A stretch of 64,000 nucleotides of DNA, taken from Phycomyces blakesleeanus NRRL 1555(-) (lineage: Eukaryota > Mucoromycota > Mucoromycetes > Mucorales > Phycomycetaceae). Location: positions 374,391-438,390 of the forward strand of contig NW_017265164.1 in NCBI RefSeq assembly GCF_001638985.1, written 5' to 3'. Every line of letters starts with the position of its first letter. The first letter of the stretch is position 1. A program made the position numbers and the translations under genes. Below are positions 1 through 64,000 of the stretch, piece by piece. The notes beneath the pieces are model-generated. The model made no database searches and was not told where the DNA came from. It saw only the letters and a program-made list of their open reading frames with translations.

Positions 1-624
1 GTAATAAATAAATAAATAAATAAATAAATAATAATACTACAAACACTAATAAGCAATTTATATATATAAAATAAAATAAAAAGAAACAAGGGGATGAATG
101 CAAGATAATCACTTGTCTTTATTTATTTATTTATTTATATCAGCATAAGCATAAATATCAAATTGAAACAAATAAACACAAATTATTATTCATTTATTTT
201 TTGCGATTTATTATTTTCGCATCTTTCGTTTTGTATATTTGGTTTTGCGTTTTATCGCACATTATTTTATTTTATTAAAAAAAGCAATTGTCCTTTCAAC
301 AGACAACCTTATATATACATTTATATATATTAATTAGTAAGAGTAAAACAGGTGTACCATTTGATAATATATATATATATATATCTGATAGACCATTTGG
401 TCATTTAACTGTTTTATATATCTATAATTTTTAATCATTCAAAGTATCAATATTAATTGTCGGTGTACAAAGAGAAACAAAGATATAGATGTAGATATAC
501 TTCTTTCTCTTTCCCTCTCTTTATATTCATTTATTCTTATATATATATATAGCACATAGTCTTGTTTCCTCTTTTTTCTTTTATAAAAAAAAACACATCA
601 ACTTGTGATTTTATCCTTATCATC
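1..624. other. AT-rich leader region, no gene seen
   Basis: Very AT-rich sequence with (TAAA)n at the left edge and several (TA)n tracts (for example around 369-384 and 539-551). A pyrimidine-rich stretch near 500-525 precedes the first gene and may be part of its promoter or 5' leader. No open frame with coding character is visible on either strand. Confidence 0.6.
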
Positions 625-3038
625 ATGACCAATTCAGACAATGCATTCGATAATGAAAGATCACTTGTCAAGAAACTCGACAAAAGGCTACTGTTGTTTG
701 CAATGTTTGGCAATCTCGTAAAGACACTTGACAATTCTAATCTCGGTACGAATGATAATCAAATAATCATCTAATTCAATGCATTTAATCTTTCTTTTTC
801 TTTTTCTTTTTAAAAAAAAAATTACATGCACACAACATTATATATTTATCTGTGTGTAGCAAGTGCTTTTATCAGTGGAATGGAAGAAGAACTAAATATT
901 ACTGGTATCCAGTACAACTGGATGAGTGTATTATTTATGATTGGTTATCTATTGTAAGTTTCGAGTGACAAGAGTTGACAATCAACTAGCTCTTTTGATT
1001 TTGATTATTATAATAGAATGCAGATACCTTCGAATATAATGTTGTCAAAATTGAGACCTTCTGTCTATCTATCCTGTCTCGAGGTCATCTGGTGTATATT
1101 GACTATAGCCATGGCCTGTGCGCAGAATGTAAAAACCGTCTATCTTATCCGACTCTTACTCGGTCTCTCAGAAGCTGGCTTCTACCCTGGTGTAAAGTGT
1201 CTTTTTTTTTTTTTTATTAATTATTATATAATTAATTAATTAATTAATTAATTAAGCAAGCAAGAAATATTAATAGCCATCTATTATTAAATACATATGA
1301 AAGTGTAGATTGTGTTTTTGATCGGAACTTGGTACACAAAACGAGAACTTGGCAAGAGATTGGCTCTACTCACAATCTTTGGGTCTCTTGGAAGCGGCCT
1401 AAGTGGAGTCATTCAAGCAATCATGCTAAAGACTCTTGATGGAGTATTTGGCATTAGTGGGTAAATGAAATGAAATGAAATGAAATGAAATAAAATAAAA
1501 TAAAATAATGTGATATGATTAACATTCATTTAATTTATTAGTTGGCGGTGGATGTTTTTATTTGATGCACTTGTTACTGCAACTCTTGCCTTGTTTGGTT
1601 ACTTTGCTCTGCCAGATTATCCTTTCAATACCCCCTGGCTATCCAAATCAGTAAGCCCTGACTTTTTTTTTTATTATTATTATTTATTCATATTAACTTT
1701 AATATATATATATAGGAGAGTCAGTTGGCTACAAGGCGAATGGAAGAAGAAAAAGGATACTCAACCACATCAACATCCAAGATAACCATCAAGTCATTCT
1801 TTCAACATTTGCTGGGAAACAAGTATCTTGGTTTGTTTGTAGTCGGCTGGGCGTCTGTGCATATTGCTTTGGGAGCTCCTCATGTTATAGGAATCGTAGC
1901 AAAGAAACTTGGTTTTGATGCCGTAACATCCAACCTCTTGACCACCGTAAGTACTCTCAAAAAAACAAAAAAAAAAAAACAGAATGTATTTTATTGATCG
2001 ATTGAATTTTCTTTATATACATAAAACAAAAAACATGATAGCCAAATACTTTGATAACTATGGGATTCACTCTAGCAAATGGATTCCTCAGTGATCATTT
2101 ACGTACAAGAATCTGGTAAATATATACATACATATTATAGATAAATCCAAATAAGAAATCTCATCATTTATCTATATACCTTTTGTCTTAGGTGTATTCT
2201 TATCCCATGTATTTTTGGATTTATTGGGTGTTGGTAAGATAGATACCAACTACACTCTTATTTTATCTTATTTTGTCTTATTTTATCTTATTTGATTCAT
2301 AAGTATGCTGTCTGCATTTGTTCAGCCATTTGGATTTCTTTATCTTGGGTTTGTATTTGCTGATTCTGGATTAAAGTCAACAACATCTGTAAGTTACAAT
2401 TATATATATTCTTTATTAATCAAAATAAATAATAAAAAGAAAAGATTGTCATGACATGGGCAAGTGAGATTATTTCACCTCATACAGAAATCAGAGCAAT
2501 GGCTATTGCTGTAATGAACACATCTGCTTCCCTAATGTGGTCCTGGACACCATTGATTCTTTGGCCTGTGACAGGTAAGAAGATAATGATAATGATAATT
2601 AATTCATGCAAATGTATTCTGTCTATTGTTTCAATTCTTTTTTGTTTTAGATGCACCTTATTACCGTAAGTGAAGCTCAGATAGATAAATAACCACGTTC
2701 TTGTTAACTTTAAATGGATATACTTAATCTTGCCCTTCTCTATTATATGATCTCAATAGATACCGGATTTACTGTGAGTGTGTTTTGTATTCTGATCTTT
2801 ATTGGATCAATGGGCGCAATTGGATATATTTCCCAAAAGACATCCGATCCTGAAAAGACCATTATTGTACCTGATGATGATATCCTCTTTGAACCTCTCC
2901 TTGGTCGAGGTACATATCTAGATACCCATTAAACTTTTTTTTTTTTATTTAATGCGGATAATCAACAGTCAACAAACAATAGAACACTAACTTTTTCTTT
3001 TTATATATATAGAATCTATTGAAACCATTATACGTTAA
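625..3038 (+). CDS. MFS permease, Fen2/Liz1-Dal5 (anion:cation symporter) family
   Basis: Plasma-membrane transporter for a small organic acid. Family resemblance is closest to fungal pantothenate/allantoate permeases, but the substrate is not proven. I reconstruct 13 exons: 625-745, 860-953, 1017-1191, 1309-1460, 1542-1650, 1716-1946, 2042-2115, 2192-2233, 2304-2388, 2445-2574, 2651-2665, 2760-2909, 3013-3038. They sum to 468 codons (467 aa), usual for the family. Diagnostic stretches are TLDNSNLASAFISGM in helix 1, MQIPSN in helix 2, LLGLSEAGFYPG in helix 4 and GTWYTKRELGKR after helix 5. About twelve hydrophobic segments are visible. The start at 625 is chosen because it opens the exon holding the cytosolic N-terminus. 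Exon 11 is only 15 nt long (DAPYY region). All introns are 45-120 nt and AT-rich. Confidence 0.88.
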
Positions 3039-3238
3039 ACACTAGAAGAAGAAGCAAAATGGGAATCTCTATATATATATATTATTATTATTATATCAAA
3101 AATTTGCGTTGTACATGGTTCGTTGTTATTGCTTTCTATTGATATTTCCTATTGATGTTGTGAATGTTGCACCAGAAAAAAAAATAAAAAATAAAAAACC
3201 AAAAAGGTTGTATTCATTATTTTCTTTTTTAGAATAAC

Positions 3239-3291
3239 AATATAATATAATATAATATAATATAAAATAAAGATATATATATATATATATA

Positions 3292-3324
<33 letters not shown>

Positions 3325-3454
3325 GTATACATGAAAGCAACTGCTTTTCTTATATATCTTTAATATTTTTATTTTATTTCTGTTTTATTATTAATATTTT
3401 TTTTTAAATAATATTCAATTCAATTCAATTCAATTCAATTCAATTCAATTCAAT
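3239..3454. repeat. cluster of short tandem repeats
   Basis: Four microsatellites lie head to tail: (TATAA)n at 3241-3265, (TA)n at about 3272-3296, (ATGTAT)n at about 3296-3330, and (TTCAA)n at about 3413-3454. The last array ends only six bases before the next start codon, so its copy number sets the length of that gene's leader or proximal promoter. Confidence 0.85.
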
Positions 3455-3459
3455 CCCAA

Positions 3460-4094
3460 ATGCATCGTTCCAACATTTTACCATACAATCCAGTAAACGA
3501 ATACTCATTCCCATCAATGATCACACAAACACTACATGCAAGGCATGAAGAATCTGATGAGTCCGAGATCAAATCACAGCCTAGAGAACATGGTCAAGAA
3601 GTCACCTGGCTATTCTTTCGTGACAATACCTGGTCTCCCTTTGAAAGTGAAAATCATTGGAAAATAGAACAAGCCTTTACACTTGGAGGTAAAATGATTA
3701 TCTTTTATTTATATATAAAGAACTGATAATCATATTAAATATAGATAGATAGGGATTATGTAGTATTATAGAAGAAGGGGTTTTTTTTTTTGGTTTTAAT
3801 GTCCCAGTAGATTTGTGTAGAATGTAGCTTTGTTGTTGTGTTACTATTGAAATCAGTAACAATTGGACTTTTATAGGCATTTATGTGGACATTAAAGGCA
3901 AGCTTCTTTCTCCTTATTATATCTATACAGAATAACAATAATTATAAGAAAAAGAAGTTAACAATATTTGGTGGTATCTAAAATTAATAGATCGCCACTT
4001 TCCACAGTTAAAGACAATACGCGTGTTTCCTACTCGTTTCTATCTATCTTACCTGGGAATGAAGTATAGATTAAGTTGCGTAATCCAAGGTTGA
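3460..4094 (+). CDS. small stand-alone WWE-like domain protein
   Basis: A 117-residue protein built from exons 3460-3688, 3877-3897 and 3991-4094 (118 codons with stop). Residues about 48-70 read VTWLFFRDNTWSPFESENHW, with the Trp/Trp/Glu spacing of a WWE domain. It continues with VDIKDRHFP and IRVFPTRFYLSYLGMKYRLS, the pattern I associate with the WWE-like N-terminal module of DDHD phospholipases. No DDHD or catalytic part follows: the frame closes with TGA at 4092. Intron 2 needs a GC donor (AAAG|GCAAGC) to give the best conserved product. A canonical GT alternative (donor after ATTTAT, acceptor TCCACAG) would delete seven or eight residues of the domain. The domain assignment is inference; a protein-binding role is possible. 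Confidence 0.6.
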
Positions 4095-4359
4095 CAAAAC
4101 AGAAGAGAATAATATCGACCACGATAAACGATCAGAGTAGCCATAATAGTGGCAGTATTAATGAAAATACCAGCAACACAAAATAGTAATCATCTTCATT
4201 TTCATCATTCATAGTAATTGTATGCAATTCTGTTATGCCTTTCTTTTTTATATATATATATTTATTATATTTTACAAAAGGTCAATTCACTCACCTGTAA
4301 TTCATTGTACATTTTCTGTTTTCTGATATATATATATATATATATATCAATTTTATTAC

Positions 4360-4399
<40 letters not shown>

Positions 4400-4524
4400 T
4401 TTGATTGATAGTTTTGCTTTCTTTAATAAACTCAACCAAGAATATTATAATTGGGTTGTTTTTTTTTGGTCAACGTCAAATATATATATATATATATAAA
4501 GACCTATGATCTCGATCATGCTCC
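4095..4524. other. convergent intergenic region
   Basis: Lies between the 3' ends of the WWE-like gene and TFB3. It contains (TA)n tracts and a long (ATT)n array at about 4356-4399. The open frame crossing it (a run of Leu and Ile) is simply the translated microsatellite. No other signal seen. Confidence 0.6.
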
Positions 4525-6417
4525 TCATACTCCTCCTCCTCCTCCTGTTACTTGTACAGGTGGACACAATACACCAGTAAATGCAGCGGTAACACCTCGC
4601 TGGTAAGCAAATCTTGAAGTGTAGCCACCTGCTCTTGCAGCCTTGTTGTTGTGTAAATAATCAGTCGATCTATAAAAGACACAACCCACAAATCAATCAA
4701 TCAATTAAAAGAAATAGATATATATATATATATAAATATCTCTTTTGTAAGATTTACTTACGGATCAATGTATGCTTCTCTTAGGGTAAATCCACTAGTG
4801 TATTCATACTCCATTCCAAGTGAATCAAACTCGGTCTCAATATCCCTCATGTCTCCTTCTGTATCCATTGCTGATGTGAGCCAGGAAGGCATTGCAAGGC
4901 GCGAAGGTGCAGGTGTTGTTGTATCTGATTGTTGACGCAGAGCAGATGATCGTTTCAGTGCTGCTGTCTGACGTGTAGCCAAGACAGCCTGTGCTGGTTT
5001 ATTGGATGTAGCCTACCAAATAAAAATATATTTATATATTTAAATATTTAAATATATATTTAAATGTAGTTACCAATTCTTTAATGATTTCTGCCTTTTC
5101 TTGCTCTTTCTGTCGCCGTTCTTCTTCCAATTGTTGCAGGTATTCTTCTCGTTTCTGTTCTCGTTGTTGTTTCTCGAGTTCTTCTTGGTAGCTCATGAAT
5201 CGTTGTTCATTAGCCTATTATTTTATTTTATAAGTTTTTGTATTGTTTTAATGATTATATGCTGTGTGTATGGGCTGGTTAAATTATAGCTAAACTCACC
5301 ATACGTGCTTGGTTTGCAGCAATACTGTCCTTATTCTCATTCTCATAGGCACTGATCTTTGCCTCTGTTTCGGCCACATCCACCTCATTCATCAAATTAA
5401 AAGCTTTTATATAAATATATATATATATATATATATGTATGTAGATCAATACAAAGTATTAATACAATTGTACATACATCTTTATCTATACGCATATACT
5501 GATACACATATATATATAGAGTTTGCTACTTACTGATATCTTCTACCATTTCAAGATAATCATTGTATAATCGAAGACTTGGAAAATCCTCTGGACGTTT
5601 ATTGAATCTTTTATTTATTGATATTGATATTTTTATTGATATATATATATATATACACAGAGAAAGATGTATATTGCCAACCTTTAACCACACACCTTTT
5701 TACTCTATTCGTCTTACCAATAGACTTGTACATATTTATATATATAGACTAAAGAAAATAAATTAAACAGACTTACACTTTGGCAACTCTCTTGCGGATC
5801 CGTACTTCTTTCTCGACAGTCAGGTCTTCAAAGATCTGAGACATAAATTGGTTCTTTCTGAGGACCTGTTGACAGATCGGACATGGAGCTGGGCCAGCAC
5901 TAAACAGTCGATCTATACATGATTCACACCTAATAACATAATAATAATAATAAGAGGCATCCATTTTTTTATTTATTTATTTTAAAAAAAAAAAAAGAAT
6001 TTATTAATTAATTTATTAATAATCCATAATTTCTATATATATATATGTATTTACATTTTGTGGAAACATGGCGAAACCAAAAGTTTGAGATTAGGCGTGA
6101 GGTACTTGTCACTCTTGCACACAGGACACTGCGCATCTTCTTCCTATATTATTTTAATGCAATGTAGCATGTATTTGTATGTATGTATGTATGTACATTA
6201 TGAGTTATATGTTTAGATTTAGGCAAGTACTAAATAATAGCAAGCAAAAACGAAAACGAAAAAAAAAAAGAGAGATTCCTTTATTTCATTCGTATTGCCC
6301 TTTCTTTTCTCTTTTTTTTTTTAATTATTGTTTTCTTCTCACTTGGTAAGACACGACAGACGATCCTGTTTTGCCAATCATCAACGTTTGACTTCTCAAG
6401 GTTCCTGCTTTGTTCAT
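4525..6417 (-). CDS. TFB3: TFIIH/CAK assembly factor MAT1 (Tfb3), RING-finger subunit
   Basis: Bridges the CDK-activating kinase to core TFIIH in transcription and nucleotide-excision repair; nuclear. Exons on the minus strand run 6417-6343, 6143-6055, 5929-5777, about 5610-5535, 5405-5301, 5215-5072, 5013-4760 and about 4672-4525. The N-terminal C3HC4 RING is clear: CPVCKSDKYL, then a long loop with CFHKMCESCIDRLF and CPICQQVLRKNQF. Next comes the conserved FEDLTVEKEVRIRKRV helix and NKRPEDFPSLRLYNDYLE. A glutamate/arginine-rich coiled coil follows (EEYLQQLEEERRQKEQEK). The C-terminus AGGYTSRFAYQRGVTAAFTG matches the family's end. The start at 6417 gives 25 residues before the first intron. 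The protein ends in a Gly run before TGA at 4525-4527. It is divergent to SEC65. Confidence 0.93.
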
Positions 6418-6874
6418 TGTTGCTGAATGGATTACAATTAAAGTAAATTTATAATAATAACTTGTAATTAAAGAAAAAATAAAAAATAAAAAAAAAATTG
6501 TAGATAAAAAGCAAATAATGAATACTTGCTTTGATTATTTTTATTATTATTTTTATACAAAATATCGTTTTCTGTATTCCGCAATACTGTTATGAGCATA
6601 CTATATAAATAAATATACTTTATACTCTACATACTAGACTCCAAGTACACTAACACACTCTACACACTCTACACACACATACAATTTTTCTTTCTCTTTT
6701 TTAAATTGTGTGTATATACTATTATAATATAATATAATATAATATAATATAATATAAAATATGTTTGTTGGGCTGTAAAGGACTGCTTTGCTCTACAACC
6801 TTCTTTTCCTTTCCTTTTATATAATTAGATACTTCTTAAATACATCTTGCGAAAGAAATAAAATAAAATAAAAA
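6418..6874. promoter_or_regulatory. shared divergent promoter TFB3 / SEC65
   Basis: This 457-bp space separates two start codons facing away from each other, so both promoters must lie here. It contains a (TATAA)n array at about 6721-6753, poly-T/pyrimidine stretches near 6300-6330 and 6685-6702, and a TATAAATA-like motif near 6603. Specific factor sites cannot be assigned. Confidence 0.55.
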
Positions 6875-7868
6875 ATGTCTATGCTCAAGAAACTCAAGGA
6901 GACTCAAAAGAACTCTGTGTTCTTGGATGATGATGACTTTGACATTGACAACATGGACTTTCCTCTTCCTACCGATCAGAATGACCCCATGGGCGGCCTC
7001 CAGGACCTTATGAAAAAGATGTCTGCCGGTGGTGAGAACAGACCTCAAGCAAGTTCTAGCAAGTCCAACACCAACATCTCAGTCGCTACCACACCTCAGG
7101 GTGTAAAGACCATGGATCCTTCAGAATACAAAGAGTAAGCAATATATATATATATATTATATATAAAGCGTGTATTTATACTTTTTTTTTCTTTCTTGCT
7201 GTTAAATAGCTGGGTGTGTGTCTACCCTGTCTATATTGATGCTGACAAGTCTGTGACCGAAGGACGCAAGATTTCAAAGTCCAAGGCTGTCAAGAACCCC
7301 CATGCTTACCACATGGCCCTGGCTGTACAGAGCATGGGCCTCTCGGTTGTTTATGAGGTAAGAATAAAGATATATATAATATTGTATAAAGTGATTAATA
7401 AAAACGAAAACGAAAACATGATGATTGATAGGGCAAGAAACATCCTCGCGACTGGGCAAATCCTGGCCGTGTTCGTGTTCAACTCAAGAACAAGAACAAC
7501 TTTTTCATGAACCCCAATTGTACCACCCGTAAATATTCCTTTTATTTTTATTTTTATTTTTTTTATAGTGTGTTATCTATATGTTAATTCACACTTCTTC
7601 TCTGTTAGGTAAACAATTGTTCAAGACTATTGCAGATCGTTTGCCTACTATCCAAAAGGAAAGCAAATTGCCTGGAAATATCCTGTCGCCCTTGGCTACC
7701 CTAGCTCAGGTAGAGGCTATTGCTGATGAACATCGCAAGGCTCAAGGTTTACCAACCCTGGCCGAAATGAATGCCAGCAATGCTGCAATGATGCCACCTC
7801 CAGATTTACCCGGACCTTCTACTCCAACCAAGCAAAAGAAGCAAAAGGTCAAGTATGTTCGCGGTTAA
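6875..7868 (+). CDS. SEC65: signal recognition particle subunit SRP19/Sec65
   Basis: Binds 7SL/SRP RNA and helps assemble SRP54 for co-translational targeting to the ER. Four exons (6875-7134, 7210-7357, 7432-7528, 7609-7868) sum to 255 codons (254 aa), like yeast Sec65. The N-terminal 85 residues are acidic and low-complexity. The SRP19 core starts with VCVYPVYIDADKSVTEGRK and continues with HPRDWANPGRVRVQLK, the RNA-binding strand of the family. The protein ends with a lysine-rich tail KQKKQKVKYVRG, also typical. The start codon at 6875 opens the only long frame before the first donor. Confidence 0.95.
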
Positions 7869-8417
7869 AAAAAAAAAAGCAAGAGTTCTTTTTAGAGACT
7901 ATTTCTACCTCTACCTCTATCTATTTAGCTTTTATATATCTGTATAACACATACATACATACATACGTACGTACATACATACGTACGTACATTGCCGTGT
8001 AGGCTTATTCTTTTCGGAGGAAAAGAAGAAACAACCAAAAAAGAATCCTTTTTTTTATGCAAACACGATATTGTAGCATGTACATGTATCAATGTATTAG
8101 TATATATATATATTTCTCTCAAATAAAATAAAATAAAATAAAATAAAGCACACACTATTAAATATACATATATAAATACATCAGACTTATAGTCCTTGGT
8201 ATTAAGTATTATTGATGATAATAATATCGTAATCACCTTTATTGGTTTATTTGGTAAAAGCAGTAAAGAAGTATAAGTAATAATAAAGATGTTGGTTTGT
8301 ACAGCATAGATAAAGATTGTAAAAGTGTTAAAAAATTAATTAATTAATTACTAGATCTATAAACCCAAAAAAAAAGTACCAGTAATAATAATATGTCTAG
8401 TCCTTTATTTATCTCTT
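7869..8417. other. convergent intergenic region SEC65 / CoA-transferase
   Basis: Contains a (CATA/CGTA)n tract at about 7950-7991, (AAATA)n near 8122-8147 and a TTAATTAA-type run near 8330-8350. No coding signal on either strand; presumably 3' UTRs and spacer. Confidence 0.6.
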
Positions 8418-10313
8418 TTATGAACCGACTGCCTTTGTCCTGCGAAGGCGTTGGATTTCTTCAGTTGAATATCCAAGTACTTGTTCGAGTACTTCCTGAG
8501 TGTGTGCACCCAATACAGGAGGAGGAAGTCTGATATCAGTCTTGAATCCGCTATACTTTACAGGAGGACCTACACAATCGATCAAAAGAAAGAAAGAAGA
8601 AAAAAAAGTAAATAACTAAATATTCTTTAAAAACAAACAAAAAAAATTTCTTACCAACAAGCTTTATCTTTCCTACTCGTTCATGTTCAACTTCTTGTAC
8701 AAGCCCACGGGCAACCAATTGTGGATGGTCAAAGGTCTGCTGGATATTATTGATCGGTGCAAACGGAAATCCTGCTCCGGTCAGCTTATCCAGCCAGAAC
8801 TCGGTCGGTTCTTCGGTCAGACGCTGGGTAAGCAATCCGATCAACTTTGATCGGTTCTTGACACGATCCGAGTTTGATCTGTAGTTCGCATCCTCTGCAA
8901 GACTGTCGAGTCCCATACGACGGCAGAGCTTACCAAACTGACCGTCGTTTCCGGCCCCGATCATCACAAACGAGTCCTTGGTCGGCAAGACCTGGTAAGG
9001 CACAATCGAAGGGTGCGAGGTACCCATCCGCTTGGCCTCTCGTCCACCAATAAGATAGTTGGACGCAATGTTGACCAACGAAGCAACCTGAGACTCGATC
9101 AACGAACAATCGATCCACTGGCCCTTTCCACTAACACCACGTTTTATAAGAGCTGCCAAAATAGCACTATGGGTATAGAGACCTTTTTATGTGTATATGT
9201 ATATAGAGTCAGAGCAAATACATATATATATGCGCGTGTGTGTGTGTATGGATGTATTACCTGTAGTCAAATCTACAATATAATTTTTTTTATTAGTATA
9301 ATTACTATAAATGAATATACGTGTGTTTCTTTCTCTTGTCCAACGCATTTACCTGTAATTGCAACACCAACCTTGACGGGTTCGCCATCTTGTTCACCAG
9401 TAATGTGCATCAATCCTGCTTCTGCCTAAAAAAAAACCCCCCCAAACACACATTTGAATACAGATTCCTTCTTCTTCTTCTTTTTCTCTTAAATATATAT
9501 ATATTACCTCTATAATCACATCATATCCAGGTCTCTTGGCATAAGGACCTGTTTGACCATATCCTGTGATGGACGCATAGATCAACTTGGGGTTGATTTC
9601 TTTTAATTGTTCGTACCCCATGCCCATCTCGGCCAGCTTGCCAGGCAAGTAATTCTCGACCAACACATCGCACTTCTTGACAAGATCATGGAGCATCCTC
9701 TGTCCATCCTCGGACTTCATATTGACCGTGACCGACTTCTTGTTGCGGTTCGCACACAAAAAGTAAGCCGACTCGCCCTCGACACCGTCCCCAAGATCGT
9801 GCACACTTTGGGCATAAGGTGGGCCCCAGGCACGGGTATCATCTCCCTTTGGATGCTCGATTTTTATAATCTCTGCTCTATAGAATATATATAAAACAAA
9901 GCAGCAGAACAACAACAACAATATTGTTTTTTTTTTTTAAAAAAATAAATAAAAATAAATTAATATTGCTAAAACACACACACAGAGAGAGAGAGACAAA
10001 AGGATATTTACCCCAAGTCACCTAGCATCATTGTACAATATGGACCAGCTTAAACCAATAAAAACAAGCAAATATATATATATATATATACATATTTGGC
10101 TTAGTCTTGACATATATGTGTGTATATATATATATTATGCTTACCAAGAACACGAGTCAAGTCAAGTACACGAATACCTACCAAGGGACCTTGTTCATCT
10201 GTAGGTGTTGGATGGAACTCCCGGGTAACAATAGAGGATACCGAGAATCCACGTCTGGCAGGTACAAAGGTATGCAGAGTACTGGTTTTGCGTGCAATTG
10301 ACAAGAACCTCAT
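8418..10313 (-). CDS. mitochondrial class III CoA-transferase (CaiB/BaiF family), SUGCT-like
   Basis: Transfers CoA between carboxylic acids. The closest family type by eye is succinyl-CoA:glutarate CoA-transferase of mitochondria. Seven exons: 10313-10145, 10048-10012, 9877-9508, 9425-9353, 9272-9261, 9182-8655, 8569-8418. They total 447 codons (446 aa). An Arg/Ser-rich, acid-poor N-terminus (MRFLSIARKTSTLHTFVPAR) is a likely mitochondrial presequence. Core motifs are GIRVLDLTRVLAGPYCTMML, GDLGAEIIKIEHPKGDDTR, NYLPGKLAEMG and SITGYGQTGPYAKRPGYD. GVAITDLTTGLYTHSAILAA holds the presumed catalytic Asp. The Asp codon is split over an intron and completed by a 12-nt exon (9261-9272). The substrate remains inferred. 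Confidence 0.88.
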
Positions 10314-10829
10314 ATTTCACAATACACTATTTTTATTTATATATATATATATATACTTGGTTTGTATGTCACGGTTTATATACAAAAAAGTTGGAGAAAG
10401 TGAAAGAATGAAAGAAAGAGAAGAAGTAAGAAAAGCTAAAATATAATATATATATATATATAGATAGATGTATATAAAAGCTGATCGGATCATCGTTTAC
10501 CACCATCAAACTTGTACAACTCTCCCAGGCCTTGAAAAGGTAAATTGAGTTTAATATTCTTGTCAAGCTTACTTTGCCTTTCCTTATAATAGATATACAC
10601 AAGCAGATAGAGAGAGAGAGAATTATATATATAAATTTTGAAATATTTATTTATTTAATATATATATATTATATACATATTGTACAACTAGATTACTAGT
10701 TACAAAGTCGAGCTTGGTTTGGTTTGGTTTGGTTTGGTTTGGTTTGTTGGTTAAAGAAAGAAAAGAAAATAAAATAAAAAAAAAAAAACATGGAAAAAGT
10801 AAAGTTTGAGATCTGAAAGCTATTCTTTC
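10314..10829. other. intergenic region upstream of CoA-transferase, downstream of transketolase
   Basis: Holds the promoter of the CoA-transferase (minus strand) and the 3' flank of transketolase. A (GGTTT)n array at about 10715-10745 and several (TA)n tracts are visible. No convincing open frame. Confidence 0.55.
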
Positions 10830-13711
10830 TTATGTACAAGGGGCAAACTGAGGGAACAATTCAGGAACAAAACCATGTCCCTTGAAGTATTTAATAGCAT
10901 CCTCAGCAACCTCGGCAACATGCTCTGGAGTGATCTTGAAGTGCTTGTAGACTTCTTCATAAGGCTAAATAAATAAAAATAACAAGTCAATAAATAAATA
11001 AATAAATAAATAAAAAAGAAAGAAAGAAAGAAAGAAAACAACTTACTCCAGATGAACCAAAGGTGGTCATGCCAACCTGAGCATGCGAATACTTTTGCCA
11101 GCCAAAGGTAGACAAGGCTTCGACCGAAACTACCGGAACTCCCTTGAGCAGGACCGACTGTCTGTACTCCAACGGCTGCTCATCAAACAGCTCTGTGCAT
11201 GGCATGGACACCAGACTAGTCGTGATTCCCCTTTTCTGCAAGAGTTCGGTTGCTGCCAGGGCAATGGGTACTTCTGATCCGGTACCGAGCACAATCACGT
11301 CGGGCTTGGTGCCCTTTGGAGCCGAAGACTGAAGCACGTATCCACCTTTCTGGACAGCCTCGACAGAGGATCCCTTGAGCTGAGGCAAGTTCTGGCGAGT
11401 CAGGGCAATCACGGACGGGTAGTCGTTGCGGTCAATGGCAATCAGGTAAGCGCCCGAGACCTCGTTACCGTCTGCTGGGCGGAAGGTCAGCATCTGTGGG
11501 GTGGCGCGGGTCAAGGCAAGAGTCTCGATAGGCTGGTGAGTGGGTCCGTCTTCACCGAGACCAATGGAGTCGTGGGTCATTACGTAGATCACACGGAGCT
11601 TGGCCAAAGCGCTCAGGCGAGCTGCACCCCAGCCATAACTAAATAAGTAAGCAAGTAAATGAATATATATATATATATAGTTTTTAATATCAATTAAAAT
11701 AAGACACTATTGAGAAACTTACGTCAAGAAGTTGAGGAAAGTTCCTCCGAATGGAATGATACCTTGGTAGGCAGCCATACCATTCATAATGGCATTCATA
11801 CCATGTTCACGAACACCGTAACGAATATAGCGTCCAGAGTAATCACCCAACTGAGTCGAAGGCTAAATTAAATTAAATAAAAAATATTAAAATCAATTAA
11901 CCAAATATATATATATAAAACTTACAGCTTGGAAATCAACGGCTGTCTTCCAACGGGTATTGTTTGATCCTGTCAGATCAGCAGAACCACCCATGAGTTC
12001 TGGAATCACGTCCGCGATCTTGTTGAGCAAGGCCTCGGACAACTTGCGGGTTGCCATCGGGGAATCCTCTGGAGTGTAGCGAGGTAAGGCATCCTTCCAG
12101 CCCTCGGGAAGCTTTCCTTCCATGCGACGCTTAAAGTCCTGGGCCTCCTTGGGGTACTCGTCCGCGTACTTGTCAAACAGCGAGTTCCACTGCTCCTGGG
12201 CCTTTGCTCCTCTGTGGGCAATGTTGTGGTAAAAGTCATAGACTTCTTGAGGAACAACGAATTTTTCGTCGGGATTGAATCCAAACTTTTTCTTGAGCTG
12301 AATAATATCATCAGCTATAGTAATAAGAACAATATAAGTACAAAGAGGTTAAAATAATAATAATAAGAATAAGAATAATCATTATGATGGAGTAAAAGGG
12401 TACTTGGAATATATATACATATATGTATATATGCTAATTGACTGTACTAACCAGATAATGGACTTCCGTGAACCTTTTCTTCACCCTGGAACTCTGATCC
12501 AAAACCTTTTTTTATATATATATTATATAGATAGTTGATTAATATGGGCATACATATATATATATATATATAAAAGATAGATTAATAAATTTACCAATTG
12601 TGGTTCTGATCTTGATGAGAGTTGGCTTGTCAGTCACTTTCTTGGCTTCTTCGATAGCCTGTTTGATAGAGTTGATGTTGTGGTCACCATCAGTGACAGT
12701 CAATGTGTGCCAGCCATAGCTTTCGAAACGCTGCAAGACATTTTCGGTGAAAGAGACAGCAGTATCACCATCGATTGTGATCTGGTTATCATCATACAGT
12801 GCAATAAGTTTACCCAACTGAAGATGACTATACAAACATTAAATATCATTATTAGTTGTTGTTGTCTTTTTGTGTGTGTGTGTGTTTAAAGAAAAAGACA
12901 AGAGACATTATATATATTGTTTCTTTCTTTCTTTCTTACTTACCCAGCCAATGAACAGGCTTCAGACTGGACACCTTCTTGAAGACAGCCATCACCAAGA
13001 ATTACGTAGGTAAAGTGATCCACGATTGGATAGTTGGGTTTGTTGTAGGTGGCAGCCATGTGAGTCTCTGCAATAGCAAGACCTACGGCATTGGCAATAC
13101 CCTGACCAAGAGGGCCAGTTGTAACCTAATATCGAAACATTTAACAGTTAATATCCATTCAACCCGAATTCGCAACATATATTATCTCTCTCTCTCTCTC
13201 TCTCTTTCTATTTTATCTACAGCTATTATCATCATCATCATTTTACCTCTACACCATCAGTGTGACCTCTTTCAGGATGACCAGGTGTACTAAAGAAAAA
13301 GAAATCAATTGATTTGTTATTAAACATATTCTTTATGTATATATATGAATAGATAGACTTACCGACTCCCGACCATACGAAAGTCCTTGAGATCATTCAT
13401 TGTCAAGTCAAACCCGAGGAAGTGAAGGAGAATATACTGCAAAGCACAGGCGTGACCATTTGACAGCAAGAAGCGATCACGGTTAGGCCAGTGAGAATGC
13501 TTTGGGTTTACATTGATAAAGTCCTTGAACAAGGCGTGTGCCATTGGAGCACAACCCATAGGAGCACCTTTATTTTTATTTTTATTTTAGAACACTGATA
13601 CACATCTTTCTTTATTTTCTTACCTGGGTGACCAGACTTGGCTTTGGCTACTACATCAGCAGAAAGTACACGGATGGTGTCAATGCAAAGGTCGTTGATA
13701 TCTCTGGGCAT
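10830..13711 (-). CDS. TKL1: transketolase
   Basis: Thiamine-diphosphate enzyme of the non-oxidative pentose phosphate pathway; cytosolic. Ten exons: 13711-13624, 13567-13363, 13289-13247, 13125-12944, 12827-12595, 12505-12452, 12314-11926, 11862-11723, 11638-11047 and 10964-10830. They add up to 687 codons (686 aa), the normal size. Key motifs are [21 protein letters not shown], the ThDP-binding [13 protein letters not shown], the second-half [13 protein letters not shown] (catalytic Glu) and [19 protein letters not shown]. The C-terminal domain has [16 protein letters not shown]. The start [19 protein letters not shown] aligns with the usual N-terminus. No presequence is seen and all expected active-site residues are present. 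Confidence 0.97.
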
Positions 13712-14614
13712 ATTTATTTTTTTCTTATATTAAAGAAGTAAAAGGGAAAAGAGAAGAGGATATTGATCTTGAAATCTTCTTGTGAAAAATATATATTTGT
13801 ATTTATTTATATATATTTTATAAGCTAAAAACAATAAAATAAAGCAGCGTAATTTGAACGTTAGCCTCGGAGAGAAAAATAAAATAAAGCAAAAAATAAA
13901 ATAAAGGGCGACAGCAAGTATGAAATCACTTGTGCGTAAAAGAGAATGGTTTAGTGAGAAAATGGATACGTGTTTTGTATCTCCGTCCATAGCCAATACG
14001 CACATACATATAGAACAAAAGAAAAAAAAAACGCCCACATTTATGCATTACATTACATTACATTAGTAGTCCTTGTCTATTTTACAAACAACAAGAAGTA
14101 CATGTATAACATTCTGTCTTGACAACCTTTTTATCTAGATAAATAGCTCCAATTCTTTTTTTTTATTGATAAAAAAAAATAACATAAAAGTGTGTTTATT
14201 ATGAAGCATCAAATATTAGTATAAATGTCTTTGGTTGATTTGGACGTCAATTTTGACTTATCTGAAACCCTCCTACTGATTTTCTTGTTTCCATTATAGT
14301 CATTTAGATGGTAATGATAGATAAATCCATTGCAGGTTTTTTTTAGACTGTAAAAAAATAAAAATCCAAAGAAGGAAAGGACAATCTCAAAAATAAAATA
14401 AAAAATTATTTTATGAAAGTAGTGGAAAAATCTCTTATCTTGAGCATTTCTTTTGGAAATATCGATATTACATACAATTTATCTATAGAACGTATAAAGA
14501 TGTTGTAATTGGCGTATTTATCATCAATTTATATATATATATATATAAATAAAAAGACTATAATAATAATTAATCAAATCAAATCGAATCCAATCCAATC
14601 CAATAAAAATCTAA
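13712..14614. other. transketolase promoter region and NUDCD1 3' flank
   Basis: About 0.9 kb without a supported gene. The part next to 13712 must carry the transketolase promoter (minus strand); A-rich tracts and (TA)n dominate. A run of near-repeats of the ATCAAATC/CAATCC type sits at about 14574-14605. The open frame 13730-14038 has no recognisable content. Confidence 0.55.
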
Positions 14615-16346
14615 TCAATCAAGAATGAGTGTAATAACCTCAGTCTCGGTAAGAACCATCAACACATTCTTGAGAATCAATTGAACACCCAGAACACTGG
14701 TGTCATGCCCCTGTGTAAGATCAATCAGGGTCTGTGCCTCTGTATTGACGCGTGTGCCTGTTCGATGGTAGATGTACGCGTTCCGGCTGCTTTCCACAAT
14801 CACAGCAAAATTGTTGTACGGATCATGACGTACGAACCGGCTGTCTCGTTTGGACGCCTGGACAAATGCAAACGCGCTAAACGTAGCCCTGTGCACACCC
14901 TCGATCGTCGTCGCAACGCCATCCCTCTTTTCTTCAAATCCAAACACCAGTCCATCCACATCCATCTTGACCCCAACCGAGGCCAACCCATTCTTGTTGT
15001 CCGGATCCCGGAACCCGTTGCTCAACCACTCACGCCCACCAGAAAATATTTCCTCAACCAGGTGGCCGAACCGGTTATAGACCAGAAAATGAATCGGCTG
15101 GCCCGCCTCATCAACATCCTCATCCATATCAGTCGCGGCCGGGTGGCTGGCAATCTCTGGCTGTTGAGATTGCGATTCAGGATAATCGGTCGTGAATTTG
15201 GCAAGACGGGCCGTCATCTCAGCCAGCCGCTCTTTCTCAACAGACTCCAGGACCTGGTCATCCATATCAAACACATGCGGCCATCTGGCATGTTCATCTT
15301 GCTTGGTCAGGAAAATGCTCAGGACTCCCTTGGCTCGGTCAATTGTCCAGGTGCTGTCTTGGACACTAATCGGCCCCCAGAGCTTGTTGTACGGAAACGA
15401 CAGATTGACATCCTCGGCCTGCACCACCAAACTGAGGTGCTGGTGTGTCAAATTGCAGGCGATTGCGCTCTTTGGTGTGTTTTGGGGAATTGTGAATTGG
15501 ATCGTGATATCTGAGCCATCCTGAGTCCACTCATAAGGTGCCTTTTTTGGTTGTTCATCATTGTTCTGATTACTATCCTCTTTTTCCTCTTCATCACTGT
15601 CAATTATCATTGTCTTTGGCTCTTCGTGAATATTCTCATAACTCGATTCACTGCCAAGAATACAGTGGTTGCCGTCCTTTGTGATCGCAACATATACAGG
15701 AACCTCTGGTCCTCTCTGGACATGCAGCACCTTGAGAATCTCGTGCTGAGTCGAGGTGTAGTTTCCAGTCGGAACATTCATCTCGACTGTTGCGATATTG
15801 AACTTGCTCGCGACCTCGGCCACACGGCTATAGACTACTGCCACAATTCTGTCCTCGACACGTCTGGCAGCCAAGAGTCCAAATGGAACAGGCGAGACGC
15901 CTTCGTTACCCTCTCCTTCATAATGTCCAGACAGAACCGAGCAACCACTAAAAGTGCCATTTGCGGACTGGTTGATACAAATGATCTCGAGATCACCAAC
16001 GCCATTGGCAGCCACAAGGAGGTTTTGTCCGATTGCGATCAATGAGGGATAATGAGGATCGAGAGGAACGGTAATTTCAGGCTCGACATAGCTAGGCACA
16101 TTGTTCAATGGACGAGTGAGTTGTCCAATAATGTGAAATTTAGTTTCTTGGCTTGACTATAGGATTTTATATATATATATATATATTTGGTTTTGGTTTT
16201 GGTTTTGGTTGTTTTTATATATATGTATATATAATTGATCAATAAAATATAAAGAAGAAAGTAAAAGAAAGAAATACTATTACTATCATAATACACTTTA
16301 TTTTCTACTTCTTCTCTCTTGTACGCATAATTATGTATGTATATAT

Positions 16347-16377
<31 letters not shown>

Positions 16378-16675
16378 GTCAATTTCTTACCTTGTCATAA
16401 ACAACCATTACTACATTATACTCTGTGTCAACATAGAATGCTGTTCCTGTTTGGTCATTGATTGGATAGCCATCAGCCAAATGACTGAATCGTACACGCG
16501 CCTGCAATTCACGGAATCCGATACGGGTTTGGCTAGAGTGCTGGGTTACTTGGAGAGGATCTCCTGGTATGGGTGTGCGAGATAAACGTGTTTCTTCGGG
16601 AAAAGTCTTTAGTTTGTAGCCCTCAAATGCTACATTGATGAGGTCTTGATCATGAGTTAGAGTTTGGGTGATCAT
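14615..16675 (-). CDS. NUDCD1: NudC domain-containing protein 1 homologue (CS domain)
   Basis: A likely HSP90 co-chaperone-type protein of the NudC family; in animals NUDCD1 (CML66) assists beta-propeller clients. Two exons (16675-16391 and 16156-14615) give 609 codons (608 aa), close to the animal protein. The CS domain lies at about residues 270-370: YEWTQDGSDITIQFTIP, then LSLVVQAEDVNLSFPYNKLW and STWTIDRAKGVLSIFLTK. A low-complexity acidic linker (SDEEEKEDSNQNNDEQ) precedes it. The flanking regions read as beta-propeller-like halves. The start at 16675 (MITQTLTHDQDLINVAFEGY) is the first Met after in-frame AT-rich leader. A large antisense open frame over exon 2 is a shadow. Confidence 0.85.
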
Positions 16676-17331
16676 TATAACCTTCTCTTTTTTTATTGTT
16701 AAAATAAGAAAAGAAATAGAACAATTAGTGTATATATAAAATTGAAACGTCAAAATTTCAAAAATTAAATAAATTAAAATTAAAATTAATATATATATAT
16801 ATATTTGAATAAATTAAAAATATGAAAAATACAATTTTACAGGTATTGATTGATCGATAGACAATAATGATATTTTGAAATGATCCAAGCTTAAGTATCA
16901 CTTGTTTCCTTTGTATCAATTTTTATGATTTTTTTCTTCTTATTTTATATATCAATATATATCAAAGATTACAACACTTGGCAAAACAGCAAAAGTAACA
17001 GCAACCGTAACAGCAGCAAAGTCAAAGTCAAAGCTCGAATTAAATATGTATATAAAAGGAAGAACTATCCTCGGTTTCCTAGGACTATCTCTCTATATTC
17101 CTTATATATATATGTATGTATGCAAATTGAATGAAATAATTTTCCAAGGTCTATTAAAGCAATTCTATCTGTTTGTGTATTGAACAAACAAAAAGAGATT
17201 ATAAAGCTACAAGTGCGTGTTTATCTACACTTCTTTATAAACACAAAATGACACATTTTATCTGCATCTGTATCTGTATCCGTATGTTCCATAGTTTTTT
17301 ATTTTATTTTGTAATGTTATAATACAGCCTC
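16676..17331. other. promoter side of NUDCD1, otherwise empty
   Basis: AT-rich, with (TA)n at about 16789-16804 and scattered A/T runs. No gene supported. The first 200-300 bp presumably include the NUDCD1 promoter. Confidence 0.5.
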
Positions 17332-18170
17332 TCAATATTGCTCGAGTCCTTGCGCGAGGGTCTCCTTGTCGTTTATTCTTCCCGAGAACTCAACAAGTGC
17401 AGTAGCAATTGTATTATTTCCACTTTTGAAGAGAATTCCACCGAATCCAAGCTACAAATAGGCGGGTTAACGATATATAAAAAATATAAATAATATGTGA
17501 ACTAAAGGTTCTTTCTTTTTCTTTTTTATCTTTCCTACTTACAAGTATCTGGCTGTTACCTTGATAACCCCAGCATCATTATGGGCAATGGGATCGGAAT
17601 CGGCTCAAAGTCAATCTTTTGTAAAGTGCTTGGCGCAGTGTTTGTAAATATAATGGTGCCTCCTTAAGTGATTTGCTAATATCAGTAGATTAGTTAGATA
17701 TAGCCACTAATTCCAAACATCTGATATCAATATATATATAAATATAAATCTCGTTGCTGTTAAGGATAAGTCTACGATGCTCAGCTTTCATACTATACTC
17801 AATATTAAAATACAATTAATTCGTTCTGTAGATGCCTGAGAATGTCCAAAATAACAAGTACTTACTGGTTTGATGAGAGGTTTGCAGTTTGGTGTTAAAA
17901 CCCTATTGATTCCCATTTTTCAATATCACTCAAAGTTTCATCCTTTATCTAGTCTCATTGTCAAACTACTTCAATCTCATCAAGCTCTGGAAGACTTGCT
18001 TATTTCTAGAAAACACCAATATCTCGTCAGTTGGATATTTATCAATATTCTTATCCAGGCAGTATGTCTAAAATAAAATAAAATTACACAACTAGTCTCT
18101 TGTTCTTTGGTACATTCTCACCAGAGAAATTACCATCAGATTTCTTGCTTTCTAGTTCTGAATAAAACTA
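17332..18170 (-). pseudogene. decayed fragment resembling a PA-domain region of a subtilase-like protein
   Basis: Several exon-like blocks on the minus strand, separated by stops and frame changes. Block 1 is at about 18165-18095 (KKSDGNFSGENV). Block 2 is at about 18070-17980 (YCLDKNIDKYPTDEILVFSR). Block 3 is at about 17680-17560 (GGTIIFTNTAP then FEPIPIPLPIMMLGLS). Block 4 is at about 17455-17332 (LGFGGILFKSGNNTIATALV, then EFSGRIND, ending at TGA). The order and the hydrophobic IPIP/GGTII pattern recall a protease-associated domain followed by an FSSRGP-like segment of S8 proteases. No catalytic Asp/His/Ser block is present. Several stop codons make a functional product unlikely. Family assignment is tentative. 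Confidence 0.4.
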
Positions 18171-18486
18171 CGCCTCAACTTCTTTATGCTCTATCTTCTA
18201 AAAAACTCCACTGAATAGCACGAGTATTTGCATTGTTATATACGTATATACAGTCATTAATACAAAAGAAAAATGGATGGTTATTCAGTTCAAAATGATG
18301 AATAATTTTTATAAATTTGTGAGTGAATTGAAGTAAAGTGAATTAAAGAGTGTTTGTGTCACATGAGCCAATCACAAATCTTGAATTTCCCTTTCAAGAC
18401 AGAAAAAGATACACCCTTTCAACGGAAACGGCGCTGGGAATATTACATAAAACATATATAATATATATATTAACTTTTCTTGCTAG

Positions 18487-21400
18487 ATGGATTCCCCACA
18501 AGAATCACAATTCTTTCTTGGTGATTACATCAAAAGTCCAAATGACCTAGATTTGAACAAACTGAAGACTCTCTTGACAAAAAGAACAACAGAGCAAACC
18601 CAACTTGATCAAAAGGTAGATGAATGATTATATAAATATATATTTCTTTATTAGAATCATTCATTCATTCTTTAATGAATTCATAACATTGACTCAAATA
18701 CGGACCTTATACTTTTATATATATATATACTTGAATAAATAACATACTGTAGCTGAATATAATCAGACAAGAGACGCAAACAGTATTAGCAGACTCGCGC
18801 AAAAAAGCATATAAAGAACAGACCTCGTTACGCGAACTCGACACTGCATTACAAAAAACCACAAGCGATTTGAATGAATATGATGTCAAACACAACCAAC
18901 AAAAAAACACCGATCAGCATCTCTTACTAAACAATCTAAAAAACCTTGAGAATAAATTGAGAACTACCGAATATGCCAAAAGTTATATAAAGGCACTTTT
19001 GGTTGCATCAGAATTGAGGTAAATACCAAAAAGAATATTTAGATAAAAACTTATTATTTGGCATAAACCATTGGATCCATATTTCTAATTTTTATTTTAT
19101 TTTCTTTATTATAATTCTATGTAATATGGATTAGTACAAAGTCATTGAATCTTGTTAAAAAAGATCCAGAAGCTGCAATTGTACCTTTTCGACAGCTCAC
19201 AAAACTAAGGGCTCATGTCAAAAATCAGATCGACCAAGAACCACAAGATGGCAGTTACCAAAATCTAGTCAATCAACTTGAGAAATCTCAGCATAAGTTG
19301 TGGAAAGAGTTGAACCAAGTGTTGGAAAAGTATATAATTTTTTTTTAAAAAAAAAAAAATCAAATAATTTGTACTTTTATATTTATTCTCGTGTTAGTAA
19401 TTTCAAAGACTCACTTCAGAGCTTGAACTGGCCAACACCTATACGACCTCCATATGGATTACAACTACGATCAAAGCTGGAGGGTTTTGAAAAGGCCTTT
19501 CACCACCTTCTCCTATTACAGAAATCGCAAGTGAACCTTTTATTCTTATATATATATTATATTCTTTAAAATTCATGCAAGACAAAAAGATAAAGAAAAA
19601 GAATAAGAATTGTTATTATTATTAACATGTAATACATATATATATATATATATATATATCCCTCTAAACCTTTTTGTGTTTTATAGATTAGAGCCTGAAG
19701 ATGACAAGACTGAACCGCCTGGTGAAAAGAAAGTAGAGATCCCAATTCCAATAGCCATTATGCTCCAAGATCTTTCTCTTCGATTTAGATTCCATTTTGA
19801 AGGTTCAAAGCCTACTAATCGACTAGACAAGGTAAATAAATAAAGAAATAAAGAAATATATATATTAATTATTAATTTATCTGTGAATGTGGGGGGATAT
19901 GGAACTAAATAGCCAGAATGGTACCTCTCACATGTCAAAACTACGGCTTCATCTCATCTGCCGTTCCTTGTAACAACTGTCCAGCCAATTGTGGACAGCG
20001 CCGGTCTAGACCAGACGCCCAGGATATCTGTCAAGGACTTTTTTATCTATGGTCTCCAGCAAGACGTGGCTCGAAAACTCAAAAAGACGATACCCCGTAT
20101 TCTGAATCAACCCAGTTGGCTCAGCCACACTGTCCATGAAGTGCTAGAATTTGACAAGAGTCTTGAAAACGAATTTGCCTATACGCCTCCTAGATCTTCA
20201 GATAAGCGCAGTGCAGATGTCATTCTTGACAATCCAGAATGGTTTGGCGCCTGGTTTGCAGCGGAGAGACAATGTAATAACAAAAAACCAGAGGGCATCA
20301 TTTGAATGACGACAATAGTATTTCATCATCATCACAACTATTATAATACGATTAGTAAAGAATGATTACGATTATTAATCCTACCATTGTTTATTTATGT
20401 ATATGGTTTATTGATATGTTCTAGTTGCTCAGACCCGGTACGATGAAATTATACAGGATAGACAGGCCTTTGAAGCTGAGGCTGAAGAAGAAGGAGAAGA
20501 TATAGGTTCCAATGGAAAATCATTGGGATCAGGAGGAGGAGGAGATCCAAGAAATATCAAAGGAACCAAATCTTCTGTCAAGATATTGAACCTTATAGAG
20601 AGTGTCACTGGTTAGTATTTGATTTGATTTACTTTTTTTTTAAAAAAAAAAACAAAAAAAAACAAACTATATTTAACAAGACTATTATTTGCTAATACCA
20701 ACCACTAATATTATTTCTATTATCACTTTTGTTGATTATTTTATTTTTCTGTAGAGGCTTATAGATTGGTACCATCTCTTCAACAAAGATTCAGATTTCT
20801 TGTTGAGATTCAATTGACTTTACTTGGTCACTACCACCAACGCATATATTCAGCCCTGGATTCATTCGAGGCCCTAAGTTTGATCAGATCTGTGCCTGTT
20901 CCTGGGGCACTGCCAGAATCTGTCACGGGTGTAATGACAGCCACCGAAACTGGTGGAACCATATCTGCCCTGAAACGTTTGTACAGATGGTGGGCAAGTG
21001 CATACACTATTGGTGAAGGTATCCGGGATTGGTCTGAAGACGATGTAATTCATCACAAAACCATAGCTATAACTATATATATATATGTGTGTGTATGTGC
21101 AAATTTATATTTATCTATCTTTTTGTGTTTTGTGAGATAGTTCTTTCTTGACATGCAATATCAAGTCAGCCAAAACCCAAAAGAGGCGCAGACAGTTATG
21201 GATAGCCTTCCAGCTCATGAAAACATGTTTGCTCTTAGTCTGTCCAGCAATTGGGAAACACCTAGCAACTCATTTTTTGCCGAAGCATTGAATGCCTTTG
21301 ACATGCTATCTCAAAGAATTGAAAAGTTATTTGTCAAGATTGTTGCAAAAGAATGGGCTACCAATGCAAGAGAATATGCAAAAAAGTAAGTGAAATGATA

Positions 21401-22199
21401 GTAATACTAAACCAGTCAACCAAAGCAAGCAAGCAAGCAAGCAAAAAAAAACAAGGATTTAATAAATGCATAAAAATAAATATATTTAGGGATACGTGGT
21501 GGCAGACATCTTCTGAACAACTCCCTGGGGAAATTTCAAGTGAACTATATGTTCCTTTGCAAGGTCTTAGGATCGCCTGTCAGTTCCTCTATAGTACCTT
21601 ACCACTATCAGATTACCTGAGTGTCTATAGATCGATTTGTGAAGAAATCCAAGAATGGTATTGGCGCAACATAATTACCCAGAACCAGTTTTCAAAACAA
21701 GGATCATCGCAGCTCGAAGCTGATATGACACTTGGCATATGGAAGACTGGTAAACAATGGGTCAAGAAACCTGAAAATTACACCAAACGGTAAGTAAGCT
21801 ATATTAGTAGTAGTAGTAGTAGTAACACAACACACACCATAGTATACTTATACTATACTACACCGTATGCATATAAGTGTGTGTGTGTGTACTTTGGAAT
21901 GATTGTTTTTTATTTTCAAATTTGGCTATAATAATAATAATAATAATAATTTGTGTAGGTTGAAAGAGGCTACAAAGCTGCTTACAATGACATTTGATGG
22001 TGAACAAGACAAGGATGCTTTGGCTAGCCAAGCTCCGTTTAATCTAAGCTACAATGTGTTTATGAAATACCTTGCAGACCCTAAGCAGCAGTCCGTACTA
22101 CAGGCAGAATTAGGAAAGCTTGGAATTGAGGTTTTGAGTTATGGGCAGATGCGGGATGTTCTTCGTCGAAGAAACGACATGCTCCACAATTGGAATTGA
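18487..22199 (+). CDS. RINT1/Tip20-family vesicle tethering factor
   Basis: Subunit of the Dsl1/NRZ complex that tethers Golgi-derived COPI vesicles at the ER. The gene runs from MDSPQESQFFLGDYI at 18487 to a TGA at 22197. Main exons start at about 18487, 18753, 19135, 19399, 19690, 19912, 20425, 20755, 21141, 21490 and 21960. The N-terminal part is coiled coil (about residues 25-130). The central and C-terminal parts show the family's signatures: PEWYLSHV, SVKDFFIYGLQQDVARKL, HTVHEVLEFDKSL, LVPSLQQRFRFLVEIQLTLL, HYHQRIYSALDSFEAL and FNLSYNVFMKYLADPKQQSV near the end. Length is roughly 780-800 aa as in other fungi. The junction near 19530 is ambiguous (GTGAAC donor with TTAGAG acceptor preferred). 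Confidence 0.85.
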
Positions 22200-23020
22200 T
22201 CACTATTATTTTTAAAAAAAATCAAATAAGAAATCAAATCAAATGGTTCTCTCTTCTCTCTTTCTGTGTAATGTGTAGCAGGATAACTGATTATCATTAT
22301 CAGATCAATATTATTTTGTGATAATTATTATACTTGGATAGATACATAGATGTACACACCTTATTTTATCTTACTAAACCATATATGTATGATTATATGA
22401 TCGAAAACAAAAAAAACTCAAAAAAAAAATCAAATCATTAATGGGCTGACCTTTGGTACCTTGCTGCTGTTTTACATTTTGTTGCGGAGACGTAAAACAT
22501 ACAAAAGAAAAGGTTGGTTATTAAAATCTGTATATACACACTTTTATAGAATTTATATAATAAACCAATAGTTGCTTAAGAATTGTATTTGATCATATAT
22601 ATTATTTTTTTACTTATATTCAAATGGTAACAATTAAAAAGTAGATAATTAAAGACATTTGAATACCCCCTTTATTTTTTTTATTTATTTTTTATAATTT
22701 TTTTTTTAAAAAAAAAAAGAATGACCAAGAAAGTTAAAGAAGTATATTCTTTCTTTAAAAAAAAAAAAAAAAATTATAGTTGTGTGTTCACCAATTCTTT
22801 TCTTTTCTTTTCTGTTTTGGGTGTAATTGTTGCGGAAATCCAATTTTTATTATTTCTTATTTTATTTTGTCACGCCACAATGGTTAATTCCTATTGTTTC
22901 ATTTGCTATATAAACTTACAAGCCAAAAAAAATTACACTCTTTTATTTATTTAACCAAATATTACCTTGATCTTACATACCCATACAAAAATAAAATAAA
23001 ATAATTCAAAAGCTTATATA
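22200..23020. other. spacer between RINT1-like gene and HEM13
   Basis: 821 bp with runs of T and A, and no supported gene. The small frame at 22721-22954 is low complexity. The section before 23021 carries the HEM13 promoter. A slightly more GC-rich patch at about 22441-22495 was inspected and gives no recognisable product. Confidence 0.5.
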
Positions 23021-24140
23021 ATGGTCTCTAATACTTGTATTCAATCCATTTCCCGTCAAGACACATTAAGGGTAAGGCATATAGATATATATGTTTATAT
23101 ATATATGTGTGTGTAAAAGAGTTGTTTTTTTTGCGTATTTTAATTGAAATAACTAAATACAAGATTTACAGAGATCATCCGGAGAACCTTTGACGAATAA
23201 AGATCCGATCCGACTGAGACATGAAGCATTTGTCAAGAACCTGCAGAACTCGATTGTCAAGGCCATTGAACAAGTCGACGGTGGTAAGTTTGAGCGGACA
23301 AGCTGGCAAAGAGCCGAGCACGGTGGCGAAGGAATCACTTGCGTTCTGCAGGACGGTGCAGTGATCGAAAAGGCCGGTGTGGCAGTCTCGGTGGTCTACA
23401 GTGAGCTATCCGATACAGCCATCCAGCAGATGCGCCAGGACCGAGGCAAGTCGCTCGAAGGCCAGGGTCCCTTTCCTTACTTTGTCACCGGCATTTCGCT
23501 TGTCATGCACGGCAAGAACCCACACTGCCCAACCGTGCACATGAACTACCGCTACTTTGAGGTCATGAATCCCGACGGCTCAACAAAGCTCTGGTGGTTC
23601 GGCGGCGGCGCAGACCTGACACCCGTCTATCTCTATGAAGAAGATGCTGTCCATTTCCATGCCGTCCACAAGGCCGCCTGCGACAAACACGATCTGGCTT
23701 ACTACCCCAAGTTCAAGCCCTGGTGCGACACATACTTCAAGAACGCTCACCGGGGAGAAGGCCGTGGAGTCGGTGGCATCTTCTTTGACGACCTGGCCGA
23801 CAAGCCCGCCGAACAGATCTTTGCGTTTGTGCAGGACTGTGGCAATTCGTTTGTGGACGCATATGTGCCGATCCTAAAGAAACGCAAAGACCATGCCTAC
23901 GATGATGAGCAGGTCAGGTGGCAGCAGATCAGAAGAGGCCGGTATGTCGAGTTCAACTTGATTTGGGACAGAGGCACTCGGTTTGGACTCCACACACCCT
24001 GTGCTCGCGTGGAGTCTATTCTGATGACCCTGCCACTGACAGTGCGGTGGGAGTACATGCATGAGCCCAAGGAAGGTTCAATAGAAGCTCGGTTGGAACA
24101 GGTCTTGAAGACCCCTGTGGACTGGATTCCCTTGAAATAA
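23021..24140 (+). CDS. HEM13: coproporphyrinogen III oxidase, oxygen-dependent
   Basis: Converts coproporphyrinogen III to protoporphyrinogen IX in haem synthesis. Two exons (23021-23071 and 23172-24140) give 340 codons (339 aa). No mitochondrial presequence is seen, in keeping with cytosolic fungal enzymes. Motifs are QRAEHGGEGITCVLQDG, PHCPTVHMNYRYFEV, the signature WWFGGGADLTP, HFHAVHKAACDKH, RGVGGIFFDDL and ESILMTLPLTVRWEY. The second exon is a single 969-bp block, clearly more GC-rich than its surroundings. The short first exon encodes only 17 residues; its ATG is the first in frame. The gene is convergent with the exonuclease gene, whose stop lies 270 bp away. Confidence 0.97.
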
Positions 24141-24411
24141 ATATATATATATGTATATATGTATATTTATTTTACTTATCAATGTATTCAATGCATTCAA
24201 TGTATTCAATCTATTTATTCATTTATTTAAAAGTCATCTATATTTTCTTTCTTCATTATAATCATTACCACTACTACTATCACTACTACTATTAACAAAA
24301 CAAAACAAAAACAAATAAAATGGAATACAATTACAAAGTACAATTACAATTACAAAACATAACAATTACATCAAATACAAATACAAATACAAATACAAAT
24401 ACAAAATCAAA

Positions 24412-27398
24412 CTAAACAAGCATCAAATTGACTCTGCCAAGTCTTGAATCCATACTGACAATCTTCACCTTGACCACTTCACCTGGATGAACTGTTCTGT
24501 CAAGCTTGACCAGACGTCCCTGAATACCCAACTCCATCACCGTTCCATTCGCCACCTCCATCGCACTGCCGAGTTCAGAAAACGTGGTCATGTTTCCAAA
24601 CTGAACCATGTAATTCCATGTCCTTGATCCCTCATACTCCAGTCGCTTCAGCAGTTCAATCACCCAGGTCTGTGTGCTTCTCTGCTGTAAAATCGCCAGC
24701 TGTTTTTCCCTCATCTCAATCGGCGGCAGCATCGTGTTGAGCTGGCCAAGTCCAAAAGGCACCTTTGATTCTCCAAGCACGTGGGCTTTTAGTTGCCAGT
24801 GCACAACCATATCCAGGTACCGCCGCAAGGGCGATGTGGCACGGCAGTAGCCGTCCAGGATTCCCATACCGACATGAGGTAAACCTGGGGTTGTGGTGAT
24901 TGTCGACGGAGGTATGATTCCCAGGGCGCTAATCAGAGTGTGCATTGGAATACTACCGTTAGTCGTGTTACGAGAGACTTCCAGAAGCTCGTTTCTGATC
25001 GCCAGATCAGACGTACTCGGGTTTGGATCCCACTGCTGAGTACGGAAAGGTAAAGGTAACCCATGCGCACGTCCGTACTGGCTCACAGTTCGACCAGCCA
25101 TAATCATTGCCTCGGCCACCAGCATACGTGCAGGCGACAGGCTGGACCGGTCGAGCTTGAGCTGGATGTCAGGCAAAACGGTGCCGTAGTCTGGGTTCGT
25201 AAAGTGGGTGACAGGAAGCGGCAGTGGAGAAGGGGTGATGGATATCTGAGGGCTCGGTTTATTGAACACTAGCGACCCGTTACGTTTGCGCATCAGAGAA
25301 TGTTTGTTTGTAAGGTGGAATAGATCGATGATATCTTGTTTGGCTGATTCTGGAATTGACTCGAGCCTATTGGTCTTGGATTGGTCTTGGCTTTTTATCT
25401 TGGCCTTGTCCAGCGACAGCGTGGTAAGATTCTTGTCTAAATCCAAACCATTCAGAGGATCATTCTCAGGAGACGAAGAAAGAAGAGAAAGAGGGTTGAG
25501 AAGAAGGTCTACATTGTCATAGTGGAGCTTGACAACATTCTTGACCACACTGGGCCGAACCTTCCAATCGACCAGATCTCCATTGGAGTCCACCCGGGTA
25601 CTAAAGGACATCGCATACTGGGATCCATTGCGGTTAGGGGCCGCGTGTGCTGAAATACCCAGACTGAATTTCTTTGAAGACAGTTCTTCTGGAAGCATAG
25701 GAAAGTGTTTTTCGGGAAGATAGAGCGTTTGGACGCGCTCCTTCATCAGTTGAGCAATCTCATTGTGTGGTGATATGTATGCTGTTGGATCTGCAATGTG
25801 AACGTGCAACCAAGTCTGATGGCCATCTGCTGTTCTGGTGTGCTCAATCGAAATACCGTCATCGATTTCCTTTGCTGACGGGTCGTCGATGGTGTAGACC
25901 AGAAGATCACCAAAGTCATGTCGGATCGAGTCGCAGCTGTCGGTTACTGCAAATCCCATGGCACTCATATCGTCAGCCCGGTTGTTCAGGAAAGCGTCGG
26001 TGTAGCGGGCCATCTTTTGTTCGGTCTGTTTTGATTTCTTGGACCACACGTAATCCTCCATCAGACCTGCATCTTCCAAAAGCCCTACATTATCCCAGGG
26101 TTTTAGCATACCGATGTCCTTGAGGAACCTGACGGCCAGCGAACGATCGACCAAGATTGTGTCATAGCATTTGAGGGACTTTAGGATCGTAGGCACAAAA
26201 ATCTCGTGCGGTGAGGCCAAAATGATTTTTGGCGATTTGATCCAGTCGACCACAAAGTTTACAAACATCTTGTCTGTGTCGGTAAATGATCCTGCATAAT
26301 CCGATGCAGCAACTCTTTTGCAGTCTTTTTGGGGCAAGGTTCCGTCTGGATTTGCATTCTGATGGACGAATGAGATCAATTGCTTTGTGCGTTCCAGGAA
26401 CCCAGTGTAAGCTTCGTTTCGCATTCTAATCCAGCCGATCAACTGCTCGATGTGTTCTGCCTTGTCCTGGGCCCGAAGAGTCCATTGGCCAGACCGACGT
26501 ACGTGAGGGGTCGGGATAAAGTGCACATTGTCCGAAACGATGTGGAGAAAGGTGGCGTGCAACTGGGCATGTGTCGGTTGGTCCTGGGAAAACGCAAAGC
26601 GGGCCATGTCTTTGAGCGACACGACGCGCTCCTGGTCCTTTGAAACGTCTTTTAGGAAGTGATGATAGACATTATCCAGGTGTCTGTGAGACATGGCCTT
26701 GAGCTGTCGAATCGTGCGCTGGTATCCTGTGACAGCTCGGGCGTAATCAGGAGGTAAGGCAGCCTCGAGAGAGTCAGCAGTTCTGTCAACCACGGCCGGT
26801 TTCCTGACGTGCGGAAGGACATCCGAAGACTCCACAAATCCCGGGATTGTAAATGCAACCCCATCACTACGGAGGTCGACGATTTTTCCGTTTCGTAATA
26901 ATACAGATAGTTTCTGTAGTCTACCGGCCATTTTCTTGCGTCCGACTACAATTCCACTATACTGGTGATTACTGCAAAATAATATATGTATATAAATGTA
27001 TATAATTCCCAAATTGTGAGTATAGATAGATAAATATATAAAAAAAAGATACGAAATAATTTATTGTAACCATAGCTATATAATCTTGATCGCAATTACC
27101 TAAACACCTCTACATAATCTCCTAGACTGATTTCAGCTGGTGCAGGTATAGTAGACAGTGCCTGTTCTTCGGGTGGGAATGACAGTTCAGGAACCATGAA
27201 TTGAGAATCGGCAATGAGAGCAGGATTCAGTTGTTCATTTCTCAAGGTTGGAGTGGTGTGTAGGCATTGTTGATTGACAGCTGCTGTTAATTGAAGGCGA
27301 CAACGGTGTTGATTAGGTAAAAGACGGAGAAGGGATCGTTTGTGTGTAGTGTTTACAAGAGATCTTATTCCATGCTTGGTTGTGCGCAGCATTGACAT
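24412..27398 (-). CDS. DSS1: mitochondrial RNase II-family 3'-5' exoribonuclease (DSS1/cyt-4 type)
   Basis: Degrades and processes mitochondrial RNA as part of the mitochondrial degradosome. Exons 27398-27100 and 26971-24412 give 953 codons (952 aa). The N-terminus MSMLRTTKHGIRSLVNTTHK is basic and acid-poor, consistent with a presequence. The RNB catalytic domain begins around residue 430 with LLVYTIDDPSAKEIDDGISI (the metal-binding Asp cluster). It continues with HVHIADPTAYISPHNEIAQL and LPEKHFPMLPEELSSKKFSL. YCRATSPLRRYLDMVVHWQL is the late RNB motif, and an S1-like tail ends in LGRVNLMLV. The long second exon is GC-richer than its surroundings. A helicase partner (Suv3) is not encoded here. 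Confidence 0.92.
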
Positions 27399-27986
27399 TA
27401 TGTATAGTGTGTTGTATGTAAATGTGTATACAAATATAAATAAATAAAAGGTATTAATTTATTTAATTATTATTATTATTTTTCTAAAGAGACGTTTATT
27501 TTTTGTGTGTGTTTTACCCAATTTCTGTATCTTTCACCCCCTTCCCTTTTTTTTTTTTTTAATTTTCCTTCTTTTGTCATTGGTGTGACTTTTAATTGAA
27601 TCCAAAAAAAAAAGGAATCAGAAAAAAGTCACTATCAACTTGGGTTGGGTTGGATTCAATTATGGTGCACGCACTCGAAATTGCTTCCCCTCTTATTTTT
27701 TTCTTGTATATATATTATAATGTGGTATAATATGTTTGAAACTTGAAACATGTACAGGTAAAAGAAAAAAAGTAAGGAACAATTTATTACAAAATCCGTT
27801 ATACTGTGATATGGATTTTTTTATATAAAAAAAAAGAAGAAGAAATGACAGAAAATAAAAGACATTTGTGATTTATCTCGAGAGTTGGAGTTGAAAAAAA
27901 AAAGATAGAAAGGCAGATTCAAGGCCTAAGGTATGGGTTGAGGCGAGGGAAATAGGTTTGTAAAGTAATAGAAGGGGTATAAACTA
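27399..27986. other. upstream region of the exonuclease gene
   Basis: AT-rich spacer holding the DSS1 promoter (minus strand) and the 3' flank of the inhibitor gene. Two 9-12 bp inverted repeats cross each other at 27585-27662 (TAATTGAATCCA with TGGATTCAATTA, and GTGACTTTT with AAAAGTCAC). No open frame of note. Confidence 0.5.
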
Positions 27987-28399
27987 TTACTGCAATAATG
28001 ATTGACCAAGAGTAGAGACCTCGCCATCAGCCTCGACACCATCGACGTGCTCGTTGGCAAGCGAAAGGCTGCTAACAATGCTGTCGGGGACGCTGACTGC
28101 ATAACCGTGGATGGCAGAGTTGTAACGGTGAGTGATGGTGGCACCAGTCTCCTCGACCTTCTTGGCCTCAGCGTCAATGATTTCCTGGGGAGTACCCTTC
28201 TTGAAAGTAACGATGTAAGATGCTATATATATATATATATATATATATTTAATAATAAGATATTATTAGTCAAAGTTGAAATCAAGTCGAGTCGATTGTG
28301 TCAAAAAAAATATCAATAAAAAAAATGTTGTATTTTTCTTTTTCTTATCTCTTTATTTATATACTAGGTCATAATAGTTCCTTTCAACTTACAAGACAT
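27987..28399 (-). CDS. proteinase inhibitor I9-type protein (Pbi2/POIA1-like)
   Basis: A small inhibitor related to subtilisin propeptides; yeast Pbi2 inhibits vacuolar proteinase B and helps vacuole fusion. Exons 28399-28393 (7 nt only) and 28222-27987 give 81 codons (80 aa), the size of Pbi2. The core is SYIVTFKKGTPQEIIDAEAK, followed by GATITHRYNSAIHGYAVSVP and a C-terminal HVDGVEADGEVST. This is the beta-alpha-beta-beta-alpha-beta I9 fold with its EAD(G)EV end. It has no signal peptide. The first exon encodes just Met-Ser and one base. Expression context: upstream region on the minus strand is unusually GC-rich for this DNA around 28495-28600. Confidence 0.88.
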
Positions 28400-31300
28400 T
28401 TTTGTTGTTGTTTTTTTTTAAAAGAGACAGAGATAGAAGGGCGGTCAGGTAAAAGAGTATATGTATAGAAGAGTATAAAGAAGAAGACACCAGTTTACGC
28501 GATGGTATTTTTATAAGGCTTCAAAAAACGCGGGAATTCTATTCAATGGTCACATGCAATCCGTGCCCCCCGAGTACGACCAATCGTTTCGAGATAAAAA
28601 AAACAGTACGTAAGAGAGAGAGAGAGAGAAAAGCAAAACCTTATATGCAACCTGTATTTGGAATATAAAAAAACAACTTTACTATTTTTAGATCTCAGGT
28701 ATAATTATTATTTTATGGGTCAATATGAAGCTACATATTCGCCATCATTGCTATATACATATACTATATGTATAATACCTTTTAATTCTTGAAACAATTA
28801 ATCTCTGTCTAATATATACTTTATTACACAAGAAAATAATAAAGGGTCCCAAGTTCAAAAGAAAGAAAGAAAACATTAATATATTGGTAATAACTGGTAT
28901 CCATGACAACAAAGAAAAAGAAAAAAGAAAAAGTCAAATTACATAGCAATAAATTATTTGTTTTTCTTTTTAGTACACGTTGCCATGACTGAATGTTTTT
29001 TATTTATTTATCTATTAATAATATCTTATATACTCTTTTCAATAAGACGATGATAATGATGATAATAATGATGATGCTTATATCCACCACTGCTTTTAAA
29101 TACTTTGTAAAAAAAATAAGCTGAGTTAACTTTATCTTGGTATAAGTTTGTATTGCCTCTACAGACCTTTATACAAAGAAGACCAAAAACAACGTTTAGC
29201 TTCTAAGATGATTTGGATCCACCATGTAAGAAGTAAATTATAAATGCATACATACATACATACATATGTACTTATAAGCACAAAATAATAATAAAAAGTC
29301 TTTCTTTTTGAAGAAAAAAATGGGGAGAGGAATTAAGACGTGTGTTGATTTCTATACTCCTTTAACAATTAGTATTGCTATTATGATTATGGGTTGTGAT
29401 GATGGACATGATATTTACTTTATTAATATCGTTCCTAATTCATTCTTTTTTTTTATGCGTTATAGCCTTGCATTGAAACTCTTTAATCAAACAACTAAAT
29501 GAAAATAGAAAGGGTAAGAAAGAAGTATTTGAGATATTTGATAGTAATAAGAAAAAGGAAGCCCCAAAGAATTCTTTTTTTTATAACGCCAAAGATCAAT
29601 AATTGTACACATTTATTGTATGATTTCCATTAATCAAATCTGACAGACTCGATATTTGTAAAGGTCAATAATTGAATACCCCTTTCTTCTACCTTGTTTC
29701 TCTTTTATTGATTCGATCAATATACATGTATATGTGTTTCTTATTGAATATTCATATAATATATATATATAATTTTTGTTTTTGACCTTAACGAAACGGA
29801 AATTACACTCGATAAAGCAAGGTACACACACACACACATCATCCGATGACGCTTTGAACACATTGGCTGGATTACAAATATATATGTATTCAAATTACAG
29901 TAGAAAACTATAATATTATAACTAGTGATAAATATACCAAAAGTGTAGAATTCTCTCTATATTTTATGGTTTTGGGTCTTGGGTTCCTTGATCCGATCAC
30001 AAAATTGTTTTATGTTGCTTCCTTCAATTGCTCTTCGCAAACGAGCTCCATCGTCTTTTGTTGCAGGATTATTTTGGTGTAAAATCACATTAATTGATAT
30101 ACGCGTTAGAGTCTAAAGCACATGCGTGAGTAAGCCAGGCTAAAAAGAAAGATAATAATAAATTGAGGAGCTACAGATAGATTTATAGACTTACATACTT
30201 GGATCATTATCCATTCTATGAGCCGACACTTTGCTAGTCGGCAATAAAATATGCCATCAAACTCATTCAACTCTAGAATCTATTGACGGTCTTCAAATGA
30301 CTTTACCATAGTTGAAAAATGGCTTAGTCTACTTTGAACAATTAATATGTTGTATTTGCCAAAAATAAAATAAAAAAATTATACGTTCCGTTGAAGTAGG
30401 CTTCTATTCAACCTCCAGTCTTTTCTTGCCTTAGTAAAGAAGCAAGTTTCTGGTGGCGATTATGGTGTTTCAACAATTGTGTCCGTCTCGGTCTGTTTCT
30501 GACACCATACGATTAACTCACTCGTATTGCTCTCTATCTCCCATCAGGATTATGATTCGGAATACAAAATGAAATGGGATGCCATCTTTGACATCTTTTT
30601 TCTTCTCTTTATTTCCTATAGTTTTCGTGGTTAAAGAGGTGACTGTTATCAGATTAAACTACCTGTTACTCTCTTGACTAACTAATTAGATATGATATCT
30701 CTATTCTTTTTGCTCTTTCTTGTACTCTTTTCCCCTAATTCATTTTTTTATACATTTTAAAGGCAGCACATTGTATATGCGATGAAGATATCCATGATAC
30801 CACCTTAACAACCAGAAAAGAATAATGAAAAACATTGTTGTTGTTCTGGACTTTTGTGAGTCATACTAAAAAATTATGCGCTTGAGGAAGATTATAGAGC
30901 AAAACGCCCATAGATATATACAACCTTTTTATTTTATTTTTATCAAGGGCAAAAGATTAATTTGTTTCAATTTTGATAGGAATCTAGATGATTGGTCTTG
31001 TTTCAATGTTATTTACTATTATAATTTTTGGTTTGATCTTATTTTCTAGAGGGGAGTAGGGGGGGGGGGGGGATTAAGATTCAATCCTTAGTGAGTTTTA
31101 TATATATATATAATTAAAATATTATATAGTTCAAGACTTGGAGAACCAATTAATCATGTCCTTTATCTTCAGAGCAGTAGTCACAAGAGTTATATTTTAT
31201 ATGTATTGGCCTAATTTAAAGATCGTGTGAACCAATAGCAGCCACCCACAGTAAGGACAAAAATGTATAAAAAAGAAGTAGATAGACAGAGGAAAGAAGA

Positions 31301-31819
31301 GGGACAGTCAAAAGTTGAGATTTTTTTTTTAAAAAAAAAAATCAGATCTCTTTTTCTCTCTCTCTGTCTTTGTCACCACCAAATATCTACTTTTTTTTTT
31401 ATTAATTCACTATTAAGCGGAGTTATAACCCACAGACGAGATCAAAAACCAGTCATCTTGGCCCAGGGTTGGCAAAAAAAAAATTAAAAAAAAAAGAAGA
31501 TTGTTACGCTAGAAATCCAAGTAATCCCTCTAATGGTAGGCGATTATCTAAAGTCTTGATTCTTATGGTAACTCCTTTTTGTCTTTAAAGACTTTAAAGG
31601 TCAATGTCTTTTGTAAATAAAATTCTGACTCGGTGACAAGTGAATTCCAAAAAAAAATAAAAAAATAAAAAAATAAAAAAATACACCCATGCCTTGGCAA
31701 CCGTTATTATTTATATAATTCTTTGTTTTCTTCTCAATCTTTCACTTCTTTCACTTCTTCTTTCCACTTTATCTCTCCCCTTTTTTTCTTTTAAAAAAAA
31801 AGAATCCATATATTTGAAA
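28400..31819. other. 3.4-kb gene-poor stretch with weak coding relics
   Basis: No intact gene found. On the minus strand around 30108-29960 an in-frame block reads LTRISINVILHQNNPATKDD followed by GARLRRAIEGSNIKQFCDRI and a stop. Around 30330-30190 another block reads LNEFDGIFYCRLAKCRLIEW. Around 30570-30390 there is a basic block with stops. These look like remnants of a decayed gene or mobile element of unknown family. The rest is simple-sequence DNA, including a run of 14 G at 31059-31072. Confidence 0.45.
31059..31072 (+). repeat. run of 14 G
   Basis: A 14-base G homopolymer preceded by GGGGAGTA, in DNA that is otherwise strongly AT-rich. It could form a G-quadruplex, or it may be an assembly-sensitive homopolymer. 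Confidence 0.7.
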
Positions 31820-32672
31820 ATGTCTCTCAGACTTTTGACCTCCCGCGTTGTCCGTCCTTTCGGTCCTGCTATTCGCCAGTCCGCAACCATCAGTGCCATG
31901 CGCATGTATGCCAGTAAGTAAAATAGATATTTTGAATCTATAAAACAAACCAAAAGAAAAACCTGGCTTCCTTTATTGTCAGATAATGGAATTTTTGTAT
32001 TTTATTTTTTAAAAATAAATAAATAAATAAATTTATATTGTACTATATTATAAATAGCCAAGAAGTATACCTCCGACCACGAGTGGATCTCAGTTGAAGG
32101 CAACATTGGTACTATTGGTATTACTGACTATGCCCAGAAGGCCCTTGGTGATGTCGTCTTTGTCGAAACCCCTGCTGTCGGTGACTTGGTTGAGAAGGAG
32201 GGTAAGTAACTCTAACAAATCCCAAGTAAAAATTATCTTTAGTGAAAGGGGAATATTTGCTGGTCTTTATGTTGCTTTGTTGGGATAATAGATGAGCAAA
32301 AAAGAACTAAAAAAAAAGGTCATAATACTAAATGCATATTATATATTTTATAGCCCAGATTGGTGCCGTTGAGTCTGTCAAGGCTGCCAGTGATATCTAC
32401 TCTCCCGTCAACGGTGAAGTTGTTGATGTCAACGAGAAGCTCGGTAGCGAGCCTTCTTTGATCAACGAAAGCCCCGAAGAAGATGGTAAGTTTATTTATA
32501 ATATATCTAAATTGTAAAATGCATTTTGTTTGAAATTTGAATAATTGACCTTTTTCATCTTATTTTAGGTTGGTTCGCAAAGATCAAGCTCGACAACCTC
32601 GAACAGATCGAGGGTCTTATGGATGCCAAGGCTTATGCTGCTCACTGTGATGCTTCTGATGAAGAGCATTAA
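31820..32672 (+). CDS. GCV3: glycine cleavage system H protein, mitochondrial
   Basis: Lipoyl carrier that shuttles the aminomethyl group between the P, T and L proteins in mitochondria. Four exons (31820-31913, 32058-32201, 32354-32485, 32569-32672) total 158 codons (157 aa). The first exon is a presequence ([14 protein letters not shown]...). The mature domain has [40 protein letters not shown] (the Lys of SVKAA is the lipoylation site) and [15 protein letters not shown]. It ends with [10 protein letters not shown] and an acidic tail. A Met in a preceding AT-rich frame (31694) is ignored because 31820 gives the standard start. Confidence 0.96.
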
Positions 32673-33460
32673 AATCCCATCAAACGAAAAAGAGAGAAAA
32701 AAAAGATTGTCTTGTTTGTTTGTTTGTTTGTTTGTTCGTTTGCTTGCTTGCTTTTCTTCCTCTATGTGTTCTTCTTCTTCTACTACTACTACTACTACTA
32801 CTATTACTATTACTATTACTACCTCTTCTTCATGTTCTCTTACTTATCTACCTCTTGTACTTTAAAGCCCTTTTTCTTTTTATTAAAATGATCATCAAAT
32901 CAAAACCAAATATATATTGTTGTATTTATAATATGTGGTATGGTATAATATACATAAAATGAAAAAGATCTTTTTTTTTGTCTTCTATTCTACTTCTTTA
33001 TATCACTCTTGTTAGACAGGCAGATAAAATACATAGGAAAATATTCACTATGTGTTATTAATCAACATTTACAAAAATGAACGAAAATATCAGGTTACCA
33101 AGGCCAGAAAGTTTAATTCCTTTTTATACAGAAGAAAAAAATATAACTGTGATTTAAACCATTTCTTACATGAATATACCTAGTATACATTTGGCTCTAA
33201 TCTCCCCCTTTCTTTTTCCTTATTTAATAAAAACTTGATATCTATTATATATATAGATATATTTTAAAAAAAAATCACACACACAAACACACACACACAC
33301 ACACACACAGATACTCTCTTTCTTTCTTTCTTTCTTTTCTTTTCTTTTCTCTCTCTCGCTTTCTTTATAATACAATCTATACACTATAAGCTACTCTGCA
33401 TATTATATACACACAGCAAGCACACACATACAAACACACAAATAAAGAAAAACAACGTTG
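32673..33460. other. spacer between GCV3 and the calpain gene
   Basis: Contains (TGTT)n at about 32714-32737, (TAC)n/(TATTAC)n at about 32781-32822, and (CA)n, (CTTT)n tracts at about 33274-33355 just before the calpain start. Open frames here are translated microsatellites. Confidence 0.6.
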
Positions 33461-36400
33461 ATGGCCCACTCACGGGATTCCCTCAGCTCACGTCTCCATT
33501 GTACACTTGCTCAGTCGTCCAGTACAATACAACAACTATATACCGACACTTACCTTGAAGCATGCAAGGCTGTCAAACTAGATCAACAAGGCAAAGTTGA
33601 CCCTGCCAGAGATGCCTACAGACGTGTCATTCAAGTAATATTACCTTTTCTTCTTTTACAAAAAAAAATGCAGTTTTTTTAAAATTCAAATTATCTTTTT
33701 TTTCTTTTCATTTTTCTCTTGTTTGTCATATATATAAAGATGTTCTCGGAACTATTGAAAACTGGTCGGGTAGATGCTGAACAACTCAAACAAAAACTTA
33801 ATGAATATGTCCATCGACTAGACCAGCTCGATCGACTTCAGCAAGCCACAGCCAGACCACCCTTAAAGCTCGCCAGTTCTTCATTCTCTACTAATAATGA
33901 CTCTGACAGCGATGAAGAATGGGATGAATTTAGTCATGTTGTAGAAAAAGCACAGGTAACAAACAAGTTTTTTATTTTATTTTATTTTATTTTATTTTAT
34001 ATGCATTAATATATATATATATATATATATATAATAAAAACATAAAGTTGCTTTAATAACATATATTACAAATACAATATATATATATATATATATAAAC
34101 TCAATTTGAATAGTTTGCATTGAATCAAGCTCGAGTAAACGAAGAAAAGGACTACAATGATCAGGCATTGGAATATTATTCTGAAGCAGCCGAATGTTAT
34201 CTAGCAGTTTACAAAGGTAACATACCAATACCAATACCAATAATCAATTAAACAAATTTATCGATTTTCTGTGTTTTTGTTTTTGTTTTAGAGCTTTCTG
34301 TCGATCATCCAAGACGCATTCAAATTCGAAACATGTTTACAACTGCCTTGGATCGAGCAGAGATCGTCAAGGCAATTCAGAAGACCAGTCTTGTCAAACT
34401 CGAAAAACAAACCCGATCTCCGTCCCTCTCTGTCCCCCAAAACGAAGAACAACAACGCCTGGGTCGCTTGAGAAGCGCTTCGATGTCTTCTGTGGTATCT
34501 ATTCCTGCAGACCGCCCAACAACCATATCTTCCCACAATTCTACAGCAGCCGCGTCCAACTCTTCATCATCCTTATTATCAACACCATCACCGTCCTCGT
34601 TACCGCCATCATTACCGCTGCCCTTACCGTCACCATCACCGTCCCCTTCACCGTTATCGTTACCATTGTCGTCTTCATACTCGAATTCGAATTCGTATCT
34701 GTCTTTTTCGCCTTTGATTGCAGAACCTGTTGATCAAGACATACTTTCACACCGACTATCAAGTGCTGAGATCGAGGTGCTCAAGTACACATCAAACGTA
34801 AATGGCAAAGTATTCTTACCTTGGGTTGATTCGTCTGATCTCAAAGAGAAATTCTCGTTTGAGAAAAAGTTCTTGTAAGTTTTGTTTGGTGTTATTTTTT
34901 TCTCTTGTGCGTACAAAATACACAATTTATTTGGATATGATGTACATACTTACTGATCTACTGATGTGACCAACTCATTTGTTTTTTATCGTTTCAAAAA
35001 AAAATTATACATTTATAAAGAGACCCTGATGGTTCATTAAGATTGTCTGATAAACAATTAGCTAATTTTGGTGGCTGGAAAAGACCTAGCCAGTTTATGC
35101 ACCAACCACAGATGATTCGTCTGATATCAAGGTACAAATCAATACTCAAACTTTTATATACATTAACAAAAAAAAATTATTTGTTTAGTACAAATATTAT
35201 TCAAGATATTGTTACAGATTGTTCTTTTGTTGCCTCTTTGTGTGTAGCAGCAGCTTATGAGCAAAAGTTCAATAAACAAGTAATAGAAAATAAAAGTTTA
35301 AAAACTGTCATATTAGCCTACTTACATGTTACAAATAGCTTATTACTTCATGTATATACCCTCAAGACAGCAAAGGTCGGCCTTGTTATAATCCAAATGG
35401 AAAATACGTTATCAAGCTTGTATTTAATGGAATCTCACGCAAAGTAAGTATTATTATTATTTCTTTAAATAAGAATCAAAATAAATAAAAACAAGAAAAC
35501 AAGAAAACAATTGTATTTTCTTTTATTTTCTTGGTAGATCATGATAATAACTTTGTGAATCAACATTAGGTTGGTAAATATCTCAACAAACTTACAGATA
35601 AACTACATGTATTAAATACTTGTAGTTACATATATTGTATACTTGAATTCGTATGAGTCATAATATATGTAGTTTGATCAAAGGAAACAAGAACCAAAGA
35701 AGACACTTTATAATAATCTTTTTTTATTTTTGTTTCAATAGTTGTGGATGATCTGTTACCTCTTTCTCAAAAGAATACACTAATGTGTACATTCTCTGCC
35801 GACAAAGAAGAACTCTGGGCTAGTATTATCGAAAAAGCAGTATGTTGGTAAAAACTTTTATTTCATTTTTTTTAAAAAAAAAAAAAAAGAAAAGAAAAAT
35901 ACAATTTATACCTTTATACCTTTATACATTTATGTTTCATTTATTGAAACAAAATATATCATATCATATCATATCATATCATATTAAAGAAAAGTAAAAG
36001 AATGACTAATATATATATATATATATATTCTATCTAAAAACAAACAACCGAACCAAACCAAATCTAAAAAAGTATATGAAACTTATGGGTGGATACGACT
36101 TTCCTGGATCGTAAGTCAGAACAAAATGATAGATATATTTACCTACAGTATATGTATATTTCTACAAAAATTTCTATTTTTCTTTTTAACAAGAATATAA
36201 AATTATATAGGAATTCTGGTATTGACTTGTAGTAAGTATTGTTATTTAACCTTTCTTTCTTTTTTATTATAAGAAAAAAAAACAAATTTAATTTAATTTG
36301 ATTTATTTTAATTTTTGAAGCTGTTTAACTGGTTGGATTCCCGAGCACTTGTTTATCCATGAGTAAGTCAATAAGATACACATCTAATCTTGTTGCTCTA

Positions 36401-39400
36401 AAGAAATCATATTAATCAACCAATTCATTCATATGTGCATGTTATTCTTCTTTTATTATATTACATAATATTATATAATATAAAAAACAAAGTGAAAAGT
36501 CATTTGTACCTGAAAAGGTCTGGAATAGGATAATCGAAGGAGCAAAATATGGTAAGATTATATAGATCAAAAGGTATACATATCTCAAGTCATTCTATAG
36601 GTGATGTACTTGTTACGATTGCTACTGGTGAGATGACAGAAGAAGAAGCATCAAGCATGGGCTTAGTACCTACACATGCATATGCAGTCGTTGGTAAATT
36701 TCTATTTTTTATAAGAAATAATTGATATAATGCCATGTATTTATATTACATCTAAAAAAAAAAGATATCAAAATGGTCGAGAATAAACGTTTCATGCAAG
36801 TCAAAAACCCATGGAGTCACAAACGATGGAATGGACCCTACAGTCATATGGACACCAAGAATTGGACCCCCCAATTGATGCAAGCTCTGAACTACGACCC
36901 AACTCTGGCTGGGCAGAGAGACGATGGAATCTTTTGGATTGATTTTGAGTCTGTTTGTTCCTATTTTACCTCTATACATTTGAACTGGAACCCAGAGCTA
37001 TTTACTCATCAATGGGTCTTGCATTCGTAAGTGACTAAGCTTTAGTTCATAATAGCAATCATTGCTATAAACAGTACGATAAATCATAGAATTGAACATT
37101 AAAGGGCCAACCACTATACACACACATAAACATGTTTTTTGTTTTGTTTTACAAATGTATGTATTGGTATATAGGAAGTGGCGCAAAGACATTGGTCCTA
37201 AAAAAGATATCTACAATCTTGGTAAGACAACTAGCACAATATTTTATTTTATTTTATTTTTTGCTTATAATACACAAGATCAAGTTTGCTAATATGCATA
37301 AATAACAACAAGGTTACAACCCACAATTTCGATTGAGAGTAAATGTACCAGACAAAAAACCAGCTGCAGTGTGGCTCTTACTTTCAAAACACATCATGGT
37401 CACAGAGGAGAATACAGACTACATCACTCTTCACATCTACAACAACACTAATGGCGAGAGAGTATTCTATCCAGGAGAACCATTTAAAGAGGGTACCTAT
37501 GTCAACAGTCCCCACATTCTGGTATGCATATATAATCAATCAATCAATCAACCAACCAGCCATTTGATTCTTTTATTCAAAAAAAAATTAACAATAATTA
37601 TAATTATATTTATAAATATATGCAAATATAGGTTAGGTTTAATGCTCCACCTGGTATAAGTGATTATACTATTGTGGTTTCTCAGCATGAAAAAGAGAGA
37701 TCTCTATATTTCACATTGAGATCCTATTCACTTGCGCCCATACAGCTCACCGAAGTACCGATGCGGTATTCTATAGAACAAAAGGTAACAAATTCAACTA
37801 TAGAAAAAAAAATTATCGTATCGTATCGTATCGTATCGTATCGTATCTTATTTTTTTTTTAAAATATTAAGATCCGTGGCGAGTGGACAGACCAGACAGC
37901 TGGTGGAAATGCATCAAGTCCTTCATTTTTGAATAATCCTCAATGGAAGATCACAATCCCATCTCCAGAGTCTGATGATCCAGGCACAGATAAAAACAAC
38001 AATGTTACTGCTACTACTGGAATCTTACTTATGCTAGAAGCCCCGAAATCATTTGCAGTAAATTTGATGCTAGTTGAGGGCGGAAAGAGAGTATCAAGGC
38101 AAGTGATAAACCCCTTGTTTCTTTTTATATTGAATACTTGTATCTATACTCATACATTAAAATAAATAGTGTATCCGTAAGAGACATCTTGGTGGATTCA
38201 GGACCTTACCGACACGGATTTTCCTACTTTGAACTTGAAAATGTCCAACGTTAGTGCTCATATAGTAACATAGCTTTAAGGAAAATTATACCAAGCCAAG
38301 CCAAACCACACTACAGTATATTATATTATATTATATTATTCTATACTGATCTAAATGTCCTACTTATTTATCTATATGTAGCTGGAAGTTATACTGTAGT
38401 AGCGTCTACTTTTGAAGCAGATCTTATCGGAAAGTTTATTCTCACTGTAGCTAGTCTAGTTCCACTTACAGTCGATCCTATCCCAGCAGAAGGAGCCGTA
38501 AGTACTATGATAATAATAGATAACATATTTGAAAATCATAATAATAATAATAATCATAATAATAATAATAATAATAATAATAATGTAAATCTATAAAGGG
38601 TATGTTTCGAAAGATAATACACGGTGAATGGTAAAGTATTCCTTTCTTCTTTCTTTATTTTATTTTGAAACAAACCTACTTATAATATATGGATATGGAT
38701 ATACATTTCAACAATTTCTCTTTCTCTATAGGATACGTGGATACAATGCAATGGGGTGTGTAGCCCATAATAATTATAGCAAAAATCCTCGATACTTGCT
38801 GGATATTCGAGAACTGACTACTGTAAAGTAAGTTCTTTCGCTTATTGTTTATTTTTGGTATACATCATTTAACAAAGAAAACCAATACAAAAATGTGTAT
38901 ATAATACAATTCGACATATATTTTTATTTTTTTCTTTATAGAATTCGGCTACAGGCTAAAAACATAGAACCCACCCCATCTATGAATATAACTTTGTATG
39001 AAAAGCACCCTAAAGACACGTTTGGTCAAGAAGTAGCTACTTCTGGACCTTATACCAATGTTATTCAGGTACTTTAAAAATCACATTCCCTTTTCTTTCT
39101 ATATAACGTATGTATGTATGTATGTATGTATGTATGTATATTTACCTATTTACTTGCTTGCTTGTAATAAATAAAGGGTGTTGCAACAAACGATATAGTA
39201 CTCGGTCAAAATGGAACAGGTAAATTATCATATCATTTTTTTAAAAAAAAGAAATCCACCATAAAATATTAAATATCGTATTGACTTATTTTTAATACAT
39301 TCGTTTACAAAAAACACACAATACACACACCCAAAAACATTAGGCTACCTTGCTGTTTTTGCTACACATGACAAAGACATTGCAGGCGAATTCACTGCAT

Positions 39401-39447
39401 TTATTTACAGCGATCGTCCTGTCAATGTACGCAGCGATCGTTCATAA
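33461..39447 (+). CDS. calpain-7-like cysteine protease (PalB/Rim13)
   Basis: Cytosolic protease that, in ascomycetes, processes the PacC/Rim101 factor in alkaline pH signalling together with ESCRT-III. More than 20 exons run from [14 protein letters not shown] to [12 protein letters not shown]. Two MIT-like helical repeats come first (about residues 1-130 and 150-215). A long Ser/Pro tract follows (34549-34700). The protease core has [13 protein letters not shown] (catalytic Cys), [32 protein letters not shown] (catalytic His) and [15 protein letters not shown] (catalytic Asn). Two C2-like calpain-III domains follow ([34 protein letters not shown]). One exon is only 21 nt (36211-36231). All three catalytic residues are present, so it should be active. 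Confidence 0.9.
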
Positions 39448-39766
39448 AGCAAAGTGACAGTAAACAACAGCAACAGTAATAGCAAACAACCAAAATTTTA
39501 CATTTGCAACAATTACTAGTACTACTACTACTACTATTATTATTATTATTATTATCTTCACACATAAACACACGCAACACTTATATATATATATATATAT
39601 CTCCTTTAGCAATTACAATACAGCCATTCTTTCTTTCCTTCTTTCTTTTTTTATAAGACAAAAAAAACACTCAGACACAAAATGACAATCAATCTTTATA
39701 TATAATACATCTTAAATCCTCTTCCTTACACAAACACTATATATATATATATATATTTATATAATC
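39448..39766. other. convergent spacer
   Basis: 319 bp between the calpain stop and the OST subunit stop; (TAC/TAT)n at about 39519-39554 and two (TA)n tracts. No gene. Confidence 0.55.
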
Positions 39767-40379
39767 TTAAGGTGATGTTCTAATTTTCTGGATCTGACTC
39801 AATGCACGTTGTCCAGTGGCAGCTGCTACAATTGAAAGCAAGAAAAGGTACCCGAGGGTTTGGAAGATGTTGAACTTGACCCAGTAAAGGAACAGAATAT
39901 ACTCGATGGATGCCAATGACAAAAGGAATGCGACAATTGAAACGGGTCCCATTGATGATGAACTAGTTGTCAAGTCCGAGACAATCTTTGATGGATTGAT
40001 GCCAAGACTGGTCCACTATTTTAAAAAAATATTGTTATTGTTAATATTATTGTTCTTATATGTAATATATCTCTTTATCTCATTCTGTCTTTCTAGGCAT
40101 GTGTATGTGTATGTGTATATGAAAAAAAAGATAGAGATAGACACAGAAAAAAAAAGTTAATATTAATTGTTGATACTTTACACCAGAAATAAGTAATGCC
40201 CATGGCGAAAGAGCTAGGAGCCCAAAGAGCACGGAGAACCACGCAGAAGGCATTACTTCAGGTTGACGGAATACATGGTTGATTTCAGGCAACATTTCGA
40301 ATACGTCTTCATTTCCAGCAGCATTCACATGGGCTGCAAGAGCAGTTAGAACAAGCGCGGTGATGATAAAGCGTGTCAT
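39767..40379 (-). CDS. short ribophorin II/Swp1-like oligosaccharyltransferase subunit
   Basis: A component of the ER oligosaccharyltransferase for N-glycosylation. Exons 40379-40182 and 40015-39767 give 149 codons (148 aa). A signal peptide is clear (MTRFIITALVLTALAAHVNA). It is followed by EMLPEINHVFRQPEVMP, which corresponds to the segment just before the first C-terminal helix of ribophorin II. Then come three hydrophobic helices; the last reads LYWVKFNIFQTLGYLFLLSI, as in the family, and the tail is basic. The large luminal region found in animal ribophorin II and part of that in yeast Swp1 are absent. The signal peptide makes a missing upstream exon unlikely. Assignment is by pattern, with moderate certainty. 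Confidence 0.75.
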
Positions 40380-40419
40380 TTTTTTTGTATTCGTGCGTGT
40401 TCGTAAGTGTTCGTATGGG

Positions 40420-40450
<31 letters not shown>

Positions 40451-40910
40451 GTATGTATGCCTTTTCTTTTTTAACAAAAAAAAAAGTGAATGAAGCGGAC
40501 TTATTCGCTTAAGATTAGCGCGTTGCAGGTTCTTGATTGGCCATGAAACAACAACCGTCACTCCGATATTTGTTCCATATGGTCTTCTTCAGCAGAAAAA
40601 AAAACCTTATTAATTGTCCCAAAAGAATGATTAATTAGTAGGTTCAATATATCAGTTTCTGGTAATTTTACATGGATTATATAACAACAAGCTGTAGTAC
40701 ACTTTTTTTCTTTTTTAAAAAAAAAAAAAAAACAACTCAACTCAATTAAATAAAATATTATTTATTTAATTGCTTTGTGCTGCGCCCAAAATAGCAAATG
40801 GCTTGAAGAAGTAGTATATACCACGCTTTTACTAATAAAATCATCTAATATAACAGTGTTTTTTTTTCTATTCTTCACATTTTCGATTTATAAATCTACA
40901 AATCTCAAAA
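40380..40910. other. promoter side of the OST subunit gene
   Basis: Contains (TA)n and (TGTA)n tracts at about 40420-40460 and poly-T/poly-A runs near 40703-40732. No open frame supported. Confidence 0.5.
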
Positions 40911-41745
40911 TGAGCAACAACAACAACGGAAATTCTGTACTAGGCATCCTTTAACACTATCAGGAGACATTCTTCAATTCTCAAAACACCGTTGAGATTT
41001 CTAATAGCAAAAATGAAAGTTCTGAGCACGATGACAAGTTTTCCAGACAGATGAGAGAAATTATGCTGAATCTCCATACACTTGTCGTGGACATGTACAC
41101 CACAATTATAATTGCTGGACTTACTGGTAGCCTTGACAACGTCATCAGGCCTTCTTTAATGGCTCGCCTGTACATCTTCAAAAAGTGCGTTTGACCAGCA
41201 CAAACGTTAATTGAATCACAATCCATTAATGAACACATTTCCAACATTATTTTCATGACGAGACTGGTCCCAGCAGCTTCTATGGGCATTACAGAATACA
41301 CAGAGAGACGTTGGATATGATTGTGTGTGTATGAAAGGAGGACCGTGTGCTCAGATCTTCTGAACAAAGAGACATTTTGAGTCCTCCTGTGCGGAAACAG
41401 GTAGCAGTTGTTTTTTTAGCGTCTGACAAATACTCACTTTGGGTACCAAATGGAATCAGAGATGCTTGGTATAAGCCAAGCTTCTTACAATCGTTTTACT
41501 GCCAGGTTCATGAGTGCAATTTTTTGGCGTTTCTACCCATACAACATCAGACGGGCAGCATTAACTCAAGAATCCAATGAGATAATGGCCGGTTCTGGTA
41601 TTGCAGTTAAAGGTTCTGGGTACGCCCACTTACAAGAGTATATTAGAGCAATTGATGGGAAGATTGTAACCATCCAAAAGGCAAGCATTCGAGGCTGTTG
41701 TATTTGGGATACTTTAATATCCAATATCATATACGAGCCCAGATA
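40911..41745 (+). pseudogene. broken open frame of unknown family
   Basis: Starts with MSNNNNGNSVLGIL followed by a stop. It continues in the same frame as SRQMREIMLNLHTLVVDMYT and GLTGSLDNVIRPSLMARLYI, then stops. After frame changes it resumes at 41450 with YNRFTARFMSAIFWRFYPYN and GSGIAVKGSGYAHLQEYIRA (to 41745). The blocks look like real former coding sequence (balanced amphipathic composition, no microsatellite). At least two stops and one frameshift interrupt it and no intron signals would mend them all. I recognise no domain. It is probably a relic of a mobile-element or multi-copy gene; a different splice model cannot be excluded. Confidence 0.4.
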
Positions 41746-42624
41746 GAAGTACCTGTCAAAGAGGTCGTTATAAATGATCATCCAATATAAAGTCCTATCT
41801 GAAACATAATAGCTATGTATTTGATCCATCATTGGACTGTATTCAAGAAGTATTTAAACTATTATCACAAAGCTGCTAAGATGACTCATATCCAGAGTGA
41901 CTGGATATATCTCAATAAATATAAATATCATAGATAAAATAACTTTTAAGATAACTCGATTTGACTTGAACTTTTAATAAAACAATAAAAAAGAGCCTCA
42001 AAGTACTTAATGTTTCACCTTTTCACATACAAATATAATAGAGTCAACAGGTGGCTCGATTGACATGGAAATGCATCGATGTCTCTAATAGCCAAATGTG
42101 ATGACAAGAAGAGATTCATAAAAAACAGACTTGGCCACACTGATAAGTAATTAAAAGTATTAGAGTCATACATTTTATAGTGTGCTTAGAAAACCAGACT
42201 CTGCTAAGAAAAAATTCATTATATAGCGTTCAGGACAGCCTCAAAATTATTTTCCTGTCCTAATTTTGAAATGCCGCATAGTAAAAAATAAAAATAATTC
42301 CACTTATATTTGCCTTGACAAGAAATAAGTCCAACTTATATTTGTGTGGGACTTCACAAGCTCAAATGTAATATAAAATAGTATAAAAGAAATAATCCAG
42401 GACAGTAAGAAAAGAAGTCTGTAATTCAAAAAGTATTTAATATAGTATAAAATAATCTATATAAATTATACTTGTCATACACAACTTATATACACAATAC
42501 TTATACTTCTTTACGTTTAAAGCCATATATTCGTCAAAAGACATATAATTATTCCAACAAACAAAAACAATTATAGCTAAAAAAAGGTTCTAAACGTTCT
42601 ATTGAAGTAACTTTTTATACAAAC

Positions 42625-43109
42625 TTAAGTTTTTTGATGTTTTTTATTAGCTGGTAAATATGCTGTTGTTTGTTGTTGATGTTGTTGTGGCTGTGTTGGC
42701 TGTGGTGGTGTGTTTGTAAATTGTATAGCCTGTACACTTCCAGATCCTCCAGTGTTGGCCTCAGAGTTCATTATAAATATTGGCGTCTGGAAGCCTGGCC
42801 CACCTGAGACTAACAGGTTTATATTTAATGGAGCACGGCCAAAAGTGATATCCCTTAAGTCAGTGAAAAGTTGCTGCATGGTTTCTTTCAGCCCACTCGA
42901 CTCTGACTGTATCTGGGCCTGTATAGTCTCGAGGGATCAGTGGAGCATTGGGGCAGCAGTACGAAGTCGTAGAGTTGTAGGATCGTCTTCTTGGTGTTCT
43001 CTGGTCTTGACTCCTGAACATTTTGGGTAGTCTGAGCTTGAGCGGCTCTCATCTGTGCATCAACAACAGGATTTCCAGAAGGATAAAATCTGGGGAATTG
43101 AGTATTCAT
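42625..43109 (-). pseudogene. frameshifted Gln-rich gene relic
   Basis: Begins with MNTQFPRFYPSGNPVVDAQM at 43109 and runs as RAAQAQTTQNVQE. A shift of one base near 43000 then moves the coherent frame to EDDPTTLRLRTAAPMLH, one TGA, and SLETIQAQIQSESSGLKETM. The frame continues open to 42625 (LFTDLRDITFGRAPLNINLL; PQPTQPQQHQQQTTAYLPAN; end KHQKT). Apart from one frameshift and one stop it reads as a single protein of about 160 aa. No domain is recognised. The Gln/Pro-rich tail and the neighbouring relic suggest an element-encoded protein, but this is inference. Confidence 0.4.
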
Positions 43110-45232
43110 TTTTTTAAAATCGAAGTAGAAATAATAGTAAGGTGAGATAGAACCATTGCTGCCTATGATTTCTGGAGTATATATACCTTTTTCAAAGTGA
43201 ATATTGGTAAAAATAAATCAAAGTGTTAGTCATATACTGCCAAGAAGCAACGTCTTTCGTTATCATGTCGAACCAATCCTCGTAAAAGAAGACCACACGA
43301 ATAAAAACGCTTTCCATTTGTGTAGCAGTGTAAACCAATAATATTGTCTCTTTTATTCCGTATATAGAAATAGCACTTGTACTATTTATATACTTCTTCG
43401 TTTTATTTAAAAAATGATAACATTTAACCATATATTTTGCTGTAATAACAGTAAGTTAAAGCAAAAACATTATAAGAAAGTGTTTATGCATATAAAACCT
43501 TTTCTATTTCTCATAAAAGAGCAATATGTGTAAAATAATAGTGGCAGAAGCAATGCCGAAAAAGGGTATTCTTCTAAGCCAATGAAAATTGTTTATATCC
43601 GTTTTTATTTATATCTCCCAGGAATGAATTTTGGTGCTGTCCTGGTGCGATTCCTCTGCTTGTGCTCTGATATAACTCCTTATTATTTTTGTCACTTTAA
43701 TAAATAACACTCTCACCGTATCTACTTTTCCAATTATTGAAATACTAACCCATAAACAATCCCGAATATCTCAACCATAACATAAATTGTTCATATCACC
43801 CTACCTGAGGCATTATCCTGCCTTCACTCATTCATCACACTGAAGAAGATCCGTACGTTATTGCGCGTCACCCTTTTATTTTAGCATTGCTGTTACCAAG
43901 CAGATTTGTCACCATCTGTCGTTGCATCTGTCAGCACGCCATCCCTTAAAGTTGCATACCCAATCGACACCTAAACCTTTTCTCCCTCTGACACACAATT
44001 ATTCCAGATGATTAACAATACCACCTCAAAGTTTCGTGACTGCAGAAGCCAATATAAATAAAATTCGTGTTGTCAAATACATCTTCACAACAAAGTACTA
44101 CGACAAAATGACCAAATCAAGAAAAAAAAATTGACTGAGCATGACTATAAACTGTGTCTTGCATTTCTTCTCTGTCATTTTTTTCATCATAAGTAGTATA
44201 TTGATCTACATATTGTTCTTGCTGGTTTGGTTGATGTGAAATAAATGACATTGCTTGTTAAATCGACACTAATTAGTAAAAATTGTGAAAGAAAAGAAAA
44301 ATAGTCTTAGTTGTGGATCCTGACACGAGGCGTGGTGGTTTTGTTGGCTCTCCACACACCTACTCTGTTTCCAGCCTTCTTTTCCAAAAACGCCGGACCA
44401 CCAAATGTTCCGATACCATTTCACTTAATTTTCCTTTTATTTCCCTTACTTCCGACAATCCCCTAAATTGTTAAAGAAGATATTGACTTGGTCAATTTTT
44501 CCCATACTATTTTGTTGACTAACTTCCTAGTTTCGTAGAGTTGTCCTTTACCAAAATTGTTAAAGACACTCTCTTACTCATTTTCTATAACATCATATTT
44601 TTTGTCACTGATGTCTCCTAGTACTTTCTGATAGAAATTTACATTATTAAAACCTAAATCTATCAATATATTTTACCCAAGAATTAGTATAAATATCTCT
44701 TCAAAAATATTCATTAAACGAGGATTATCATTATTAGTATTGTTTATAGCAGCTTGGGTGTGCATTAAATCAAAATTAACATGGAGAGCTTTAGGATTTT
44801 CTTTTGTGAAACAAAAAGTTGGTCAGAAATCATTTAGTGAGACACATACCGAAGCTTTACTTCTTGGTATTAAAGAACAACGTAGCAATGTTCTTGTGTG
44901 TGAATGAATAAATCGGTATAGAAATTTGTTTTCTTCTTTTGAAACAAAAAAAATATAAAGAAACATTGTGGTACTCTGGTGGTGTTACTTGGCTAATCAT
45001 GAGAACAATAAAAGAAAACAAGCCTATAGGCATTACTGTTTCAATTAATCGGCTTTATTGACTAACTAAATAAAAAGATTTCAAAGAAGAAGAATAAAGA
45101 ATGAGCCCATAAGAATTATTTTCGATAGTCCCGGTGTACTTTTAGGGCTTTATAAATAATTGTAAGCGTGTGTGTATATATATACTTTCCACTTCTTATT
45201 GAATAAATTAAAGTCTTGCTTAAATGTATTTG
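43110..45232. other. gene-poor stretch with unassigned frame fragments
   Basis: No gene supported. Less AT-monotonous than true spacers: a pyrimidine-rich plus strand at 43640-44080 and short in-frame blocks (for example VDPDTRRGGFVGSPHTYSVS at about 44319-44380, and WRALGFSFVKQKVGQKSFSE at about 44780-44840). These suggest old, heavily decayed coding DNA. Nothing could be assigned to a family. Confidence 0.4.
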
Positions 45233-46164
45233 GAATGTAGTATAATTACTCTTTCCTCTCGAAATTTGTGAGTTACATGGCGCCATAGGATCACAAAAGT
45301 ATATCATCTATAGGTGGCATTACACAAACACAACAGTAATGCTTTATCTGACTGTACAAGAAAACAGAAAGGTAAATTTGCACACAATTACACAAACGTA
45401 CACCTCTTAATAATATCTATTTAGACTGGAAACATCCCTAAGCTCACTCAACAGAGAAATTATTTCTGATGAGAGTTTATAGTCAAAATAACTATTGAAT
45501 CACAAAATATTGTACAAGTTTCACTCACTAGTATGATATTTATGCTATTTTGGACAGAAAGCTTGGTTTATTTTGTGTAAAGAAGTTAGACAGAATGGAG
45601 GAAACTTTTTTTTTGGTAAAGTGGGAAATCAATGGCACAAAAATTAGTCGACTTGCAATGCCAATTGGTACTATACACCATTAAATATCCTGATTAAGTT
45701 TATTTGAGCATTTTCTGGTTTCTTCTTCTTTTCTTAAAGCTGTTGTCTAGTCAAAGAATACCCTAAAAAAATTGACTGCAACGTACTTTCAAGTACACAT
45801 ATTTACATACCAAGGAACAGCGCACGTAATCTATTTAGTATTTTGTGATTCAATAGTCGAGAAACTGCCAATGCAAAAGGTTAAAGAAAAAAGTTTTATA
45901 GTTTCAAAGTCAAGATTTCAATTCTCTTAAAAAAATAATTTCTCTATTGAGCTTAGGGATGTTTCCAGTCTAAATAGATATTATTAAGAGGTGTACGTTT
46001 GTGTAATTGTGTGCAAATTTACCTTTCTGTTTTCTTGTACAGTCAGATAAAGCATTACTGTTGTGTTTGTGTAATGCCACCTATAGATGATATACTTTTG
46101 TGATCCTATGGCGCCATGTAACTCACAAATTTCGAGAGGAAAGAGTAATTATACTACATTCTGT
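45233..46164. mobile_element. foldback element with about 225-bp terminal inverted repeats
   Basis: The left arm starts GAATGTAGTATAATTACTC at 45233 and runs to about 45460. The right arm is its reverse complement, ending at 46164 and beginning at about 45945. By eye the arms are nearly identical over some 220 bp. A shorter inner pair (TATTGAATCACAAAAT at about 45493 and its complement near 45842) extends the symmetry imperfectly. The loop of roughly 480 bp has a 30-residue frame with no clear homology. No target-site duplication is obvious. It looks like a non-autonomous long-TIR element, possibly of Tc1/mariner type, ending 170 bp before the peroxiredoxin start codon. Confidence 0.8.
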
Positions 46165-46334
46165 TCAAAAAGAAAACGAAAAATAGATTTTGAATAACTT
46201 TCTTTTAAATAAGGCTTCGACGTTTTCGATTGTCTTCTTTCTCTCTTTCTTTTCTATTCTCATTTGACTCGGGCCTTCTTTATATATCTCTTTCTCTTTC
46301 TTTCTCACGGCAACGTAAACTACGAAAACAAAGA

Positions 46335-47416
46335 ATGTCTCTCAGACTTGGATCTATTGCCCCAGGTAAATTTATTTTCACATATAAATATTGAACAATT
46401 GATATTTGTGTTTGTGTGTGTGTGCGCTTGAGTTTGTGCTTTTAAACTAAATGTATATGTTCGTGAAAATGTTTGTAGACTTTGAAGCCTTGACCACAAA
46501 GGGTCCTATCAAGTTTCACGAATTCATTGGTGAAAAATGGGCCGTTTTGTTCTCTCACCCTGCAGATTTCAGTAAGTGAGGTTTAGTATATTCTGATAAG
46601 CGAAAAGAAGGAGGGAAGGAAGAAAAGACAAAGAGAGAAACAGAAAAAGAAATCAATGTTTTCTTCAAGTCAAATGTTTCTTCTTATGCTTGTATTAAAT
46701 GGTCTTGGACTATATATTAATTCCCGGATTTTTTGATATTTTTTTTTAAAAATAAGCTCCTGTGTGTACCACTGAGTTGGGGCTGGTGGCTGCTCTCCAA
46801 GATGAATTTGATGCTCGTAACGTCAAGGTGATTGGTTTGTCTGCAAATGGCTTAGAGTCGCACCAAAAGTGGATCTCGGATATCAATGAGATTAGCAATG
46901 TTCAGCTTGATTTCCCTATTATCGCTGATGACAACCGCAAGGTTTCTGTGCTCTATGACATGCTTGACCACCAAGTAAGTTTATATACTGTTTTGTGTTT
47001 TGTTCTTTGGTATAATCTAGTATAGTCAATACACTACCAAGAAGATTATGATATTAACAGCATTAAACTAATATAATAAAAAAAATGATATAATTTTATT
47101 ATAGGATGCTACTAACCTTGACGCCAAGGGTATTCCATTCACCATTCGATCGGTGTTTATTATCGACCCCAAAAAGACCATCCGTCTCATCCTGTCCTAC
47201 CCTGCGTCGACTGGCCGCAACTTTGACGAAATATTGCGTGTGATCGACTCTCTGCAGCTTGGAGACAAACATCGTATCACTACACCTGGAAACTGGAAAA
47301 AGGGAGACGATGTGATTGTTCACCCAAGTGTGTCAACCGAAGAAGCCCAGACCTTGTTCCCAAAGGGTGTCCGCGTGGTCAAGCCTTATTTGCGCCTCAC
47401 TCCTTCACCTTTCTAA
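46335..47416 (+). CDS. PRX1: 1-Cys peroxiredoxin (Prx6 type)
   Basis: Reduces hydrogen peroxide and organic or lipid peroxides. Four exons (46335-46365, 46479-46571, 46757-46974, 47105-47416) total 218 codons (217 aa), the normal length for the 1-Cys class. The peroxidatic motif is [14 protein letters not shown] (catalytic Cys in PVCTTE, coded at the start of exon 3). Arg in [10 protein letters not shown] and the extended C-terminal domain ([20 protein letters not shown]) are also typical. No resolving Cys is evident. The N-terminus [20 protein letters not shown] is short, so the product is likely cytosolic rather than mitochondrial. Its promoter abuts the foldback element. Confidence 0.95.
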
Positions 47417-48307
47417 GTCCTTTTATATATATCTTTCTTTTTTTTTTAATTTTTTTTTAAAAAAATTCATATGTTTTCTCAACAGAATAATAAGAAGAAC
47501 AATGGCTACCATATATATGCGTGTGTGTGTATCTGTTTTTGAGAGTTTTTTTTTTTTTTTTTTTTTTTTTGGCTCTAGAAGCCTTGAAACATTCTAGTTT
47601 CTGAACCTTCTTAACTCATATAGAGAGAAATAGATATAGAAAATACAGTGTGTTTTCTATTGTATTCTATATTTTATATTTATATATATATATATATTAA
47701 CTGCCCGACTCAGCATTGCACGATGTATACTATAACAATAACATTAGAAATAAAGTGAAGCAAAGTAAAGGATTAAGACCAAATTTGGGTATTCAAAGAA
47801 GTAAAAAGGGTTTGAAGACCAGAAGAAAGAATAAGAATCGAAACAAAACAAAAAAGTATCAAGAATTTGTTTCAAAATTTTGTTGAATAGAAATACTACA
47901 AAATAAAGATACAATTTTTTTTATTACTTTAGTTATCCAATCAAGTTCATAGGATTGTTTTGTACTTTTTTTTTTAAAGAAAATAAATTGTTGCTCATCT
48001 TTATAGCACTACACGCATAATAATCATCATCATCACCATGGTAATAATAAGAAGAAAAAGAAGAAATAAATCACACAAATGTGTACACACACACACGTAT
48101 ATATAAGTTTAGGTTTATTTTATTTTATCTATATATTTTATTTTATTTTATTTTATTTTATTTTATATTAATTATCACTCCGTTATTTCTTCTTCTTCTT
48201 CTTCTTCTTCTTCCTTGCTCTTTTTTATCTTATTTTTAAAGAACAGCAAATACCAGACAGCAACAGCAACAACTTATACCACTGATATAATAATAGTAAT
48301 AGTAATA
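47417..48307. other. spacer with simple repeats
   Basis: Poly-T runs (47546-47571), (TTTTA)n at about 48117-48166 and (TTC)n at about 48187-48212. The CTT/TTC-rich stretch directly precedes the small frame at 48308 and could be a pyrimidine promoter element. No gene. Confidence 0.5.
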
Positions 48308-48547
48308 ATGGATATCGGTCAACTTGAAAATGTCTACAAGGTCGACTGCGACAAGCAGCAGGATACTTGCTCTGACAGTATCAGTGAAATCGGGGACTAC
48401 CCGGATATTAAGCTCGGTGCCCATAACAACAATATCAACAACAATATCAACAATGGTCAAAAAGACAACGCCACAAACACTCACAAGCCAAGCCCAACTG
48501 ACAAGGACGCCAAGGACGCCAAGGATGCCAAGGACACAAAGAACTAA
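48308..48547 (+). CDS. possible small N/K/D-rich protein
   Basis: An intronless 79-residue frame (MDIGQLENVYKVDCDKQQDT) with an acidic N-terminal third, an Asn repeat NNINNNINN and a C-terminal KDAKDAKDAKDT tandem. It has two Cys near residues 14 and 20. In favour: a start after a pyrimidine-rich leader and codon composition more balanced than neighbouring spacer. Against: short, repetitive, no homologue recognised. Could be expressed, or a chance frame in repetitive DNA. Confidence 0.35.
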   Translation: MDIGQLENVYKVDCDKQQDTCSDSISEIGDYPDIKLGAHNNNINNNINNGQKDNATNTHKPSPTDKDAKDAKDAKDTKN

Positions 48548-49413
48548 GAAGCAAAGAAAAGATAAACATATTATATGAAATGAATGATACCACAAAGGAC
48601 AAAACAAAACAAAAACAAAAAAAAAGTATTCCCAGAAGAAGTGCAACCCAACATAAAGAAAGAAAAAATAATATTTAAAAACAGCAGTAAATAACAACGC
48701 AACTCAAGGCCATAACATAATATAGCATAATATATTATAATAAAAATATAGTACAGCAATGACCAAAAGGGGGATGTGGTGGTTAGTGGTGGTATTTTGA
48801 GGTATTAACATTGCAAGTAAAAAAATTTTTTTTTTAATCATTGTATAAATAATAAAATAATGAAACGGTTGTTACACACACGCATATATATATATATATA
48901 TATGAAAAAGACAAACCACTCAGGATAGATAGCATTAAAAGAACGGCAATAAAGAAGAGGTAGGGGTAATGACAAAACTAAAGAAAAGGAAAGAAAAAGA
49001 AAAAATTGTGATGCTCAGCCGATGAACAAACAAACAAACAAACAAACAAACAAACAAACAGATGATTTCTTTACTTATTAGAAAGTGTAGAATAAAGATT
49101 TTGACACATGTCTACAGCATGAAGCTTTTGTATTGTTGTGCTCAAGAACAGCAAATAAATAAATAGATAGATAAATGAAATAGATATTTATTCTAAAAAA
49201 GGAAATATATGTAAAGATATGTAAAAGTATGTAAAGATATGTATGTATAGATGGTTTGATTAAATTTTGTACATAAGAGAAACACTTGTCTTGTTTCTTG
49301 GTTCCCATTTTCGTCAAGTGCTTTCTTTACAACTTATTGGCTTATATAAATAAATAAATGGATAGAAATATGTACATCATAAAAAAAAGAAGGAAACGAA
49401 TGGATGGATGGGT
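48548..49413. other. convergent spacer
   Basis: A-rich region with (AAAC)n at about 49026-49059 and (TA)n at 48886-48903. Several A/G-rich stretches; no open frame supported on either strand. Confidence 0.5.
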
Positions 49414-50224
49414 TTAAATGGAAAGATCGACGCGGTGCTTGATCACAAACGCATTGAATTCTCGTTCATTGACCCATCCTTCATAATGAATCAACTGCAA
49501 GAAAGACAATTCGAGTTGAAAGATGTCTTTGAGATGAAAGATTCCATTGCACATGTCGCACAATCGTCGGTTGGTCAAGGGTACAATGTGTAAAGGTCTT
49601 AATGGTGGTGTTACATTTTGTACTTTTGTTGCTGATATTAATGATGGTGATTGTGCCAAGACTTTTAAAGTACTGACCGCAGTAGTTGCATCTGAGGCTG
49701 TGGTCGAGTGGCAGTAGTAATAGTCGGGTGTCCAGGGGGTGTCCTGCAGGAACTTTGAGGCGAGTAAGAGGGCACCCAAAAATAGACGGTGACAGGTGTC
49801 CTGGTTTCCGACAGCGTTGTGGGGCAGGTTCTGTTTTGCTCTACCGAGATAAATCAGGGCCACCAGGGCGGTTCGGTAATTGATTCCGGCCTGATATGTG
49901 ATCTTGTGGATGAAATAGACTAGTTCTGGAAGTGGGCGTGGGTTTTGAGGGCTACGTCTTCGGGTAGTTTTGATCGGGAGTAGATCGCACAGTGTCATTG
50001 CGATCAAGTCTTTGTAGATATAATAGCTATTGTTATTATCCTTGTTGCTATTATTTGACGGTGTGGATTATCTTACCGATCAATACAGATGGAAGTGGAC
50101 GACAGTAAGGAAGTGGTGACGAACTTCCAACTGTTGGGTAGTAGTGGTGAGAAGGTGGTGTCGGTTCTGGTGGCGTATAGGTCTGGATCATGATGGTAGG
50201 TAGAGGAGTGTTTGTACAAAACAT
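49414..50224 (-). CDS. Pho80/Pcl-family cyclin
   Basis: A regulatory subunit for a Pho85-type cyclin-dependent kinase. Exons 50224-50077 and 50009-49414 give 248 codons (247 aa). The Pro/Ser/Tyr-rich N-terminus (about 50 residues) leads into the cyclin box: PLPELVYFIHKITYQAGINY, RTALVALIYLGRAK, and CHRLFLGALLLASKFLQDTP, the hallmark of Pcl cyclins. A variable insert (about residues 160-205) precedes HLKDIFQLELSFLQLIHYEG, equivalent to the NxxLNxLExxFL helix. Ends soon after with KHRVDLSI. The partner kinase and process (phosphate, glycogen or polarity) cannot be told from sequence. Confidence 0.82.
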
Positions 50225-51129
50225 TGTAGTTTAAAGTAGATTGTATTCAAGAGAGAAAAGAACAAAATGAAAAATAGGGGGATTCAAATTGACCTTTTAT
50301 ACCATTAATTATTTTCTTTATTTATATAAGAAAATGGTGCTCTATATAGAGATTGAGTGTGTAATATCGGATGGGTCTGTCCCGATCTTTGTCCATCAGC
50401 CGATAGTACAATACAATGCAATATTAATATTGATTCCTTTTTTTTTCTTCTTCTTTTTTTTTGATGTAATTAAATTCAAATGATATCAATTCTACAGTAC
50501 AATTACGAAAGAGAAGCAAATGAACAAAAAACTGTCTAGATTATACACCTTGAATAAGAAACATTCATTTTATTTTGGAGCATTACAACAACAACAACAA
50601 CAACAACAACAACAGAAAAGGTGCATTTTTTTTTGATCGGATTAACCTTTTGAAGTTGACCCGAATTGAACCAAAAATAATATATATATATATATATTTT
50701 CTCCGTGTATCTTGCCTCATCCCCCTTTCTTTTTTTTTTTCTTTTTTAATATTTGACATCACTTTCTTACCAATTCAAGTAATATTTCTTATCCAAGACT
50801 ACAAACCGACCAACCATATACAATATACAATATATATATATATATATATATAACCTAAACCATCTGTTTGGGTTCAACAATCCTTGTGCAAAATAAATAA
50901 ATAAATAAATAAATCCTGACAGCCAATCAATCGTTCGTTATCTTCCCGCATCCCACCATATCTAAATGCACAACAATTACTACATAATACACATCTAATT
51001 TCCCACCAGCTAACAGTATATGCTATTATCTTTTTTGTTTTAATTTAATTTAATTTAATTTGGTTTGTTCTTACGTACATCTTTACACATTTATTATGAA
51101 TATTTTCTTATATTGTTTCTAATATATGT
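50225..51129. other. spacer between cyclin and sugar transporter
   Basis: Contains (AAC)n at about 50585-50613, (TA)n at about 50682-50697 and 50832-50852, and (TTTAA)n at about 51041-51062. The cyclin promoter must lie near 50225-50500. The frame at 50575-50853 is microsatellite translation. Confidence 0.5.
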
Positions 51130-54081
51130 TTATGGGATATCTATCGAAAGATAAGGACTGATTTTCCTCGTTCTACGGATTGGATTTGAGCGTATCGATA
51201 GACTTGACTCTTCCTTACTATTGTTATTGTTGTTTATGTTTATGTTTTGCTGCCGCCTGAGATTTTTGGTTCTCAACAAAGCAGAATCCGGAAATCTAGT
51301 CAGCATCACAGCTGGAGCTGTCTTCCGACGAGATAAACCACAAATGGGAGGCATAAGTGACTCTGAAGTTGATTCCAAGTCTGAAATTGATCGTGGTTTG
51401 TCTTTTTCTTTTGATTCGAATTCGGATTCGGATTCTTCAATGCTAATTTTGGCCATCTGAAAAAGTGTCTCGGCTGCGGTTGATGGATGATGTGCCTCTG
51501 CCCGCTGATTAAACAAAGCTCCACTAAATATCAGGTGGATTTCTTCCAAAGAGCGTCCCTAAATAATGTCAATAACAGTACAAAGCCGACGGTACCGATT
51601 ACCTTTGTTTCGGGATAATAGTAGTAAATAAGTATAGATATCAAGAAGCAAAGACAGCCAAAGATGATGTATGTTCCCCACAAGATGTTGAGAAACATTA
51701 ACGGAGCGATCTCTACAATAAATATCTGAACACAGAAATTTGCTGCTACTGTGATACCAATTGCCTTTGCTCGGATGAGTTGAGTGTAGATTTCTGCAGG
51801 GTAGACCCAGGCAAGTGTCCCACTTTTGATTAAAAGAGGGTTAGATAAATGAATAGATATCTGGATAGCTTATACCTACAAACTTGCAGAGTGGATGGCC
51901 ATAAAGCCAAATATCAGACTAACTATGGCAATAGATGGCTTGCGATTAATAGACGACATGTTGAATCCAAGTAAGGCGCCTAGACTCTCGGAGTCTGTAT
52001 TCTTGTCGGTAATTTCGGTCTGTAGTCCGGTGATGATAACAATCACAATCATACACACACCCATACCCAGACCACCACAGATTAAGATCTTGCGTCTGTT
52101 GAGCCGATCGACCTATTGAATGAATATTGGATATTTAGAATATCGATTGACTATAGTAGTGCAGTGCTATAGGTCAAGTATACTTGCGTAAAAGAAGACT
52201 AGGATAGTAAATATCAGGCTAATTGTACTTCCAATACTTAGGACTACCAAAATAAAATTATGAATAATATGCATATATGCGTTTATTATCATTAATATTA
52301 ATAATAAGAGACCTACATAACAAAGCCGAGACTCTTTTGGTGCCTAAAACAGGCCCAGCAAGCTGTGGAAGATAAGTCCTGTTCAAATACAAAAGAAAGT
52401 AAGAACAATCAGACGGCAAAAAAGTAATCAAATCAAACTGACTTACTGTAGAGCAGAGATACCACTAAGCTGGCTGGCGGATTGTATACTAGTACCCAAA
52501 AGAGTGCGCCTTGCATTGTTCTCGATACCTTTGGACCACAATCCACCTACTCCTTGTGCATCACATTGTCGATCATAGCCTACATTCTCAAGGATCCGAG
52601 TGTACTCCATCCGCACTGTGTCTTTAATAGGCTCGTCCTTTGCGCATCGCAGATCTGTTAATATACCAAACCCTTCGTCTTTTCGGTCATGACATAGTAA
52701 CCAACGAGGGCTTTATTTATTTTTTAATAAAAAAAAAAGAGGGAGAGATGGTGATAATGATGACTTGAGTTTATGTTTATTTTTTTATTTTTCTCTCTCT
52801 TTTACCTTTCGGGTATAAATAATAGACCGGCAAGTAAAACTACGGCTGGAACGATCTGTAAACCGATAGATATTCTATAAGAAATATAGACAATCGAATG
52901 AATTTGGTTAGAACTTGCCATTTTGTATATATAGATATAAGCTTTACACATTTAAGAACAAAAGTCTCACCTCCAAGCTTTATCAAACGTGTATTTGTGC
53001 AAGGCATACCCAATCCAAAAGGCAACACTGAATCCCAACGTGATCCCCAACTGATGCAGTGTTATAAGCCTACCACGAATATTTGGCAGTGAGACCTCAC
53101 TTTGATCTACTCTTACCTTGCGTTACTTTTCAAGTATCTCCCTCTAATTTTTATATATATGATAGTCACAACAATAAAGAACAATAGCAATACTTACACA
53201 AAGGTACAAGAGAACAAAGTATCCTAAAAGGTTTAGATTAGTAAACGATGTAATGATACAAATCAAATAAAATCAAATTAGTATCTCTCACCCAACAGAA
53301 AAGCTTGCAATCAATCTTCCTAGCAAAAATTCCCAATATTTTCTTGCTAGAAGCTGTATCAGTGAACCAATCAAATCCAGCATGGCAGCTACTCCAAAAG
53401 ATCGTTTACGCCCAATGAAATCTGCCACCAATCCAGAACACTTTTTTGTATGTATGTATAAAAACCAACCAACCAACCAACCAAACAAAATTAAATTAAA
53501 TTAAATTAAATTAATAAATAAATATGATTTGATTTGATTTGATTTGATTGGCAGTTGAAACTTACCAGTGCTCCAAGACAAGACAAAGCAAGTGGTACGA
53601 CCAACAAGACGTTATCTTCAACTTTAGTGTTCTGATAGCCCGAATCACGTTTGTCCAATACGTTGACAGCAATAAGAGCTCCAGAATTATACCTTTATTT
53701 TATTTTATTTTCTTGACGAGGTTAAGATGCCATATAACCCACTCAACCAATAGAAATCACGGTACTTACCCATACTATATAAAACACACACGCACACAAA
53801 TATATAATTTGATTATAAAAAGCATTCACATTTGAAAATCTTACCGCTAAACTTCCAATTGATACAAAACTAAAATAATCATAATCATAATCATAATATT
53901 AAAAAGTAAAATAAAATAAAAAAGCTTAATTGGTATTGGAGAAAAGATTATCGTCAAGAACACACACACACACATCTATATCTTCCTTTTTATTTTGACA
54001 CCGTGTAACATACCTGCATATAAGGTATAGTTTTGTTATCGGGTAAATGAACATCAAGGCGTATATGTTGTTGTTCTTCTG
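51130..54081 (-). CDS. MFS sugar transporter
   Basis: A membrane sugar:proton symporter-family protein with about 12 helices. The 5' end is not resolved: the first coherent exon (about 54081-54014) reads EEQQHIRLDVHLPDNKTIPY and has no upstream Met in frame. The next blocks join as FVSIGSLAYGYNSGALIAVN only if a 5-nt exon (53770-53774) is used. Diagnostic motifs are DFIGRKRSFGVAAMLD, GRLITLHQLGITLGF, PESPRWLLCHDRKDEGF, the central VDRLNRRKILICGG and the C-terminal YPETKGRSLEEIHLIFSGA. The last exon (51549-51130) adds a long hydrophilic tail of about 120 residues, rich in Ser/Glu and Asn repeats and ending in SPYLSIDIP. Such a tail could be regulatory. Substrate not predictable. Confidence 0.8.
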
Positions 54082-54479
54082 CTTATCAATGCAAATGCAT
54101 ACAAGAAAGAAAGAAAAGAAAAAACAGTTGAGTATTCATTTATCTAAAGCCACATAGCACACGTCTTTACATTGTGAGAAATTGAATGAATATCGTAAAA
54201 GCAAATGAACCAAACAAGAATAGAGTAGAAAGAGAGACTAGAAAATTAAAATTAAAAAGAATAATAATGCGTTGGAATAAGAGAAGATCGGATCTTATTC
54301 GGTCAATATTTGTCAATTGTCTCACTTTTTTTTTTTTTTTTTTTAATTCATTTAAAATTCAATTCTGCTACTCAAATTCCAATCATCTTTTATTTTTATT
54401 TATAAAATTTAATTTTCTGGTTGCTGTTTCATAAATTATTATTCTTTAATTTACTCAATTCACAATTCAATTTTTGTTG
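54082..54479. other. upstream region of the transporter
   Basis: AT-rich, with a T18 run at about 54327-54344. It likely includes the transporter promoter and perhaps its missing first exon, but no candidate ATG exon with clean splice sites was found. Confidence 0.45.
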
Positions 54480-55444
54480 TTAAAGTGTAATTTTTATTAA
54501 ACATTAAAACTGCATTATCTAAAGAAACCTTTTTCTACTTTCCGACTTCCAAACTTCAATAACCTTTCCCAGTTGTGCGTCCAACACTTAGGAAGGAGCA
54601 ATTAACAAACCTAAAGCAGCAAAGGTAAAGAAGGATTGGTAAGTTACATCATCTTCAATGATTTTACTGTTCAGAAAAACAGCACTACTGTATAAAGCAA
54701 TACAATATGTATATGTATTGTCGTTAAGATCGCTTCATCAGATATTGGTGTAATGTTGTCTCATTAGCCCTTTTCAACTCCTGCTGGGCTTCCGAAGTAG
54801 CAAATATACATAGTCATCATATCGATCTTGTTGTGACAATATAATACACATATTTGATTTGATAGTTTACCTATGAAAATCAATAAACCAAGAGTTAATA
54901 TAACTGCAAATTGTTCAAATGATCTCAAGTACAAGCAACCGCAATGATTTGTAACAGAGTATGTATAAATGTATATATGTCTGTACGTTATATACTCTCA
55001 GATATTGTGTGGTTGTATTTATCTCATTAGCACTCCCGCTTCTGAAGTAGCAAATATATAACAATCATCATTTTCATATATACATATTGACATACATACA
55101 AGCACACATACTCTTTATTATAATTATAAAGATAATAATACTATAAAAGAAGTGCATTTTATGATATTTACCTTGTTTATATATTCGTCTCTCTTGATAA
55201 GTTGCGCTTGAATCTTGGATGCTTAAGAAGCAAAGAGATTCCAATGTCTTGAGAACAAATCACAGATACTTTAAGAATGAATCGTCATAATTATCCTCAA
55301 CCCTCTGAATCCAAAAAGACTTTTCTTCTTCTTCTTTTTTTCTTGACGCGAGTGTGTAGAAATGGTTGTATATACAACATATCCAATTGCTCAACAAAAT
55401 ATTCTTTTGTTGTTGGATAGAATCAATCACAAATCCATAATGAC

Positions 55445-55475
<31 letters not shown>

Positions 55476-55797
55476 TCTTCAATCTTTGAGTAAATCTATA
55501 AAACATAATAAATTTATATCAGATATCATATCATATATCCGTCCATCCATCCATCCATCCATCCATCCATCTATCCATCTATCTATCAAATACTTCATTG
55601 ATAACTTAATAGTATTTTATATATCAATATTTACCTTTGTGATGTCTGCAGACAATTTGACAATGTAAAATCAAGTTAAAGAGATGAAATTGAAAGAATT
55701 GGTTTGAATGTGTGTGTACGTGTGTACGTGTTTCAACTGTTTCAATGTGAATTTTTTTATATATATAAAAATAATATAATGTCCGATACATTAACAA
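54480..55797. repeat. left arm of a 1.3-kb inverted repeat
   Basis: Matches the reverse complement of 60482-61837 nearly base for base; only a handful of single-base differences and small microsatellite indels were seen. The left arm lacks 36 bp found near the outer end of the right arm. It includes (AAT)n and (ATCC)n arrays. Read on the minus strand it contains exon-like blocks (see the right arm). Confidence 0.93.
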
Positions 55798-55990
55798 AAA
55801 AAAATGTATGATAAAAACTGTTATATATCAAGCTTGAATTTAGTCATTATAGAAGCCAAATACCATTTACCAAGAAATAATATAAGTCATTAGAGATGCT
55901 AGATTCAATTCCGGATAGTAGGTAAGCATATATACATGTGTATATTGAATGTAAGTGAAAATAAATAAACTATAGCCACCAGCAATCTTA

Positions 55991-57224
55991 CGAGAACGAC
56001 GTTTCCTGGTGGGGCACGACGTTTCTATCTAAACGGACTAATTCATTGCGACTACATGTCTGGGGTCCGGCGTCTTTCTCTAATCCTTCAATACAAAATG
56101 GCGTGTCCTAAAAAAACAATATATTCATTGCATCCATTAGCTTTAATACTTTGTCCCCACACTTTGTGTTTATCTATCTCTTCCAAGACACCTAACTCTC
56201 ATTATTTTAAGAGACACAGTCTGTATTTGGGCAACTTAATAATAAAATGATATCTCATACGAAAAAAAAATCCTGTATGTTCAATTAGTAGCCCTGAATT
56301 TAGACTTGACAATAAAGAAATAGTAATTAGAGCATCCGTAGCAGTAGCATTTAAATTCAGTTTTTCCCGATTTAAATGCTTTTTGGAAATGCTTTCCAAA
56401 AAAGTGGTCTGCAGCAGTAGCTTTTCCGACAGCATCTAATTCCATGCTCCGTAATTTTTATGACCTTGAGCAATGAAATAGATGCTCATTTTAAAAACTT
56501 GCTGAGCATTTAAATTGTTTTTCTTATTTATTTTTTCTTTAAATCGAATAATAGTGTATAGCAACACTTACAAAAACTCACAAAAATTATGCTCACTACA
56601 AAGCTGATATTCTTGAAGACATTTAACTTGTGTTTTTTATATTAGAAATAAAAGAAAAATATCTAATAATAATGAATTTTACTAGTGAAGAAGACTATAC
56701 CAGATAGTATAATTATCTAAATGCTTCTTTTTATTATGCTACTGATATTTTACCCTCCATTTTTTTTACTTCTTTTAACCTCAGATGTCGCTTATGAGCA
56801 CTCAATTTAATGCTAATTGAAATGCTACTGCTACGGATGCTCTTAGTCACACATACATTATATCAATTACCAACCATGCAGAAGATCATAAGGAGTTGTT
56901 GTCAATATAGAGTGTGACGCAATATTGCTTGATATTCTACTATTTATTATCCTTCTTACGCGTATAATGCCTTTCTCTTTCTTTTACTTACTTACATTCC
57001 CAGAGTCTGACAGTACGAACTGGTAAGTAACCTCCCATCCACTCTTTTTTGAAAAGTATAAAATAAATTCTTTATGAATATTTTGTATCCTGGCTGATAT
57101 TAATTATTATACTAAGAATTGATCCTTAGGGACCAGATAGAGTTATTCCATGCCGGCAGAAAGGCCACGATTTGTGGTCCGATAGAATCGAAATGTTGTC
57201 TCCCACCAGGAAATGTCGTTCCCC
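55991..57224. mobile_element. decayed inverted-repeat element inside the large repeat structure
   Basis: GAACGACGTTTCCTGGTGG at 55994-56012 pairs with CCACCAGGAAATGTCGTTC at 57203-57221 (one mismatch in 19). The similarity continues inward, more diverged (CACGACGTTTCTATCT against GACAACATTTCGATTCTATC). Each end has two copies of an ACGACGTTTC-like core about 20 bp apart. Length about 1.23 kb. It hosts the MITE at 56330-56842. No transposase frame remains. The superfamily is not assignable. Confidence 0.55.
56330..56842. mobile_element. MITE with 3-bp TTA target duplication (PIF/Harbinger-like)
   Basis: The ends are GAGCATCCGTAGCAGTAGCATT at 56330 and its reverse complement ending at 56842, both perfect for at least 22 bp. 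Direct TTA copies flank the element (56327-56329 and 56843-56845). Size 513 bp, AT-rich and non-coding. Short terminal inverted repeats plus a TTA/TWA duplication are the hallmark of PIF/Harbinger MITEs. Confidence 0.75.
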
Positions 57225-57879
57225 CTAGAATTAGCAAATTAGCCTTTTATTCTATGGAATAATAGACCTGACATCCAGCTCTTCTACAAAACGACAAGCT
57301 ATTATAAAAGAGCGCTACATAAATTAAATAATCGATCTTGCAAAAAATAACACCTCTTCTGAAAGAGTGGCCCCAGACTCTGACGGCACAACATATAAAG
57401 ACATTAAGAATTTTACAACGGAAGTAATCGACCTCTCAGTAAGTCCATAAAATGAAGGTTTAACGTATATTATGTTCTAAAGCCATCCGTTCTGTAGAAC
57501 AATCAATCTGAGCTTCGAATTTCCATCAAACAAGCCATAAATACTGTGCGTGCAAACAAAGACTAGACTTCCACATAAAAAAAAAAGGCAATAAGACTCA
57601 TGAAACAAATGTAAGAAAAAAAAGTTTAGAAATCTAAGCTTAAAATACAATTGAATAACATATGTTTTTTTTTTTGGTAGACGGGATACTTACTCTTCTG
57701 TCACATATTGTTCTATTTACAGCTAGCAAGGAAAACTACACCTTATTGCTACTTTTTTGGCACCACTTTTGAAAGAACTGTTTAAAAGATAGTCTCAGTT
57801 CAGGTTGCAGTGGTAAGACATGTACAAGCACCACATTTCACCCAATTATTCTTAAGGTTTCAAAGTTAAATAACGAGTT

Positions 57880-58440
57880 TTGCTTTTTAGGGGGGACCAG
57901 GTTCTTCCGGCTGATAAAGAAGATAAGCAAAGAACTCAAAAAGACAGCGAAAGACGAAATCGAGACAATATTCCTGATGCTCTTTTGAGCCTGAACAAAT
58001 TTGAGCTTCAGTTCACTCTTGTGAAGGTGAGCGGTCCACTTAACCAACCCAACCACCAGCATTTTGTTGGAGACAAAATAAGGCTGGCAAAGGACTTGAA
58101 GTCAAGTTTAAAGAAAAATAAGAAGAATGATAAAGTTTGGAGACCAAGGCTTGTATGAAAATTTTAAAGTTCTTGGCATTCAAGTATATTGTGAATGTTA
58201 TATATATTTTTCCTTGACCTGAAATTTTCTGGATAATTACTTTAATAGTAAATAAAATATATGTATACCATCTTTCACAAGCAAGTAGAGGGATCTACAT
58301 CTTCGAAGATGTTATGCCATTCGACTTGGTCTGTCTCGGTGAATTGTTTTTTAGTTTCACACCAAAATCGTTAAAACATTTATGGAGATTAAAGGTTTGT
58401 ACTGAAACACACTATTTATTGTTTATGCTGTCCACCACCT
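57880..58440 (+). pseudogene. fragment of a multi-copy hypothetical protein
   Basis: Block 1 (57880-58137) includes ALLSLNKFELQFTLVKVSGP and HQHFVGDKIRLAKDLKSSLK. After a one-base shift, block 2 reads FGDQGLYENFKVLGIQVYCE. After about 70 non-coding bases, block 3 reads GIYIFEDVMPFDLVCLGELF and SFTPKSLKHLWRLK. The order (E/K-VSGP, HFVGD-K-AK-LK, K-x-GIQV, GIYIF-E) recalls the C-terminal part of hypothetical proteins repeated many times in Mucoromycota genomes. I say this from memory, not from a search. Function unknown. Frameshift and gap make it a relic. Confidence 0.45.
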
Positions 58441-60481
58441 AATAACCTATTTTGTTAATTATAGAGCCTTTTCGCTAATAGTGCGTTATCAGCCGAGGAT
58501 TTTTTTTAAATAGCGTTTCCGTAATGATAGGTCGTCGGCTTACGACCTTTGCTAAAATATTTGGCACAATAAGTGGTATTGAATTTTCCAGACAGCCGGA
58601 CAGTCTATAAAATATGTAGACATCGAGGCCAAGGGCAGAATCGAGTGAGAAGACAAATGGGAATGTAGTTGGAAGACTCTATAGTGTATATTTAGGGCTG
58701 CGTATATTCCATGTAATCATACTCCATTAAGGATTCATCAGAAGAACGTTTTTTAGAGCTGTATGGAACTGACAATAGATATTGACTGAGAAAGCTGAGA
58801 ACTTGAAGGGGAATAGAGAAGTAGTTGGCACCATAAAGCATTTTGCTAATTGGGAGTAATCAAGGCTGCGTAAATCTTTTTTTTTTTTGATTTCTTTTAA
58901 AAAAAATTCTTACAATCTACTTTAAGCTTATTTTAAAAATAAGCTACCTTTTAATAAAAATTAATACCATAATACATTTTTTTTAAAAAAAATAAGGTTG
59001 TCATTGAATACAACGCAGCCCAATTTACCGGACAAACCACACACACACACTGAATAAGCTGTGCGGTTTATTAATAGACTCCATCAGCTAAAGAAAATAA
59101 ACAGATTGACACGGGGTTTTGCAAGACATAGGTAGGTAGGTAGGGGGGTCAAATGTTAAACTAAACTAAAATTTGAATGTATAATGTGCTGTAGTATATG
59201 TGTATTTATTTAACTTTATAACACATCGGCTTATTCTTTAATAAGGATAGTGTCAAGAACATATTTGTGCGTGTGTGCTTGTGTAATTAAACATCAATGT
59301 AAATAAAAGCTTAAAAAAAAGCCAAGCTAAAAAGTGTACAACTGTAGTCCATATAAGTAGAAATCTAACAATGACCAATGTGCTCACAAGCCTCGTTTAG
59401 TTCTTGTTCTTTTGTATTTTGAAAGATGCTATAATAAATTCGATCAGTATTATGTTTTGTTTCTGTTTTTGTTTTTCTTTGGTCGGTTGTAATTGTGTCA
59501 AGAGCCAATATATCCATATATATATATATAATAGCTGTTTATCATGTGACAAAATTGCCTTAAAGCACAAGATACATACAATATCTTACATGTAAGTACA
59601 AATGTAAACAAGTCAGTTGATTATATGGTGTATGATTCTAGGAGTGCCTTTTTTTTGTCTTTTGTTTCTTATCGTTTCGTTTCATTTAATACGCTGTCCT
59701 ACCATTAATGTATAAAAGAAAGGGAAATCCTTAAGGCATTTTATTTTATTATCATCTTTTCTTTCTTTCAGATCTAGATTCATTTAGTATAGTAACAGTC
59801 ATGAGAAATTAGAAATGGTCTTGGCTTGCATCGTATTTAAAAAGCCTCTATGGTCTAATACTTGTTAGTAGCAAATGTTTCTCTATTTACAGATATGCAG
59901 TAGACCAGAATACACAACATAAGCAACATGATTGTCATTTCAAGAATAGCACCGTAAACACCCGATCAGTAACTATTGGTGTTGTTTAGACTGTATTTCA
60001 AGATTCTCGCAAAATGTTATTGAAATAGCAATAATTTTTTTTTTTGGAAAAGTTTATTAGTCTGATTTTCATCAATATTTCTTAATAAGATAACATTGTA
60101 CAGATGTGTATATGTTTTGTATTTCCCTAAATCTGGTGATCTATAGATACCAAATAATGTAAAACGCCAATGTCATTCTTTCTTTTACAAGCCAATCTTT
60201 AGAATAGCCTTGTGATACGAAACACATCAGGGCACAATCTGTAACATGTCTTTATATCATCTACTCTGGCTAATGGCTTCTTTTAATTGATCAGTAAATA
60301 TACAATAATAGATAATACTTTCTTCCACCCATCATCATTTCAACACCATGGCTTTTACAATTCAAAAGAAAAAGCCATATATGTAATTATATACACATTT
60401 TAAACCTAAATAAATAAATAAATAAAAATTGTATATACTCTGATATTACTTTAACTTACCAGCTACTCGGATTTTTTTTAG

Positions 60482-61837
60482 TTTGTTAATGTATCGGACA
60501 TTATATTATTTTTATATATAAAAAAAAAATTCACATTGAAACAGTTGAAACACGTACACACGTACACACACATTCAAACCAATTCTTTCAATTTCATCTC
60601 TTTAACTTGATTTTACATTGTCAAATTGTCTGCAGACATCACAAAGGTAAATATTGATATATAAAATACTACTAAGTTATCAATGAAGTATTTGATAGAT
60701 AGATGAATAGATGGATAGATGGATGGATGGATGGATGGATGGATGGACGGATATATGATATGATATCTGATATAAATTTATTATGTTTTATAGATTTACT
60801 CAAAGATTGAAGATATTATTATTATTATTATTATTGTCATTATGGATTTGTGATTGATTCTATCCAACAACAAAAGAATATTTTGTTGATCAATTGGATA
60901 TGTTGTATATACAACCATTTCTACACACTCGCGTCAAGAAAAAAAGAAGAAGAAGAAAAGTCTTTTTGGATTCAGAGGGTTGAGGATAATTATGACGATT
61001 CATTCTTAAAGTATCTGTGATTTGTTCTCAAGACATTGGAATCTCTTTGCTTCTTAAGCATCCAAGATTCAAGCGCAACTTATCAAGAGGGACGAATATA
61101 TAAACAAGGTAAATATCATAAAATGCACTTCTTTTATAGTATTATTATCTTTATAATTATAATAAAGAGTATGTGTGCTTGTATGTATGTCAATATGTAT
61201 ATATGAAAATGATGATTGTTATATATTTGCTACTTCAGAAGCGGGAGTGCTAATGAGATAAATACAACCACACAATATCTGAGAGTATATAACGTACAGA
61301 CATATATACATTTATACATACTCTGTTACAAATCATTGCGGTTGCTTGTACTTGAGATCATTTGAACAATTTGCAGTTATATTAACTCTTGGTTTATTGA
61401 TTTTCATAGGTAAACTATCAAATCAAATATGTGTATTATATTGTCACAACAAGATCGATATGATGACTATGTATATTTGCTACTTCGGAAGCCCAGCAGG
61501 AGTTGAAAAGGGCTAATGAGACAACATTACACCAATATCTGATGAAGCGATCTTAACGACAATACATATACATATTGTATTGCTTTATACAGTAGTGCTG
61601 TTTTTCTGAACAGTAAAATCATTGAAGATGATGTAACTTACCAATCCTTCTTTACCTTTGCTGCTTTAGGTTTGTTAATTGCTCCTTCCTAAGTGTTGGA
61701 CGCACAACTGGGAAAGGTTATTGAAGTTTGGAAGTCGGAAAGTAGAAAAAGGTTTCTTTAGATAATGCAGTTTGAGTTGGTGTTTGTGCATTTGAACCTT
61801 TATACTTCTTTAATGTTTAATAAAAATTACACTTTAA
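60482..61837. repeat. right arm of the 1.3-kb inverted repeat
   Basis: Reverse complement of 54480-55797, 1356 bp. Plus-strand exon-like blocks: 60936-61012 region (KSFWIQRVEDNYDDSFLKYL, then a TGA in frame), 61479-61556 (ATSEAQQELKRANETT, ends LMKRS-stop) and 61594-61692 (SAVFLNSKIIEDDVTYQSFF, TFAALGLLIAPS, stop). Shortened, diverged copies of the last two blocks lie just upstream at about 61230-61280 and 61360-61412. So each arm also contains an internal duplication. No intact gene can be assembled. Confidence 0.93.
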
Positions 61838-62664
61838 AAATCAAAAGCCTTTATATATATATTAATTTCTCATGTTCATCTACGAAACACCAATGTCTTT
61901 TACATATATATTATAGTCGATAGGTCTTTCCCCTGTCCTTATTTTTTCTTATTCTTCTGGTACTATTTTTCTCGCGTTGTTTTATACAATATAACAATTT
62001 AGAAATATATATATATAGTTTATTTTATTATTTTATATGCTTTGGCCAATAAACCCGACATCTGATAAAAAAGATAACTCGAGCATGATTATGATGGAAA
62101 AGAAACATAATGTTAAGGGTCTACGGATATAGATTATGAAATGATGTAGAACTTTTTGGATATTTTGTTCAGAGAGAATCAGTCAGAACATAACACATGT
62201 ATTTTTTTTTTATAATCATTGCTGGATACAATCTTGCCAGAGAAATCACCATCAGATTTCTTGATTTCTGGTCCTAAATGAATTACACTTTAACTTCTTT
62301 ATGGTATATATTCTATAAATTAGATAGAATAAGATATTGAGATATATTATTATTAAACCCTATTAGTTACGTTAAAGTAGCTAGCAAAGTCTCAAACCGA
62401 AACATAAACTCTAGTATTGTTTCTGTTTTTATTAATATGCTTCACTTCTCTCTAGGATCATGACTTAATATCCTATTGCGGATAGACAAGTTTTTTTTTC
62501 TTGGTAGAAGATTTGGTTGTTGTTTTTTGGAACAAAATAAATAAAATAAAAGAAGAGGATGGACAATATGCAAATTAAGCAATCAAAAGATGTGTAGATT
62601 GCCTATAAATATGTACACGAAAACAATGATTTTTTTTATTATATATTAAATTTTATTAGAATGA
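61838..62664. other. spacer containing a second copy of the subtilase-like fragment
   Basis: At about 62225-62310 the sequence is clearly similar to 18115-18200 (CCAGAGAAAT-ACCATCAGATTTCTTG core and flanks). Read on the minus strand it gives GPEIKKSDGDFSGKIVSS, which parallels KKSDGNFSGENV in the 17.3-18.2 kb relic. The remainder is AT-rich, without a gene. Confidence 0.5.
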
Positions 62665-64000
62665 TCACTTGCAGATAACCTTTATACGTTTGAGATGTCG
62701 AAGACGATCTTCTGGAGGGGGGTCTGCTATCCAATTAGCTACATCTGTGCCTACATTATTGTTCGGGCCTGCTGACTGGAGAGCCAAAACTCTGAGATCA
62801 CGGAGGTCTTTGGCCCAATGTATGACAGTCTTGCTTGTATACCCACACAAAATATCTGCAGTAATCCAATCATGATATCCAATATCCCAATAATGTAAGC
62901 GTTGTAAGCCTTGTGACAGAATCCGAAGTGTTAAAGGGCCTTCTGATGGGCCAAATGTTCCGGCAGTTGATAAAGAAAGGAGATTCGGCAGAGTGGCACA
63001 CAAGAGATGCGCGAGGGCAACTGAAGGAAGAACAGGACGTACAAAAGAGAGATTAAGTGAGACAAGCTGAGTGGATAGGGGAGTAAAGAGACGGTAAGGT
63101 TGATTGGGTTTCATGGATCGTCCCAGAATTACGCGCAGGATATCTTGGATAGAGTAAAAGTTTTCGTTTTCTTGGTCCTCTGGATCATATGTGTAGAAGT
63201 GGATGCTAGAGTTGTTGTGGTTATGGTCATAATCATTACTGCCACTTTCACCATTATTATCACTATTATTATAATTGTCAGTAATTTTATCTTCTATTGC
63301 ATCCTCCCAGTCATCTGCTAACGAATCTTCATCGGCTGAAGAAATCTTAGGTCGTGCGTGTTCTGGACGAGCACGCCAGAATACTTGGATCAATTTATTT
63401 AAGGAAACCGACGATCCCTCTAGACAAAGATGTGTATAATGATCGTGACCACCGAATAAATACAAGAACTGATCGGGCAATCCGTTGTATCCCAAACGAT
63501 GCAGCGCACTGAATTCTTGGAGGATAATTTCCTTGGCCGTCATTGGTAGAGCTGAAAAGTACCTAGCACATTTTCCAGGAGCAGAGGAATGCCATGTCTT
63601 GAGAGATTTGGCAATCTCATGCGCACAGATTACACGCAGACTTGTGAAAGTTCTTTTGGTAATGTAGCTAATGTCTTCTGTTTTACGTCGAGGAGTAGCA
63701 ACGATAGGTTTTGGCAGCCAAGAAGGTGGAGGTGGGGGTCCGGCTGGAGCACGATGAGTCGCGGTTGATGCTCCAGACGTATCTGTAGCTGAAGCCATAC
63801 TCATAGCCGTAACGGCGGCCGTGACTGCAGCTGCATTATGTGTAGATTTTTCAGGAGTTGATTCCCAAGAAAAAGTCCATTCGGCAGGTGAGTGAAAGGA
63901 AATTGGAGCACTTGATGTACCTTGGGCATCTTGGCGTTTTTGGCGATTCATTTCAGCTCGTCCCTGCTCAAATCGCATCTTAGCGAGTTTCGCAGTGACA
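62665..64000 (-). CDS. uncharacterised protein with leucine-rich C-terminal half (5' partial)
   Basis: An uninterrupted frame of at least 445 codons that is still open at the window edge (KLAK before the Met at 63978), so the true start may lie outside. The N-terminal 100 residues are Ala/Ser/Pro-rich. A helical block follows (RRKTEDISYITKRTFTSLRV; ILQEFSALHRLGYNGLPDQF). An acidic Asn-rich linker lies at about residues 215-265. The C-terminal part shows LRR-like periodicity: TQLVSLNLSFVRPVLPSVAL, CATLPNLLSLSTAGTFG, SQGLQRLHYWDIGYHDW and DLRDLRVLALQSAG. It resembles fungal F-box/LRR-type hypotheticals, but no F-box is seen. Function not assigned. Confidence 0.6.
   Translation of the reverse strand, partial: VTAKLAKMRFEQGRAEMNRQKRQDAQGTSSAPISFHSPAEWTFSWESTPEKSTHNAAAVTAAVTAMSMASATDTSGASTATHRAPAGPPPPPSWLPKPIVATPRRKTEDISYITKRTFTSLRVICAHEIAKSLKTWHSSAPGKCARYFSALPMTAKEIILQEFSALHRLGYNGLPDQFLYLFGGHDHYTHLCLEGSSVSLNKLIQVFWRARPEHARPKISSADEDSLADDWEDAIEDKITDNYNNSDNNGESGSNDYDHNHNNSSIHFYTYDPEDQENENFYSIQDILRVILGRSMKPNQPYRLFTPLSTQLVSLNLSFVRPVLPSVALAHLLCATLPNLLSLSTAGTFGPSEGPLTLRILSQGLQRLHYWDIGYHDWITADILCGYTSKTVIHWAKDLRDLRVLALQSAGPNNNVGTDVANWIADPPPEDRLRHLKRIKVICK

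Follow-up and report, generated by a model that had tools for sequence, protein, structure and literature searches.

What placed two nearly identical 1.3-kb sequences in opposite orientations around a 4.7-kb core in the genome of Phycomyces blakesleeanus NRRL 1555(-)? We examined this structure, designated IR1, within a 64-kb stretch of contig NW_017265164.1 (the window). The left arm (54480–55798, minus strand) is an inverted copy of the right arm (60482–61837, plus strand). Global alignment, with one arm reverse-complemented, gave 1306 identities and 4 mismatches, corresponding to 99.7% identity over 1310 aligned bases. The initial annotation described the arms as near-identical reverse complements with few differences, and the alignment agrees: apart from the four substitutions, there are four gap blocks, three in which the left arm lacks bases (37, 8, and 1 bp) and one in which the right arm does (9 bp). 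An exact inverted match of 683 bp is the longest in the window, whereas 20 sequences of 64 kb simulated under a first-order Markov model yielded 15–18 bp. With 1306 of 1310 aligned bases identical, the arms qualify as a long inverted repeat as defined in one report (arms >30 bp, identity >85%; PMC5414712). The 8- and 9-bp differences lie at CATC/TATC and ATT microsatellites. The extra block in the right arm, previously given as 36 bp, is real but is 37 bp long (61774–61810) and is located near the outer end. A second match to this block, as a templated insert would have, was not found within the window when up to three mismatches were allowed. Neither the junctions nor the indel show which arm is the original.

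The core (55799–60481) was previously described as visibly older, and its contents bear this out. An old repeat, TE-A (55980–57235), is interrupted by a MITE and consists of pieces that are 68–86% identical to copies elsewhere; these copies occupy at least 25 other places among the 82 matches listed. The nested MITE (56330–56842), which we take to be Tourist/PIF-Harbinger-like, has the inverted ends GAGCATCCGTAGCAGTAGCATT and TTA flanks on both sides. Its relatives are present in at least 15 other places among the matches listed, and the best full-length copy among the candidates scored, on contig C15, is 97% identical. Both copy numbers are lower bounds because 40 of 350 candidates were scored. 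The core also contains a decayed coding relic (57874–58155, plus strand) of an uncharacterised Mucorales protein family, which has a relative on contig C12 (28% identity; open frame of 399 aa), and a segment (58522–58875) 93% identical to contig C42. Because the arms differ at only 4 of 1310 positions, whereas the MITE reaches 97% and the best TE-A piece 86%, the core repeats are older than the last common state of the arms.

An older core framed by near-identical arms would also be consistent with an old inverted repeat whose arms have been homogenised by gene conversion, a process seen in palindromes and in certain inverted-repeat centromeres. The four substitutions and the two microsatellite changes all fall within the arm's inner 46%, which starts at 55190 in left-arm numbering, a distribution that uneven conversion tracts could produce, although four substitutions falling within 46% of the arm is approximately a 1-in-20 event and is not telling. 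Conversion should presumably reach the arm edges poorly, yet the last 27 bp on the outer side (beyond the 37-bp difference) and the last 39 bp on the inner side are still identical. This edge argument is weak because it rests on 66 bp, and we regard gene conversion as the main history of the locus as rather unlikely.

The arms themselves appear to be non-coding host DNA. No third copy was found in the 53.5-Mb assembly by a search that skips very common words, which confines the arms to one locus, and the initial concern that both might be unrelated single repeats present elsewhere was not borne out. The two flanks have similarity elsewhere only in stretches of approximately 50–115 bp. Comparison of the arms with the flanks and the core as possible sources gave nothing convincing. 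In Pfam scans, none of the arm sequences tried, comprising three ORFs and two peptides, gave a match above the cut-off. A composite of the arm peptides was compared with similar-length proteins sharing 5-residue words in a protein database, and none of the 15 candidates scored at E 10 or better; in its own genome, the composite matched the two arms only. The idea of coding arms was set aside on the strength of these searches. Weak matches below the cut-off were observed in the Pfam scan of the arm ORFs (e.g., E 0.052). In the window, no tRNA or tmRNA was found, and no Rfam family reached the gathering score. The arm DNA is single-locus and apparently non-coding.

The outer ends bear on the idea that IR1 is a DNA transposon, present in a single copy, that targets TTAA and has inverted ends of kilobase length. 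Each arm terminates exactly at a TTAA, which is compatible with duplication of such a target. This is the sole candidate; no exact direct repeat of 2–20 bp abuts the two outer ends, in agreement with the earlier observation that no target duplication is obvious at 54480/61837. However, TTAA is expected at approximately 1% of positions in this AT-rich DNA, as estimated from composition, and an inverted pair mirrors it automatically. Additional copies with the same outer ends, which the initial annotation had considered, did not emerge: in the assembly, the exact outer-end 25-mer is present only at the two ends of IR1, and three other sites on contigs C5 and C41 have three mismatches. No Pfam match above the cut-off was obtained for the 10 of 27 core ORFs (at least 45 aa) that were scanned, and the core is composed of older nested repeat and relic DNA. 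Furthermore, the inverted ends of MULEs span only 14–500 bp in one paper's analysis (PMC6446971). The missing third copy, the single-locus ends, the lack of a target duplication other than TTAA, and the lack of Pfam matches above the cut-off in the core ORFs scanned all argue against a transposon family, and we consider a single-copy element of this type highly improbable.

A second unique inverted pair of the same kind (IR2, 45229–46169) is located 8.3 kb from IR1 in the same window. Its left arm (45229–45465, plus strand) and right arm (45933–46169, minus strand) are 237 bp each, enclose a 467-bp spacer, and differ by one substitution in 233 aligned bases. Within the spacer, a 19-bp stem (45491–45509, plus strand; partner 45839–45857) lies 25 and 75 bp inside the edges, and none of 2000 random spacers reached such a stem within 100 bp of both edges. 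The inner edge itself has a match of only 4 bp, which 2608 of 3000 random spacers attained within 30 bp. Same-orientation pairs (at least 100 bp, at least 85% identity) were not found in the window with the low-complexity filter on. Long inverted repeats can yield double-stranded RNA for RNA interference, according to one report (PMC5414712), and the geometry of IR2 would suit a hairpin RNA locus. In IR1, by contrast, the loop would be 4.7 kb, and no other locus matching the arms was found as a possible target. It is thus very unlikely that IR1 feeds RNA interference.

An assembly artefact also has to be weighed. The contig ends in a poly-G run with what we take to be cloning vector. The assembly may thus derive from capillary reads, which are shorter than the arms. 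Against this explanation, the arms differ at four bases and four gaps, whereas an erroneous duplicate of single-copy sequence should be identical in a haploid genome, as we presume that of P. blakesleeanus to be. Each arm also joins two different neighbours, and the window contains no Ns. We therefore doubt strongly that the structure is an artefact, although the orientation of the core in the assembly is not safe.

The neighbourhood is relevant to a further explanation. On one side of IR1 is a sugar transporter with Pfam matches up to 52112 and a 5' part that extends, by eye, to about 53.8 kb; on the other side is an unnamed 444-aa ORF ending at 62668, without a Pfam match. No recognised gene is present between them. 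IR1 thus occupies a long stretch between genes, with limits set partly by eye, as do the inverted-repeat centromeres of some yeasts. IR1 might accordingly be imagined as such a centromere: a non-coding, older core carrying the kinetochore, framed by unique arms homogenised by conversion, in a fungus lacking CENP-A. P. blakesleeanus was described in 2018 as having no obvious CENP-A and unmapped centromeres (PMC6107279). IR1 resembles the centromere repeats of Barnettozyma, which are reported as 99–100% identical pairs in long intergenic regions, with lengths of 1.0–1.4 kb in B. discipulorum and no mutual similarity among the centromeres described for B. californica (PMC12711049). It also resembles those of Komagataella phaffii, described as inverted repeats of approximately 2.5 kb around 0.8–1.3 kb (PMC7332064). 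However, the smaller IR2 on the same contig is a unique pair of the same kind, and the neighbours of IR1 are ordinary genes. We give the centromere explanation very little credence. If true, a centromere would have been located in a fungus that lacks CENP-A, and filamentous early-diverging fungi would share the centromere architecture of some yeasts without the centromeric histone.

We consider it probable that IR1 is not a mobile element but the product of a local duplication, in inverted orientation, of host DNA that was single-copy and apparently non-coding, and that it arose by fold-back or template-switch repair. Among the three readings offered by the initial annotation, a very recent inverted duplication is the best supported, given the single-locus non-coding arms, the abrupt edges, and a second case nearby; an unrecognised transposon class was not supported, as the search found no other copy of the arms, no exact outer end beyond the locus, and no target duplication except the flush TTAA, and the 10 of 27 core ORFs scanned gave no Pfam match above the cut-off. 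The event may have been recent, judging from the arm identity, or the arms may have been kept alike by gene conversion, which could give the same identity. The bias towards inverted over direct pairs, for which IR1 and IR2 are the only examples, is easier to explain by fold-back or template switching than by unequal crossing-over.

We infer the following course for such an origin. At one edge of the present core, a DNA end or stalled fork would fold back or switch template to the complementary strand approximately 4.7 kb away, perhaps with a short A/T inverted match as primer. A polymerase would then copy about 1.3 kb outward. Once released, the copied strand would be joined to the opposite side of the break with minimal homology or none. 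The product would be a copy, a spacer, and an inverted copy, with no target duplication. Later divergence, with or without gene conversion, would add the four substitutions, two microsatellite length changes, and the 1-bp and 37-bp indels. A possible priming site is AAAAAAT at the left spacer edge (55799–55805, plus strand), a 7-bp inverted match to 60471–60477. A match of this length was reached by 26 of 3000 random spacers when it had to lie no more than 15 bp from both edges, by 161 at 30 bp, and by 762 at 60 bp. This microhomology is a weak A/T run, with four bases between the match and the right arm. A looser count, which took in bases of the arms, gave matches of 8–9 bp (P 0.002 at 15 bp, 0.004 at 30 bp, and 0.09 at 100 bp) and was set aside.

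Two unique, nearly perfect cases within 17 kb suggest that inverted copying over short distances could be common in this AT-rich genome. A survey of 23 other loci, totalling 107,511 bases, gave no further unique pair and thus does not demonstrate a high rate. If such copying is frequent, fold-back repair would be measurable from natural sequence. No description of IR1 was found in the titles and abstract beginnings listed by literature searches on the topic. Kilobase arms with this identity could let the core invert between strains, and PacBio assemblies have been described for the Phycomyces strains UBC21 and L51 (PMC11258239).

IR1 shares features with several known systems. As in TIR DNA transposons, including long-TIR Mutator-like elements, inverted ends surround a core; unlike those described (PMC6446971), IR1 is present at a single locus, its ends exceed the published range, it has no target duplication except the flush TTAA, and the core pieces scanned have no Pfam match above the cut-off. 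Flip/flop inverted repeats at yeast mating-type loci (PMC6692504) are able to invert the intervening segment, as the arms of IR1 could, whereas no mating-type gene was recognised in the core pieces scanned (10 of 27 ORFs) or in the named neighbours of IR1. The centromeres reported for Barnettozyma (PMC12711049) and K. phaffii (PMC7332064) likewise consist of a core with near-identical arms on either side, within a long intergenic region; in contrast to them, IR1 has IR2 close by and belongs to a fungus without obvious CENP-A. Fold-back inverted duplications, as described (PMC3907307; PMC10622511; PMC11724301), are alike in having inverted copies around a single-copy spacer with little junction homology. 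Human cases are reported with unduplicated spacers of 766–70,466 bp (median 3,428 bp) and, at 21 inner junctions, 2–8 bp of inverted microhomology in 13, inserted bases in 5, and repeats in 3 (PMC3907307). Short fold-back copies in yeast are captured by end joining with 0–5 bp of microhomology, as reported (PMC11724301). Neither exactly matches IR1: the human rearrangements described are of the terminal or translocation type, and most of the local yeast copies are <14 bp, whereas IR1 is interstitial, has 1.3-kb arms and weak inner microhomology, and involves no terminal deletion.

The inverted structure IR1, with arms at 54480–55798 (left) and 60482–61837 (right) around a core at 55799–60481, is most likely a unique local inverted duplication of a known kind, to judge from its sequence. 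When aligned as inverted copies, the arms share 1306 identities and differ by 4 substitutions (positions 55190, 55390, 55609, and 55759), confirming the near-identical inverted arms described in the initial annotation. The longest exact inverted stretch is 683 bp, compared with 15–18 bp in 20 simulated windows. Blocks of 37, 8, and 1 bp are absent from the left arm and one of 9 bp from the right, with those of 8 and 9 bp reflecting microsatellites of different length; the excess of the right arm noted earlier is present, at 37 bp rather than 36 bp. Pfam scans of three arm ORFs and two arm peptides and a protein-database search with an arm peptide composite found no recognised gene in the arms. 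A faint tandem duplication within the right arm (61128–61327 and 61388–61581, 64% over ~200 bp) is mirrored in the left arm and, being common to both, is older than the inverted duplication.

The left arm matched only the two arms in the whole assembly, and the 25-base outer end, which had been proposed as a probe for further copies, occurs exactly at these two sites only; with 3 mismatches, it has three further sites, on contigs C5 and C41. The arms thus appear unique as far as searched; the search ignores very common words and can therefore miss some repeats, but part of the core still gave 82 listed matches. No exact direct repeat of 2–20 bp abutting the arms was found, in agreement with the earlier remark that no target duplication is evident; TTAA lies flush at both arm ends as the one candidate. 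With no further arm copy found in the assembly and no target duplication apart from this TTAA, the suggested unrecognised transposon class is not upheld, and on present evidence IR1 is not a transposon.

Judged by its sequence, the core predates the last state that the arms had in common, and the nested, decayed elements reported there were found. The old repeat TE-A (55980–57235) has copies at no fewer than 25 other places, in pieces 68–86% identical, and the Tourist/PIF-Harbinger-like MITE inside it (56330–56842, TTA on both flanks) has relatives at 15 or more, among the assembly matches listed; both counts are lower bounds, since 40 of 350 candidates were scored. The best full-length MITE copy among the matches listed is 97% identical. 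A second TE-A copy (C4:1875768–1876968) holds the same MITE at a different insertion point, so the nesting seems to have occurred at least twice. Towards its right end the core is nearly unique, matching C42 (353 bp, 93%), C21 (289 bp, 73%), and C18 (30 bp). Contig C12 carries a 399-aa open frame, part of which is matched at 28% identity by a 94-aa core ORF (57874–58155). The C12 frame has no Pfam match, and hypothetical proteins from Mucor, Pilaira, and Rhizopus are among its 8 listed relatives. None of the 10 core ORFs scanned (27 of at least 45 aa in all) reached a Pfam curated cut-off.

For the arms, we lean slightly towards a young duplication; an older one homogenised by gene conversion between the arms would look much the same. 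The arms remain identical up to both of their ends, over 27 bp on the outer side, past the 37-bp difference, and over 39 bp on the inner side, which leans towards youth, though this is little sequence.

A second inverted pair, IR2, has 237-bp arms (45229–45465 and 45933–46169) around a 467-bp spacer; the arms differ by 1 substitution over 233 aligned positions and by two gaps of 4 bp. No further copy was found in the assembly, and the window holds no same-orientation pair of ≥100 bp and ≥85% identity with the low-complexity filter on. Across 23 other loci (107,511 bases), the sole pair of ≥100 bp and ≥90% identity is a MITE-made palindrome on C15; these loci were picked by other criteria and are mostly ~3 kb, so the survey is blind to long spacers. 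The palindrome (C15:357080–357825; L005:1192–1937) is ~740 bp long, 90.7% identical, and overlaps two inverted copies of the MITE known from the IR1 core.

The window derives from contig C34:374391–438390 of an assembly of 60 contigs (53.5 Mb); C34 (467,688 bases) ends ~31 kb beyond IR1. A NudC-domain protein encoded in the window is 100% identical to a P. blakesleeanus protein and 80% to one of P. nitens, which identifies the source as P. blakesleeanus; a sugar-transporter gene (PF00083; 51534–52112, minus strand) lies left of the left arm. Locus L029 carries diverged tandem repeats in a long array (1913–5459) near the contig end, with a poly-G run among the terminal bases beside sequence that we take to resemble cloning vector.

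Some yeast centromeres are described as pairs of inverted arms, 99–100% identical, in long intergenic regions; those of B. discipulorum have arms of 1.0–1.4 kb, and those of B. californica lack similarity to one another (excerpts of PMC12711049). IR1 resembles these Barnettozyma centromeres in outline, and an obvious CENP-A is reported absent from P. blakesleeanus in an excerpt of PMC6107279. Nevertheless, IR2 lies only 8.3 kb away and the case is one of anatomy, so that IR1 is very improbably a centromere. Its interest lies chiefly in the two inverted pairs within one window, together with this candidate centromere outline.

IR1 probably arose when a break or stalled fork folded back; the folded-back end would have been copied outward and the copied strand rejoined, giving copy, single-copy spacer, and inverted copy without target duplication. 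At the IR1 spacer edges, a 7-bp inverted match lies within 15 bp, which 26 of 3000 random spacers equal; when the limit is widened to 30 bp, 161 of 3000 do so, and at 60 bp, 762 of 3000. The IR2 spacer edges show nothing special within 30 bp, where 2608 of 3000 random spacers do equally well; an exact 19-bp stem (45491–45509 and 45839–45857) lies within 100 bp of them, as in 0 of 2000 random spacers. These matches are suggestive of a fold-back origin, not proof. In yeast, short fold-back copies made in cells are captured by end-joining (excerpt of PMC11724301), and polymerase delta is needed for break-induced inverted duplications (excerpt of PMC10622511). Human fold-back duplications, as excerpted from PMC3907307, have spacers of 766–70,466 bp (median 3,428), and their 21 inner junctions carry inverted microhomology of 2–8 bp (13), inserted bases (5), or repeats (3).
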